The notes below the pieces were generated by a model. That model saw only the letters and a program-made list of their open reading frames with translations, ran no database searches and had not been told where the DNA came from. Both the position numbers and the translations under genes were made by a program. Below are positions 1 through 53,926 of a stretch of DNA of 53,926 bases, one piece after another (the stretch's first letter is position 1; each line of letters starts with the position of its first letter). This stretch comes from Bacteroidia bacterium (GTDB taxonomy: Bacteria; Bacteroidota; Bacteroidia; CAILMK01; JBBDIG01), in contig JBBDIG010000002.1 of NCBI GenBank assembly GCA_040880525.1, positions 1 through 53,926 on the forward strand, written 5' to 3'.

Positions 1-917
1 CCGACAGCGGCCTCACCTGCACCTCGCTGCACACCTACCGCATCGAGGCCGTGGCCGATTCAACAGTGGCGCTGGTTTCCAGTTCCAATACCGCCACCGA
101 ACGTGCGCTCGATACCCGCTCTCCCGCAACGCCCGTGCTGGTTTCGGCTTCTGTTGACCAGCCTAATGAAACCGTGGAACTTCTCTGGCAGCCCTCGCCC
201 GCTGCGGACGTGGCGGCTTACCAAATCTGGCAGAAGCCAATTGGTATTTCCGATCCAACGGTCGTGGCCACACTCCCAGGTTCCGCGCGCGATTTTGTCG
301 TCCGCCTGCCCGGAATCACGCAACGCTGGTGCTTTCTCGTCACCGCCCAAGACTCTTGCGGCAACAACAGTCCGCTCTCCAACCCCGGCTGCATCATCAT
401 GCCCGAAGTCGCTGCCGCAGACGGCCAGAACCTACTCCAGTGGCAGGATTACGAGCAATGGCCCGCCACCGGCCACTTCGAGATTTACCGCAGTGCCGAC
501 AGCGCCTCGTGGCAGTTCGTCACCTCAACTCCCAACCTCAGTTTTACCGACAGCGACCTGCCGGAAGACCTGCCCGCCTTCTGCTATCAGGTTATCGCCC
601 ACCGCTCCGACAGCTTCGCCCGCAGCCACTCCATCGTAGTCTGCACCCGCCAGGCCCCCAAACTCTGGATACCCAACGCCTTCTCGCCCGGCCAGGCAGA
701 CGGCATCAACGACAGCTTCGGCCCCGCTGGCGCCTGGATCAAGTCCTACTCCATGCGCATCTTCAACCGCTGGGGCGAACTCGTCTACACCACCGAAACC
801 TCCCAACCCTGGAATGGCGCTAATGCTCCGGCTGGCGTCTACCTCTACCGCATCACTGTGAATGGATTTGACGGTGAGGTGCTGAGGGAGGTGGGGACTG
901 TGACGGTGGTGGAGTAG
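1..917 (+). CDS. T9SS type B (gliding motility-associated C-terminal) secreted protein, 3' part only
   Basis: The reading frame is open from the left edge (codons start at base 3), so this is the C-terminal part of a larger protein; the first in-window GTG at 51 is not its start. The visible part holds two or more fibronectin-III-like beta domains (motifs such as VELLWQPSPAADVAAYQIW). The last roughly 85 residues are a CHU_C domain: LWIPNAFSPGQADGINDSF, then MRIFNRWGELVY and PAGVYLYRI. In Bacteroidetes this domain is the type B sorting signal that sends large adhesins through the type IX secretion system to the cell surface. Base composition is odd: in bases 541-600, 36 of 60 are G or C, and third positions are strongly G/C, unlike the genes that follow. 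Function beyond surface display cannot be told. Confidence 0.85.
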   Translation, partial: DSGLTCTSLHTYRIEAVADSTVALVSSSNTATERALDTRSPATPVLVSASVDQPNETVELLWQPSPAADVAAYQIWQKPIGISDPTVVATLPGSARDFVVRLPGITQRWCFLVTAQDSCGNNSPLSNPGCIIMPEVAAADGQNLLQWQDYEQWPATGHFEIYRSADSASWQFVTSTPNLSFTDSDLPEDLPAFCYQVIAHRSDSFARSHSIVVCTRQAPKLWIPNAFSPGQADGINDSFGPAGAWIKSYSMRIFNRWGELVYTTETSQPWNGANAPAGVYLYRITVNGFDGEVLREVGTVTVVE

Positions 918-950
918 AATCATCCTTTTAGGATTGGGATGAAGAGAAAA

Positions 951-978
951 GAACAGTGATTAGTGAACAGTGATTAGT
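951..978. repeat. Tandem direct repeat, 14-bp unit, two copies
   Basis: The unit GAACAGTGATTAGT occurs at 951-964 and again, identical, at 965-978, followed by GA, the start of a third copy. It lies in the non-coding stretch after the GC-rich secreted-protein gene. A short ATCC/GGAT hairpin sits just before it (about 921-935). No function is evident. Confidence 0.8.
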
Positions 979-1126
979 GATGGTGTTCGGTCCTTTTGAG
1001 AAGTAGGCAGGGAACCCTTCAGCACTTAACCTTTTGGTGTTCTTACCCCTGTAAGTATTGTTTGGAATTTAATACCAAAATGCGCTGCCGGTCGGGGTTT
1101 CTTTGACCTATCCAAATATATCTGCA

Positions 1127-1750
1127 ATGTGGCCTCATACACGAGAAAAAACAAAGGAAAAGCACTCAATAATCAGCAACACTGACTATGAGCTGAACTT
1201 TTACAAGGAACTGTATTATAAGGAAGGAGAGCGAAAGAGCAGCCTTGATTCTTCGGTTTACATGCCGCTGGCCCTCATCTTAGCCTTGAGCGTGAGTGCC
1301 TGCCTGCTCCTCTCCTATTATGACTTTACGGCCAACCTGGTACTGATGTTATATTTTATCTTTTTCTACACAGTTTCTGCTATTCTTCTGGCTATTTCTA
1401 TTTATAAAGTGCTGGTGTTGTACAACAATTTGCATGGTGGCCATGCTTATCGTTTCCTGCCTTTCCCCAGCGAATTGCACCAGTATCATGAGGAACTGAT
1501 CAGCTATTATGAAGGATATCAAAATGGAAAAGAAAAAGCTAATGAAGAATTCCAGGCATATCTTAAACAGCGGTTTATTGATACCACCGACCATAACTCA
1601 ATGGTAAATGATGACCGGGCATTAACCCTATACGGTGCAAAAAAATACATTATTCTGTGTTTCCTGATGTTGAGCCTTGCAGTAGGAATGCACGGCATTA
1701 ACTACTTTGCTAAAGCGGAAAACAGACCCAATATTTCCCGCATTTTTTAA
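1127..1750 (+). CDS. Hypothetical membrane protein with three predicted TM helices
   Basis: A protein of 207 residues that I do not recognise. The N-terminus is polar and charged (about 45 residues, with KEHSIISNTDYELNFYKELY). Two adjacent hydrophobic helices follow (MPLALILALSVSACLLLSYY and LVLMLYFIFFYTVSAILLAI). Next comes a soluble, Glu/Lys/Tyr-rich stretch of about 90 residues, and a third hydrophobic helix near the C-terminus (IILCFLMLSLAVGM). The ATG at 1127 is preferred; the frame also allows a TTG at 1103. It stands alone on the plus strand, before the convergent serS gene. No catalytic motif is visible. The composition is AT-rich like the rest of the window, in contrast to the gene before it. 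Confidence 0.6.
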   Translation: MWPHTREKTKEKHSIISNTDYELNFYKELYYKEGERKSSLDSSVYMPLALILALSVSACLLLSYYDFTANLVLMLYFIFFYTVSAILLAISIYKVLVLYNNLHGGHAYRFLPFPSELHQYHEELISYYEGYQNGKEKANEEFQAYLKQRFIDTTDHNSMVNDDRALTLYGAKKYIILCFLMLSLAVGMHGINYFAKAENRPNISRIF

Positions 1751-1763
1751 AAATATTAAAATA

Positions 1764-1856
1764 ATGAAACAACGGTTAACAGAGAAGCCCACACCGCCAA
1801 AAGTGCGGATTATGAAAGAAGGTAAAAGGAAGCCTTTTCCTGCGACTTTAAAATAA
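1764..1856 (+). CDS. Possible 30-residue basic peptide
   Basis: An ATG at 1764, 13 bases after the stop of the preceding membrane-protein gene, opens a frame of 30 codons ending in TAA at 1854-1856. The peptide is rich in Lys, Arg and Pro (starts MKQRLTEKPTPPK, ends KRKPFPATLK). It lies on the same strand, ahead of the terminator hairpin at 1886-1929, so it could be co-transcribed. There is no ribosome binding site, which is normal in this phylum. Short chance frames are common, so the call is tentative. Confidence 0.25.
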   Translation: MKQRLTEKPTPPKVRIMKEGKRKPFPATLK

Positions 1857-1885
1857 TTCCGGACTTAAATAAAATCTTAATATTA

Positions 1886-1929
1886 AATAAAAGAGCTCAG
1901 GTTTTAAATTAAAAACCTGGTCTTTTATT
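1886..1929 (-). terminator. Bidirectional terminator between the 1127 gene and serS
   Basis: AATAAAAGA (1886-1894) pairs with TCTTTTATT (1921-1929), and inside it AGGTTTT (1899-1905) pairs with AAAACCT (1912-1918). The arms carry A and T runs, so it can end transcription from either side. It starts two bases beyond the serS stop. Confidence 0.7.
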
Positions 1930-1930
1930 G

Positions 1931-3202
1931 TTATGAAATCATATCGAAGCCAGTATACTGAGCCAGGGCTTTGGGTAATTTAATTCCGTTAGCGGTCTGG
2001 TTGTTTTCAAGCAATGCAGCCACGATCCGTGGAAACGCAAGGGCGCTGCCATTCAGGGTATGGGCCAGGTCGGTTTTGCCTCCGCTGGTTTTATAGCGCA
2101 GCTTAAGCCGGTTGCTCTGGAAGGTTTCGAAATTTGAAACTGAGCTTACTTCCAGCCATTTTTGCTGCCCCGCAGACCAAACCTCCATATCATAAGTAAG
2201 CGCGGCTGCAAAGCCAAGATCGCCCGCGCAAAGCTTGGCCACTCGATATGGAAGTTCCAGCGCCTGAAGCAAACTTTCCACATATTCCACCATTTCCTCC
2301 AGCACCTGGTAGGAATCTTCAGGCTTTTCAATTCTTACGATTTCCACTTTGTCAAATTGATGCAGCCGGTTGAGGCCGCGCACATCTTTTCCATAGCTTC
2401 CGGCTTCCCGTCTGAAACAAGGCGTGTAAGCCGTTAGCTTCACCGGAAAATCACTTTCCTTCAGGATCACATCGCGGTAAATATTGGTAACAGGCACTTC
2501 AGCGGTAGGAATCAGATAGAGCTGGTCATTCTGCACATGATACATTTGGCCCTCTTTGTCAGGAAGCTGGCCGGTGCCATATCCGGTTTCTGCATTGATG
2601 AGGATAGGTGGCTGCACTTCGAGATAGCCGGCTTCCGTAGCCCGGTCAAGAAAAAAATTGACCAGTGCCCGCTGTAGCCTGGCACCTTTTCCCTTATAAA
2701 GCGGAAATCCTGATCCGGTTATTTTTACGCCTGCCTCGAAATCAATTAGGTCATATTTGCTGGTAAGATCCCAATGGGGTACAGCATCAGCCGAAAGCTG
2801 CAGTTTTTCTCCCCACTCACGGAGGATCTCATTATCTTCAGCAGCAGCGCCTGCAGGAACGCTGGCATGGGGAGCGTTCGGAATGCTCAACAATAGTTGG
2901 TGCAGTTCCGCTTCCGTTTCCTGCAGTACTTCGAAAAGCTCCTTTGACCGCTGTTTCAGTTCACCCGTTTCATTCTTCAGTTTCTCTGCTTCCGCTCCTT
3001 TTCCTTCGCTATATAGCTTTCCTATATCTGTAGCAATTTTTTTTGAACGGCTAAGGGTATCTTCATGGTCCTGCTTTAATTGCCGGATTTTCTTATCCAG
3101 TTCCACCACTTTTGCAATGCTTACCTTCCCTGGAAAATTTCGTTTCTCAAGGGCTGCGGCTATTTCTTCGGATTTTACCCTGATCTGGTATAAAGATAAC
3201 AT
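1931..3202 (-). CDS. serS: Seryl-tRNA synthetase
   Basis: Class II aminoacyl-tRNA synthetase that charges tRNA-Ser (and tRNA-Sec where present) with serine in the cytoplasm. It has 423 residues, the usual size. Residues 1 to about 110 are the tRNA-binding antiparallel coiled coil (Lys/Glu-rich, containing KKIRQLKQDHEDTLSRSKKI). The catalytic core follows. Motif 2 is visible as CFRREAGSYGKDVRGLNRLH and motif 3 as TLNGSALAFPRIVAALLEN, with the serine-pocket region TAEVPVTN. The ATG start opens directly into MLSLYQIR, near the family's usual N-terminus. It is a single gene, divergent from the SBBP-repeat gene, with a terminator directly after the stop. Confidence 0.97.
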   Translation of the reverse strand: MLSLYQIRVKSEEIAAALEKRNFPGKVSIAKVVELDKKIRQLKQDHEDTLSRSKKIATDIGKLYSEGKGAEAEKLKNETGELKQRSKELFEVLQETEAELHQLLLSIPNAPHASVPAGAAAEDNEILREWGEKLQLSADAVPHWDLTSKYDLIDFEAGVKITGSGFPLYKGKGARLQRALVNFFLDRATEAGYLEVQPPILINAETGYGTGQLPDKEGQMYHVQNDQLYLIPTAEVPVTNIYRDVILKESDFPVKLTAYTPCFRREAGSYGKDVRGLNRLHQFDKVEIVRIEKPEDSYQVLEEMVEYVESLLQALELPYRVAKLCAGDLGFAAALTYDMEVWSAGQQKWLEVSSVSNFETFQSNRLKLRYKTSGGKTDLAHTLNGSALAFPRIVAALLENNQTANGIKLPKALAQYTGFDMIS

Positions 3203-3226
3203 GGCTTCGGGTTTTTAAATGAGGGG

Positions 3227-3262
3227 CAAAAATAGCAAGGCAGGAGACATCTTGGAACTCAA
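3227..3262 (-). promoter_or_regulatory. Candidate Bacteroidetes-type promoter for serS
   Basis: On the minus strand TATTTTTG (plus-strand 3227-3234) matches the -7 consensus TAnnTTTG, and TTTG (complement of 3260-3263) could serve as the -33 element. The spacer of 25 is slightly long. It lies 25 bases upstream of the serS start. Confidence 0.4.
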
Positions 3263-3285
3263 ATTGTGTTAGTTCGGTAGATTTG
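3252..3285 (+). promoter_or_regulatory. Candidate promoter for the SBBP-repeat gene
   Basis: TTG at 3252-3254, a 23-base spacer, then TAGATTTG at 3278-3285 fit the Bacteroidetes sigma-A pattern. The predicted transcription start (about 3292) falls after the ATG at 3290 and before the ATG at 3305, which favours the later start codon. Confidence 0.45.
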
Positions 3286-3304
3286 ACTGATGGTAATCCT
3301 CAAC

Positions 3305-6067
3305 ATGGCTTTTATACAACGCCTATTCTCTCTTAAACTGCTGCCCATTTTTGCGCTTCTGGTTCTTTTACCAGGCAGCGTTATCAGTCAGGTTCACTTC
3401 GTAGCCAACAAGAATCAGTGGCCAGAACCTTTCGCTTACAGGGCTAAAATTCCTGGCGGAATGTTCTACCTCTCGCAGAACCGCTTCATTTATTGTTTGA
3501 CAGATTTTGAAAAAATTCATGATATACACCACGGAAGCGCTACCGATGGAAAAGTAAGCCATCATGCTGTGCAAGTGAATTTTGAAGGCGCCAATGCTCA
3601 ACCTGTAATTACCGAATCGGATCCTACCTCTTTTTACTATAATTACTTTTTAGAAAAAAATCCGGAAACATGGGTTTCGCGGCTTTATGGCTATCAAACC
3701 CTGGTTGTAAAAGATATTTATCCTAAAGTGGATTTGGAGCTTTTAGGAAAAAATGACGGTTTGAAATATAACTTTATCGTACATCCCGGAGGCAACCCGG
3801 CTTCAATAAAAATGGCTTATTCAGGAGCAGATGATCTTAATCTTGAAAACGGTGAACTGGTAATCCAGACTTCACTTGGAAAGCTTAAAGAATCAGCTCC
3901 TGAGGCATGGCAGATCAGCAATGGAAAGAAAAAGACAGTATCCGTAAAATGGCAGCTTGAAGGCAATCAGGTTGGTTTTTCATTCGCTGAAGGATATGAT
4001 CCCAACCTCCTGCTGTATATAGATCCCGAAGTGATTTTTTCCACGTATTCAGGCTCCAATGCTGATAACTTCGGCTACACCGCCACCTTTGATCAGCAGG
4101 GCAATGCTTATTCAGGAGGAACAGCCTTCGGGCCGCAATTTCCTGCCACCACCGGTGCATTTGAAACCACATTCCAGGGTGGCGTTCCGGAACCTGTTTC
4201 CACCGGCTTTGGAGAGGACAGGGATGTCGGCATCCTGAAATATTCCCCGGATGGCACACAATTGCTGTTTGCCACCTATCTGGGTGGTTCACATAACGAA
4301 GACCCGCACAGCATGGTGGTGAATAACAAAAATGAACTGATCGTTTTCGGAAATACGGGATCGCCTGATTTTCCGGTTACACCCTCAGCTTACGATACCA
4401 GTTTCAATGGTGCGCATGATATTTATGTGGTTAAGTTTTCAGAAGATGGCACAAATCTCCTGGCCGGAACTTATGTTGGCGGAGCAGGTGAAGACGGTCT
4501 TAATCATAAATATGATTCAGCAGGATTGAACCTAATTCCACTGAAACAGAACTATGGTGATGACTTCAGAGGAGAAGTGATTGCAGATACTGACAATTCC
4601 GTTTTCGTGGCGACATGTACTCAGTCTGAAGATTTTCCGGTTAGCTCAAACGCCTTTCAACCGGCTTTTGGCGGTGATAATCAGGATGGCTGTATTTTCA
4701 AACTTAGTGATGATCTCTCTTCCCTGCTATGGAGTTCTTTTCTTGGCGGAGAAGGAGATGATGCAGCTTTCGGAATCACGGTTTCGGAAGATCATAGTGT
4801 TTACGTTTGTGGAGGAACGGAAAGTTCGTCTCTTTTCCAGGTTACTTCGGCCTATCAGGATGCGAATAGAGGGGGCGAGGCCGATGCCTTTGTTTGCCAT
4901 ATTGACGCAGATGGAACGTCCATTTTACACGGTACTTTTTTAGGAACATCGAGTTATGATCAGGCATATTTTATTCAGCAGGATATATCCGGTAATATCT
5001 ATATTGCCGGACAGACAGATGGCCCCGGAGCATTTCCGGTTCATAATACCCAATATATTGACGACAACAGCGGCCAGTTCATCACCAAGATAAATGGCTC
5101 GCTGACGGACATTATCTACTCTACCTTGTTTGGCAATGGAAGCGGAAAAGCCCTTCTTTCGCCATCCGCATTTTTGGTGGATAAATGTGAACGGCTATAT
5201 TTTTCAGGCTGGGGTGGTAACACCAATAGTCCACCCTTCGGGCCAGGGGGTGATATAAGTGGCCTTCGTCTCACGGATGATGCTTTTCAAAAGTCTACTG
5301 ACGGTTCTGACTTTTACCTCGCTGTGTGGTCGCGGGAAATGGAAAGCCTGCTCTATGCTACTTACTGGGGCAGCCCAAACAGCGATGAACATGTGGATGG
5401 CGGCACAAGCAGGTTTGATAAGAATGCCATTGTTTACCAGTCCGTGTGTGCAGGATGCGGTGGTGATGACAATTTCCCCACAACGCCCGGGGTATGGTCA
5501 AATACCAATAACAGCAGCAATTGCAACAACGCGATCTTTAAGATTGACCTTGAAATACCGCTTCCGGATTTTACCTGGAGCTTAGACTCCTGCGTATTTG
5601 AATATACATTTGAGGATATTTCCGGATCAGAATCTGATAAATACTGGATATTCCCTGATGGCTCCACCAGCGAAGAGGATAATCCCGGGTATTTCTTCAC
5701 TGAACCGGGTTCTTATCCTGTGAGCCTCATACTGAATAAGGGCACAGCTTGCGAGGATACCGTTACGCTGAATGTGGTAGTTGTGGAAGATTCATATGAA
5801 GAGATCTTCGTTCCCAATGTTTTTACGCCCAATGCCGGAGATGATCTTAACAGTTATTTTACCGTGAAGGGAATCAATTACAGTTGCGAGGATATAGACC
5901 TTTCCATTTTCAATCGCTGGGGGGAGAAAGTGTATGAAATACAGAACCAGGAACCCCGTTGGGACGGTACTTTTAACGGCACACCGCTACCCGAAGGAGC
6001 TTATTATTATCTTCTTAAAAGCACTCGCATTGGATCAGTGCACGGCACCATTACGCTGATCCGGTAG
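3305..6067 (+). CDS. SBBP-repeat beta-propeller protein with PKD domain and T9SS type B sorting domain
   Basis: A secreted protein of about 920 residues, probably surface-exposed. A signal peptide (LPIFALLVLLPGSVISQ) comes first. Next is an N-terminal domain typical of SBBP proteins (begins NKNQWPEPFAYRAKIPGG). Then repeats of the type YSPDGTQLLFATYLGG, KFSEDGTNLLAGTYVGG and KLSDDLSSLLWSSFLGG occur through about residue 700; these are SBBP repeats, predicted to fold as beta-propeller blades. A Cys-containing PKD-like domain follows (ending YFFTEPGSYPVSLILN). The end is a CHU_C domain (VPNVFTPNAGDDLNSYF, LSIFNRWGEKVYE, PLPEGAYYYLLK), the type B signal for the type IX secretion system. An alternative ATG lies at 3290. 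Ligand and exact role are unknown; adhesin or matrix protein is an inference. Confidence 0.9.
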   Translation: MAFIQRLFSLKLLPIFALLVLLPGSVISQVHFVANKNQWPEPFAYRAKIPGGMFYLSQNRFIYCLTDFEKIHDIHHGSATDGKVSHHAVQVNFEGANAQPVITESDPTSFYYNYFLEKNPETWVSRLYGYQTLVVKDIYPKVDLELLGKNDGLKYNFIVHPGGNPASIKMAYSGADDLNLENGELVIQTSLGKLKESAPEAWQISNGKKKTVSVKWQLEGNQVGFSFAEGYDPNLLLYIDPEVIFSTYSGSNADNFGYTATFDQQGNAYSGGTAFGPQFPATTGAFETTFQGGVPEPVSTGFGEDRDVGILKYSPDGTQLLFATYLGGSHNEDPHSMVVNNKNELIVFGNTGSPDFPVTPSAYDTSFNGAHDIYVVKFSEDGTNLLAGTYVGGAGEDGLNHKYDSAGLNLIPLKQNYGDDFRGEVIADTDNSVFVATCTQSEDFPVSSNAFQPAFGGDNQDGCIFKLSDDLSSLLWSSFLGGEGDDAAFGITVSEDHSVYVCGGTESSSLFQVTSAYQDANRGGEADAFVCHIDADGTSILHGTFLGTSSYDQAYFIQQDISGNIYIAGQTDGPGAFPVHNTQYIDDNSGQFITKINGSLTDIIYSTLFGNGSGKALLSPSAFLVDKCERLYFSGWGGNTNSPPFGPGGDISGLRLTDDAFQKSTDGSDFYLAVWSREMESLLYATYWGSPNSDEHVDGGTSRFDKNAIVYQSVCAGCGGDDNFPTTPGVWSNTNNSSNCNNAIFKIDLEIPLPDFTWSLDSCVFEYTFEDISGSESDKYWIFPDGSTSEEDNPGYFFTEPGSYPVSLILNKGTACEDTVTLNVVVVEDSYEEIFVPNVFTPNAGDDLNSYFTVKGINYSCEDIDLSIFNRWGEKVYEIQNQEPRWDGTFNGTPLPEGAYYYLLKSTRIGSVHGTITLIR

Positions 6068-6215
6068 TATATTTATGCGTGAAATTCTTGCTTTTTGTAG
6101 ATAACTCCGGTACTTAAGGTCACTCAGCAACTGAATCTCCACTCCGTGCCGTGAATTTAAAGAAAACACTTCTCATTGCCTTATCTTCAGCAAGATGAAA
6201 ATTCACAATCAAATT

Positions 6216-6251
6216 TTTGGTAGCTTTTTTTAAATAAATAATCTATTTTTG
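6216..6251 (+). promoter_or_regulatory. Candidate promoter for the lipocalin-like lipoprotein
   Basis: TTTG at 6216-6219 and TATTTTTG at 6244-6251, 24 bases apart, match the -33/-7 pattern of Bacteroidetes promoters. The predicted start of transcription (about 6258) gives a leader of about 20 bases before the ATG at 6279 and excludes the in-frame TTG at 6249 as the start. Confidence 0.5.
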
Positions 6252-6278
6252 GCATTCCAATCATTTAAAAATAAAGCT

Positions 6279-6716
6279 ATGGAACTTAACCGCACGCACA
6301 AATTCTCTTTAGCCGCAATTGCTTCTGCGGCTATTCTTTTCAATGTTCAGTCCTGCAAAAAATATGAGGATGGGCCAAGGATCAGCCTCAAAAGCAAGAA
6401 AGCCAGGCTGGTCGGAGAATGGGAACTTGAGAAACCCATTACTTCTCCCTTCGGAGAAGTCAATATGATTATTGAATTTGAAAAGGATGGAGATTTCGAA
6501 CTCCTTTTGGAAATTACTTACTCATATCCCGGCTACTCAGGGACCTACGATTACGAGGTGACCGGTGAGTGGGAATTTGAAGATAATAAAGAGAATATCG
6601 AATTGGACTTTGATGATGGTGGAGGCAAAACCGAATGGGAAATTTTGCGGCTTACCAGCAAGGAACTGTGGATAGAAGCGGAGGGTGGCGAAGAATACGA
6701 ATTTGAAAAAAAATGA
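6279..6716 (+). CDS. Lipocalin-like lipoprotein
   Basis: 145 residues. The N-terminus is a lipoprotein signal peptide: KFSLAAIASAAILFNVQSCKK, with the lipobox Cys at about residue 25. The mature part begins with KSKKARLVGEWELEKPI, the start typical of small Bacteroidetes lipocalin-like lipoproteins, and continues as alternating beta strands (YEVTGEWEFEDNKENIELDF) rich in Glu and Asp. It is expected to be anchored in the outer membrane or facing the periplasm, with an eight-stranded barrel that might bind a small hydrophobic ligand; no ligand can be named. It is a single gene with its own promoter and a strong terminator 27 bases downstream. Confidence 0.75.
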   Translation: MELNRTHKFSLAAIASAAILFNVQSCKKYEDGPRISLKSKKARLVGEWELEKPITSPFGEVNMIIEFEKDGDFELLLEITYSYPGYSGTYDYEVTGEWEFEDNKENIELDFDDGGGKTEWEILRLTSKELWIEAEGGEEYEFEKK

Positions 6717-6743
6717 CCTGACTGTTATTACGTGATATTTTGG

Positions 6744-6779
6744 AAAAAAAAAGCCTCAACATGCTGAGGCTTTTTTTAT
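6744..6779. terminator. Strong bidirectional terminator
   Basis: GCCTCA (6753-6758) pairs with TGAGGC (6765-6770). An A run (6744-6752) precedes it and a T run (6771-6777) follows it, so it works in both directions. It lies between two convergent genes, the lipoprotein (plus) and the superoxide dismutase (minus). Confidence 0.9.
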
Positions 6780-6800
6780 TAAGGAAAATTTACAGGAAGA

Positions 6801-7406
6801 TTATTTTGCTTCTTTAAATTTTTTATTCACTTCATTCCAGTTTACCACGTTCCACCAGGCATTGATGTAGTCAGGGCGCTTGTTCTGGTATTTGAGATAA
6901 TAGGCATGCTCCCAAACGTCCAGTCCCAGAATGGGGGTGCCATTCAAATCCACTACATCCATGAGGGGATTATCCTGATTCGGAGTGGAGCCTACTTTCA
7001 GCTTGCCACCGTCTACTACCAGCCATGCCCAGCCTGAACCAAACTGAGTGGCCGCAGCATCACTGAATTTCTTCTTAAAGTCATCAAAAGAACCAAATGC
7101 ACTTTTAATGGCATCAGCCAATTCTCCCTGAGGTTCTCCGCCAGCATTGGGAGCCATAATATTCCAGAACAGCCGGTGGTTGTAAAATCCGCCACCGTTA
7201 TTCCGCACAGCGGCAGGATACTTTGAGATATTGGTGAGAATGTCCTCAATTTCTTTATTCTCATTACCGGTGCCTTCCAGGGCTGCGTTCAGTTTATCAG
7301 TGTAAGCCTGGTGATGCTTCGTATGATGAATTTTCATGGTTTCACCATCAATATGCGGTTCCAGTGCATTGTAATCATAAGGTAATTTTGGAAGTTCGAA
7401 AGACAT
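6801..7406 (-). CDS. sodA: Superoxide dismutase, Fe/Mn family
   Basis: Converts superoxide to oxygen and hydrogen peroxide in the cytoplasm. It has 201 residues, the usual length. The metal ligands are visible: His27 ([11 protein letters not shown]), His77 ([11 protein letters not shown]), Asp163 and His167 ([13 protein letters not shown]). The Gln that tunes metal choice is at 144 in TPNQDNPL, and the helix position before His77 is Gly. This is the arrangement of Mn-type enzymes rather than classic Fe-type, although family members may accept both metals. It is a single gene, convergent with the lipoprotein gene. A short AACAAT/ATTGTT palindrome lies at 7452-7465 in its upstream region, but nothing shows that it is an operator. 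Confidence 0.95.
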
Positions 7407-7522
7407 GATTTTCTTATTTTAATGTTGAAAAGAATAAATGTTTCAAGGGCTAACAATCAATTGTTGCAGTAGTTTAACTTCCGGGCACCATCTGTTTTTT
7501 TATTCAACATATAACCGTTGAA

Positions 7523-7861
7523 TCAATATAATCGCCCTCCGGTTGGCACATTCAAATCAGGAGATAAAAGTACAGGTTCATTTTCTTCATCCGGAACGCC
7601 CAGAGTGAGAACTTCGCTCATGGCCGGTCCGATCTGCCGGGGAGGAAAATTCACCACGCAAAGCACCTGCTTTCCGATGAGCTTTTCTGCGGTATAATGG
7701 CGCGTAAGCTGCGCGCAGGATTTTTTCAGGCCGAGTGGTCCCAGGTCAATAACCAGCTTAAATGAAGGTTTCCTGGCTTCCGGAAACGGAAGGGCTTCTA
7801 CAATTTGACCTACCCTGATATCCACTTTCAGAAAATCATTAAATTCAATTTCCTTTGTCAT
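7523..7861 (-). CDS. csaA: CsaA-type tRNA-binding-domain protein
   Basis: A 112-residue protein made up of a single tRNA-binding (EMAP/Arc1-type OB-fold) domain, as in CsaA. Characteristic segments are FLKVDIRVGQIVEALPFPEA near the start, KKSCAQLTRHYTAEKLIGK in the middle, and VVNFPPRQIGPAMSEVLTLG. CsaA homologues bind tRNA as dimers and in Bacillus have been described as export-related chaperones; which role applies here is not shown by the sequence. Its ATG overlaps the stop of the upstream ppx gene (TAATG, one shared base), so the two are almost certainly translated from one mRNA. Confidence 0.9.
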   Translation of the reverse strand: MTKEIEFNDFLKVDIRVGQIVEALPFPEARKPSFKLVIDLGPLGLKKSCAQLTRHYTAEKLIGKQVLCVVNFPPRQIGPAMSEVLTLGVPDEENEPVLLSPDLNVPTGGRLY

Positions 7862-8796
7862 TAATGATGCAGGCGTTTGTGCAGTTCAACGTATAAAACT
7901 CCCTCTTTCATAGAATAATCAGAAAATATCATGGTCTTAATTCCGGCCTTCCTCACCACGTAATCCGTAGTGATAAGTGCTGCAGAGATCATATCTGCCC
8001 GGAAGGCTACCATTCCCGGAATTTCAATGATCTCTTTGTGCGTACTGGAAAGAATCTTATTGTAGATGGCTTGAAAATGTTCCATGTCAATAGCGTGGGT
8101 AACCGGAATATCAACCAGTCCGTAACGAATTCTGTCAACCTGGGCTAAAGTTTCGAAGGAACCCGCAGCCCCGGCCAATGTGTCTATATTATATTCCTTC
8201 GTTTTTTCAAATAATTCTCCAAGTTCGTCATCCAGGAATTTACATATTAATTCCACCTGCTGTTTTGAAACAGGCGCTTTCAAACTAAATTTCTCTTTGA
8301 GACGGGCGGCACCTGTTTCGTAGCTTCTTTTCCAGAATATGTCGGTGTCGTTAGCAATGATGAATTCCACGCTACCGCCACCAATATCCATGATGAGTGC
8401 CGGTTTCTTTTCAAATGCCACAGCCTGCCGAACCCCGTGCGCAATATATTCTGCCTCTTTATCACCCGAAATCACGCGAATCTCTGCGTCAAGAACTTCC
8501 TCAGCCCTTGCTATAAAACTGTCGGAATTAGTGGCCTCCCTGAGCATGGAAGTACCTATCGCAATGAACGCAGCACCTGGATATCGGTTGAGGACGCGTT
8601 TCACTTTTTCTATGGTTTGGAGCCCCCGTTTAATTCCGCCTTCCGTGATGAGGTTGTTCATCATCCCACCTTCACCCAGCTTTACTGCAGCCTGAAGACG
8701 TTCCACCACCTCAAATCCTAAATCGGGCAGTTCTCTCACTACCAATAAATGAAAGGTGTTGGTGCCAAGATCAAGAATTGCTACATACTTCGCCAT
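7861..8796 (-). CDS. ppx: Ppx/GppA family phosphatase (exopolyphosphatase type)
   Basis: 311 residues, the short two-domain form without the HD-like C-terminal extension. It belongs to the actin/hexokinase-like fold: phosphate 1 loop AILDLGTNTFHLLVV at the start, phosphate 2 loop ALIMDIGGGSVEFIIAN in the middle, and LAGAAGSFETLAQ further on. Homologues release phosphate from the end of polyphosphate or from pppGpp; the substrate here cannot be chosen from the sequence. The ATG at 8796 is preferred over one at 8838: the family starts at MAKYVAILDLG, and a -7 promoter match lies between the two ATGs. It is the first gene of a two-gene unit with csaA. Confidence 0.9.
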   Translation of the reverse strand: MAKYVAILDLGTNTFHLLVVRELPDLGFEVVERLQAAVKLGEGGMMNNLITEGGIKRGLQTIEKVKRVLNRYPGAAFIAIGTSMLREATNSDSFIARAEEVLDAEIRVISGDKEAEYIAHGVRQAVAFEKKPALIMDIGGGSVEFIIANDTDIFWKRSYETGAARLKEKFSLKAPVSKQQVELICKFLDDELGELFEKTKEYNIDTLAGAAGSFETLAQVDRIRYGLVDIPVTHAIDMEHFQAIYNKILSSTHKEIIEIPGMVAFRADMISAALITTDYVVRKAGIKTMIFSDYSMKEGVLYVELHKRLHH

Positions 8797-8818
8797 TTGA
8801 TGCTTTATTGAAGGCGGG

Positions 8819-8826
8819 CAAAGATA
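8819..8826 (-). promoter_or_regulatory. Candidate -7 element for ppx-csaA
   Basis: The complement of 8819-8826 reads TATCTTTG, an exact TAnnTTTG match. No well-spaced TTG is found upstream, so only the -7 half is supported. Its position implies transcription starting around 8812. Confidence 0.35.
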
Positions 8827-8921
8827 TAAGAATTGCAAAACGATGAACCTTTGAGCCGAACAAGAGCCCGCTGGTGGCGTTCATTGGTCGGCATTTCATG
8901 GTTCTCTAATTTTTTAAATAT

Positions 8922-10184
8922 ATGTCCGGAGGTTCTTCTAAAAATCGCAAATGGGGTATTGCACTGCTTGTTTTGATTCTTTTGGCAGTTGGTGTGGGAA
9001 TAGTGGCAGGGTGGCTCAAAAGTGTGGATTTAAATGCCGAAATAAAGCCTACAGTGGATTCGGTTTATGTTGAAATACGGGAAGATTCGCCTGAGATGGC
9101 GACCCTGCGCTTTTATGTATCATTAAATAATTTTCTGCCTTTCGATGTGCAGTTCGACAGCATTAAATACGAAATTATAATGAACGATACACTGCTTGCG
9201 GCTGGGCAACAATTGGATGAGATCATGCTGGAATCAAATGACAGAACTTCGGTTCCAGTTCCTTTACGTTTGAGCCTTGCACAATATGAGGAGGCAAAAC
9301 GACCCGAAGGAAATGCTGTAAGGGTGCGATTTCACCTTTTCACAAAATTTCCAATCATTGGAACGCGCGAACTGGAATTTGGCACCTCCCGGGATTTTAA
9401 TATGTCAAACGAACCTGCTCTTGCCATACATTCAGCGGATATTGACTTGCTGGGAGAAGAAGAGAAGGTAGCCGATATAGCATTGCAACTAAACCTGCTT
9501 AAGGACCTTCCAGGCGATACAGAGATTGACAGTCTTGAAATGAGGCTACAATCTGATGAACTGGAATTCCTTGTGGTAGAAAAACAAAAGGAGGTCAAAC
9601 TTGGAGAAAAAGGCCAGGAAGTGATTGTTCCTGCTGCTTTGCACCTGACTAAATTCAGGGCGTTGCTAAAAAGTAAAGAAGACCAGGACAGCATGTGGGT
9701 GAACCTCGCTGGCTACGCTGCACTAAAGATGCAGAACAAATTATTAGTGCGCTTTAATATTGACAGGCGCATCCGGGTGCTGCGGCCTCCAGAGATAACG
9801 CTTGATAGCTGGAAGCTGACAAAATTCGCTTTCGATACAACTGAAATCATGCTCACGCTCCAGGTAGTGAATGAGAACAATTTTGGCCTGACCATTCACA
9901 GGGTTAGCTATCGCCTGGATGTGAAAGATGAATTGATGGCAGAGGAAACCGCAACGCAAAAACAACGGGTGGATGGTCACGACCTTGCATTTCTGGAATT
10001 ACCGGTAAATATAAAACCGGCAAGGGCCGGATGGACCAGCCTGAAAGTGCTGCTGGGTTCAAAACCTGATTATAAATTCTGGGCAACACTCAGTGTTACC
10101 TCTGATGTAGAGGCTGTAGGCGATCTTACCTTAAGGCTCAGACGCGAAGGAACCATTGATATTAAAAAGATTAAGAACAAATAA
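8922..10184 (+). CDS. LEA14/WHy-like membrane-anchored protein
   Basis: 420 residues. A short positively charged N-terminus (SGGSSKNRKWG) is followed by one hydrophobic helix (IALLVLILLAVGVGIVAGWL), so the bulk is probably held on the outer face of the inner membrane. The rest is a series of beta domains. At least one resembles LEA14/WHy (LEA type 2) domains: LTLQVVNENNFGLTIHRVSY with a following YRLDVKDELMAEE. An earlier segment (LRFYVSLNNFLPFDVQFDSI) has the same pattern, suggesting two or three related repeats. Such domains are linked to desiccation or stress proteins, but a specific function is not known. It ends at a terminator shared with recQ. Confidence 0.65.
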   Translation: MSGGSSKNRKWGIALLVLILLAVGVGIVAGWLKSVDLNAEIKPTVDSVYVEIREDSPEMATLRFYVSLNNFLPFDVQFDSIKYEIIMNDTLLAAGQQLDEIMLESNDRTSVPVPLRLSLAQYEEAKRPEGNAVRVRFHLFTKFPIIGTRELEFGTSRDFNMSNEPALAIHSADIDLLGEEEKVADIALQLNLLKDLPGDTEIDSLEMRLQSDELEFLVVEKQKEVKLGEKGQEVIVPAALHLTKFRALLKSKEDQDSMWVNLAGYAALKMQNKLLVRFNIDRRIRVLRPPEITLDSWKLTKFAFDTTEIMLTLQVVNENNFGLTIHRVSYRLDVKDELMAEETATQKQRVDGHDLAFLELPVNIKPARAGWTSLKVLLGSKPDYKFWATLSVTSDVEAVGDLTLRLRREGTIDIKKIKNK

Positions 10185-10188
10185 GTAA

Positions 10189-10224
10189 AAAGCCCAGCCA
10201 CATTACTGTGGAAGGGCTTCTATT
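10189..10224. terminator. Bidirectional terminator between the LEA-like gene and recQ
   Basis: AAAGCCC (10189-10195) pairs with GGGCTT (10214-10219), and CCAC (10198-10201) pairs with GTGG (10208-10211). The A run before and T-rich stretch after suit two convergent genes. Confidence 0.7.
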
Positions 10225-10245
10225 TATATAAATCCTGGGGCCGTT

Positions 10246-12432
10246 TTAATTGGCCATTTCCGAGATAAATTTAATGTGCATCAACTGGATTTCTTCGAGT
10301 GTATAAACATCTGTTCCCAAATCCTGCAATGCCTTTTCAAGAGAGCTGCTTTCTGAAGTACGGAAATAATCGAAAACCTCTTCCTGATACTCTTCATCCA
10401 GGATATCATTAATATAGTAATCCAAATTCAGCTTTGTACCGGAATAAACGATGTTCTCAATTTCTTCCATCAATTCCACCATGGTCATCCCCTTGGAGCG
10501 TGCAATGTCATCAAGGTTCATCTTCTTATCAATATTCTGAATGATATAAACTTTGTTCGCGGATTTATTGGGAACCGATTTTACAACAAAGTCATCTGGC
10601 CGGTCAATGTCATTTTCTTCCACATAGTTGCTGATCACTTCCAGGAATTTGGTTCCGTATTTAGCAGCTTTGCCGACACTCACTCCTACGATCTGTGAAA
10701 GCTCCTTCTGAGAAATAGGATATTTGATCGCCATTTCCTCCAATGAAGGATCCTGGAACACGATATATGGCGGAACTTTCTTGTCTTTTGCCACGATTTT
10801 CCTCACGTCCTTCAGCAGGTTGAAGAGGGTTTCATCATAGCCAATTCCACCTTCCGGCTCGTCAACCACGGGCGCATCTTCAAAATTCACATCCTCACTC
10901 ATCATGAAGGTTGTGGGTTTTTTAAGGTATTTTTCACCTTCTTCAGTTAAAGACAATTTGCCGTAGCTTTCAATGTCCTTTTTCAGATAGCCTTCCAGCG
11001 TGGCGTGCCTTACGATGGATCTCCAGAAGTTCCGGTCCTTTCCTTCTCCCTCTCCAAAAAGTTCCAGTTCATCATTGCGTCTCTTTATGATCTGATCAGA
11101 CTTCTCTCCTCTCAGGAAATCAATGATATGATCAGGCTGGAATTGATCTTCAAGCATTTTGACGGATTGAAGCACAAGCTTCATCTCTTTCTTGGCATCA
11201 AACCTTTCTCTTGGATTACGGCAATTGTCGCACATCTTGTGGCAATCGTCAGCATCAAACTCCTCCCCGAAATAATGCAGGAGCGCCTTTCTGCGGCAAG
11301 CACTGCTTTCAGAAAAGGATGCCATTTCATTCAGGAGTAGCGTCCCTACTTCCCGTTCTGCGACCGGTTTATCTTTAAGAAATTTTTCCAGCTTTGACAG
11401 ATCCGCATTATTGTAATACAGCACGCACTCGCAGATGATACCATCGCGGCCTCCGCGCCCGGTTTCCTGATAATAGCTTTCCAGGCTTTTGGGTACATCG
11501 AAGTGGACCACGAAACGTACGTCCGGTTTGTCTATTCCCATTCCGAAGGCAATGGTCGCCACGATCACGTCCACATCTTCCATGAGGAACCGGTCCTGAT
11601 GGCGGGTACGCGTACTGGCATCCATACCGGCATGATAGGGAAGCGCATTGATCCCATTGATCTTCAGGGTCTCGGCCAATTCCTCCACGGTTTTCCGGCT
11701 CAGGCAGTATACGATCGCAGATTTCCCTTTATTTTTTGAAAGAATAGAAGTCAGTTCTTTTACCGCTTGCTGCCGGGTAGGTTTGGGCCTGACGGTATAA
11801 TAGAGATTGGGGCGATTAAAAGATGCATAAAATACATTGGCATTCTGCATCTTCAAATTTTTCAGAATGTCCTCCTGCACTTTGGGAGTGGCTGATGCCG
11901 TGAGAGCAATGACCGGAGCACCACCAATAGCATCCACTATTTGCCTGATCCTTCTGTATTCAGGCCTGAAGTCATGGCCCCACTCAGAAATACAATGGGC
12001 TTCATCCACCGCTACAAATGGAACCTTGACCTGATTAATAAAATTTACCGTTTCTTCCTTTGTGAGTGATTCAGGAGCGATATACAACATTTTGGTATTG
12101 CCTGATAAAACATCCTCTTTTACCTTATCTGTCTGTTTTTTCGTGAGAGACGAATTCATGAAATGCGCCACTCCGGTTTTGCTGCCAAATGCCTGAATCA
12201 GGTCTACCTGGTTTTTCATCAGGGCGATAAGCGGTGAAATGATGATGGCCGTGCCTTCGCTCATTATCGCAGGAAGCTGGTAACAAAGGCTTTTACCTCC
12301 TCCCGTAGGCATTATCACAAATGTGTCTCTGCCCGCAATAACGCTGTCAACAATTTCTTTTTGGTTGCCCTTGAAGGAATCAAATCCAAAGAAGTCTTTT
12401 AAAATATCTTCTGCCTTTTGCTCTGCTATCAT
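10246..12432 (-). CDS. recQ: ATP-dependent DNA helicase RecQ
   Basis: A 3'-to-5' DNA helicase for recombination and replication-fork repair. It has 728 residues, longer than the E. coli enzyme (about 610). Walker A is MPTGGGKSLCYQLPA and the DEAH box with the aromatic-rich loop is AVDEAHCISEWGHDFRPEY. Helicase motif V/VI reads ATIAFGMGIDKPDVRFVVH and QETGRGGRDG. The zinc-binding RQC part has the cysteines of SACRRKALLHYF and CHKMCDNC. An HRDC domain follows (ending SVGKAAKYGTKFLEVISNY). The final roughly 120 residues are an acidic C-terminal extension (ending VYTLEEIQLMHIKFISEMAN) that I associate with Bacteroidetes RecQ. It is a single gene. Confidence 0.96.
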   Translation of the reverse strand: MIAEQKAEDILKDFFGFDSFKGNQKEIVDSVIAGRDTFVIMPTGGGKSLCYQLPAIMSEGTAIIISPLIALMKNQVDLIQAFGSKTGVAHFMNSSLTKKQTDKVKEDVLSGNTKMLYIAPESLTKEETVNFINQVKVPFVAVDEAHCISEWGHDFRPEYRRIRQIVDAIGGAPVIALTASATPKVQEDILKNLKMQNANVFYASFNRPNLYYTVRPKPTRQQAVKELTSILSKNKGKSAIVYCLSRKTVEELAETLKINGINALPYHAGMDASTRTRHQDRFLMEDVDVIVATIAFGMGIDKPDVRFVVHFDVPKSLESYYQETGRGGRDGIICECVLYYNNADLSKLEKFLKDKPVAEREVGTLLLNEMASFSESSACRRKALLHYFGEEFDADDCHKMCDNCRNPRERFDAKKEMKLVLQSVKMLEDQFQPDHIIDFLRGEKSDQIIKRRNDELELFGEGEGKDRNFWRSIVRHATLEGYLKKDIESYGKLSLTEEGEKYLKKPTTFMMSEDVNFEDAPVVDEPEGGIGYDETLFNLLKDVRKIVAKDKKVPPYIVFQDPSLEEMAIKYPISQKELSQIVGVSVGKAAKYGTKFLEVISNYVEENDIDRPDDFVVKSVPNKSANKVYIIQNIDKKMNLDDIARSKGMTMVELMEEIENIVYSGTKLNLDYYINDILDEEYQEEVFDYFRTSESSSLEKALQDLGTDVYTLEEIQLMHIKFISEMAN

Positions 12433-12630
12433 TTTTTTACCTTACTTTCTTTTGTTTACAATTAATTTATTAAAGGGCTTCAAAGAGCAGTTTTTTCAAA
12501 CTGGAAAACGAGGTATTTTCATGGATTGGCCCGTTTATCAAAAAACCCTCCATTCTTTGCCCAAACGGAACCACAATGAGGCATTCAAGTTAGTTAAATT
12601 TAAAATTTAAACCATAACCTTCCTGCATGA

Positions 12631-13515
12631 ATGTTTAATAAAGAAAATTTTCGCAAACCTGCGTTCTCTTCAATTATCAGGACTTTAATATTTGGAAATT
12701 TTTTTATTGCTACAGGCGGGGCCCTGCTTGGTTTCTCAACTTTCGCGCTGCTGAAAATTTCCTTTCAAAGTACAGACGTATTTTACCTGATGCTGTTATT
12801 TGGATCCATATTATTCATATATAATTTCGATAGAATTTATTCCGCAGATACGGACATATTTACTATTCGCCACATTTGGCTTCGGAAAAATAGTCAGGTG
12901 CTCAGGACTATAATGTTCGCGTCAGTTCCTCTGATGGCTGCGGGTGCATGGTTTCTTAATACGGAAGCACTGATCGTGCTTGCGGTGCTGGCTTTCATTT
13001 CCGTAGCGTATTCCATTCCAATCGTCAAGGCAAAAACGATGAGGCTAAAGCAAATAGGTTTGCTGAAAATATTCCTGATAGCCTTTGTCTGGAGCACTTC
13101 CACCACAATAGTTCCGATATTAAATAACGATCCCGAGTTTATTAATGGTGAAGTGTTCTCCCTGTGGAGTCAGCATTTCCTGTTCATTTTTGCGCTAAGC
13201 CTGCCTTTTGATATTCGTGATCTGCATCCTGATGAATTGGCAAAAGTGAGGACTGTACCGGGCAGAATAGGCATCCGCCTCACGTTGCTGATGGCCTTGT
13301 TGATGCTCATCCTTTTCGCGGTTCTGGTGGTGCTGCAGTTCGGCCATGAATTCTTTGCTCTTGCCCTGCCGCAAATTATAGCAGCCGTTTATCTTGCTAT
13401 AATTAAATGGAAGCCAAAGCGGCCAGAGCAGTATTATACCTTTTGGCTGGATGGCGGGGTGGTGGTGCTGCCGGTGTTGGTGCTCCTGTTCAGTTGGCTG
13501 GACAAGGTTTTCTAA
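12631..13515 (+). CDS. UbiA-superfamily-like integral membrane protein
   Basis: 294 residues with about eight or nine hydrophobic helices. Two Asp-rich loops stand where UbiA prenyltransferases bind prenyl diphosphate and Mg2+: YNFDRIYSADTD (from residue 64) and LPFDIRDLHPDELAKVRTVP. The first departs from the canonical NDxxDxxxD, so the enzyme may be divergent in chemistry or substrate. UbiA enzymes attach prenyl chains to aromatic rings (quinones, heme O, chlorophyll). No quinone or heme A gene is adjacent, so the acceptor is unknown. Its stop overlaps the 3' end of the cytochrome b5-like gene by four bases (convergent). Confidence 0.65.
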   Translation: MFNKENFRKPAFSSIIRTLIFGNFFIATGGALLGFSTFALLKISFQSTDVFYLMLLFGSILFIYNFDRIYSADTDIFTIRHIWLRKNSQVLRTIMFASVPLMAAGAWFLNTEALIVLAVLAFISVAYSIPIVKAKTMRLKQIGLLKIFLIAFVWSTSTTIVPILNNDPEFINGEVFSLWSQHFLFIFALSLPFDIRDLHPDELAKVRTVPGRIGIRLTLLMALLMLILFAVLVVLQFGHEFFALALPQIIAAVYLAIIKWKPKRPEQYYTFWLDGGVVVLPVLVLLFSWLDKVF

Positions 13516-13742
13516 ATCAATCTTCCTACAGGGTCAAATTTGTCAAAAACCGTTTCCGTGTGCGGAGCATCCGGAAGTTCATCGGTCAGGTCCTGTCCTG
13601 CCCAATGCTCATAATGATTGCCGGTGAACCAAAGTCGGCTCCGGCTCACGTCATAAATAATCCCACGATAGGCCACCCACACTTCCTGTCTGTCCTGCCC
13701 ATTTCTCAGTGCCAGTTGGGACCGGGTATAGCCCGGCAACAT
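13512..13742 (-). CDS. Small cytochrome b5-like heme/steroid-binding domain protein
   Basis: 76 residues from the ATG at 13742 (an in-frame TTG at 13757 would add five). The whole protein is one cytochrome b5-like domain: VWVAYRGIIYDVSRSRLW, then GNHYEHWAGQDLTDELPDA, then PHTETVFDKFDPVGRL. The His of HYEHWAGQDLT and that of APHTE fit the family's heme or ligand contacts. There is no signal peptide or membrane anchor, so it is probably cytoplasmic. It lies downstream of asd on the same strand, 27 bases after its stop, and may be read through from it. Partner and ligand are unknown. Confidence 0.8.
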   Translation of the reverse strand: MLPGYTRSQLALRNGQDRQEVWVAYRGIIYDVSRSRLWFTGNHYEHWAGQDLTDELPDAPHTETVFDKFDPVGRLI

Positions 13743-13769
13743 TTCTTCGATGTTCAAAATTATTTTTCG

Positions 13770-14783
13770 CTATTGCGACACCTGATCTTTTTCGAGAAAG
13801 CCGCAATGCATAAGCAATCCCAGGATTTGAACGGCATTGGTAGCAGCCCCTTTGCGAATGTTGTCCGCCACGATCCATAGGTTGATCGCGTTTTCGTTAC
13901 TGAGATCGGCCCGGATGCGACCCACAAAAACTTCATTCTGGTCTTTGGCCAGCAGCGGCATTGGATAAAGGTTTTTTCCGGGATCATCCTGTACGATCAC
14001 TCCTGCAGACTGGCTGAGAATTTCCCGTATTTCATCAACATCAGGCTTATTTTCAAATTCAATATTTACACTCTCAGAATGTCCGCCCTGAACAGGAACG
14101 CGTACAGCAGTCGCAGACAGTTTCAGAGCGGGAAGTTTCAGGATCTTGCGGCTTTCATTCATCAGTTTCATTTCTTCGCGGGTGTAGCCATTCTCAGTAA
14201 ACGCATCGCAATGGGGCAGGCAGTTTTGGTCAATTGTATGAGGATACGCTTTTTTCCCTTCTGTGCCGGTGCGCTCATCCATCATTTGGCCAATCCCCTT
14301 GTTGCCGCTGCCCGACACAGACTGATAAGTGGAAACCAGCACTCGTTTTATTCCATACCTTTCGTGCAACGGATTCAGCACCATAACGAGTTGAATGGTA
14401 GAGCAGTTAGGATTGGCAATGATCTTATCTTCGGGAGTCAAATCAAAACCATTGATCTCCGGCACAATAAGTTTTATTTCAGGATGCATTCTCCATGCTG
14501 ATGAATTGTCAATCACCTTAACGCCCGCATCTGCAAATTTCTCAGCCCACTCCATTGAAATATCTCCACCAGCCGAAAACAAGGCAGCATCAGGTTTCCT
14601 GTTAAGAACTTCGCCAATCGTTTCCAGGATCAGCTCACGGCCCTGAAAAGTAATTTTTGAGCCCTTTGATCTTTCAGATGCTGCCAGGTAAAGTTCATCT
14701 ACCGGCAATCCTGATTCATCCAGCACCTGCATCATTTTACGTCCTACCAGTCCGGTAGCACCAATTATTGCGATTTTCATCAC
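13770..14783 (-). CDS. asd: Aspartate-semialdehyde dehydrogenase
   Basis: Reduces aspartyl phosphate to aspartate semialdehyde with NADPH, at the branch point to lysine/diaminopimelate, threonine and methionine. It has 337 residues, the normal length. The Rossmann motif is IAIIGATGLVGRKMMQVL. The catalytic Cys is in IIANPNCSTIQLVMVL, and a second conserved stretch is VPVQGGHSESVNIEFE, containing the His. Two Met codons open the frame (14783 and 14780); either could start. A -7-like TACCTTTG (complement of 14814-14821) lies upstream, with a TTG only 14 bases further. It is followed by the cytochrome b5-like gene. Confidence 0.95.
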   Translation of the reverse strand: MMKIAIIGATGLVGRKMMQVLDESGLPVDELYLAASERSKGSKITFQGRELILETIGEVLNRKPDAALFSAGGDISMEWAEKFADAGVKVIDNSSAWRMHPEIKLIVPEINGFDLTPEDKIIANPNCSTIQLVMVLNPLHERYGIKRVLVSTYQSVSGSGNKGIGQMMDERTGTEGKKAYPHTIDQNCLPHCDAFTENGYTREEMKLMNESRKILKLPALKLSATAVRVPVQGGHSESVNIEFENKPDVDEIREILSQSAGVIVQDDPGKNLYPMPLLAKDQNEVFVGRIRADLSNENAINLWIVADNIRKGAATNAVQILGLLMHCGFLEKDQVSQ

Positions 14784-14944
14784 TCAGAAAATTTTAGAAT
14801 TCAAACGTAATTGCAAAGGTAGGACGATGCACGGCCAATTCCAGAGGAAGCGAAAACGCCAGGAAGAAGGTTCAGGATAACCTTCAACATTCTCAAAATC
14901 ACAGGAATGATCTTTCAAAAGAAAAAATTTTATACTTTTCGCTT

Positions 14945-17900
14945 ATGAAGCATTTTATACTACCCGCCATCCTGTTATTAAACATTTCCGTATTTGCTCA
15001 AATAACAGATTCTTTTACCGATGAAAATTTTACATCCAACCCTGCCTGGACCGGAGATGTAGCCAATTTCCAAGTGAATAACGAGAAGCGGCTGCAACTG
15101 TCTTCCTCCGGTTCAGGCAGCTCCTTTCTTGCTACGCCCAGCACTCTGATTGACAGCATAGAGTGGAACTTCTGGCTGAATCTGAATTTTTCTCCTTCCA
15201 ATCAAAACAATGTGAGTATTTATCTGGTAAGCGATCAGCAGGATCTGAAGTCCGGCCTGAACGGATATCTTATAAAGATCGGGGAAAACGGAAGCAATGA
15301 CGCAATTGACCTGGTACGGCAGGATGGCAATACTTTCACCACAATTATTCACGGAGCCGATGGCCGGGCTGCGGGGAGCAGCAATGAACTGCGGATAAAA
15401 GTAGTCCGCGACCATTTGGGAAACTGGGAACTCTTCTCGGATACCACCGGAACAATAGCCTACGTAAAGGAAGGAGACGCATTAGACAATACCTATACTT
15501 CCACGGCATGGTTTGGCTGGGTGTGCGATTACACAACTTCAAACGCCACAAAATTTTATCTTGATGAAGTTTATGCCGGGCCGGAGCGAATTGATAAGGA
15601 TGCACCAGAAATTCTTAGCGCTGTTGCCCGGAATGCTACAACCATCCTTGCTCATTTCTCTGAGCAGTTGGATCCGGCCACAGTTACTGCGACCAACTTT
15701 CGGATTCCGGGTAACGGCTCCGCAACTTCAGCCTCACTGGAAACTGACGGAACAGGTGTAGAACTTCAATTTCCCCAGCCGCTTGTAAATAAAAATTCTT
15801 ACGAACTAATTGTCAATGGAATAAAGGATTTATCCGGTAATATTCTATCTGCTGATACAGCCACATTTTTCTTTTTCCTTCCGGAACCGGGTGATATCGT
15901 GCTCAATGAATTGTTTCCTGATTTTACGCCAAAGATTGGACTGCCGGAGGCCGAGTTTGCGGAACTTTTCAATGCATCAGCTTTTGCCGCCAACCTCAAC
16001 GGGTGGTCCATTTCTGACGGCACTTCCACTGCCAGTCTTCCTGAGATCGTTCTGCAACCGGACAGCTTTCTTATCCTTACTACAACTTCTAACGATGCTC
16101 AGTTTCAGCCTTTCGGGAGAACTGCTGGCTTGTCGGGTTTTCCTACTTTAAATAATACGGGTGATGATATTGTAATCCGGGATGCCACAGGTGAGATCAT
16201 GGAGCGTATCACTTACGACACGGAATGGTACCATGACGAATCTAAAGAAGATGGAGGATGGACTCTGGAAAGAATAAATCCTTACACTTCATGTGGAGGT
16301 AATGCCAATTGGCGCGCTGCCGTGCATCCGGCTGGCGGCACACCCGGAACCATGAATTCTGTTTTAGATGCAACAAAAGATACGACTGTTCCCAGTCCGG
16401 TGTCCGTTGAAGTGCTGGATTCAATATCGCTCAGGGTTCAGTTTTCTGAAGACTTGGACAGCGCAGGTCTTGGTTCGGCTTACTTCTCGGCTGGCAGTGC
16501 TGCAATAGCTGATGCCTGGGCGCTCCAGCCTGGTTTCAATCCGGTGTATATTGTTTTCGCCCAGCCACTGGATGACGGAATTCCTTACCGGCTCTTGATC
16601 AGCGGCACTTCAGATTGCGAAGGAAATGTCCTGACCGATACCCTGGAATTTAATTTTTCCTATCATATACCCAAACCTGCTGAATTATATGATATTCTGA
16701 TACATGAGATCATGTTCAAACCAGATCCTCCGGCTGGACTGCCTGAAGCAGAATATGTAGAATTATTAAACCGCTCAGATAAACCAATTTCCCTTAAAGG
16801 CTGGACATTATCTGACCCTTCAGATGAAGCCGTGCTGCCGGACTTCCTTCTGCTACCTGACAGTTTCCTGATCCTCACACAAAAGAGCACTGAAGATAAA
16901 TTTCCCGGAGAGCTACCGGTTTCTGGTCTTGTCAGTTTTCCATTATTAAATAATGCAGGTGATTCTCTGGTAATCGCTGATTCCACAGGAAAAGTGGTAC
17001 TTGCCGTGGCATACCAGGCTGGATGGATAAAAGACGGACTGAAAGAAGACGGAGGCTGGTCACTTGAGATGATTGATAAAGACAATCCTTGTGGCGGTAA
17101 AGAGAACTGGCGGGGATCCACAGATCCTCGTGGAGGAACGCCAGGTACTGCAAATTCCGTTGAGGACCACAACCCAGATGTTTCGGATCCCGATGTGCTG
17201 CGCATTACTGTCAGGGATTCGGTTACATTGGAAGTGATCTTTACAGAACCCATGAATCCGGAATCCTTTTCTGCGGGATCTTTTGAATTGTCACCCTACA
17301 TGGGAAATCCCGTAGCCGTAGAGCCGCAGCCGGATTTATTCATTTCGCAGGTAATAACCTTCGCAACTCATCTGGAACGGAATCAAATCTATGAGCTGAC
17401 TGTAACGGACGGGAGAGATTGCGCAGGCAATGAAATGGTTCAGAATACCAGCACGACCGGACTACCGGAACCGGCAGACAGCCTGGACTTGGTGTTAAAC
17501 GAACTCCTTTTCAATCCACGATCTGGCGGAGTTGACTTTGTGGAATTGTACAACCGGAGCAAAAAGATCATTGACCTGAAGAGCCTTCTGGTTTCTTCTC
17601 TTGATGACGAACTTGACATTGAGGATCCCAAAGAGATCACCCTCCAGGGCTATCTGCTTTTCCCGGGAGAATATGTAGTACTGACGACCGATCCGGAAAT
17701 AGTGAAGGAATACCACAACGTTCCTTACCCGCCAAAGATGCTCAGGCTCAATTCCCTCCCATCCATGCCGGATGCTGAAGGAACTGTGGTTGTGCTAAAC
17801 AGGCAAGGGCTACGGATAGACCAATTCAGCTACAACCACGATATGCACTATGCCCTGCTGAAGGATGAAAATGGAGTATCACTTGAGCGTATAGATCCTG

Positions 17901-18325
17901 ATGGCCCTTCGCAGGATGCCTCGAATTGGTTTAGTGCAGCCGCCACAGCCGCATATGCCACACCCACCTTCCGGAATTCGCAGTTCAAGCATCGCCAACC
18001 GGCCAGCAAACCCTACACAATTGATCCGCCAGTTTTTTCTCCTGACCTTGACGGATTTCAGGATTTGCTGAAAATCAGATTCAGTTTTGCCGGGCCGGGC
18101 CAGGTTATAAATGTTAATATTTATGATCTTAATGGAAGGCCAATAAAAGAACTCGCGGAAAATTTACTGGGTGGCACTGAAGGTACAATAACCTGGGACG
18201 GAGTTACGAATGACGGCAGACGCGCAGCCAAAGGCGTTTATATTCTTTATATTGAAATATTCGATTTAGATGGAAACGTGGAACGCCACAAGGAAAACGT
18301 TACACTGGCTGTGAGGGAAAATTGA
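14945..18325 (+). CDS. Lamin-tail-domain (LTD) multi-domain secreted protein
   Basis: 1126 residues with a signal peptide (FILPAILLLNISVFAQ). Residues about 20-215 look like a jelly-roll lectin-like domain. Next come SbsA-type Ig domains (from about 218: PEILSAVARNATTILAHFSE) alternating with lamin tail domains. LTD1 is about residues 315-475, LTD2 about 581-735 and LTD3 about 850-1000. LTD1 and LTD2 are clear duplicates, sharing GLPEAEF/YxEL, LxPDSFLILT, LNNxGDxxVI and KEDGGWxLExI. The last 90 residues are a FlgD-like Ig domain (FSPDLDGFQDLLKIRF, VNIYDLNGRPIKEL, AAKGVYILYIEIFD) that also resembles the gliding-motility C-terminal signal. It is likely exported and displayed; binding partner unknown. 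Confidence 0.85.
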   Translation: MKHFILPAILLLNISVFAQITDSFTDENFTSNPAWTGDVANFQVNNEKRLQLSSSGSGSSFLATPSTLIDSIEWNFWLNLNFSPSNQNNVSIYLVSDQQDLKSGLNGYLIKIGENGSNDAIDLVRQDGNTFTTIIHGADGRAAGSSNELRIKVVRDHLGNWELFSDTTGTIAYVKEGDALDNTYTSTAWFGWVCDYTTSNATKFYLDEVYAGPERIDKDAPEILSAVARNATTILAHFSEQLDPATVTATNFRIPGNGSATSASLETDGTGVELQFPQPLVNKNSYELIVNGIKDLSGNILSADTATFFFFLPEPGDIVLNELFPDFTPKIGLPEAEFAELFNASAFAANLNGWSISDGTSTASLPEIVLQPDSFLILTTTSNDAQFQPFGRTAGLSGFPTLNNTGDDIVIRDATGEIMERITYDTEWYHDESKEDGGWTLERINPYTSCGGNANWRAAVHPAGGTPGTMNSVLDATKDTTVPSPVSVEVLDSISLRVQFSEDLDSAGLGSAYFSAGSAAIADAWALQPGFNPVYIVFAQPLDDGIPYRLLISGTSDCEGNVLTDTLEFNFSYHIPKPAELYDILIHEIMFKPDPPAGLPEAEYVELLNRSDKPISLKGWTLSDPSDEAVLPDFLLLPDSFLILTQKSTEDKFPGELPVSGLVSFPLLNNAGDSLVIADSTGKVVLAVAYQAGWIKDGLKEDGGWSLEMIDKDNPCGGKENWRGSTDPRGGTPGTANSVEDHNPDVSDPDVLRITVRDSVTLEVIFTEPMNPESFSAGSFELSPYMGNPVAVEPQPDLFISQVITFATHLERNQIYELTVTDGRDCAGNEMVQNTSTTGLPEPADSLDLVLNELLFNPRSGGVDFVELYNRSKKIIDLKSLLVSSLDDELDIEDPKEITLQGYLLFPGEYVVLTTDPEIVKEYHNVPYPPKMLRLNSLPSMPDAEGTVVVLNRQGLRIDQFSYNHDMHYALLKDENGVSLERIDPDGPSQDASNWFSAAATAAYATPTFRNSQFKHRQPASKPYTIDPPVFSPDLDGFQDLLKIRFSFAGPGQVINVNIYDLNGRPIKELAENLLGGTEGTITWDGVTNDGRRAAKGVYILYIEIFDLDGNVERHKENVTLAVREN

Positions 18326-18349
18326 AAATCCCCGAAAAGAGAGGCATTC

Positions 18350-19384
18350 CTAAGCTGTCGCCTTTTTCACTGTAAATCCAAAAGTAGTTCCGATACCTTT
18401 ACGGCTGCGCACGTGGATTGTTTGCTGGTGAGATTCCATAATATGTTTCACAATGGAAAGGCCGAGGCCCGTTCCACCCTGGTCTCGCGACCGGCTTTTA
18501 TCCACTCTGTAAAATCGCTCGAACAGCCGCGGGAGGTGCTCTTTTTCAATCCCGATCCCATCATCGGTTACTTCTACCAATAGGTGTTCATCCATATCAT
18601 AAAATCCTACCGTGGTATTTCCGTTTTCCTTTCCGTAATTAATTGAATTGAGCATCAGGTTTACCAGCACCTGCCGGATCTTATCCTTATCCGCATATAC
18701 ATAAAAGCCCGGATTGGCCCCGTCTTTAAAACTAAAGCTGATATTCTTGTCCTTTGCCTTGAGGTCAAGTGAATCGAATACATCCTTTACCAAAGAATAC
18801 ATATCGAACTTTACCCATTCGAGTTCCAGTTTTCCTGATTCGAGCTGTGAAATTGTTTCAAGTTCGCGGACAAGGTCTTCCAACCGTCTGGTGTTGAGGG
18901 CCGCTTTTTCCAGAAACCTGCGATTAAATTCCTCGTCTTCCATTGCCCCGTCCAACAACGTATGCAAATAGCCCTGAATATTAAAAATAGGCGTCTTTAA
19001 CTCATGCGATACATTACTGAGAAACTCCTTGCGGAAGCGGGCAAGTTGCTTGAGGTGAGCAATTTCATCTTGCTGTCCTCTGGCCCAATCAATTACCTCC
19101 TGCTCCACCTCTGCCACCGGATCGGTTTGCATCATGTCTTTTATCCGTTCATTATTGCCGGGCGCCTTTAAGCTGTGGATGTTTTTGTAAATGACCTTGA
19201 TCTTTCGGTAAATAAAGTTTTCCAGCGTGAAGTAGAAAACCAGCCCGGCAGCCACGGCAGTGCTCAGGAAAATAACCAGGGATTTCAGCACATCGCCTTC
19301 CAGCAGTAAATACACAACTGACGAGACGGTCGCCACCACGACAGCACTAACAATGGCGAGTACCCTGGGTGCAGGATTCTTCAT
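18350..19384 (-). CDS. Sensor histidine kinase, PhoR type
   Basis: 344 residues. Two hydrophobic helices at the N-terminus (about 8-28 and 33-53) enclose only a few periplasmic residues, so sensing is probably within the membrane or through partners. A linker with HAMP-like character follows. The HisKA domain has the phosphorylated His at about 127 in FLSNVSHELKTPIFNIQGYL, and the ATPase has VLVNLMLNSINYG (N box), VTDDGIGIEKEHLPRLFER (G1/F) and GGTGLGLSIVKHI (G2). Its ATG overlaps the stop of the response regulator gene by one base (TGATG), so the two are one transcription unit. Similarity to PhoR is by architecture; the signal cannot be inferred. Confidence 0.93.
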   Translation of the reverse strand: MKNPAPRVLAIVSAVVVATVSSVVYLLLEGDVLKSLVIFLSTAVAAGLVFYFTLENFIYRKIKVIYKNIHSLKAPGNNERIKDMMQTDPVAEVEQEVIDWARGQQDEIAHLKQLARFRKEFLSNVSHELKTPIFNIQGYLHTLLDGAMEDEEFNRRFLEKAALNTRRLEDLVRELETISQLESGKLELEWVKFDMYSLVKDVFDSLDLKAKDKNISFSFKDGANPGFYVYADKDKIRQVLVNLMLNSINYGKENGNTTVGFYDMDEHLLVEVTDDGIGIEKEHLPRLFERFYRVDKSRSRDQGGTGLGLSIVKHIMESHQQTIHVRSRKGIGTTFGFTVKKATA

Positions 19385-20064
19385 CAGGGTTCGAATTTGT
19401 AGCCAATACCCTTTATGGTTTTAATGGTTTCGTCTCCCAGCTTCTGGCGGAGCTTGCGCACATGGACGTCAATTGTCCGGTCTCCCACAATCACGTCATT
19501 TCCCCAAACCTTCGTCATGATCTCATCGCGGTTAAATACCTTACCAGGCTGGGAGGCCAACAGACTCAGGAGTTCAAACTCTTTTCTGGGCATAGAAAAT
19601 TCCTGGTCTTTGTAGCGAACGTTGTGGCGTTCTCTGTCAATGTGGAGATCTCCGACATGGATATGCATCGAAATATCATCCTTTTGTCCGCGCCTCAGCA
19701 GCGCGCTGATCCGGGTCAGCAATAGTTTGGGCTTTATAGGTTTGGATACGTAGTCGTCTGCTCCGGTATTCAGCCCTTTGATCTCAGACTGCTCATCGCC
19801 CAGGGCCGTGAGAAAGACAATTAACGTTTTCTTAAACTGCGGATCACCCCGAAGTTCCTGGCAAACGGCAATGCCATCTAATTTCGGCATCATAATGTCC
19901 AGCAAAATGAGATCAGGCTGGTGCTGGTGAGCTTTCTTTAAAGCATCCAGCCCGTCAACAGCCGTTGATACTTCATAGCCTTCCTTTTTCAGATTATAGC
20001 CAATGAACTCCAGAATATCCGGCTCATCATCTACTACAAGTATCTTTGGCGGTGTGTGCTCCAT
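19384..20064 (-). CDS. Response regulator, OmpR/PhoB family
   Basis: 226 residues. The receiver domain has the acidic pair in KILVVDDEPDILE, the phospho-acceptor Asp in LILLDIMMPKLDGIA, the conserved Thr in IVFLTALGD and the Lys in YVSKPIKPK. The C-terminal winged-helix DNA-binding domain ends with DRTIDVHVRKLRQKLG and TIKGIGYKF. The ATG at 20064 is preferred over an in-frame codon at 20100: the family starts about here, and a good Shine-Dalgarno-like AAAGGAG stands a few bases before it, which is rare in this phylum. It is the partner of the downstream kinase. Target genes are unknown. Confidence 0.93.
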   Translation of the reverse strand: MEHTPPKILVVDDEPDILEFIGYNLKKEGYEVSTAVDGLDALKKAHQHQPDLILLDIMMPKLDGIAVCQELRGDPQFKKTLIVFLTALGDEQSEIKGLNTGADDYVSKPIKPKLLLTRISALLRRGQKDDISMHIHVGDLHIDRERHNVRYKDQEFSMPRKEFELLSLLASQPGKVFNRDEIMTKVWGNDVIVGDRTIDVHVRKLRQKLGDETIKTIKGIGYKFEP

Positions 20065-20165
20065 GTTTTCTCCTTTTTGCGTCAAAATTACTTCCGACAC
20101 GTAGTTTAAAAATTTCTTAACCCATTAAGTAATTGTTAACGTTGAGCTTGCGCTATGCCGTTTTT

Positions 20166-20954
20166 TTATTTTTCTGCAAAGTCTGCCGCATCATTCAGCC
20201 GCCAGTCATAGTCTATATATTCCAAGTCAGCATTTTCTTTAATCCTGATTTTTGAATATTGATTTATAAAATTAATCACAGTTCCACTCTTCTTTTTAAA
20301 ATCGCCACTGAACCAACTGAATATTTGCGATACCTGTGGTGCTTCAGGATTAATCCTGTTTAACTGATCATTTTGTAAAAATCTGCGGGTTTGTTCATCC
20401 AGTTGCCTGTTTAGCGTCTCTCCGTTATAGGCCTCATTTCTGAGTGCCGGACATGAGAACGATGCACAGTTGATGGCAAAGTGGATCCGCGGCTCCTCCC
20501 AGTATTTCCGAAGAATTCCGTGCTCAATATTGTTAAGGCTCAATTCCTTCTCTCCCACTTTGATGAAAGAAATATCAAAAGGAGTATTTACAAAAGGTAC
20601 CGCGATTTTGGAACCTATGTCTTTTATACTTTCCACCGGGTAATGCCGCAATACCAGCTCCACCGTGGCGGCATTATAAAGATTGATCCAATAAGCGATC
20701 TGTTCCTCCTGCGTCCATTCCTCGCGGTGGGGCGGATTGTTGCCCAGGTATTCAAGATATGCCTGTAGTTCCTGCCGCCTTTCCTGCATTCCTTCGTAAT
20801 CCATAAATCCGGATTTCAAATGTTTTTGTAACAATTCGCTCCATGCCTCATGCGAAACATCTTCTCCTGCCTCTTTGAAATCGATGTCTACCTTTTTGGT
20901 ATATGAACATTGAAAAAGAAACAGAACTGATAAAATCAAAAACACCGGTTTCAT
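20166..20954 (-). CDS. DUF547 lipoprotein
   Basis: 262 residues. The lipoprotein signal is MKPVFLILSVLFLFQCS, with the lipid-carrying Cys at about residue 16; a GTG nine bases upstream is in frame but less likely. The mature part is a DUF547 domain, a family of unknown function with a papain-like-fold suggestion: EQIAYWINLYNAATVELVL, then LSLNNIEHGILRKYW, then IHFAINCASFSCPALRNEAY. The conserved Cys and His residues of these segments are present. It is probably tethered to the outer membrane or periplasmic face. It stands alone between the response regulator and a divergent mscS. Confidence 0.85.
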   Translation of the reverse strand: MKPVFLILSVLFLFQCSYTKKVDIDFKEAGEDVSHEAWSELLQKHLKSGFMDYEGMQERRQELQAYLEYLGNNPPHREEWTQEEQIAYWINLYNAATVELVLRHYPVESIKDIGSKIAVPFVNTPFDISFIKVGEKELSLNNIEHGILRKYWEEPRIHFAINCASFSCPALRNEAYNGETLNRQLDEQTRRFLQNDQLNRINPEAPQVSQIFSWFSGDFKKKSGTVINFINQYSKIRIKENADLEYIDYDWRLNDAADFAEK

Positions 20955-21080
20955 TTTTTTCACTTATTTCTTAATAAAAATCCATAATCCCTGCTGATCT
21001 CAATTGCCTTTAAACAACAAAGCGTGAACAGGAAGTTTTATCCACCTGTCACAGATGCGAAAAAATAAAATTTAAAACTC

Positions 21081-21974
21081 ATGGTTGAAGCACTTAGAAA
21101 CAAATTGGAAGTTTACTGGGCAGAGCTCATTCTGCTCATCCCAGACCTTTTGCTGGCCCTGTTTATCTTAGCTCTATCCATCTTTATCGGAAGAAAATTA
21201 AGCACTTTTCTGCGCAAGAAATTCTTTGGGCGGGCTGAAAACCCGTTGCTTGATAAATTCATTTCGCAGATGATCCGGGCAGTGATTATAGTGGTAGGGC
21301 TTTCATTAGCGCTAAAGATCCTGGGCCTGGGAGGTATTGCAGGCAGCATGATGGCCGGGGCGGGAGTCTCTGCCCTGATCCTGGGATTTGCATTTAAAGA
21401 TATTGGAGAGAATTTCCTGGCGGGGATAATTCTGGCGTTCAGCCGTCCTTTCGCAGTGGGCGATACGATAGAAGTAGAAAAGAGCCTGGGAAAGATCGAA
21501 AGCCTCTCCATCCGCCATACCCAGGTAAAAACATTTGATGGAAAAGATGTCTATATCCCAAATTCTATGATCATTAAAAATCCGCTGGTAAACCATACGC
21601 GTGATGGATTCATTCGCTATGATTTTACCATTGGGATTGCCTTTGAAGACGATGTATCCGCTGCACGGGCGCTCATCCTTGAGGAATTGCACAAAATCGA
21701 AGGCATACTCAAGGACAAAAAACCGGTGGTAGCAATAGCAGAACTTGCCAGCAGCACAGTGAACCTGAAGATCTATTTCTGGGTAGATACCTTCAATACC
21801 ACGATTTCAGTATTCGATATTAATTCGAATGCAATGAATTCGGTAAAACTGGTGTTGCAGAAAAATGGATTTTCAATGCCCTCGGATATTGTGGAAATGA
21901 AGATTTATCAGGAGAAACAGCCGATACCATTGCGAATCGTAACCGATGAAAAATCCGCTGATCTGAAAGCGTGA
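21081..21974 (+). CDS. mscS: Small-conductance mechanosensitive channel (MscS family)
   Basis: A 297-residue inner-membrane channel that opens under membrane tension to release solutes on osmotic down-shock. There are three hydrophobic helices in the first 115 residues. The pore-lining third helix is Gly/Ala-rich (SMMAGAGVSALILGFAFKDI), followed by the typical GENFLAGIILAFSRPFAVGD. The beta domain has IRHTQVKTFDGKDVYIPNSM, and a short alpha/beta C-terminal domain follows. The length is that of E. coli MscS (286). It is a single gene, with a terminator just downstream. Confidence 0.95.
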   Translation: MVEALRNKLEVYWAELILLIPDLLLALFILALSIFIGRKLSTFLRKKFFGRAENPLLDKFISQMIRAVIIVVGLSLALKILGLGGIAGSMMAGAGVSALILGFAFKDIGENFLAGIILAFSRPFAVGDTIEVEKSLGKIESLSIRHTQVKTFDGKDVYIPNSMIIKNPLVNHTRDGFIRYDFTIGIAFEDDVSAARALILEELHKIEGILKDKKPVVAIAELASSTVNLKIYFWVDTFNTTISVFDINSNAMNSVKLVLQKNGFSMPSDIVEMKIYQEKQPIPLRIVTDEKSADLKA

Positions 21975-21992
21975 GAAATTCATTCTTCAAAA

Positions 21993-22036
21993 AAAAGCGT
22001 GCAGCTTCAACTTTTCAGCTTGAAGTGAACGCTTTT
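21993..22036. terminator. Bidirectional terminator after mscS and the barrel gene
   Basis: AAAAGCGT (21993-22000) pairs with ACGCTTTT (22029-22036), and CTTCAA (22005-22010) pairs with TTGAAG (22020-22025). The loop is nine bases and the A/T flanks suit both directions. Confidence 0.85.
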
Positions 22037-22088
22037 CAATGAGAAATTAAGATTAAACTTTTACTTCCAAAATATTCTCCGCGATATG

Positions 22089-23483
22089 TTAAAATTCATA
22101 TTTCACTCCTGTAGAAAATCCGAGCATATAAGGATATTGCTGCAGCGAGCTTCCTTCCGGGAGTATGGAGCGAAGCGAAACACGATAGGTAGGTTCTCCT
22201 GTAAGGGTAAGATGTGGCAACACTTCAAAACCCAGACCCGCATTCAATATAAGGCTGTAGTTAAGCCTGGGCAAGGGGCTCAGCCTGCGATTTTGGTCAA
22301 TGGGCCAGCTATAGTTATCCAGCACTTCTGTCCTGGCGTGAATCAGATAATCCACTGAAGCACCTGCTCCCATATAGAATCTCCACAAGCCAAATCCCTT
22401 TTCATACTGCAAGGTTACAGGCACTGCAATAAAAACATATTCATTCGTTTGCGTCATGTAAGCATCCGAAGTATAATTTCTGGATGCGGCTCCCTGCCTC
22501 ATGTTTTGCTCTATGTTAAGGACCACCATAGAATCGTTGGATAGCATTTGGGGCGTAGCAAATTGTTCCGTCTTTCCCACCTTTTCCGTCATCCTTATGT
22601 ATGATATTCCACTTCTCAATATCCAGGTTTCATTCAGCCGTTTTCCGATCTTAAGATCAAATGAATAACCGAAACCGGTCTTTTCCATTTCATTCCTGTA
22701 TTCTATCAGCATGTGATCCTGTATCTGATTTTGATTGGGAATTTCCTCGCCAGGCACATTCGATTCCTGAAGAAAGCGACTGCTGAAGGCCGGGGTGAAA
22801 GATGCCTCCACTGACCATCCTAATCTTGGACGATACTGGCGAGGCTTCACGACTGATTCCTTTTCCTCCGGATATTCCTCATCCAGTTCTCCCATCTCAG
22901 CGGGGAACAGCACCGTCATGAGTGATGGCATTTTGGACAGCAGGATTTCATTAAACAGCTCTTCATTTTCCGTTGCAGGTATTTTGTCTGCGGTAGAATT
23001 ATTTGCGGCTGAATTGCGGTCAGCGATATTGCCATCCTGAGAACCGGGAATTGAAGGTTGTGCGGGGCCGGAAACTGTAGTGGCTGAAGCTAAATTATCG
23101 GCAGTTGCAGAATTGGCGGGTGAATTATTGATTTCGCCTGCTCCGGGTGTTTCAACTGCTTGCTCATTTCCTGTATGAGCTGCTTCTTCAACCTGGGTTT
23201 GTGCAGATGAGATGGAAGCCGATTCCGCGCTTTTCGCCATTGCAGTAACGTCTTGAGTTTCGTTGGCCGGATCAGCCTGCCAGAAATATATTCCGGTACC
23301 AAGCAGTGCTAGCAAAGGTATGAGCAATAGAAGCGCATATCTTTTTGTGGCACCTACCGGCTGCTGTGCATTGAGCCGTGATTCCAAAGTCTCCCAAACT
23401 TCAGGAGGAGGAGCTACTTCATATTCCTGAAGCTTTTCTCTCAACTTGTCGTCAAGAGGATTATTTATGTACGAATTTTTCAT
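22089..23483 (-). CDS. One-TM plus outer-membrane beta-barrel protein, sigma-factor partner
   Basis: 464 residues with an unusual layout. Residues 1 to about 48 are polar and have the segment EVAPPPEVWETLESRLN often seen at the start of sigma-linked Bacteroidetes proteins. Residues about 49-68 form one hydrophobic helix (YALLLLIPLLALLGTGIYFW). There is no cleavable signal peptide. A linker of about 100 residues rich in Ala, Asn, Ser, Thr and Glu follows. From about 220 to the end are amphipathic beta strands of an outer-membrane barrel (WSVEASFTPAFSSRFL, ILRSGISYIRMTEKVGK, and last strand YMLGFSTGVKYEF ending in Phe). Its start lies 23 bases inside the 3' end of the sigma gene. The inference is a protein reaching across both membranes, or an anti-sigma-like sensor; neither is proven. 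Confidence 0.75.
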   Translation of the reverse strand: MKNSYINNPLDDKLREKLQEYEVAPPPEVWETLESRLNAQQPVGATKRYALLLLIPLLALLGTGIYFWQADPANETQDVTAMAKSAESASISSAQTQVEEAAHTGNEQAVETPGAGEINNSPANSATADNLASATTVSGPAQPSIPGSQDGNIADRNSAANNSTADKIPATENEELFNEILLSKMPSLMTVLFPAEMGELDEEYPEEKESVVKPRQYRPRLGWSVEASFTPAFSSRFLQESNVPGEEIPNQNQIQDHMLIEYRNEMEKTGFGYSFDLKIGKRLNETWILRSGISYIRMTEKVGKTEQFATPQMLSNDSMVVLNIEQNMRQGAASRNYTSDAYMTQTNEYVFIAVPVTLQYEKGFGLWRFYMGAGASVDYLIHARTEVLDNYSWPIDQNRRLSPLPRLNYSLILNAGLGFEVLPHLTLTGEPTYRVSLRSILPEGSSLQQYPYMLGFSTGVKYEF

Positions 23484-24033
23484 ATCGAGTTGATATCTTC
23501 AACAAATTTTCTTGAATAATTTTTCTTGCCCGTGCTAATTGCGATTTGGATGTTCCTTCTGATATTCCCAGTTCATCGGCTATTTCTTTGTGTGTATATC
23601 CATCAACAGCATAAAGGTTAAAAACCGTTCGATAACCGGGAGCAAGTTGTGAAACAATGCTCATGATCTCCTCCACCGAAATATTATCCAAGACATCGAA
23701 AGATTCGGTGGCCATGACAGCAGAATCCAACTCTTCCTGAAACTGTATCGCTTTTCCCTTCCGGAACTTTTCCAATATAGTGTTGACCATAATGCGTCTT
23801 ATCCAGCCTTCGAAAGAACCTTCACTCCGAAAATTCTTCAGGTTCAAAAAAACTTTCATGAATCCATCCTGGAGCATATCCTGAGCGTCATCAGTATTCT
23901 TGGTATAGCGCAGACAGATCGCGTACATCTTGCCGGAAAAAAGGTTGTAAAGCTTCTTTTGACAACTGCGATCGCCTTTTTGAGCGCCTTCAATCAGGAT
24001 ATTTTCAAGTTCTGATTCGATAAAAATAAAATT
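23461..24033 (-). CDS. ECF (sigma-70 family) RNA polymerase sigma factor, start unclear
   Basis: Redirects RNA polymerase to a small regulon. Region 2 is KMYAICLRYTKNTDDAQDML and GSFEGWIRRIMVNTILEKFR; region 4 is APGYRTVFNLYAVDGYTHKE with a helix-turn-helix ELGISEGTSKSQLARARK. The first ATG in this span is at 23928, which would cut off the first helix of region 2. The frame stays open upstream to 24033 and encodes residues fitting the family (FIESELENILIEGAQKGD, then RSCQKKLYNLFSGK). No ATG, GTG or TTG lies there; candidates are ATT or ATC codons near 24019-24027. An in-frame ATG at 24045 is separated by TAA (24034-24036). The start is therefore unresolved: rare start codon, recent nonsense mutation or sequence error. 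Confidence 0.85.
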   Translation of the reverse strand, partial: NFIFIESELENILIEGAQKGDRSCQKKLYNLFSGKMYAICLRYTKNTDDAQDMLQDGFMKVFLNLKNFRSEGSFEGWIRRIMVNTILEKFRKGKAIQFQEELDSAVMATESFDVLDNISVEEIMSIVSQLAPGYRTVFNLYAVDGYTHKEIADELGISEGTSKSQLARARKIIQENLLKISTRYEKFVHK

Positions 24034-24168
24034 TTACGCACTCATCCGAGCGTGTCAAAGATGCACACGGACCTCGTTGAGTTGCATTTGAGATTTAACA
24101 ATGTAACACTCCGGCAATGACTAAAACAATAATACCTGAGAAAAAGTAATTGTGCAGTAAACTCTTAA

Positions 24169-26592
24169 CTAAAAATAGAGTGCAAATTTCTGCGGATCCA
24201 CTTCATTCATGAGTCTGTACACAGCATCAAAAACACCTTCCGAATTGGGTTTGGAGAAATAATCGCCATCTGTACCATAAGCCGGTCGATGTGCCTTGGC
24301 CGAAAGCGTAATGGGTTTGGAATCCAAATAATAATATCCGCCCTGGGTTTCCATTACTTCCTGCATCATGTAAGCGGTGGCGCCTCCGGGTACGTCTTCA
24401 TCAAGAAATAGGATCCGGCTGGTTTTCTTCAAAGATTCCAAAATTGAATGGCTGGTATCAAAAGGCAGCAGTGTCTGTACATCAATCAGTTCGCAGGAAA
24501 CACCTGCCTTGTCAAGCATTTCCATTGCTTCACGGGCAATATCCACACACGCCCCGTAAGTAACGATCGTGATATCATCGCCCTCCTGAAGGATTTCAGG
24601 TTGTCCCAGTGCCAGCGTCATTTCTCCCACATTTGAAGGCAAATCCTCTTTAATACGATAAGCGTTCAGCCGCTCTACAATCAACGCAGGTTCATCGGAT
24701 TGCAGGATGGTATTGTAAAAACGTGCGGCCTGGGTCATATTTCTTGGAACGCATACATTGATGCCTCGGAAGGAACCAAGTATCGTGGCCATAGGCGAAC
24801 CGGAATGCCAGATTCCTTCAAGGCGGTGGCCACGCGTTCTAATTATAAGAGGAGCTTTTTGTCCGCCACGGGTCCGATAGGAAACGGTAGCGAGGTCATC
24901 ACTGATAATTTGTAATGCGTAGAGTAAATAATCGAGGTATTGTATTTCTACGATCGGTCGAAGCCCGCGCATTGCCGCTCCTATCCCCTGCCCTAAAATA
25001 GTTGCTTCGCGAATGCCGGTATCGGTTACCCGAATTTCTCCGAAAAGCTCTTGCAGGCCCGCCATTCCCTGGTTTACGTCTCCGATCTTTCCAACGTCCT
25101 CTCCAATGGCAAAAAGCTCAGGATATTGCTCCATAGCAGCCGTAAACATCGAAACCATAATTTCGCGGCCATCCACCTTTTTTGGTTCTGCCTCATATAC
25201 GGGATCAATCTGTATTACATTTTTTGCAGCCTTTGCTGTTCTGCTGTAGAGATCGGTATTATAATTCTCTCTGCCGATCCTGATCTGCTTATCCCGCCAG
25301 TCCTTTATCTGATCTTTTTCTTCCGAATCATTTTCCCTGAGCAGCAGCAATGACTTGAAAGCAGCTTTCATGGCTACCCTGCGGTCATTGTCAAAAGTGT
25401 TTTGAAGTTCGCTCGCTATCTGGCTAAGTTCAGCACTATTTTCACTTTCGGCTGCCGCTACTTTTATCCGGTTTATCAAATCATTTCTTTCCTCTTTAAT
25501 AGGATTAATGAAATCGTTCCAGGCGGCTTTTTGCTCATCTTTTACCATTTGGATAGCATCCTCCTCCAGGTTCTGAATCTCATCTTCCGTTGCAATGCCT
25601 GTATTGATCAGCCATTCCCGCATTTTCTTCATGCAGTCGTGCTCTTTCTCCCACTCCAGCCTTTCCCGGCTTTTGTAGCGTTCATGCGATCCTGATGTAG
25701 AATGGCCCTGAGGTTGAGTTACTTCCACTACATGGAAAATGGCCGGAATATGCTTTTCTCTCACGGTTCTGATTCCCTCCTCGTAAGCCTCCATCAGAGC
25801 CGGGTAATCCCAGCCTTTAATCCGAAAAAGCAAAAATCCCTGATCTTTTTCTTCATCATAACCAAACCCGTTGAGTATTTCGCTCAGGTCCTGTTTGGTG
25901 ACCTGGTATTTTTGCGGGACTGATATGCCGTAATCATCATCCCAAATAGAGATGGCAACCGGCACTTTCAAGACACCGACAGCATTCACCGATTCCCAAA
26001 ACAGTCCTTCAGCGGTACTGGCATTTCCGATGGTTCCAAAAGCCACTTCATTACCTCTGTGGGAAAAATTATCAAGATAGTGGAGCGCCTCATTTTCACG
26101 ATAAAGTTTGGAGGCGTAACCCAACCCTACGAGGCGGGGCATCTGCCCTGCTGTGGGAGAAATATCCGCAGAGCAATTGTATTGCTTTGTCAGGTTTTTC
26201 CACTCCCCGTTTTCATCTAAACTGCGCGTGGCAAAGTGTGAGTTCATCTGTCGTCCACCTGAAGCCGGGTCGTTTTCCAGGTTGGTATCCGCATAAAGCT
26301 GAGCAAAAAACTCCCTGATGGTACTCATACCTGTGGCAAACATGAAAGTTTGATCGCGATAATAACCTGAACGGAAATCGCCTTTTTTAAAGGATTTAGC
26401 CATGGCCAATTGAGCGACTTCCTTTCCATCTCCGAATATGCCAAACTTGGCCTTACCGGTAAGCACCTCCTTCCGGCCAATCAGGCTTGCCTGACGGCTT
26501 TCAAATGCTATCCGGTAATCATTCATTACCTCGGTTTTGAATTCCTGTTCCCGGATCTTCCCGTCTTCTGTTTCGGCTATATTTTGCTCCAT
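24169..26592 (-). CDS. Branched-chain 2-oxoacid dehydrogenase E1, fused alpha and beta subunits
   Basis: 807 residues in one chain. Residues about 20-400 are the E1 alpha part with the thiamine-diphosphate region (TIGNASTAEGLFWESVNAVG, then SIWDDDYGISVPQKYQ). From about 465 the beta part follows (FAIGEDVGKIGDVNQGMAGL, RVTDTGIREATILGQGIGAA, VEIQYLDYLLYALQIISDDL). The enzyme decarboxylates 2-oxo acids from Leu, Ile and Val and passes the acyl group to an E2 lipoyl protein, feeding branched-chain fatty acid synthesis or catabolism. E2 and E3 are not in this window. Fused E1 proteins are common in Bacteroidetes; a pyruvate or mixed substrate preference is possible. It is divergent from the fatty-acid-hydroxylase-family gene; a -7-like TACTTTTG (complement of 26615-26622) lies upstream. 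Confidence 0.92.
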   Translation of the reverse strand: MEQNIAETEDGKIREQEFKTEVMNDYRIAFESRQASLIGRKEVLTGKAKFGIFGDGKEVAQLAMAKSFKKGDFRSGYYRDQTFMFATGMSTIREFFAQLYADTNLENDPASGGRQMNSHFATRSLDENGEWKNLTKQYNCSADISPTAGQMPRLVGLGYASKLYRENEALHYLDNFSHRGNEVAFGTIGNASTAEGLFWESVNAVGVLKVPVAISIWDDDYGISVPQKYQVTKQDLSEILNGFGYDEEKDQGFLLFRIKGWDYPALMEAYEEGIRTVREKHIPAIFHVVEVTQPQGHSTSGSHERYKSRERLEWEKEHDCMKKMREWLINTGIATEDEIQNLEEDAIQMVKDEQKAAWNDFINPIKEERNDLINRIKVAAAESENSAELSQIASELQNTFDNDRRVAMKAAFKSLLLLRENDSEEKDQIKDWRDKQIRIGRENYNTDLYSRTAKAAKNVIQIDPVYEAEPKKVDGREIMVSMFTAAMEQYPELFAIGEDVGKIGDVNQGMAGLQELFGEIRVTDTGIREATILGQGIGAAMRGLRPIVEIQYLDYLLYALQIISDDLATVSYRTRGGQKAPLIIRTRGHRLEGIWHSGSPMATILGSFRGINVCVPRNMTQAARFYNTILQSDEPALIVERLNAYRIKEDLPSNVGEMTLALGQPEILQEGDDITIVTYGACVDIAREAMEMLDKAGVSCELIDVQTLLPFDTSHSILESLKKTSRILFLDEDVPGGATAYMMQEVMETQGGYYYLDSKPITLSAKAHRPAYGTDGDYFSKPNSEGVFDAVYRLMNEVDPQKFALYF

Positions 26593-26664
26593 TGCTATTA
26601 AGCTGATTTGCCTTCAAAAGTACTAAATGAAGGGAAAAGTGCCTTTCTATTATATTATGACAGG

Positions 26665-26694
26665 TTGCTTCAACCCTTTTACCTTCTATATTTG
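26665..26694 (+). promoter_or_regulatory. Promoter match for the fatty-acid-hydroxylase-family gene
   Basis: TTG at 26665-26667, a 19-base spacer and TATATTTG at 26687-26694 match the Bacteroidetes consensus in both boxes and spacing. The predicted start is near 26701, giving a leader of about 65 bases before the ATG at 26768. Confidence 0.65.
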
Positions 26695-26767
26695 AACCCC
26701 GAATCACAATTATTCACAACATAAAGATGTGAATTAACTTTGTAACCTAAAATAACCAAAACACTAT

Positions 26768-27391
26768 ATGGATAAGGTAACCCTGCCAAAGAAGAGTGGA
26801 CGGCTGTTCCGAAGCCGCATTCTCGAAGCCCTGACCCGCACACATCCCGCTTTGATCATAGGAATGTACGTTCCTGTTTGCCTTCTATCATTATACTACC
26901 ACTATATGGAACTCAGCGGTTCAATACTAGCCACAATCGGAATAGCTTTTCTTGGAGCTTTTAGCTGGACGCTGGTAGAATATCTCCTTCACAGGTTTGC
27001 ATTTCATTTTATTACTGATCACCCGGTTGTACAGAAGATACACCATCTCATCCATGGCGTTCATCATGATTTCCCAACTGACAAGGAGCGCCTGATCATG
27101 CCGCCCGTCCCAAGTCTTATTATTGCCGGCACCTTCTACCTTCTGTTTGGTTTTTTTATGGGAGAGGCTGTATACAGTTTCCTTCCCGGCTTCATCCTAG
27201 GGTACCTGGCTTACGCAATGGTGCATTATGCAATCCATGCGTTTAAGCCGCCATTTGAGTTCCTGAAGCCGATCTGGCGCCACCACCATTTGCATCATCA
27301 CAAGCATCCTGACCGGGCATTCGGAGTCTCCAGCCCTTTTTGGGATTTGATATTCCGCACCATGCCTCCGGAAAAGAAAGAAATGAGATAG
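26768..27391 (+). CDS. Fatty acid hydroxylase / sterol desaturase family protein
   Basis: 207 residues and about four membrane helices. The His clusters of this di-iron family are present: LLHRFAFHF, then HHLIHGVHHDFPTDKERL, then MVHYAIHAF, then WRHHHLHHHKHPDRAFGV. Such enzymes use oxygen to hydroxylate or desaturate lipid chains in the membrane. The short length and the motif HHDFPTDKERL resemble the Scs7/FAH1-type fatty acid 2-hydroxylases, which act on sphingolipid acyl chains. Since many Bacteroidetes make sphingolipids, that role is plausible but inferred. It has a well-matched promoter. No other lipid gene is adjacent. Confidence 0.85.
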   Translation: MDKVTLPKKSGRLFRSRILEALTRTHPALIIGMYVPVCLLSLYYHYMELSGSILATIGIAFLGAFSWTLVEYLLHRFAFHFITDHPVVQKIHHLIHGVHHDFPTDKERLIMPPVPSLIIAGTFYLLFGFFMGEAVYSFLPGFILGYLAYAMVHYAIHAFKPPFEFLKPIWRHHHLHHHKHPDRAFGVSSPFWDLIFRTMPPEKKEMR

Positions 27392-27458
27392 AGATTGACA
27401 GTCTCTGTTTTCAAGTTTAATGTTTGATAAAATTCATCGCAAATTTCATGGTGGCCAT

Positions 27459-27530
27459 GGCCTCGTAGTTCAATGGATAGAATAGGAGTTTCCTAAACTC
27501 TAGATGCAAGTTCGATTCTTGCCGAGGCTA
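27459..27530 (+). tRNA. tRNA-Arg (anticodon CCT)
   Basis: 72 bases fold as a complete cloverleaf. The acceptor stem is GGCCTCG with CGAGGCT (one G-U pair). The D stem is GTTC with GAAT, the anticodon stem GGAGT with ACTCT, and the T stem GCAAG with CTTGC around loop TTCGATT. The anticodon loop is TTCCTAA, so the anticodon CCT reads AGG (Arg). The discriminator is A. No CCA is encoded. A T-rich stretch (CTCTTTT) follows directly. Confidence 0.93.
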
Positions 27531-27546
27531 CTCTTTTACACTAATA

Positions 27547-27578
27547 AACCCCAACTACAATAGAATGTAGGAGGGGTT
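27547..27578. other. Perfect two-part hairpin in the intergenic region after the tRNA
   Basis: AACCCC (27547-27552) pairs with GGGGTT (27573-27578), and CTACA (27555-27559) pairs with TGTAG (27566-27570) around a six-base loop. No T run follows, so it is not a standard terminator. The rest of 27580-27735 shows no gene or further repeat. Confidence 0.55.
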
Positions 27579-27740
27579 AGTATTGGTCGAGCTATAAGTA
27601 GAGTTTTAAGGTGAGTTTAATGTCCACATCTCTAAAAAGCATAACGACCGCTACCGATCAATCATTCTGACAGTGCGGCCTTCCGGGATTAGCTACCATA
27701 GCATCTATTCAAATTTGATTTATATCTCATAAATAAATTA

Positions 27741-27780
27741 AAAAGAGGCCATCCCAAAACGCGGACAGCCTCTTTTTTTT
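27741..27780. terminator. Terminator of the giant secreted-protein gene
   Basis: AAAAGAGGC (27741-27749) pairs with GCCTCTTTT (27768-27776), with TCC/GGA inside, and a long T run follows on the plus strand with A's on the other side. It lies 20 bases beyond the stop of the minus-strand gene and works in both directions. Confidence 0.9.
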
Positions 27781-27799
27781 ACCTTAAAACCACAAATTC

Positions 27800-30700
27800 T
27801 TATTTCAAGACCTGCACCGGTAATATTTTGGTCCCGGCAGTTCCTGTGGCTTTCAGCAAGTAATACCCGCTACTCAGGTGGCGTACGTCTAAATTCACTT
27901 GCTGCGTTTGTGCCGGGGCAAGCTGTTGTTGCCACAGCAGGCGGCCCTGAAGGTCGGTAATTTCCAGGGTCAGCGGTTGAGACCGGGTCATTTCAATATT
28001 TAAATTGAAGCGGCCTGTATTTGGGTTCGGGAAAAGCCCAAGCGACAGGTTGTTACCATCTTCTGTTATTCCTATGTTGCTTTCAAGCGTTATTAACCGC
28101 AGTTCTGTGGAAGAATTGCCGGAAGGATCTTTAGCCGTATAGCTGATTACGTACGTTTTAGCCACTGTAACCGTATCGGAATAAGTACCGGAGATCGTAA
28201 CTGTTATGTCAGCAGAATCATAATAGTTGTCATTGATCAGATAACCGGGATCTATATAAGGCATGTCTACCAGCTTCATAGTTACTTCGGTGGGGCCCAG
28301 CAGAGTTATAACCGGGGCCGCAGTATCCACTACTTTCACATCTCTCACTACCGAAGCAAAATTTCCTTCTGCATCATACGCAGTATAAATTACCTGGTAA
28401 TCACCGATGCGGGATGAATCAATGTTGCTTTGTGTAGTGATCTGAGAAGTAACATCTCCGCTTCGGTTATCTATTGCTGTGGCTCCGGGATCATTAAAAG
28501 AGGAGTAAACCGAAAGGATAAAGGGATTATCACCCAATAAAGTGATAACGGGCTTCGTATGATCTTTCACCACCACCACTGTACGGATCACCTCTTCGGC
28601 TTCATTTCCAGCAGAATCCGTTATGTTATAACTAATTTGATAAACACCCGTGGCTCCGGTATCTACATTTGAAACAACTACGATCTTAGAGGTAATATTC
28701 CCATCCAGATCATCAAAAGCTGTAGCTCCCGGATCATTATAAGGATAGCCAATCTCAACGGTATCAGGATTATTACCCAGCAATGTGATAATAGGTGGTG
28801 TATTATCTAAAGAAATGGTAACACGGTAATCTTCAAATTCACCAAATGCATGAGGGCCACAAGGAATGTTAGCATTTCCTGCCAAATTGGTTGCCACCCG
28901 CATTCGAGTGGGTCCTAATAAAGCAGAACCAGGAATCTGAAAGCTTTGCGTCCATGTCATCGTTTTGGCGGGCTGCTCTTCTGCTGCCAGTTCGGTTGTA
29001 TCGAAAACGCCATCCTGATTATAATCTATCCACACCTTTCGGGTCATATCATTGGCTATCGAAGCCCGTTCTACCCTGATGGTCGCTATTCCTCTGCGGG
29101 TGAGGCTGGTGGTTCCTATGCCTGTATAATCCGTATAGCCCAATTTGCCTGTTTCACTGGAGTTGTCTATGTCTCCAATTTGTACGCGGCTGATGCCAAT
29201 ATCCGCAGTGATATTATTAACAGAAGGCGTACAATAATCGAAAATAGTGATATATGCTGTGCGCTCCAGCGAATCTTCGCCAAGGATATTCCGGGCTACC
29301 AATTTCACTGCATAAGTTCCTGTTTGTGTGAATTTCACTTGAGGGTCAGAAGAAGTATCAGCAGTACCATTGATGAAGTTGACATTATCAGGTGTAACCG
29401 TCCATTTCCAGCCGCTCGGACCATTATCGGAAAGATCTGTAAATCTGATGGTATCAGATAATGCCGCGCGTAACATGCTGGCCGAAAAATCAACTCCCGG
29501 AGGAGCCGTTGGATCAATAATTCTAATTGATTTGATCATCACATCTGAAGTCCGGCAGTTCTCAGCCTGAAGGCGAACATTGTAAACTCCGGCAGTTGCA
29601 AACTGATGCTCCGCATTAACAGTGGTCTCATCCACCGTTCCATCATTTTCAAAATCCCATTCGTATAGGTTGTCCGGGCCGGTTGATCTGTTGTTAAACC
29701 TTACAACCGCTCCGCCCGTGTAACCGGTATCCGGTGCAGAAAAATCTGCAACTGGCGGGTCAGGAGGTTCGCTGCTCCATTCTGCAATAAATCCTTTGGC
29801 AGTAGTAAAAGCATCCGTCACCTGCTCAATGTAAAATTTCCCTGAATTACTTACGAGAGGTGGCGGCAGATTGGTCCCTGTAAATCCATTTCCGGTATGG
29901 AAAGGAATACCGGAAGCATCTTCTCCATCATAAACCCGTAATACATCGCCAAGAGCAAACTCAAATTCAGTAAATTTAAGGAATGCCCGATCTCCGCATG
30001 GGTCTAAGAGGTAATCACAATTTGTATTGTTGTTGTAATTCGCTGATTCAGTTCCATCATCCGTGAGGACTCCTTTATCAGCAAAACTCTGGAATGGGAA
30101 AGTGCAAAGCGAGCCCTTGCCTTTTACATATATATAATCCACTTTTCTCTCCACGGTTCCTGTACCGATAGAATTGGATGCAGTAAGTGTAATCGTATAT
30201 TTCCCTTCTTCAAAAAAGAGAATAATAGGGTTTTGCGATGTCTCGCTGGTTCCCATGTCAAAGAAGCTAAGTCCCTGTGGTTCTACTTCCCAGTGCCATT
30301 GGGTAGGTCCGTTTGTGGAGAGATCAAGAAACCGAATAGGTACAAGCGGAAGAACTGTGTCGTTCAGAGAAAAAACAGGAACAGTATCATTCGTTACGAT
30401 AAAATCCGAAACCGGAGCCAAAGTTGGATTCCTTACCTGAATAGTGTGGTATGCAGTATCTCTGCCCTTGCAATTGCTTACTATCAACCTTACTGTATAG
30501 CTGCCGGTTGCAGAATAAGTTGCCTTCACATTAGGCGTTGTTCCATCAGTCGCTCCATCACCATCGGTATCCCATTCATAGGTATTACCGGTGCCCAGTG
30601 TGGTGCCATCGTAAAAATAAACCGGGCTGTTAACATACGCCACAGTATCTCCGGTGATCCTTGCGCGCGGTCTGATATTAGGCACGGCAAACCAATTTGC

Positions 30701-33532
30701 TGCAAACCCGGAAGAAGTAGTGAAGGCATCAGTAACTTCCTCGATGTACATATTGCCGGAGTAGGCTGTAATTGCAGAAGGAATGGAACTTCCGGAAAAT
30801 CCATTTCCTGAGTGGAGGGGAATTCCGGTATTATCAGTGCCATCATAAATCCGGATAAAATCATCATTCGCAAAATTGAACGAAGTAAAAGTGAGTGTGA
30901 TCGGACCGGCACAAGGTGGCGCTATAAGAAAACCGCAGTTGGAATTGGAATTATAGTTAGCAGCCGAATCTCCTGAGTCATATACATGTCCTATATAAAG
31001 GGGTGAATAAGGAGCATCCGATTCGCACAACCTGTATTTATTATCAACATAAACATAGTTGGATTTTGTGCGAACACTTGAACCGGCCGGGTTAGCGGAT
31101 CTCAAATAGATATTATAAGCACCCGGATTCACGTATTGGTGAAGCGGGTTCTTTACAAAAGCTGAATCACCATCTCCGAATGCCCAGCGCCAGGATGTCG
31201 GATCGTTGGTGGATAGGTCAACAAAAGATACAATTTGTCCGGCTTTGACCGTGTCAGGGGTGGCAAGAAAATCCGCTACCGGAGCAGTGTAATTCTTAGT
31301 AATAAAAACTTTGGTAGCGGAATCACTTCCTGCTCCGTTTGATGCGATCAATTTGACGGTATAAGTAGTAAGGTTGTCAAATGAAACCACGGGGAACTGG
31401 CTTGTATCTGAAGTATTTTCATAAAAGGAAACACTGTTAGGCTGGAAGCGCCATTTCCATGAGGTAGGTGCATGAAGGGAAGCATCAATCAGGTTAGTCG
31501 CTGCACCGATATAAGGGTTGTATGTATCCGCATTGAAATCAGCAATGGGGGAAACTTCGTCCACTATCGTTACTGATTTAATAATAGTATCCCGGCAATT
31601 TCCTTCGGTTGTTACAACGAGCATTACATCATAAGTTCCAACTGTGTCAAACACATGGGTTGGCGATTCATTGAAAGCATATCGCTGGCCCATGCTGTTG
31701 GTAGCTCCGAAATCCCAGAACCAGGATATGACCACCCCACCCTCGGTTTGATCCGTAAACCTGATGGGTGTCTGGAAAATCGTTTGGTTATAAGAAAAAT
31801 CTGCTTTTGGATCATTTACTTTTATTGATCTTTTCACCGTACTGGGCGTACCGGGCATATTAGAATTTACCGTAAGTGTAACGTTATATACACCAGGACT
31901 GGAATAGGTGTGTGATGGATTCTGGGAATCGCTGCTGTCGCCATCCCCAAAGTTCCATTTCCAGCTCGTAATGTTAAATGAACCAAAAGTGTAGGATTCA
32001 TCAACAAAATCAGTAGGCGATCCCAGACATGCCGGAACAGCAATAAAATCTGCAACGGGTTGTCCGGCCTCGGCTATCATGATCGAGTAATCTTCCGCCT
32101 CACCTATTTGAACAGGATTGGTACACGGGCCAGGCGCTGGCGTATACTGAATAGACACGCGCATCCTGGTGGGTCCCACCACAGCATTAGCCGGAATGGT
32201 GATCGTATCGGTAACGGGGGTGAAATTTGGATTTGCGGCCGTGGCCATCCAATTTACGCCCATCACCATCTCTCCTGGATCATCAAAATCTCCGTCCCGA
32301 TTGAAATCAATCCAGGCGCGGCCTATGCCGGGATTAACGCTGTTGCCAAAAAGCAGGGAAAGAGGATACCGCAACCCCCGCGTAACTTCGGTAGAGAGAT
32401 AAGTGTAATTGCTATATCCATTGCCGTAAAATGTACTGTTGTTTATATTTCCAATCTGTACACGGCTTACGTAGAGGAAATTGGATTGCTCCCCAACTGA
32501 AACGCAATAACCGACTCTGCGTGAACCTGGAGGACTTATAACATCTGGAATGCGGGGAAAATTAACTTCTACCGAATTGCAGCGCGCATCAATCACATTA
32601 CCAATGATCGCATCTTCATCTATATCATATACCAGCCAAAAATAATTAGAACCCGCTTTTAATTCCTGGTTAGCCGTTATTGTATAAAAAGCAGATGGAT
32701 TTGAAACGGTACTGCCTACCTGCTGAGCCGTACTGAAATTTGGATTTTGGCCTGTATAGTAAAGGCGTGCCCTTTCAATATCCAGCGGATTAGAAGTGCC
32801 AATCGTGCTTAAATCAAAATCTCCGGCTGAGAGCGGGCTTAGAACACCATGCGGATTATTGCGAACTTCTATGCGCAATATCTGATTGTTACTACTTCCC
32901 GGAGTTACCTCCTGCAATGATGAATGGGTACAGGTGGCAGACTCAAAACTTTGCGTCTGCTGTTGTTCAATGTCAATAGTATAATCATGAAAGTGTTGCG
33001 ACCAGCTAGGAAAACCCCCATTATTTTGGCAGGGAGCAGGAGGGGTAAAATCGGCTAAGGTTCCCACGCGCATCCGGGTGCTTCCCAATACTGCTCCCAC
33101 CGGAACCGAAATAATACCTCTTGCCGTGTGATCTCCGATACCGGATGTATCTCTTTTCGTAAAAACCATTTCCGTGGTTTCAAATATTTTGTTTTGGTTG
33201 AAGTCAATCCAAACCGCCAGAGTCTGGTCATTTGCTCCATTACCTAATTTCACCGTGATGGGATAATTCTGGCCCTGGGTAAGTACTGTACTGATGTTAG
33301 TGTAGTCTCTGTAAATGGGTGCAGGGTTAGCAAAAGGTGCTGATACTGCATGCGATATATCAAACAACTCCACCTCAAGAATGTGTGTCCAGAATGAAGT
33401 TGGATCACCCAAACCATTAAAGCCAGGTCCAGTATAACTGGGTGTACAATAAGTAGATTGTGCTGTAATAGTTGTCGAGAATGCTATCAGCGCCAGCCAA
33501 ACTATCGTCAGAAATGTAGTTATTCGCTTCAT
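27800..33532 (-). CDS. Giant modular secreted protein (GEVED, PKD, CUB, DUF5011-like, T9SS type A)
   Basis: 1910 residues. Signal peptide 1-24. GEVED domain about 70-190 (AVWIDFNQNKIFETTEM). BNR-type neuraminidase N-terminal-like domain about 195-340. GEVED 2 about 350-487 (RAWIDFNRDGDFDDPGEM). Four PKD domains about 493-830 (WKWNFGDGDSSDSQNPSHTY). CUB 1 about 836-948 (FIRIYDGTDNTGIPLHSGNG). PKD 956-1034 and 1041-1137. CUB 2 about 1143-1252. PKD 1261-1339 and 1347-1430. GEVED 3 about 1433-1575. Three DUF5011/HYR-like Ig domains 1577-1817 (ITLLGNNPDTVEIGYPYNDP). A Por-type sorting domain 1833-1910 (LFPNPNTGRFNL, HLSSGYYLLKA) sends it through the type IX system. There is no catalytic motif, so an adhesin or matrix role is inferred. 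The block CUB-PKD-PKD occurs twice. Confidence 0.92.
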   Translation of the reverse strand: MKRITTFLTIVWLALIAFSTTITAQSTYCTPSYTGPGFNGLGDPTSFWTHILEVELFDISHAVSAPFANPAPIYRDYTNISTVLTQGQNYPITVKLGNGANDQTLAVWIDFNQNKIFETTEMVFTKRDTSGIGDHTARGIISVPVGAVLGSTRMRVGTLADFTPPAPCQNNGGFPSWSQHFHDYTIDIEQQQTQSFESATCTHSSLQEVTPGSSNNQILRIEVRNNPHGVLSPLSAGDFDLSTIGTSNPLDIERARLYYTGQNPNFSTAQQVGSTVSNPSAFYTITANQELKAGSNYFWLVYDIDEDAIIGNVIDARCNSVEVNFPRIPDVISPPGSRRVGYCVSVGEQSNFLYVSRVQIGNINNSTFYGNGYSNYTYLSTEVTRGLRYPLSLLFGNSVNPGIGRAWIDFNRDGDFDDPGEMVMGVNWMATAANPNFTPVTDTITIPANAVVGPTRMRVSIQYTPAPGPCTNPVQIGEAEDYSIMIAEAGQPVADFIAVPACLGSPTDFVDESYTFGSFNITSWKWNFGDGDSSDSQNPSHTYSSPGVYNVTLTVNSNMPGTPSTVKRSIKVNDPKADFSYNQTIFQTPIRFTDQTEGGVVISWFWDFGATNSMGQRYAFNESPTHVFDTVGTYDVMLVVTTEGNCRDTIIKSVTIVDEVSPIADFNADTYNPYIGAATNLIDASLHAPTSWKWRFQPNSVSFYENTSDTSQFPVVSFDNLTTYTVKLIASNGAGSDSATKVFITKNYTAPVADFLATPDTVKAGQIVSFVDLSTNDPTSWRWAFGDGDSAFVKNPLHQYVNPGAYNIYLRSANPAGSSVRTKSNYVYVDNKYRLCESDAPYSPLYIGHVYDSGDSAANYNSNSNCGFLIAPPCAGPITLTFTSFNFANDDFIRIYDGTDNTGIPLHSGNGFSGSSIPSAITAYSGNMYIEEVTDAFTTSSGFAANWFAVPNIRPRARITGDTVAYVNSPVYFYDGTTLGTGNTYEWDTDGDGATDGTTPNVKATYSATGSYTVRLIVSNCKGRDTAYHTIQVRNPTLAPVSDFIVTNDTVPVFSLNDTVLPLVPIRFLDLSTNGPTQWHWEVEPQGLSFFDMGTSETSQNPIILFFEEGKYTITLTASNSIGTGTVERKVDYIYVKGKGSLCTFPFQSFADKGVLTDDGTESANYNNNTNCDYLLDPCGDRAFLKFTEFEFALGDVLRVYDGEDASGIPFHTGNGFTGTNLPPPLVSNSGKFYIEQVTDAFTTAKGFIAEWSSEPPDPPVADFSAPDTGYTGGAVVRFNNRSTGPDNLYEWDFENDGTVDETTVNAEHQFATAGVYNVRLQAENCRTSDVMIKSIRIIDPTAPPGVDFSASMLRAALSDTIRFTDLSDNGPSGWKWTVTPDNVNFINGTADTSSDPQVKFTQTGTYAVKLVARNILGEDSLERTAYITIFDYCTPSVNNITADIGISRVQIGDIDNSSETGKLGYTDYTGIGTTSLTRRGIATIRVERASIANDMTRKVWIDYNQDGVFDTTELAAEEQPAKTMTWTQSFQIPGSALLGPTRMRVATNLAGNANIPCGPHAFGEFEDYRVTISLDNTPPIITLLGNNPDTVEIGYPYNDPGATAFDDLDGNITSKIVVVSNVDTGATGVYQISYNITDSAGNEAEEVIRTVVVVKDHTKPVITLLGDNPFILSVYSSFNDPGATAIDNRSGDVTSQITTQSNIDSSRIGDYQVIYTAYDAEGNFASVVRDVKVVDTAAPVITLLGPTEVTMKLVDMPYIDPGYLINDNYYDSADITVTISGTYSDTVTVAKTYVISYTAKDPSGNSSTELRLITLESNIGITEDGNNLSLGLFPNPNTGRFNLNIEMTRSQPLTLEITDLQGRLLWQQQLAPAQTQQVNLDVRHLSSGYYLLKATGTAGTKILPVQVLK

Positions 33533-33753
33533 AATCTGTTTATTTTTTAAAGTGCAAAAGTTACCAAGTTTTCAGCAGACCTGTATAAATTTTTAGGCTT
33601 CTCAGCCTGCCGAATTCTTTTTTAACAAAAAGGAATAAAAATTAATTGCATCCAAATTTTAAAAATCCATTATCAATTAATTTTGAACTATACGTATTCG
33701 TAGGTGTTTATACTTATATAATTTTCAGGTACCGCATTCTAAAATGTAAAACC

Positions 33754-35211
33754 ATGTATAAAACACTTACATCTATCTTCGTTGCCCTCCTTCTTCAGGT
33801 GTTTAATCCTGCTTCCGGGCAAATGCAGGAAATGCTGGCTGTCCAACTGAATGAGCAGGTGGAGAAGCTCTATTCTGCCGGCCAAATAGCAGAAGCCATT
33901 GACACTGCAAAAATGGCATACGAAGTAGCAGCGGAGCATTTCGGGCCCAACCATGAAAATACTGTAAGCGCCATTAACAATCTCGCTTTTATTTATACTG
34001 AAGGCGGATTGTACCTGAAAGCCGAGCCGCTCTATCTTCAGGCACTTGACATAATTGAGCGCACTTCCGGAAAGGCTGACACCAAATACGCGATTATTCT
34101 CAACAACCTTGGCAACTTGCACGAGCGTATGGGGAAACTGGATATTTCTGAAAAAATGTACAAGGAATGTCTCAATATCTACAAAATGAATTTTGCGCAA
34201 AAAAGCACAAATAACCTCTCATGCCTTATGAATCTGGCTATGCTTCACAGTGCCAAAGGCGAAAAAGAGAAATCTGAAGAGCTTTTCGATAAAGCTGTAA
34301 TTCTTGTGAAGCGACACTATGGCGAGGATAATCCTATGATGGCCAATGTTTACCACAATATGTCCCGCTTTTATAAATCTGACGGAAATTATGACCGTTC
34401 TCTGCGATTTAATGAACTTGCTCTTTCCATTGATACTGCCGCCTTTGGCCGTTATCATCTGCGCATCGCAAAATATTTAAAGGACCAGGCAGAGATTTAC
34501 GAGAAAAAAGGCCTCTACTCCAAAGCTCTGGTAAAGCATCGCGAGGCCATTTCTGTGTATATCGAATCGGGGAACAAAGAACATCCTGAAATCGCAACGG
34601 CCATGAATAAATTGGGGGCTGTTTATTTAAGAGATAAAAAATTCGACAAGGCGGAAGAGTATTTTAAAAGGGCTTATACCATTGACACCGCAGTTCTGGG
34701 TCAAGCACATCCCGCTACGGCACGGGACATAAACAACCTGGCCAATGTTTATATGCAACAAAATCGTCCTGAAGATGCATGGGCACTATATGAAAAATCA
34801 TTGCGCATAAAGCAAAACCTTTTGGGCGAAGACCATGAAAGCCTCTCCGAAACCTACGTGAATATGGGCAAGCTAAGCCAGAAACAAAAGGACTACCTGA
34901 AAGCCGAAGAATACTTCGAAATGGCGCTGAAGCAACGATCAAATGCGATAGGCGCTGAAAACCCTGCGCTATCAGAGATTTATTGCGCTAAGGCCGACAT
35001 GTACCGGATACAAAAGCGAACAGAAGAAGCCGGGAAGAATTATCAAATTGCCCTTGATTTATGCAAAAATTCTTATGGCCTTGACAACCCGGTTACCCTG
35101 AGAGTGCTGCAGGACATGGCCTATTTTTATCTCACCACCGGCCAGGAGGAAAAAGCTGATGAATACTACGCTATGCTTGAACAAATCAAAAAAGACCAGA
35201 ACATTTATTAG
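33754..35211 (+). CDS. Secreted tetratricopeptide (kinesin light chain-type TPR) protein
   Basis: 485 residues from the ATG at 33754 (the frame extends upstream to a TTG at 33646). A signal peptide (YKTLTSIFVALLLQVFNPASGQ) comes first. About nine 42-residue TPR units of the kinesin-light-chain type (TPR_10/TPR_12) follow, e.g. HFGPNHENTVSAINNLAFIY, LGQAHPATARDINNLANVY and LLGEDHESLSETYVNMGKL. Each carries the G-x-x-H/N-P pattern at the helix turn. Such repeats form protein-binding superhelices. No enzymatic domain is attached. It is probably periplasmic or cell-surface. It ends 82 bases before hisS and may be its own unit. Confidence 0.85.
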   Translation: MYKTLTSIFVALLLQVFNPASGQMQEMLAVQLNEQVEKLYSAGQIAEAIDTAKMAYEVAAEHFGPNHENTVSAINNLAFIYTEGGLYLKAEPLYLQALDIIERTSGKADTKYAIILNNLGNLHERMGKLDISEKMYKECLNIYKMNFAQKSTNNLSCLMNLAMLHSAKGEKEKSEELFDKAVILVKRHYGEDNPMMANVYHNMSRFYKSDGNYDRSLRFNELALSIDTAAFGRYHLRIAKYLKDQAEIYEKKGLYSKALVKHREAISVYIESGNKEHPEIATAMNKLGAVYLRDKKFDKAEEYFKRAYTIDTAVLGQAHPATARDINNLANVYMQQNRPEDAWALYEKSLRIKQNLLGEDHESLSETYVNMGKLSQKQKDYLKAEEYFEMALKQRSNAIGAENPALSEIYCAKADMYRIQKRTEEAGKNYQIALDLCKNSYGLDNPVTLRVLQDMAYFYLTTGQEEKADEYYAMLEQIKKDQNIY

Positions 35212-35293
35212 AGCTTGATTACTTCTACACCGCTGCCTGCGGTCTTGATCGGGAATGCCTAATTTCGCATCTGACAAAAGAAATTAGCACCCA

Positions 35294-36661
35294 ATGATCA
35301 AACCTGCTATTCCCAAGGGGATGCGTGATTTCTCACCCGAGGAGGTATTCCGGAGAGAATATATTTTTTATTCCATTACCCAAATTTTTCGCAGGTATGG
35401 ATTCCTTCCTATTGAAACTCCTGCAATGGAGAATATTAAAACCCTCACACAGAAATATGGTGAGGAAGGAGATAAGCTCCTCTTCAAAGTGCTGAACAGC
35501 GGTGACTTCCTGAAAAATGTGCCGGAGCAGGAGCTTCAGGAAGGAAGTTCCGCTGCAATAGGCCGCTCCATCGCAGAAAAGGGATTGCGGTATGACCTTA
35601 CAGTTCCGCTCGCCCGCTATGTTGCCCAGCACCGTAATGACATTACATTCCCATTTAAGCGCTACCAGGTGCAGCCGGTATGGCGGGCAGACAGGCCCCA
35701 GAAAGGACGTTACCGCGAATTTTATCAATGTGATGCTGATGTAATTGGGAGCAAATCATTTATTTATGATGCTGAATTAATTTGTTTGTTTAATAATGTT
35801 TTTAAAGAATTAAATTTACCTGATATAGATATTAAAGTAAATAACAGAAAAATCCTTTATGGAATAACAGAAAAATTTGGACTGGAAAATAAATTTACTG
35901 ACTTTTCAATTTCCATTGATAAATTGGATAAAATAGGAATTGAAGGTGTTAATAAAGAAATGCTGAACCGTGGGTTTTCAGAAGAAGAAGCAGGAAATCT
36001 CATTTCAGTTTTAAATTTAAAAGGAAATAATAAAGAGAAACTCGAAAATATAAAACTGAAGCTGACCAGCTCCCCTTCCGCCATGCAAGGCATAGAAGAA
36101 ATGGAGCAGGTTTTTAATTTCATTTCATTAACCGGTGCCAACCAAAAGGTGGAATTCGATATTTCCCTGGCACGGGGGCTGGATTATTATACCTCAACAA
36201 TTTTCGAGGTTGTTTCACAAAAAGTAAAGATCGGCAGCATTGCAAGCGGTGGACGCTATGATGACCTCACGGCAACGTTTGGCCTGCCGGATATGCCGGG
36301 CGTAGGTATATCTTTCGGTGCCGATCGTATCTATGACGTGCTGATGGAACTGGAACGGTTTCCTGCAACCGAACTTTTTACCGCGACAGTCCTGCTGATG
36401 AATTTGGGTAACGAAGAGGAACTGACCACATTCAGCATAATGCAACAACTCCGGGAAGAAGGCATTGCTGCGGAAATGTTTCCTGAGGCAGCCAAGCTCG
36501 GAAAGCAGTTTAAATATGCTGACAAAAAGCGCATTCCATACGCCCTCATTGCAGGTAAAGAAGAACGCGAAACCGGACGATATTCACTAAAGAACCTGGC
36601 AAGCGGTGAGCAGCAGGCTCTCACCATCGGAGAAATCGCTGAGAAATTAAAGAATATATAA
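35294..36661 (+). CDS. hisS: Histidyl-tRNA synthetase
   Basis: Class II synthetase that charges tRNA-His with histidine. It has 455 residues, normal for the bacterial type. The start PAIPKGMRDFSPEEVFRREY is the family's signature N-terminus. Motif 2 is in RYQVQPVWRADRPQKGRYRE with FYQCDADVIG. The histidine-specific motifs are SLARGLDYYTSTIFEVV and ASGGRYDDL. The C-terminal anticodon-binding domain begins near TATVLLMNLGNEEELTT. The AT content between 35,760 and 36,060 is visibly higher than elsewhere in the gene (the insertion domain). It is followed one base later by hutH. Confidence 0.97.
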   Translation: MIKPAIPKGMRDFSPEEVFRREYIFYSITQIFRRYGFLPIETPAMENIKTLTQKYGEEGDKLLFKVLNSGDFLKNVPEQELQEGSSAAIGRSIAEKGLRYDLTVPLARYVAQHRNDITFPFKRYQVQPVWRADRPQKGRYREFYQCDADVIGSKSFIYDAELICLFNNVFKELNLPDIDIKVNNRKILYGITEKFGLENKFTDFSISIDKLDKIGIEGVNKEMLNRGFSEEEAGNLISVLNLKGNNKEKLENIKLKLTSSPSAMQGIEEMEQVFNFISLTGANQKVEFDISLARGLDYYTSTIFEVVSQKVKIGSIASGGRYDDLTATFGLPDMPGVGISFGADRIYDVLMELERFPATELFTATVLLMNLGNEEELTTFSIMQQLREEGIAAEMFPEAAKLGKQFKYADKKRIPYALIAGKEERETGRYSLKNLASGEQQALTIGEIAEKLKNI

Positions 36662-36662
36662 T

Positions 36663-38159
36663 ATGGATAGCCATCAAATCAGCAATGTAGCACTAACGCT
36701 GCGGGATGTTGTAGAAATTTGCAACCAGGGCAAACCTGTCTCGCTTTCTGATGGCAGTAGGAAGCGCGTTACCGAATGTCGTGATTTCCTGGAACAAGCC
36801 CTGAATAGCAGCGAGAAACCTGTATACGGCATCAACACCGGTTTCGGATCGCTTTGTAACATAAAGATCTCACCTGAAGAACTAAACCTGCTACAGGAAA
36901 ACCTGGTGAAAAGCCATGCTTGTGGAACCGGAGACCTTGTGCCACCTGAGATCATCAGGCTGATGCTGTTCCTGAAAATTCAATCTCTGGCCTATGGCAA
37001 TTCCGGAATTACCATAGAAACGCTGGAAAGGCTTATTTTCCATTTCAATGAAGATTTGCTCCCGGTGGTCTTTGAGCAGGGATCATTAGGCGCTTCTGGC
37101 GACCTTGCCCCCCTTGCCCACCTGAGCCTGCCGCTTCTCGGCCTGGGAGATGTATGGCTGAAAGACAGGATTTTGCCCGCATCAGAAGTGCTTCAGCAGT
37201 ACAAACTCCAGCCCCTAACGCTCCAGGCAAAAGAAGGATTGGCACTGCTCAATGGCACGCAATTCATGGCAGCCTATGGGATCTACTGCCTCAATAATGC
37301 CAGGCAACTGCTTTCCTGGGCCGATTTTATTTCCGCTATTTCCCTTGATGCATATAGTTGCAAGCTGGAGCCTTTTCAACCCGGCCTGCACCAGATCCGC
37401 CCACATAAAGGGCAGCAGCAAACTGCCACCAGCATATTGCAAATTCTACGGGATAGCCATCTCAGCCAGGTTATAAAGGAACATGTGCAGGATCCCTATT
37501 CCTTCCGTTGCATTCCGCAGGTGCACGGGGCATCAAAAGACGCGTATAGCCACGTGATGCAGGTTTTTGAAACGGAAATCAATTCTGTGACGGACAACCC
37601 GAATATTTTTGCAGCGGAACAGGAAATTTTAAGCGGTGGTAATTTTCACGGGCAACCGCTGGCACTCACAATGGATTACCTCGCAATGGCTCTGGCTGAG
37701 ATTGGCAATATATCCGAACGCAGAATATTTCAGCTTGTATCGGGACAACGGGGTTTGCCCGCCTTTCTCGTAGCCAGGCCTGGCGTAAACTCCGGGTTAA
37801 TGATCACTCAATACACTGCGGCTGCCCTGGTAAGCCAGAACAAGCAGCTCTGCACTCCGGCCTCTGTTGACAGCATTACCAGCAGCAATGGTCAGGAGGA
37901 TCATGTGAGCATGGGGGCGAATGCAGCTACCAAGCTTCATCGCATTGTGAATAATGTTTGGAATATTCTCTCCATTGAACTGCTGACGGCAGCCCAGGCT
38001 CTGCACTTCCGCAGGCCCCAAAATTCATCCCCGGTTATTGAAAAAGTAATTGAAGAATACAGGGGCATCGTCCCGCCTATTGAGACTGACCGGGTATTTC
38101 ATACAGATATTGAGAAAACCAGACTGTTCATGCAAGAAGTTCAGGTTCCCTATAGCTGA
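36663..38159 (+). CDS. hutH: Histidine ammonia-lyase
   Basis: Converts histidine to trans-urocanate and ammonia, the first step of histidine degradation. It has 498 residues, the usual length. The Ala-Ser-Gly triad that forms the MIO electrophile is in QGSLGASGDLAPLAHLSLPL. Other conserved parts are VYGINTGFGSLCNIKIS, NSVTDNPNIF and GGNFHGQPLALTMDYLA. The ATG follows the hisS stop by one base, so the two are surely co-transcribed. The rest of the hut pathway (hutU, hutI, hutG) is not in the window. Tyrosine ammonia-lyase shares this fold; the His reading rests on the overall sequence pattern. Confidence 0.93.
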   Translation: MDSHQISNVALTLRDVVEICNQGKPVSLSDGSRKRVTECRDFLEQALNSSEKPVYGINTGFGSLCNIKISPEELNLLQENLVKSHACGTGDLVPPEIIRLMLFLKIQSLAYGNSGITIETLERLIFHFNEDLLPVVFEQGSLGASGDLAPLAHLSLPLLGLGDVWLKDRILPASEVLQQYKLQPLTLQAKEGLALLNGTQFMAAYGIYCLNNARQLLSWADFISAISLDAYSCKLEPFQPGLHQIRPHKGQQQTATSILQILRDSHLSQVIKEHVQDPYSFRCIPQVHGASKDAYSHVMQVFETEINSVTDNPNIFAAEQEILSGGNFHGQPLALTMDYLAMALAEIGNISERRIFQLVSGQRGLPAFLVARPGVNSGLMITQYTAAALVSQNKQLCTPASVDSITSSNGQEDHVSMGANAATKLHRIVNNVWNILSIELLTAAQALHFRRPQNSSPVIEKVIEEYRGIVPPIETDRVFHTDIEKTRLFMQEVQVPYS

Positions 38160-38208
38160 GGCTGACGAGATCAATTGCGGCTGCGGGAAGCGGCCAAGAA
38201 GCAAATCC

Positions 38209-38613
38209 TCAGATCTTCAGATCAAGGTTCTTTCTGCGTTCATCTTTAATACGCCAATAATGCCGCTCCTTATTGGGTACTTTTTTCCCGAAATTACTGG
38301 CGTAGGCCAGGAATTTCTTCTCAATTTGTTCAGTAAAGAAAGGACGACCCACAATTTTGGTAATAACAGAATCAGGATCTTTTCCATCTTCCTTCTCATT
38401 CTCGAGGTACTCTGCCATGCTGTTGTTCTTAACAGCGATGAAATTCAGTGGCGCGAAGTGATTGTCTCCGTTTACCTTATACACCAGGATTTTATCCTGC
38501 TCGATAATGAGGTTGACAGCAAATTTGCGCTCATCTTCATTTTTTGAATGCAGGTAACCTTCTATGGTTTTCAGGTTATCTACAATGTCATCCCTTTTGG
38601 TCACAAATTCCAT
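38209..38613 (-). CDS. Conserved-looking hypothetical protein, unknown function
   Basis: 134 residues from the ATG at 38613 (an in-frame GTG at 38682 would add 23 residues). I do not recognise the family. The sequence is soluble and charged, without signal peptide or TM helix: KTIEGYLHSKNEDERKFAVN, LIIEQDKILVYKVNGDNH, FAPLNFIAVKNNSMAEYLEN, GRPFFTEQIEKKFLAYASNF. The pattern of alternating strands and helices and the codon use like the neighbours support a real gene. It is convergent with hutH, 49 bases away. A GC-rich hairpin (38650-38665) lies ahead of it. Confidence 0.7.
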   Translation of the reverse strand: MEFVTKRDDIVDNLKTIEGYLHSKNEDERKFAVNLIIEQDKILVYKVNGDNHFAPLNFIAVKNNSMAEYLENEKEDGKDPDSVITKIVGRPFFTEQIEKKFLAYASNFGKKVPNKERHYWRIKDERRKNLDLKI

Positions 38614-38649
38614 AACTGATCTGGTTGTTTTTTTTGTTAATGACGGCCC

Positions 38650-38665
38650 CGGGGTCTGAACCCCG
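38650..38665 (-). promoter_or_regulatory. GC-rich leader hairpin upstream of the 38209-38613 gene
   Basis: CGGGGT (38650-38655) pairs with ACCCCG (38660-38665) around the loop CTGA. An outer CGGC/GCCG pairing (38644-38647 with 38673-38676) is possible. It lies 37 bases before the ATG of the minus-strand gene in otherwise AT-rich DNA. It could be a leader structure or a plus-strand terminator, since a T-rich tract begins near 38682; the sequence does not decide. Confidence 0.4.
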
Positions 38666-38969
38666 TATTGCTGCCGGACCACTTTTTTATTTTCTTTGGA
38701 TTAATAACAACTTCCGGTATTACCTGCTGTAAAGAACCGGTAAATATCGCGACAAATATAAATAACTCAGCCGCTCCCACAAGCCATGCCAATAATGTTT
38801 CTCACAAGAATCATAATGTATTGTTGAAGAATACTTTTTCTCTCATAATGTTTGATGATAAATCTTCTCAGGTCGTAAAAGTTGCTTTTAGCTTCGCATG
38901 TGTTTTCATGATTGTTGCAACCAAAACCGTATTTCTTTTAACCCAGAACGGAAAAAATGCCTTCCTGCA

Positions 38970-40268
38970 CTACAAAAAATCGTATTTAAAAGAAGCATCC
39001 AGTTTTAGATAAAGAAACAGAAGTAGCGTAAAACCAAGCAGGGAAGAGCCGCCATAACTGATGAAAGGCAATGGAATTCCAATGACAGGGAGCAAACCGA
39101 TGGTCATCCCGATATTGACCATAAAATGAACTAACAGGATAGATACCACGCCATAGCCGTAAGCCCGCACAAGCTTATGCTTCTGCTTTTCAGACCTGTA
39201 AATGATGCGAAGCAGAAGCACCATAAAAAGCAATACAACAGCAGCACTGCCAAAAAAGCCATGCTCCTCTCCCACTGTGCAGAATATAAAATCTGTGTGC
39301 TGCTCTGGTACAAACTGAAATTTTGTTTGGGTGCCCTCTAAAAAACCTTTACCGGATATTCCACCGGAACCTATGGCGATAAGCGATTGATGAACATTAT
39401 ATCCTGCTCCTTTCATATCTATTTTCTGGCCCAGCAACACTTCAATCCGCTCCCGCTGATGTTGTTGCAATATTGAATGAAAAGCATAGTCCACCCCATA
39501 AACCACTCCTCCGCTGAGAAAGAGAAGCGCGAACACCAGCATGTAGGCTTTCAATGTGGCTTTTTTGACCATCGCATTCAGGATAATTACAACGATCGCT
39601 ATCAGGAATCCCAGCACCGCTATTTTGCCGAATACCAGCACGGACAGGAACAGAATGACGCTGGCTACCGGGATCAACAGAAATGCAGGATGCAAGCCTT
39701 CACGGAACAGTACTAGAGTAAGACCCAGGAATACAATTGCAGAACCAGTATCATTCTGGAGTAATACCAACCCCACCGGAAGCAATATGAGCAAAAAACC
39801 CAGGAGCATATCCTGAGTTTTTTGCATGTTCACCTGATATGTATTGAGGAGTTTTGCCAGCGCGAGGGCGGTAGCAAACTTTGCAAATTCAGAAGATTGC
39901 AGGCTGAAACTGCCAATCTGGATCCATGATTTTGACCCGGCTACTTCTTTTCCAAATCCCAGCGTAATAAGCAATACGAGAAAAGTTGCCAGGTATATTC
40001 CATAAGCCAGGGTAGTAAAAAATCGTGCATCAATGATAAGAATGATAATCCCCAGCAGCAGGGAAATGCCGATCCAAAGCAATTGCTTTGAATAGTTGGT
40101 TGACATATCAAAAAATACCTCGCGCGATTCCGTGAATTCAACAGAATAGATATTCAGAAAGCCAATGGTGCAGAGGGCGAGGTAAATAAGAACAGTTACC
40201 CAGTCAATATTCAGCAGAAAGCCACCGGAGGGCCCGGAATCATGTAAGGAACCAAAACTACTGTTCAT
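38970..40268 (-). CDS. rodA: Rod-shape SEDS glycosyltransferase RodA
   Basis: 432 residues with about ten membrane helices; the peptidoglycan polymerase of the elongation complex. SEDS motifs are visible: KSWIQIGSFSLQSSEFAKFA near the middle and GMTIGLLPVIGIPLPFISYGG near the end (the conserved PxPFxSYGGSS loop). FVPEQHTDFIFCTVGEEHG is the extracellular loop shared by RodA and FtsW. It is the last gene of the mreC-mreD-mrdA-rodA operon. Its ATG overlaps the mrdA stop by four bases, so its product and PBP2 are made together. FtsW is excluded by the operon context. Confidence 0.95.
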   Translation of the reverse strand: MNSSFGSLHDSGPSGGFLLNIDWVTVLIYLALCTIGFLNIYSVEFTESREVFFDMSTNYSKQLLWIGISLLLGIIILIIDARFFTTLAYGIYLATFLVLLITLGFGKEVAGSKSWIQIGSFSLQSSEFAKFATALALAKLLNTYQVNMQKTQDMLLGFLLILLPVGLVLLQNDTGSAIVFLGLTLVLFREGLHPAFLLIPVASVILFLSVLVFGKIAVLGFLIAIVVIILNAMVKKATLKAYMLVFALLFLSGGVVYGVDYAFHSILQQHQRERIEVLLGQKIDMKGAGYNVHQSLIAIGSGGISGKGFLEGTQTKFQFVPEQHTDFIFCTVGEEHGFFGSAAVVLLFMVLLLRIIYRSEKQKHKLVRAYGYGVVSILLVHFMVNIGMTIGLLPVIGIPLPFISYGGSSLLGFTLLLFLYLKLDASFKYDFL

Positions 40269-42142
40269 AAGCCGGTAGCCGGTACCGCCTGAGAAACTGT
40301 AATTTCCAAAGGTAACAGCGTGTCTTTTTTTGTATTGATAAAATCAGCGTCCAGAATTCTTTGCTCGTCTGCCGGGCGGGAGATGCTGTCAGTGAGATAT
40401 TTCTCAATCATCAGGCTCGCAATAGGGGCGGCCCATTGTCCGCCAAATCCAGAATACTCCACATATACGGCTATGGCGATTTTAGGATTTTCCTTTGGGG
40501 CCAGGGCAATAAATACCGAATGGTCTTCACGATCCTTATTTTGCACGGTTCCGGTTTTGCCGCAAATAGTGATTCCCTCCACACGCGCTCTTCTGGCAGT
40601 TCCTCCGGGTTCTTCCACTACCCTTCTCATCGCCTCCAGCACCATATCGAAATGACTGGAATCCACAGTTGTATAATGCTTCACCTTAAATTGCTCTGGT
40701 GTGGCTTTCTCATCCCCGATTCCCTTTACAATATGTGGCGTGTAATAATATCCTTTGTTGGCAATAATCGCTGCCAGGTTTGCCATTTGAATGGGCACAA
40801 CACCAAGTTCTCCTTCGCCAATACTGTTGCTGTAAATGGTGCTGAATGCCCACCGGCCCTCTCCATACCATTTATCGTAAAATTTTACATCCGGAACAAA
40901 TCCCTGGTTAATGTTCGGCAGGTCGGTTCCCAGGCGCTTGCCAAGGCCAAAGCTCTTAACATGTTCATTCCATATCTCTAATCCTATGCGACTATCCTTA
41001 AAAACACTTTTCGCTTTTCCCTGCTGGATCATTCTTTTATAACACATAAAATAATAAGGATTGCAACTGTATTGGATCGCCTTTTCAACATTGGTGGCCG
41101 GAGGATGATTATGGCATCCCACCAAAGACCTGTTGCAGGAAAAACCTGTATTTTCAGTAATCACCTCTTGTTGCAATGCTACCAGGCTCTGCACAATTTT
41201 GAAGATAGACCCGGGACGATATTTAGCATCGGTAGCACGGTTGAACAAAGGCGTGGCAGGGTCTAGCTGCAGCTTGCGGTAATTTTTTGCCCTTTCCTGC
41301 CCCTGCAGCAAATTAGGATCATAAGCAGGGCTGCTGAGCAATGCAAGGATCTCACCCGTTGCGGGTTCAATTGCCACGATGCTGCCCATCTTATTTCGCA
41401 TTAATTTTTCGCCATAGAGTTGCAGGTCAAGATCAAGGCTTGTGTGCAGGGCCTGACCGGGTATGGATGGATTATCATATTCACCGTCCATATAGCTTCC
41501 CTTCTCCCGGTTAAAAACATCTACAAGCACATTGCGCAATCCTTTTTCTCCGCGCAATTCCATTTCATATTCTTTCTCGATTCCACTCATGCCAATATAA
41601 TCACCCGGCCTGTAGAATTCAGTACTCATATCCAGCTTGTTGCGATCCACTTCTCCGGTGTATCCCAAAATATGTGAGGCAGTAGCATAAGGATAATACC
41701 GGGTGGTACTGGCCATTACGAAGAATCCCCGGAGTTCATGCAACAGTTCCTGAAAACGGCCATAAGTTTTGACGGAAAGAGCCTTTATGAATACCGAAGG
41801 CTTATACCGGGAATATTCCGTGGCCAATTGCAGGCGCTGACGGAATTCTTCGGGCTCCATTTCCAGCATTTCACAAAAAGCCGCAGTATCCAGTTCCTGT
41901 ACCTGGCCCGGGACTACCATCAGGTCATACACCACCTGGTTGTTGATCAGAATTTTCCCTTTACGGTCATAAACCAGCCCCCGCAAGGGAATTACGACCT
42001 GCTTTTGCAGCGCATTGTTTTCCGCGAAAATCTTGTAGTTGCTGTTCAATACCTGAACATAAAACAACCTGATAAGGAAGACCAGCGCCACCAACAGGAT
42101 GACTCCTGCAATTACAAATTTCCGGTTATCGAACTGGTTCAT
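40265..42142 (-). CDS. mrdA: Penicillin-binding protein 2 (elongation transpeptidase)
   Basis: 625 residues, one N-terminal membrane helix (VIAGVILLVALVFLIRLFYV), then the PBP dimerisation domain and the transpeptidase domain. The active-site Ser is in KYRPGSIFKIVQSL (SxxK), the second motif in FSTIYSNSIGEGELG (SxN), and the third is ICGKTGTVQNKD (KTG). This is a class B PBP that cross-links peptidoglycan of the side wall together with RodA. It overlaps mreD by 17 bases and rodA by four. Length and order match Bacteroidetes mrd operons. Confidence 0.95.
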   Translation of the reverse strand: MNQFDNRKFVIAGVILLVALVFLIRLFYVQVLNSNYKIFAENNALQKQVVIPLRGLVYDRKGKILINNQVVYDLMVVPGQVQELDTAAFCEMLEMEPEEFRQRLQLATEYSRYKPSVFIKALSVKTYGRFQELLHELRGFFVMASTTRYYPYATASHILGYTGEVDRNKLDMSTEFYRPGDYIGMSGIEKEYEMELRGEKGLRNVLVDVFNREKGSYMDGEYDNPSIPGQALHTSLDLDLQLYGEKLMRNKMGSIVAIEPATGEILALLSSPAYDPNLLQGQERAKNYRKLQLDPATPLFNRATDAKYRPGSIFKIVQSLVALQQEVITENTGFSCNRSLVGCHNHPPATNVEKAIQYSCNPYYFMCYKRMIQQGKAKSVFKDSRIGLEIWNEHVKSFGLGKRLGTDLPNINQGFVPDVKFYDKWYGEGRWAFSTIYSNSIGEGELGVVPIQMANLAAIIANKGYYYTPHIVKGIGDEKATPEQFKVKHYTTVDSSHFDMVLEAMRRVVEEPGGTARRARVEGITICGKTGTVQNKDREDHSVFIALAPKENPKIAIAVYVEYSGFGGQWAAPIASLMIEKYLTDSISRPADEQRILDADFINTKKDTLLPLEITVSQAVPATGL

Positions 42143-42659
42143 CCGCCTGAGTGGAGTGATAATAAAAAATAAATTCTGTCAAAATAATAAGGGATAGGCT
42201 AATGGCAGTATTGATCACTGCATTGACTAAGGAAAATCCAACGTTCCCAAAATTGAACGCTTCGATGATGTAAAGAAATAGATGATGAATAGCCGTTAAC
42301 AGCCCGCAATACAACAAAAACTGACCCAAACCCAGGACGCGAATATGGGGTTCGACACCCGTGGAAATATTCTCAGGCGGCTTGAAGAGTCTGATAAACG
42401 GATTGCGGAGAAAAGCCAGGAGAACCGATGCTCCGGCATGAATTCCTGGTGTTCCTAGAAAGATATCTACGATAAGGCCGAGAACGAAAGCTGAAGTGAG
42501 CAATACCCATCGTGGCACGTGTACCGGCAAGATCAGGATGAAGATGATATAAAGGTAGGGATGCATCAGATCCAGCAACGTGATGGAATTCAATACCAGC
42601 ACCTGGACTGTGGCAAAGACAAGAAACCGGGCAAAATATTTCAGGATATAAGTGATCAT
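42126..42659 (-). CDS. mreD: Rod shape-determining protein MreD
   Basis: 177 residues, almost wholly hydrophobic, with five or six membrane helices (e.g. LYIIFILILPVHVPRWVLLT and FVLGLIVDIFLGTPGIHAG). MreD sequences are poorly conserved; identity rests on size, hydropathy, the G-x-x-x-D motif in the middle and position between mreC and mrdA. It is part of the membrane complex connecting MreB filaments to the wall synthesis enzymes. Its ATG overlaps the mreC stop by four bases. Confidence 0.9.
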   Translation of the reverse strand: MITYILKYFARFLVFATVQVLVLNSITLLDLMHPYLYIIFILILPVHVPRWVLLTSAFVLGLIVDIFLGTPGIHAGASVLLAFLRNPFIRLFKPPENISTGVEPHIRVLGLGQFLLYCGLLTAIHHLFLYIIEAFNFGNVGFSLVNAVINTAISLSLIILTEFIFYYHSTQADEPVR

Positions 42660-43483
42660 TCCTCGATTTGGGCTTCCAGGTTTTCTCGTTCATCCTTCAT
42701 CAGGTTATTTACAATGTATACGTGAGTAACATTTCGCATGGAAACCGAAAGCCGGATGGCGAGAATATAAAAATTATTGCTTCTGCTGCGCTCTACTGAG
42801 ATGATCTGCCCGATGGGTATGTTTTCCGGGAAGTGAGGAGAAAAAGGACTGGTGTAAACATGTTGCCCCTCCTTTACTCTGGCCTGCAAAGGAATGTCAT
42901 TCATGTACACAATCTCCGGATCCGTACCGTCCCACCGCACCGAACCGATTTCATTGATCTCATCAATTCGCGCACTGATGCTGAAATTCATGTGCAATAC
43001 TGATAGTGCTGTAGAAAATCGCTCGCTTGCTGAATTGGTTACGCCCACTACGCCATTTGCCGTTATTACCCCCATTCGCCTACCCACTCCATGCAATGCC
43101 CCCCGGTTAAAAGTTAAATAGTTGTATCCTTTCTCCAGTGAGTTGCGGACCACCTTAGCCGGAATATAAGTGTAGCGTTGATCGTATAAACTGTCCCTTA
43201 CCTCCACTACTGCTGTATCCGCGCTGAGATGTGAATATTCCAGTTGTGCTTTTAGCCGTGCATTTTCTGCGATAAGGCTGTCATTAATTACCTCCAGCTT
43301 AAAGTATTCTTCGTAGTCAGTAAATGTGCTGTAAATAGTTCCGAGAAAGGCATTGCTGGCATTGAAAAAAACTGCGTTCTGGTAAGGGTTGTATCTGAAA
43401 ATAAGGAAGAAACAAACCGCTTCGAGACTCAGAAAAAGAAATACATGAAAGTATTTTGTGAAAATGAGAAGCAGATTTCTCAA
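42656..43483 (-). CDS. mreC: Rod shape-determining protein MreC
   Basis: 275 residues. A short cytoplasmic N-terminus and one TM helix (YFHVFLFLSLEAVCFFLIF) are followed by a coiled coil (DYEEYFKLEVINDSLIAENA) and two beta domains (YNYLTFNRGALHGVGRRMGV, GVVGVTNSASERFSTALSVL). It forms periplasmic filaments that activate PBP2 and RodA. The start codon is TTG at 43483: the frame is closed by TAA five codons upstream, and the family start MRNLLLIF fits exactly. It is the first gene of the operon, with a good promoter upstream. mreB is not beside it. Confidence 0.93.
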   Translation of the reverse strand: MRNLLLIFTKYFHVFLFLSLEAVCFFLIFRYNPYQNAVFFNASNAFLGTIYSTFTDYEEYFKLEVINDSLIAENARLKAQLEYSHLSADTAVVEVRDSLYDQRYTYIPAKVVRNSLEKGYNYLTFNRGALHGVGRRMGVITANGVVGVTNSASERFSTALSVLHMNFSISARIDEINEIGSVRWDGTDPEIVYMNDIPLQARVKEGQHVYTSPFSPHFPENIPIGQIISVERSRSNNFYILAIRLSVSMRNVTHVYIVNNLMKDERENLEAQIEE

Positions 43484-43524
43484 TACAGGGAACTTTTAAT
43501 AACAGTGAGAAGCAGCAGATGCAG

Positions 43525-43555
43525 CAAATTTAGCGGGTAGGAGCGGCAAGTGCAA
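43525..43555 (-). promoter_or_regulatory. Promoter of the mreC-mreD-mrdA-rodA operon
   Basis: The minus strand reads TTG (complement of 43553-43555), 20 bases, then TAAATTTG (complement of 43525-43532): a full match to the Bacteroidetes -33/-7 pattern. The predicted start near 43518 gives a leader of about 35 bases. The rest of 43556-43942 shows no convincing gene. Confidence 0.6.
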
Positions 43556-43942
43556 CCTTGTCTTATCATTATCTTAAACCTTTAAGAACTGAATTCGCTT
43601 CACAAGCTTGAGGCGATAACCTGAAAGGTGATATTTGTCTGAACACCTAAGTAAAATCATGGGGTGTAATAGCAGCGCCCGGTGCCTGGTGCCAGGAATA
43701 ATTTTCTGCTCCAAAGAGAATCCAAAAACTGCCCTTTTGCAGTTGTAACTGCTTTTTTAGATGCATATCATTTTTTTATAAAGCACAAAATCACTGCTGA
43801 CAAGAGTTTCAGCAGTATATGTATAATTACTTATTCTTTTAGTCAACATTATTTCGTAACGGAACGTTTATATCGGGAAGTTTTGAATCCGTCTAAATCA
43901 TGATTGTTCAGCTCATTAGTAATTAATTAAAAATTTTCAAAA

Positions 43943-44119
43943 ATGGTTGTTGCAACTCATCCCCTTAAAAAGCTGGCTCGTGTCTATCAGGCAAAAATGC
44001 AGAAAGCCAAAGAACTGCTCAAGAAAGGCGATGTTTTTCACTCTTCGATAGCAATTGCAGAGGCCGAATTAATTGCCGAAAACATCAATGAACTATCGAG
44101 GATTGTTGAGCGCAAGTAG
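43943..44119 (+). CDS. Small 58-residue helical protein, unknown
   Basis: An ATG at 43943 opens 58 codons, ending in TAG at 44117-44119. The peptide is charged and helical (HPLKKLARVYQAKMQKAKEL, then FHSSIAIAEAELIAENINEL, ending RIVERK), typical of a real small cytoplasmic protein rather than a chance frame. The leader is AT-rich. Its stop is two bases from the stop of the convergent 44122 gene. I do not recognise a named family. Confidence 0.6.
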   Translation: MVVATHPLKKLARVYQAKMQKAKELLKKGDVFHSSIAIAEAELIAENINELSRIVERK

Positions 44120-44121
44120 TA

Positions 44122-44961
44122 TTATTTGTCGTAGGAGCCTGCCGGGAATATAGCCATTCCCTCCTGATCGAGGTAAAAGATGCTCATAAATTTCTTCGAC
44201 AGAATAATATGCTGATCCCAATCTACCCTGTCCTTATTATAGAGCAACACGGCAATATCAGTTGGGGTGGGCAATACTGATTCATCGTCATGATGCTCAT
44301 GCATCGAACCCATCGTGGTACCCTGCCCTTCAGGCTTCGCGGGAAGAGAATGAATTTCACTGTGAAGTTTTTCTCTTCTCTGGATATTTCCGCTTGCATC
44401 CAACACTAAAAGGTAGTCATTACCAAATAGAACATATTCCTTCTCAGGTGATGTCGGCATGAGGTAAACATAATATTTATCCTTTTTTGGCAGAATAACA
44501 GGCTCGAAACCGAGGTCATCATAAAAGTCGTAAAAGTCGGTATCCAGGCTTAAATCCTCAAGCACCGCTTCTCTAACCTTCATGAGTTCTCCTTCCAGTT
44601 CCGAAGGTTTACGCTTAACGTCAGAAAAAGACCATGCACCGGGATTTTTCAAGTCATTCGTGTTCAAGGTGTGCTGCACGAGGATGCTGTCTCCGCTTTT
44701 AGCGTAAAATACGTTGATCCAGATACTTCCTTTCTTATAGGTAATATAGCCATCCAGTCCACTGAACTTTTGCTTACTTCCAAATGCCGCAATTGCGGAG
44801 TTGGCCGCAAACCGGGTGGTTGAAATATTCCTGCCTTCCTTTATAATGCTGTCCCTCATCTCATCCGGCACAGGCTGGGCTGAAAGGGAAGTGAGGAAAA
44901 TCAATAGCGGAATTAAAATAAGCCTGCGAATACCCCGCTGGCACCTATTAGCTTTTATCAT
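44122..44961 (-). CDS. Hypothetical exported protein
   Basis: 279 residues of unknown function. The signal peptide is RRLILIPLLIFLTSLSAQP, with cleavage likely after SAQ. The mature part is a mixed alpha/beta protein: SGLDGYITYKKGSIWINVFY, VLEDLSLDTDFYDFYDDLGF, DKYYVYLMPTSPEKEYVLFG. A His-rich acidic loop (MGSMHEHHDDES) could bind metal, but only composition suggests this. It lies 50 bases downstream of dnaB on the same strand and may be co-transcribed with it. No name can be given. Confidence 0.7.
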   Translation of the reverse strand: MIKANRCQRGIRRLILIPLLIFLTSLSAQPVPDEMRDSIIKEGRNISTTRFAANSAIAAFGSKQKFSGLDGYITYKKGSIWINVFYAKSGDSILVQHTLNTNDLKNPGAWSFSDVKRKPSELEGELMKVREAVLEDLSLDTDFYDFYDDLGFEPVILPKKDKYYVYLMPTSPEKEYVLFGNDYLLVLDASGNIQRREKLHSEIHSLPAKPEGQGTTMGSMHEHHDDESVLPTPTDIAVLLYNKDRVDWDQHIILSKKFMSIFYLDQEGMAIFPAGSYDK

Positions 44962-45010
44962 ATTCTATAAAAGGAAAATTCAATTTTTTGGACATAACAA
45001 TGATCACAGC

Positions 45011-46516
45011 TTAGAATGGAGCATCTTCCTCATCATCGTTCATTCGTGATTCTTTAATAATTGTGCCCATTCCCATGCCGCCTCCGTCAAAGTCAGGTTC
45101 ATCAAACTCTACGAACTTGGCAAACTTGGCAATGAACCGTACTCTAGGACTTTCCAAGGCTCCGTGGCGGTTCTTTGCAATTATCAACTCGGCAGTACCC
45201 TGGGTGGGCCGCCCTTCCTCATCCTCCGTAAGTCCGTAATATTCGGGACGATAAAGGAACATTACCATGTCAGCATCCTGCTCTATAGAGCCCGATTCAC
45301 GCAAATCCGAAAGTATGGGCTTCTTGCTGCCTCCACGTTTTTCAACCTCACGACTCAACTGAGACAATGCGATCACCGGCACGTTCAGTTCTTTGGCCAA
45401 CCCCTTCAGCGCCCTGCTGATTGAGCTTATCTCCTGCTCACGGTTGCCGTTGCGGTTGTCCCCCTTTCCCATCATCAATTGCAGGTAGTCAATGATGATC
45501 ATCTCTATTCCATGCTGAGCCTTGAGTCTGCGACACTTCGCCCTGAGTTCAAAAATATTCAGGGCCGGAGTATCATCGATAAATATTTTGGCATCGCTCA
45601 GCTTTCCTACTTTAGAATGGAGTTGTGCCCATTCATAATCTTCGAGATTACCACTTCTGAGTTTCATCGCATCAATCTCAGCTTCAGCAGAAATTAGCCT
45701 GTTCACCAATTGCAAAGCCGACATTTCGAGTGAGAACACTACCACGGGAAGCTGAAAGTCCACCGCAGCATTTCGGGCCAGCGACAAGACCATGGCCGTT
45801 TTACCCATCCCCGGGCGGGCTGCAAGTATCAACAGGTCAGAAGGTTGCCAGCCGCTTGTGATCCTGTCAAGATCCCGGAATCCGGAAGGCACGCCTGTTA
45901 AGCCATCCGTCTTCCCCTTTCTATCTTCAATCCCGGCTATAGCTTTCGCAATGAGCGTACTCAGGCTCTCATACTGATTCCTGATATTTCCGGAAGAAAC
46001 TCCGTACAACTCCCGCTCTACATCGTCCAGCAAATCGAAAACATCCGTGGATTCATCGAAAGCTTCCTGCTGAATATTCCCCGAGATACGAATGAGCTCC
46101 CGTAAGAGAAATTTCTCTGCAATTACCCGTGAATGATATTCTATATTGGCGGCTGATGTTACCCGGTTCGTAAGCTGACTGATATAGAAGGCCCCGCCCA
46201 CTTTTTCCAGTTCACCCATCTGCCGCAACTCGTTGGTGACAGTTAGAATGTCAACCGGTTGTGATTTTTCAAATAACTGAAGCATCGCCTTATAAATGCT
46301 GATGTGCTCCTGCCGGTAGAAGCTCTCTGGCTTCAGAATGTCGAGCACCTCAGTGATGGCATCCTTCTCCAGCATAAGTCCTCCAAGTACGGCTTCCTCC
46401 AGATCAGGTGCCTGGGGAGGGACTTTTCCAATGTTCATCATGCCTGAATCCTCGGGGTTTCCGCGCCTTACTTTCCGCTTCAGCACGTCCTGAAAAGATT
46501 GAGGAGTTTCCTTCAT
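45011..46516 (-). CDS. dnaB: Replicative DNA helicase DnaB
   Basis: 501 residues from the ATG at 46516 (a TTG at 46567 is in frame but less likely). The N-terminal DnaB domain begins with APDLEEAVLGGLMLEKDAIT. The RecA-like core has Walker A LAARPGMGKTAMVLSLARN, Walker B MIIIDYLQLMMGKG, and the conserved SQLSREVEKRGGSKKPILSD and LRESGSIEQDADMVMFLYR. It is the ring helicase that unwinds DNA at the fork. No intein is present. The intergenic DNA upstream carries several DnaA-box-like sites. Confidence 0.96.
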   Translation of the reverse strand: MKETPQSFQDVLKRKVRRGNPEDSGMMNIGKVPPQAPDLEEAVLGGLMLEKDAITEVLDILKPESFYRQEHISIYKAMLQLFEKSQPVDILTVTNELRQMGELEKVGGAFYISQLTNRVTSAANIEYHSRVIAEKFLLRELIRISGNIQQEAFDESTDVFDLLDDVERELYGVSSGNIRNQYESLSTLIAKAIAGIEDRKGKTDGLTGVPSGFRDLDRITSGWQPSDLLILAARPGMGKTAMVLSLARNAAVDFQLPVVVFSLEMSALQLVNRLISAEAEIDAMKLRSGNLEDYEWAQLHSKVGKLSDAKIFIDDTPALNIFELRAKCRRLKAQHGIEMIIIDYLQLMMGKGDNRNGNREQEISSISRALKGLAKELNVPVIALSQLSREVEKRGGSKKPILSDLRESGSIEQDADMVMFLYRPEYYGLTEDEEGRPTQGTAELIIAKNRHGALESPRVRFIAKFAKFVEFDEPDFDGGGMGMGTIIKESRMNDDEEDAPF

Positions 46517-46618
46517 TTTTTGTTTAGATTCCTGGGTTGAGATTATCGAATTGTTAAGGGGGTTCAAAACTAAATATCCTGACCTTGCCCAAAGCAGCCA
46601 TTGTCCATGCTCAAAAAC

Positions 46619-46890
46619 TTATCCACCCCTTTGCCGGACCTGTGGATTACGTGTGAATAACCTCCTTTGAATCTCCTCATCCTATTAAGCACTCAGTCCT
46701 TTCACTATGCACATCCCGTTATCTCCAAACAATTGCAATGGCCGTAAAACCTGGCTTTCCGTCAAAAACATCAATAGCCATTTCAAGAGCATTTTAGTCC
46801 TATTTTATTTTTCAACAAATACCTTCTGGATAACAATGTTTGGAGGTAAAAACCAGTGGAACATCTTGCCCCAAATACCGCTTATTCACA
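46619..46890. other. Cluster of DnaA-box-like 9-mers beside dnaB (possible origin or DnaA-regulated region)
   Basis: Against the consensus TTATNCACA, exact matches lie at 46652-46660 (minus, TTATTCACA) and 46882-46890 (plus, TTATTCACA). One-mismatch matches are 46619-46627 (TTATCCACC), 46641-46649 (minus, TAATCCACA), 46705-46713 (CTATGCACA) and 46825-46833 (minus, TTATCCAGA). They fall in a 526-base gap (46517-47042) without a convincing gene, with AT-rich stretches around 46790-46820 and 46890-46960. This could be oriC or a DnaA-controlled region; no dnaA gene is in the window. Confidence 0.4.
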
Positions 46891-47042
46891 ACGCTATATT
46901 TTAAGTCGTACTAATGCTTTTCAAAACGTCAGTTCATAATAAAGTAATATTCCCATCCTTCAATATGTCTTTCCGGCTGCCTCACTTCAGCCGTATTTTT
47001 AACAACAACCCTTTTTGAATCTTTGCACCAAAATTAAACGGC

Positions 47043-47789
47043 ATGGATACCCCCGAAAAACCTTACGTTTTGGTAATAGCAGCAACCTCTGATATCGGAA
47101 AAGCCCTGGCCCACGAATATGCCCGTCATGGTTATAACCTTCACCTTACGGCCCGGAATCAGTCTTTGCTGCAGGTTACGGCAGAAGATATTCGTATTCG
47201 ATACGGAGTGGAGGTCACCTCTCACCGGTTCGATGTTCTCGAATTCGAGACTCACGAGGCGTTTTACCGCCAACTGTCACCGGCTCCTAAGGGCGTTATT
47301 TGTGTGGCGGGCTATCTGGGGAATCAACAACTCGCTGAGAGGGATTTCGCTGAGACAAGGCGAATTCTGGATACGAATTATACCGGCTGCGTTTCGATCC
47401 TGAACATTGCGGCAAGCCATCTGGAACAGGCAGGAAATGGTTTCATTACCGGCATCAGCTCGGTGGCAGGCGAAAGGGGCAGGCAGAGCAATTACTTTTA
47501 CGGGAGTTCAAAAGCCGCATTTTCAGCCTATCTGAGCGGCCTCCGAAACCGGCTCTATAAAAGTGGTGTCCATGTATTGACCGTGAAACCAGGATTCGTA
47601 GATACCAAAATGACAGAAGGCATGGAAACCCCTGCCCTGCTCACCTCACAACCTGATGAAGTGGCGCATCAGGTTTTCAGGGCAGCGAAAAAAAGGCAAA
47701 ATGTTCTATATGTGAAATGGTTTTGGCGTGGTATTATGTCGGTTATAAAAAATATCCCCGAGCAGTATTTCAAAAAGCTGAAACTTTGA
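47043..47789 (+). CDS. Short-chain dehydrogenase/reductase (SDR)
   Basis: 248 residues. The N-terminal Rossmann motif is IAATSDIGKALAHEYARHG (a variant of TGxxxGIG), and the catalytic site is the Ser of GISSVAGERG with the YGSSKAAF motif. The C-terminus (VLYVKWFWRGIMSVIKNIPE) is a hydrophobic, basic tail like those of membrane-associated SDRs that act on lipids or polyprenyl-phosphate sugars. The substrate is not known. It is a single gene, 130 bases before the hemA-hemC fusion. Confidence 0.85.
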   Translation: MDTPEKPYVLVIAATSDIGKALAHEYARHGYNLHLTARNQSLLQVTAEDIRIRYGVEVTSHRFDVLEFETHEAFYRQLSPAPKGVICVAGYLGNQQLAERDFAETRRILDTNYTGCVSILNIAASHLEQAGNGFITGISSVAGERGRQSNYFYGSSKAAFSAYLSGLRNRLYKSGVHVLTVKPGFVDTKMTEGMETPALLTSQPDEVAHQVFRAAKKRQNVLYVKWFWRGIMSVIKNIPEQYFKKLKL

Positions 47790-47919
47790 CCATTGACCAT
47801 GAGGAATAGCTGACAGAGAAATCTCTTGTTTCAGGGCTTCAGCAATCCTTGGGGAATCCACAAGCCCTATCTTTGCGCCTGTTTTTAGTTTACAAATAAA
47901 ATTGCCACAATAGTTCTGC

Positions 47920-50040
47920 ATGCACAGGATTATCGGAGTAGAGTTAAGCCACCAAAACGCCCCTCTAAACATTAGAGAAAAAATTGTTCTCACCAAAGAA
48001 GAAACGGTGCAGGCAATGCATGAGATGAAATCCAGGCTAAACGAAGTCCTGATTATTTCTACCTGCAACCGCCTGGCAGTTTATACTTATAGCACCAATT
48101 ATCGCCCTGTCCTGGACTTCTTCAACCGGTTCGGAAATCTCAACCTTTATCTCACCATCTACGATTATGATGACTCGGCAGTGCGCCATCTGTTCAGTAC
48201 GGCAGCGGGCCTGAAGAGCCAGGTAGTCGGTGAGCACCAGATACTGGGACAGATCAAAGACAGCTACCATACGGCCAGAGAAGCAGGAGCGCTCGGTCCG
48301 GTAATGCATGAATTCTCACGCAGGGCCATACGGGCCGGAAAGCGCGTTCGCGGAGAAACATCCATCGGACAGTTTGCCACTTCCATTGCTTCCGTAGCAT
48401 TCGAATTGGTGAACAAAATACACCCCCAATTGAGGGGCGCGAAAGTGCTCGTACTCGGTACCGGAGAGATGGCCAACCTGATCCTGCAAATGCTGGCGAA
48501 GACCGAAGTAAGTAAACTCATGGTAGCAAGCCGGGAACTGAACCGGGCCTCTCAGATAGCTGGAATTTACCAGGCCACCCCGGTAGCTCTTGGCAATCTG
48601 GATGAAATACTGAAAGAAGCCGATGTAATTGTGGGTGCTACCGCTGCGGCTGAAGTTATCGTTTCGCGGGAACAGATGCTGCCTTATGTAAATGGACATA
48701 GTAAATTGTTCATTGATATGGGGATGCCGCGCAATTTTGCTCCTGAAATTGCAGATCTGGAAAATATTACACTCCATGATCTTGACAGCATCAAGGATCT
48801 TACTTACCAGGGCATTATGAAACGCCAAAAGGAAATCCCCAAGGCGAAGGCTATCATTAATGATGAGGTGGAGGATTTTGTGTACTGGTTAAATGCAAAA
48901 CGGGTACATCCGCTGATCTCCGGCTATTATAACCAGCTTGAAATTATAAAGGCCCGCGAAATGAGCTGGGTCATTCCCAAGATGGGAACACTGGACGAGA
49001 CCCAAAAAAAGATCATTGACAAGTTTGCCAACCGCCTGATCAGCCACGTGAGCAAACGCCCCGTTGAAGTGTTGAAAACTTATGCACAAGAACCCCATGG
49101 CCGCGACCGGCCTATTGATACTTTTCGTGAAATCTTTAATCTGAAAGACGTGCATATCCATATCCCTAAAAGAAGGATCATCGTGGGAAGCCGCGACAGC
49201 AAACTGGCGCTGGCGCAAACCAATGAGGTGATTGAGAAGCTAAAAGAAATGGATCCTGACAATGAATTTATGATTAAAACCATAAAGACAAGCGGAGACA
49301 TGGGGCATTTGGAAGAACTTGGGGCGTGGGTAAAAGAGGTAGAACGGGCATTACTCGACAAGGAAATTGACCTTGCCGTACACAGTATGAAGGATATGCC
49401 CACGGAAATTCCGGAAGGTGTGATTATAGCTGGCATCCCGGAGCGAGCCGACCCTCGTGATGTGTTGCTGAGCAATGACGGCAAAAAGCTGGAACAGATG
49501 CCTCCCGGTAGCAGGATTGGCACCACCAGTATGCGCAGAGGATTTCAGATACAAAGGCTTCAGCCGGGGATGGAGATTGTGCCGGTGCGTGGAAACATCA
49601 TTACCCGTATGAGCAAACTGGAAGGTGGCGAATATGATGCGATCATCCTCGCGGCTGCGGGTCTGCAACGGCTCGGAATTCTGAATCGTATCACCGAAAT
49701 TTTCAGCGTAGAGCAAATGGTGCCTGCAGTTGGACAAGGTGCGTTGGCCGCAGAGATCCGGGAAGACGATTTGAAATTGAAACAACTCCTGGAAAAGATC
49801 AACCACCGCGAAACCGAACTAGCCATAACCGCTGAGCGCGCCCTCCTGCATGAATTGGGTGGTGGATGCCGGATGCCCATTGGTGGCTATGCTAAAATCA
49901 CGGGTAATTCAATCACACTGCATGGAATGTATGCAAACGACAGCGGTACTAAAATTAACTTTGATCACCTGACCGCAGACATTTCAGAAGTAGAAGAAAT
50001 GGGAAAACGGCTGGCAGCACGCCTGAAAAAAGGCATTTAA
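47920..50040 (+). CDS. hemAC: Fused glutamyl-tRNA reductase and hydroxymethylbilane synthase
   Basis: 706 residues in one unbroken frame. Residues 1 to about 412 are glutamyl-tRNA reductase: catalytic Cys49 in IISTCNRLAVY, GEHQILGQIKDSY, NADPH site VLVLGTGEMANL, and a C-terminal dimerisation region to about 410. Residues about 417-706 are hydroxymethylbilane synthase: RIIVGSRDSKLALAQTNEV, the Asp in DLAVHSMKDMPTE, RGNIITRMSKLEGG and the dipyrromethane-cofactor Cys650 in LHELGGGCRMPIGG. Together they catalyse the first and third dedicated steps of C5 tetrapyrrole synthesis (glutamyl-tRNA to glutamate semialdehyde, and porphobilinogen to hydroxymethylbilane). No ATG, GTG or stop suggests two separate genes at the joint. 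hemL and hemB are not nearby. Confidence 0.93.
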   Translation: MHRIIGVELSHQNAPLNIREKIVLTKEETVQAMHEMKSRLNEVLIISTCNRLAVYTYSTNYRPVLDFFNRFGNLNLYLTIYDYDDSAVRHLFSTAAGLKSQVVGEHQILGQIKDSYHTAREAGALGPVMHEFSRRAIRAGKRVRGETSIGQFATSIASVAFELVNKIHPQLRGAKVLVLGTGEMANLILQMLAKTEVSKLMVASRELNRASQIAGIYQATPVALGNLDEILKEADVIVGATAAAEVIVSREQMLPYVNGHSKLFIDMGMPRNFAPEIADLENITLHDLDSIKDLTYQGIMKRQKEIPKAKAIINDEVEDFVYWLNAKRVHPLISGYYNQLEIIKAREMSWVIPKMGTLDETQKKIIDKFANRLISHVSKRPVEVLKTYAQEPHGRDRPIDTFREIFNLKDVHIHIPKRRIIVGSRDSKLALAQTNEVIEKLKEMDPDNEFMIKTIKTSGDMGHLEELGAWVKEVERALLDKEIDLAVHSMKDMPTEIPEGVIIAGIPERADPRDVLLSNDGKKLEQMPPGSRIGTTSMRRGFQIQRLQPGMEIVPVRGNIITRMSKLEGGEYDAIILAAAGLQRLGILNRITEIFSVEQMVPAVGQGALAAEIREDDLKLKQLLEKINHRETELAITAERALLHELGGGCRMPIGGYAKITGNSITLHGMYANDSGTKINFDHLTADISEVEEMGKRLAARLKKGI

Positions 50041-50092
50041 ATCGCAATCCCATTGTTACGTTTTTAGTTTAACCGGCAGTGTGCTCCTTTTA

Positions 50093-50632
50093 CTATGTAC
50101 TGAGAACTTCCGGCCTGTTCAATACCAAAATTATATTATCTCCATTGTCTTCATCAGATCTGCTTTCAACCCATCTGAATTTATTCCTTTCCAATAATTT
50201 TACAGAACTGCTATTTTCTCTATGTGTATAGGCTTCAATTGAATTAAGCCCCAACTTGTTAAAACCAAAGTCAACAACACTTTGCAGGGCTTCATTCATT
50301 AACCCTTTACCATGAAATTCAGGGCTCAGGTCATATCCGACTTCTGCTGTTTTTCTGTCTTTCGAAAAATTCCACAAGCAAATACTTCCGATCATTTTGG
50401 CTTTATCCTTTTCGGAAATGCTCCAATAGAATAAATCCCGCCTGTCTATCCCTTCATTTGTTTTATTAATAAATTCAAGTGCCTTTTCTTTTGATCCGGC
50501 ACCGGGTCTTTTAACAAGTTTATTTACTATTTTATCGGTACGCAGATAAGAAATCATTTCCCAATCAGATTGCTCTAATTTTCTCAAAAACAGTCGCTCC
50601 GTTTTTATCTCAGAAAAATTATTTTGATCCAT
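50093..50632 (-). CDS. GNAT N-acetyltransferase (RimJ/RimL type), copy 1
   Basis: 179 residues from the ATG at 50632 (a TTG at 50644 is in frame). The typical RimJ/RimL pattern is IKTERLFLRKLEQSDWEMIS, MIGSICLWNFSKDRKTAEVG, YDLSPEFHGKGLMNEALQSV (acetyl-CoA loop) and IEAYTHRENSSSVKLLERN. It transfers an acetyl group from acetyl-CoA to an amine; the substrate (ribosomal protein, peptide or antibiotic) is unknown. It lies 24 bases downstream of copy 2 and is probably co-transcribed with it. Confidence 0.85.
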   Translation of the reverse strand: MDQNNFSEIKTERLFLRKLEQSDWEMISYLRTDKIVNKLVKRPGAGSKEKALEFINKTNEGIDRRDLFYWSISEKDKAKMIGSICLWNFSKDRKTAEVGYDLSPEFHGKGLMNEALQSVVDFGFNKLGLNSIEAYTHRENSSSVKLLERNKFRWVESRSDEDNGDNIILVLNRPEVLST

Positions 50633-50656
50633 CTTGTTTTTCAACTTTACAATTAA

Positions 50657-51184
50657 TTATTCGATTTTTCTAAAATCATCTTTTGCTATTTGATAAACAA
50701 CTCCTTTGTAACCGTCAAAGTCAAAATTATTTTTAAAGGCCATTCCAATCTTTTCAAACACCTTAATCGAAGCCCTGTTTTCTATTCTTGAGCGCCCTAC
50801 AATTTCGCTGATTTTTAAGTTATTAAATCCAAACTCCAGATATTTTCCTGCCGTCTCTGTCGCGTATCCCTGATTCCAAAATGCTTTAAAAAATCTGAAT
50901 CCAATGTCATATTCATTATAATCAGGACTGAATTTCAGTCCGCACCAACCCATGAATTTGTTCGTTTTCTTATCTATTACCGCTAATCGTCCTACTCCAT
51001 ATTTTTCATATTGGTCGTATTGTTCAAGAAACTTTCTTGCTTCCTCAATGGTCTCAAATGCATTATCGCCTGTAAATTTCAAAACTTCCGGATCAAAATT
51101 CAGATTGAAAAAATTCTCTGCATCCTCGCCAGACAGCTTTCGCAGATAAGTTCTTTCAGTTTCTAAAATTGTATTTTTTAACAT
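50657..51184 (-). CDS. GNAT N-acetyltransferase (RimJ/RimL type), copy 2
   Basis: 175 residues from the ATG at 51184 (a GTG at 51205 is in frame). Motifs are LETERTYLRKLSGEDAENFF, IDKKTNKFMGWCGLKFSPDY, NQGYATETAGKYLEFGF (acetyl-CoA loop) and IVGRSRIENRASIKVFEKIG. It has the same family pattern as the following gene, so the two are likely paralogues from a tandem duplication or recruited together. The substrate is unknown. Confidence 0.85.
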   Translation of the reverse strand: MLKNTILETERTYLRKLSGEDAENFFNLNFDPEVLKFTGDNAFETIEEARKFLEQYDQYEKYGVGRLAVIDKKTNKFMGWCGLKFSPDYNEYDIGFRFFKAFWNQGYATETAGKYLEFGFNNLKISEIVGRSRIENRASIKVFEKIGMAFKNNFDFDGYKGVVYQIAKDDFRKIE

Positions 51185-51280
51185 TATGACTTTTAATGTT
51201 CTCACAGGTGGCGCGAATGAGACGGCTTTGTTCTGCCCTGTATAACAAATGGTATTAAACTTTAAATTCCCGGATTTCCT

Positions 51281-51961
51281 TTATTCTTTCAACTTCTTAA
51301 ATATCGTCCCTTCCTTAAAAAGATCGGCCGCTAATATTCCTTTTAATTCCTTCCTTGTTGGCTGTATTTTAAGATTCACAACCTTCCCTTTTTCATCAGC
51401 AATTTCCTCAACTTCCGTCAACTTTTGTAGTTCCTCAATTTCTTCATCTCCTCCGTAAATCCTTTTTATTGAAAGCGTTCCGTCCTTGCCGGTTTTCATG
51501 ATCTTAACCGTCCATTCCTGGTCTGCATGTTTATAGTTGAGAAAATAAATTCCCTTATAATGGCGAAGTACCTGCTCTTCTGAAATATTGAAAATTTCTT
51601 TCTCATGTTGCCACGTGGCGACTACAGTATCTCCCATAATGTCCACCGGCAAAGGCGTTTCTATTCCTTTGGAATAAAGCAAACCATCCTTCAAGTCATG
51701 TCCTTCTGCGCTGTCAATAAACGACTTTGCCAGATGAACCTTAATATTCCATTCCTGAATTAAAGTTTTGTTGCCGATGGTAAGTATTGAGCTATCTGCC
51801 AGGCACAGGTATTTTCCCTGAAATTTGTTTTTAAATTTTCTTTCGTCTCTGTCATTCTTCGGTTGTGGTTCTCCAAAGTTCATATCGGAAACACAAGAAG
51901 ACAACAGAAAAAAGAAAGCAAGGCCCATCAATTTCAAGTATCTCATCGCTATCTTTATCAT
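51281..51961 (-). CDS. Hypothetical lipoprotein
   Basis: 226 residues. The signal peptide is MRYLKLMGLAFFFLLSSC, with the lipobox Cys in LLSSCVSD. The mature part is charged and Lys/Glu-rich, with strands such as KTLIQEWNIKVHLAKSFID, RHYKGIYFLNYKHADQEWTV and EDGTLSIKRIYGG-like motifs. I do not recognise the family. It lies 16 bases after the kmo stop and on the same strand, so it may be read from the kmo transcript. Location is the outer or inner membrane, periplasmic face. Confidence 0.7.
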   Translation of the reverse strand: MIKIAMRYLKLMGLAFFFLLSSCVSDMNFGEPQPKNDRDERKFKNKFQGKYLCLADSSILTIGNKTLIQEWNIKVHLAKSFIDSAEGHDLKDGLLYSKGIETPLPVDIMGDTVVATWQHEKEIFNISEEQVLRHYKGIYFLNYKHADQEWTVKIMKTGKDGTLSIKRIYGGDEEIEELQKLTEVEEIADEKGKVVNLKIQPTRKELKGILAADLFKEGTIFKKLKE

Positions 51962-51977
51962 TAACTTGAAAGCATGA

Positions 51978-53360
51978 TCAGATCACCGGTTGTATTCCCG
52001 ATCCGGATTTCCCGGATTTTCCGTCACGCATTTCAGAGATCCCCTGTACTACATCCTTCATCGTTTCGCTCTTAATATATTCTTCCCATTCATTGCGCAC
52101 GCTAAGCGTCTCCAGCACCTTGTTCTGCTGATCGCTCAGGAAGAGCGCTTTGGAATATGGGATGTTGGAAAAAGTCACCAGGCCATAAGCCGGGATCCAG
52201 TGCTCCGGATATAACTGCTGTATTCTGCGTGAAATTTCTCTCTTTCTCAAAAAGTGAGGATCCGCAACGAGGTCGCGCATTTCAATGAAGTTGCGCAGCG
52301 CCAATTCTGCTATTGCATCGCCATCGGTCTTTCGTTTCAGGCTGAAATCTGCGAGAATATTCGTCCAGTTATCGCCATGTTGCAGCATCAATTGCTCGAG
52401 TACTGTGCAGTCTTCAAATCCCGCATTCATTCCCTGCCCGTAAAAAGGCACAATTGCATGAGCGGCATCGCCCATCAGGCAGGTTTTGTCTTTATAATGC
52501 CACGGTGCGCAGGACACCGTCACAAGGCTACCGGTAGGATTGCTGAAAAAATCCCGGGCCAGTTCCGGCATCAATTCGGTGGCGTCCGGAAAATATTGCT
52601 CAAAAAATAGCTGCACGGCCTGCGCATTCTGAAGACTGGCGAAAGATTCATCGCCTTCAAAAGTCAGGAATAGAGTTACGGTATAGCTGCCATCCATATT
52701 CGGCAGTGCAATGAGCATGAAATGTTTTCTTGGCCAGATGTGGAGCGCATTTTTCTCCATCTGCCAGCGGCCATCCTTGCCAGGAGGAATGGTAAGTTCT
52801 TTATATCCATGCGGAAGAAATTGCTGGCTGTAATTAAACCGTTCACTTTGCAGCATCATATTCAGCCGCACTTGCGAAAACGCTCCATCGGCTCCAAAAA
52901 TGAGCTTGTATTGCCGCTGCTTTCCACCTTCAGATTGTACTATTCCTGTTTCCAGGTCCAGCGCATCTACTTTCTCCTCAAAGTATATTTTTACCTTTTC
53001 AGAAGCCTCGGCAATGGTCATCATCTTTTCGTTGAGCCCCCCACGCGAAACAGAATAAATTGCCTGTCCTGCCCGGCCATAAGGCAGCAGGTTGAGTGTA
53101 CCATCCTCCGCATGGATCATCCGGCCGTGCATCGGGATGGCTATTTTCATGATCTCATCCCGGATTCCTACGCTCTCCAGCGCTTTCCACCCGCGGTCGC
53201 TTAGCGCCAGGTTGATGGATCGTCCTGCCGCTGCACCGGTTTTTCGCATATCCGGCCTGCGCTCCAGTACATCCACCGCATAGCCATGCTTTGCCAGGAA
53301 AAGCGACCATAATGAGCCTACCAAACCTGCACCCGCTATACATATTCTTTCTTCTGCCAT
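51978..53360 (-). CDS. kmo: Kynurenine 3-monooxygenase
   Basis: An FAD- and NADPH-dependent hydroxylase that converts kynurenine to 3-hydroxykynurenine in tryptophan degradation and in the eukaryotic-like route to NAD. It has 460 residues. The FAD Rossmann motif is ICIAGAGLVGSLWSLFLAKH, the second FAD motif GDAAHAIVPFYGQGMNAGFE, and the KMO-typical RSINLALSDRGWKAL and RAGQAIYSVSRGGLN are present. A C-terminal helix region follows. The ATG at 53360 fits the family start. No other kynurenine-pathway gene is in the window. It leads the lipoprotein gene by 16 bases. Confidence 0.95.
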   Translation of the reverse strand: MAEERICIAGAGLVGSLWSLFLAKHGYAVDVLERRPDMRKTGAAAGRSINLALSDRGWKALESVGIRDEIMKIAIPMHGRMIHAEDGTLNLLPYGRAGQAIYSVSRGGLNEKMMTIAEASEKVKIYFEEKVDALDLETGIVQSEGGKQRQYKLIFGADGAFSQVRLNMMLQSERFNYSQQFLPHGYKELTIPPGKDGRWQMEKNALHIWPRKHFMLIALPNMDGSYTVTLFLTFEGDESFASLQNAQAVQLFFEQYFPDATELMPELARDFFSNPTGSLVTVSCAPWHYKDKTCLMGDAAHAIVPFYGQGMNAGFEDCTVLEQLMLQHGDNWTNILADFSLKRKTDGDAIAELALRNFIEMRDLVADPHFLRKREISRRIQQLYPEHWIPAYGLVTFSNIPYSKALFLSDQQNKVLETLSVRNEWEEYIKSETMKDVVQGISEMRDGKSGKSGSGIQPVI

Positions 53361-53582
53361 CGTATTTGATCTTTTTTGAACCGGAAAAATTATTCGCTGT
53401 AAAATTAATATTCCTGCGGGAATGGCCTCAAAGCGGCAGGCGCCAAATCCTTTGTCTCCCTTATGATTCGCTCAGCAGCAAATACCAAAAAATGCTTCTC
53501 CCTGAACAATCCTGAAGTAAACCGGATTTCATAGAAAGGAATCGGTTTACTGAAAGCTATCACAAATTAAAATCTTGTATTA

Positions 53583-53816
53583 ATGGAAACATCAGAAAGA
53601 GTAAAACTTATGCTCGAAGGAATAGAGCGCGAGAAACAGGAATACCGCAGAGATATGGGAAAATATCCTGACAAAGTATTCCTTCATCCTTACAGCATTG
53701 AAAAGATTGAGGAAGTGACGAAACATTTCGAAACGCGATATGAGATCGGTAAACTCAACGATATGAAAATTGTGCTGGATGAAAGCCGGGAACCGTATGA
53801 ATACGCTGTGGAATAA
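53583..53816 (+). CDS. Small hypothetical protein, 77 residues
   Basis: A soluble, acidic protein without signal peptide or TM helix: SERVKLMLEGIEREKQEYRR, DMGKYPDKVFLHPYSIEKIE, FETRYEIGKLNDMKIVLDES. It appears to be a helix pair plus a short strand region. Family unknown. The codon use and charge pattern resemble real genes in this window. A small CTGCA/TGCAG hairpin (53834-53846) lies just after the stop. It is divergent from kmo, with 222 bases between. Confidence 0.6.
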   Translation: METSERVKLMLEGIEREKQEYRRDMGKYPDKVFLHPYSIEKIEEVTKHFETRYEIGKLNDMKIVLDESREPYEYAVE

Positions 53817-53904
53817 ACCCATAAGGATAAACACTGCATTTTGCAGGTATTTTCATCTGAAGTGAAATATTGTTTTAGGTATAGGCGCTTAGGTAGCAAT
53901 ATGT

Positions 53905-53926
53905 TATTTTTGCTCCATGTTAAAGA
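53905..53926 (+). promoter_or_regulatory. Candidate -7 element and start of a gene at the right edge
   Basis: TATTTTTG at 53905-53912 matches the TAnnTTTG element. An ATG at 53917 begins MLK and runs off the window. No well-spaced TTG is present, and the leader would be almost absent, so this is tentative. Confidence 0.25.

Follow-up and report, generated by a model that had tools for sequence, protein, structure and literature searches.

The DNA analyzed here, a window of 53,926 nucleotides from a Bacteroidia bacterium, carries a gene in which hemA, coding for glutamyl-tRNA reductase (GluTR), is fused to hemC, coding for hydroxymethylbilane synthase (HMBS). A single ATG-started open frame of 706 amino acids, free of internal stops, encodes a complete GluTR, a linker of about 11 residues and a complete HMBS, in that order. 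The features are as follows, with the basis for each in parentheses.

47920..50040, + strand: hemA-hemC fusion gene, 706 aa (open frame; only GluTR and HMBS found in the genome)
47920..49143, + strand: GluTR half, residues 1-408, with catalytic, NADPH and dimerisation domains (Pfam, TIGR01035, alignment with 1gpj and 4n7r)
48064..48066, + strand: codon of catalytic Cys49 in STCNR (invariant in GluTR alignments)
49144..49176, + strand: linker, residues 409-419, about KDVHIHIPKRR (resembles the f83 linker; pN/pS in f83; shuffle test)
49177..50037, + strand: HMBS half, residues 420-706 (Pfam, TIGR00212, alignment with 4mlq and 1pda, AlphaFold2 pLDDT)
49300..49320, + strand: shortened active-site lid loop, residues 461-467, six fewer than usual (HMBS length comparison)
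49867..49869, + strand: codon of Cys650, the dipyrromethane cofactor attachment site, Cys242 in E. coli (alignment)

Curated Pfam cut-offs are well exceeded in both halves: by GlutR_N (residues 7-147), Shikimate_DH (162-293) and GlutR_dimer (308-408, the whole profile) in the GluTR half, and by Porphobil_deam (420-621) and Porphobil_deamC (634-703) in the HMBS half. The NCBIfam models TIGR01035 (hemA, 329 bits) and TIGR00212 (hemC, 339 bits) also score above cut-off. These results confirm an initial annotation that had read hemA and hemC as one frame without a stop at these coordinates; its joint at about residue 413-417 agrees with the one found at about 409-419, Cys49 and Cys650 (in GGGC) lie where it had placed them, and it correctly described the two enzymes as catalyzing the first and third dedicated steps of the pathway, which are not consecutive. 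The genome assembly (3.8 Mb, 60 contigs, 98.4% complete) was searched throughout for a second copy of either enzyme, and none was found; the fused gene is its sole GluTR and sole HMBS.

About 670 distinct Bacteroidota genomes were examined in all, and 44 of them carry the fusion: that of the window and 43 of family f83, a single family comprising the 46 examined genomes of a second, not closely related Bacteroidia order. No fusion was seen elsewhere in this collection, in which hemA and hemC are usually separate. Among 60 relatives, one genome (G335, from this other order of the same class) has the fusion, at 46% identity. Within the order of G335, 43 of the 46 genomes, spanning about 15 genera, gave a match, and the GluTR-HMBS junction is open in all 43; incomplete genes among these are those of G372 and G355, whose starts fall on a different contig or beyond a contig end, and that of G379, whose HMBS end is broken. 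The other three f83 genomes (G365, G376 and G386) contained no match to the fusion. HemB is present in G365 and G376, and an assembly gap or a loss may lie behind the missing match. Sampling 395 genomes of the class recovered fusions exclusively in the window and f83. No further fusion turned up among 296 genomes sampled across the phylum, many of which have adjoining hemA and hemC genes split by a stop. Strict pattern scans of genome contigs and a plasmid search also detected no fusion. Four candidates with long open-frame values (G311, G605, G062 and G556) proved unfused on direct reading, as these values run through stops.

The initial annotation had left open whether such fusions are already catalogued and had proposed mapping their spread; 43 more genomes with the fusion were found, all in one other Bacteroidia order. 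It had also allowed for a stop or frameshift concealed at the joint, which is not borne out, since the junction is open in each of these genomes. The occurrence of the same architecture in a second order implies that the fusion is neither a chance event nor a sequencing slip. An assembly or sequencing artefact that deleted a stop between two genes would also have to account for a homologous-looking linker under purifying selection (see below), and we regard this explanation as effectively ruled out. From these comparisons, we conclude that the fusion is genuine, was formed long ago and has been kept.

Twelve genomes of the window's own order were examined. In those of family f53 (G297, G303 and G306), hemA and hemC are separate and adjoining. 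Eight of the 12 (G296, G298-G302, G304 and G305) lack matches to GluTR, HMBS and HemB alike, and a HEM4-type gene is present in the four of these that were tested. Heme synthesis has apparently been lost in these eight genomes.

The unfused f53 locus has the order hemA-hemC-hemD-hemB, and in G303 a chlorite dismutase/HemQ family gene comes next. In f83, the order is hemAC-hemD, with hemB next in G352. The fusion gene of the window genome is on contig C2, where no other heme gene adjoins it and it is flanked by a gene for a short-chain dehydrogenase on one side and two genes for acetyltransferases on the other; hemD, hemB and a HemQ-like gene are instead clustered on contig C23, and this cluster indicates that the genome encodes further steps towards heme. 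HemQ-like matches in this analysis score below the NCBIfam cut-off and above the Pfam cut-off for the chlorite dismutase family. A different arrangement occurs in G346, where HMBS and a HEM4 domain share one frame of 537 amino acids (HemC-HemD), and comparably long HMBS frames are found in many other genomes. The same genome has, on contig C11, a lone hemA of the fusion type (L037) that ends at the domain boundary, with HemC-HemD on another contig.

The two fused lineages share more than their domain order. Unfused f53 HemA proteins terminate in ...DTFKELFDL, or nearly so, followed by a stop. At the corresponding place, the window reads ...DTFREIFNL-KDVHIHIPKRR-IIVGSRDS, and a representative f83 protein reads ...FDL-KDVDIFVPKKR-VVVGTRGS. 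The linkers are therefore of equal length and similar sequence, and no similar linker was seen in unfused hemA or hemC relatives. When ten residues of the window linker were shuffled, the observed mean identity was reached in 0.013% of trials (p about 1e-4), and the best identity in 0.15%. Within f83, pN/pS is 0.30 for the linker, 0.31 for the end of HemA and 0.20 for the start of HemC, with synonymous change near saturation. By this measure, the linker codons of f83 are under purifying selection. An internal start in the linker that yields free HMBS was considered and rejected because f83 has no conserved in-frame ATG or GTG there, yet an in-frame GTG does occur in the window and an ATG in G355. 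The similarity of linker pN/pS to that of its flanks, together with the lack of a conserved start, argues that the linker is translated. The linker of G355 (L157) is divergent, reading QQQIEKEKYAMKKI with its internal in-frame ATG, in a gene that is otherwise fused.

Phylogenetic trees place hemA and hemC differently from RpoB and HemB. Window, f53, f83 and G346 form one clade in the HemA tree (support 100), and window, f53 and f83 form one in the HemC tree (support 99). For RpoB, monophyly of the window's order plus f83 is rejected (AU p 0.00034). Because HemA and HemC unite the window with f83 while RpoB and HemB do not, we infer that this type of hemA and hemC crossed between Bacteroidia orders by horizontal transfer, either as one gene or as a pair. 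We reject a transfer of the complete operon, since HemB of the window groups with f53 (100/98) and its clade with f83 is rejected (AU p 0.015).

Whether the fusion itself arose once is a finer question. When HemA and HemC are joined, a single clade of fused genes is recovered, weakly supported (72/30), and keeping window and f53 together costs only 1.2 log units (p 0.36). The HemA tree puts unfused G346 next to f83 (94/94) and does not reject a single clade of fused genes (p 0.16). Two independent fusions, one in the window's family and one in f83, would suit the pairing of the window with unfused f53 in the HemC tree (89, not starred) and the separation of the two orders by RpoB, and the HemA and HemC trees are compatible with either one or two origins. 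This history would have to produce a linker of the same length and similar sequence twice, when unfused relatives sampled do not have it, unless HemC of the gene pair already carried this N-terminal stretch before fusing. We consider two origins rather unlikely. Because the linkers of both lineages are similar and equally long, a single origin is favored: the fusion probably arose once, where hemA and hemC adjoined in a hemA-hemC-hemD-hemB operon. A single origin, as favored by the linker, would imply that the genes later separated in f53 and that HemC was lost in G346.

The initial annotation had described both halves as looking catalytically intact. For the window protein, this assessment holds at the residues checked. 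Its GluTR half has the TIGR01035 domain order (catalytic, NADPH-binding, dimerisation), with Cys49, Arg51, His90 (equivalent to His99) and the GTG at 180-182 of the GxG motif in the NADPH site all present. The HMBS half has both Porphobil_deam domains and the equivalents of cofactor Cys242 and Asp84; positions 11, 131, 132, 149, 155 and 176 (E. coli numbering) are all arginine, and every position checked matches the consensus except for Ser128, which is Thr. The assessment does not extend to the HMBS active-site lid loop, which is six residues shorter in the window, f53 and f83, or to the fused relatives, which are altered at conserved positions. The measured lid span is 30 residues in these three groups (29 in one f53 protein), as opposed to 34 to 38, and nearly always 36, elsewhere. 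Thus, the window HMBS lacks the full-length lid (E. coli 42-60, with Asp50, Lys55 and Lys59), which is typical of the family and does not define it. Judged by TIGR00212, whose cut-off is far exceeded despite the short lid, the protein is nonetheless an HMBS, and its lid could work differently.

Arg149 of E. coli HMBS, which we take to be equivalent to human Arg167, is kept in the window and in all 62 other HMBS proteins, but is His in f53 (3/3) and Gln in f83 (31/31). Also in f83, Arg176 is replaced by Lys in 18 of 31 proteins, and the equivalent of GluTR His99, which is His in the window, is Asn in 30 of 30 (for example, L033). Positions 149 of HMBS and 99 of GluTR are invariant in the other sequences sampled, save for His149 of f53. 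Simulations of the E. coli enzyme indicate that Asp50 and Lys55 of the lid, with Arg149, steer the loop (PMC3945110). The human R167W variant causes porphyria and has a high Km and low Vmax (PMC7907807), yet a yeast screen found human Arg167 to tolerate substitution (PMC9934555). As both halves of the f83 proteins are altered at active-site positions that are otherwise conserved, their full activity cannot be assumed. However, because the genes are conserved and are the sole copies found, the changed enzymes are taken to work, presumably with altered details.

An AlphaFold2 model, built from a thin alignment, has pLDDT mostly above 90 in the HMBS half, falling below 50 in the short lid (460-465). 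The GluTR half is poorly modelled (pLDDT mostly below 60; mean 63 and pTM 0.50) because usable relatives are lacking.

In all likelihood, the fused protein is a genuine bifunctional enzyme. The explanation that best fits these comparisons as a whole, and that very probably applies, is a bifunctional enzyme derived from fused operon neighbors, with 1:1 stoichiometry and no direct channelling. Both reactions would proceed as in the separate enzymes. The protein would be expected to dimerise through the GluTR dimerisation domain, giving two GluTR and two HMBS sites per dimer, and HemL and HemB might gather around it. The steps of HemL and HemB separate the two reactions, so that what the GluTR half produces is not what the HMBS half consumes, and a simple two-site hand-over makes no sense. 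If translated as read, the fusion would set the ratio and the common turnover of its domains. There is perhaps an even chance that its benefit lies here, in a fixed 1:1 amount and a shared fate of the enzymes that open the pathway and consume porphobilinogen. Co-regulation of flux entry, the benefit suggested by the initial annotation, is a hypothetical one.

The main rival to a beneficial fusion is a neutral one, in which the stop between adjacent in-frame genes was lost and the domains work as before, with no regulatory or kinetic gain. Such a route is easily envisaged: hemA and hemC are close and in the same frame in 28 of 40 unfused Bacteroidota loci measured (a sample whose fetching method favors in-frame loci), and the f53 relatives apparently manage without the fusion. 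Against neutrality, the fusion was retained in all 43 matching f83 genomes across about 15 genera, its linker is constrained, and it is rare (44 of ~670 genomes) even though the route to it is easy. We consider neutrality a plausible reading, if not the one we favor. Alternatively, the fusion might serve as a metabolon scaffold that keeps GluTR, HemL, HemB and HMBS close and passes intermediates among them. GluTR is a binding partner of HemL and has been proposed to channel glutamate-1-semialdehyde (PMC6399207), and joining the outer members of the four-step route could close such a complex; however, the window genome encodes HemB on a different contig, and we judge this scaffold improbable. 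More speculative still, and in our estimation quite doubtful, is a link between the fusion and the HMBS changes, whereby a lid-short HMBS with Arg149 freed to change would work inside a GluTR-HMBS enzyme that couples the entry step to porphobilinogen use physically, and perhaps allosterically.

The bifunctional enzyme that we favor resembles several known systems. Ordinary hemA-hemC operons, as in Listeria and other Bacteroidota, have the same enzymes and gene order, with the pair often in the same frame; the fusion differs in having no stop, a linker of about 11 residues and an HMBS lid shorter by six residues. HemC-HemD fusions of Bacteroidia are likewise fused neighbors of one pathway. Unlike HemA-HemC, however, they join consecutive steps, place HMBS at the N terminus and do not involve GluTR. 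As a rule, pathway enzymes that are fused catalyze successive steps, and channelling is the usual explanation. In archaea, HemA-HemB is reported from one Sulfolobus assembly and HemC with CobA-HemD from Euryarchaeota (PMC11237513). Archaeal HemA-HemB is, like HemA-HemC, a rare fusion of non-consecutive early steps in heme synthesis. The archaeal fusions have other partners and are reported for one or two cases, whereas HemA-HemC spans a whole order. A search of the open-access full-text literature found no description of a HemA-HemC fusion. Automatic database records of the architecture probably exist, and "new" here means undescribed in the open-access literature searched.

A conserved fusion that joins early but non-consecutive steps offers a natural experiment on what else, besides channelling, may favor enzyme fusion, for example stoichiometry or shared turnover of the flux-setting enzyme. 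Moreover, natural partial loss of the lid and an order-wide change of Arg149 to Gln, at the position of human Arg167 that is mutated in acute intermittent porphyria, would make debated parts of the HMBS mechanism testable in enzymes that presumably work.

Related genes also occur in viral contigs of IMG/VR. Eighty HMBS relatives were found there (L191-L270), 46 of which have a lid of usual length according to a simple pattern. Three contigs of 147 to 271 kb (L188-L190) carry, at about 2974-3987, an identical GluTR-like frame of 338 amino acids, too short for the usual dimerisation domain. Tetrapyrrole genes of phages are already known (PMC11480375). Elsewhere in the window, the product encoded at 51978-53360 on the reverse strand resembles, by eye, a kynurenine 3-monooxygenase.
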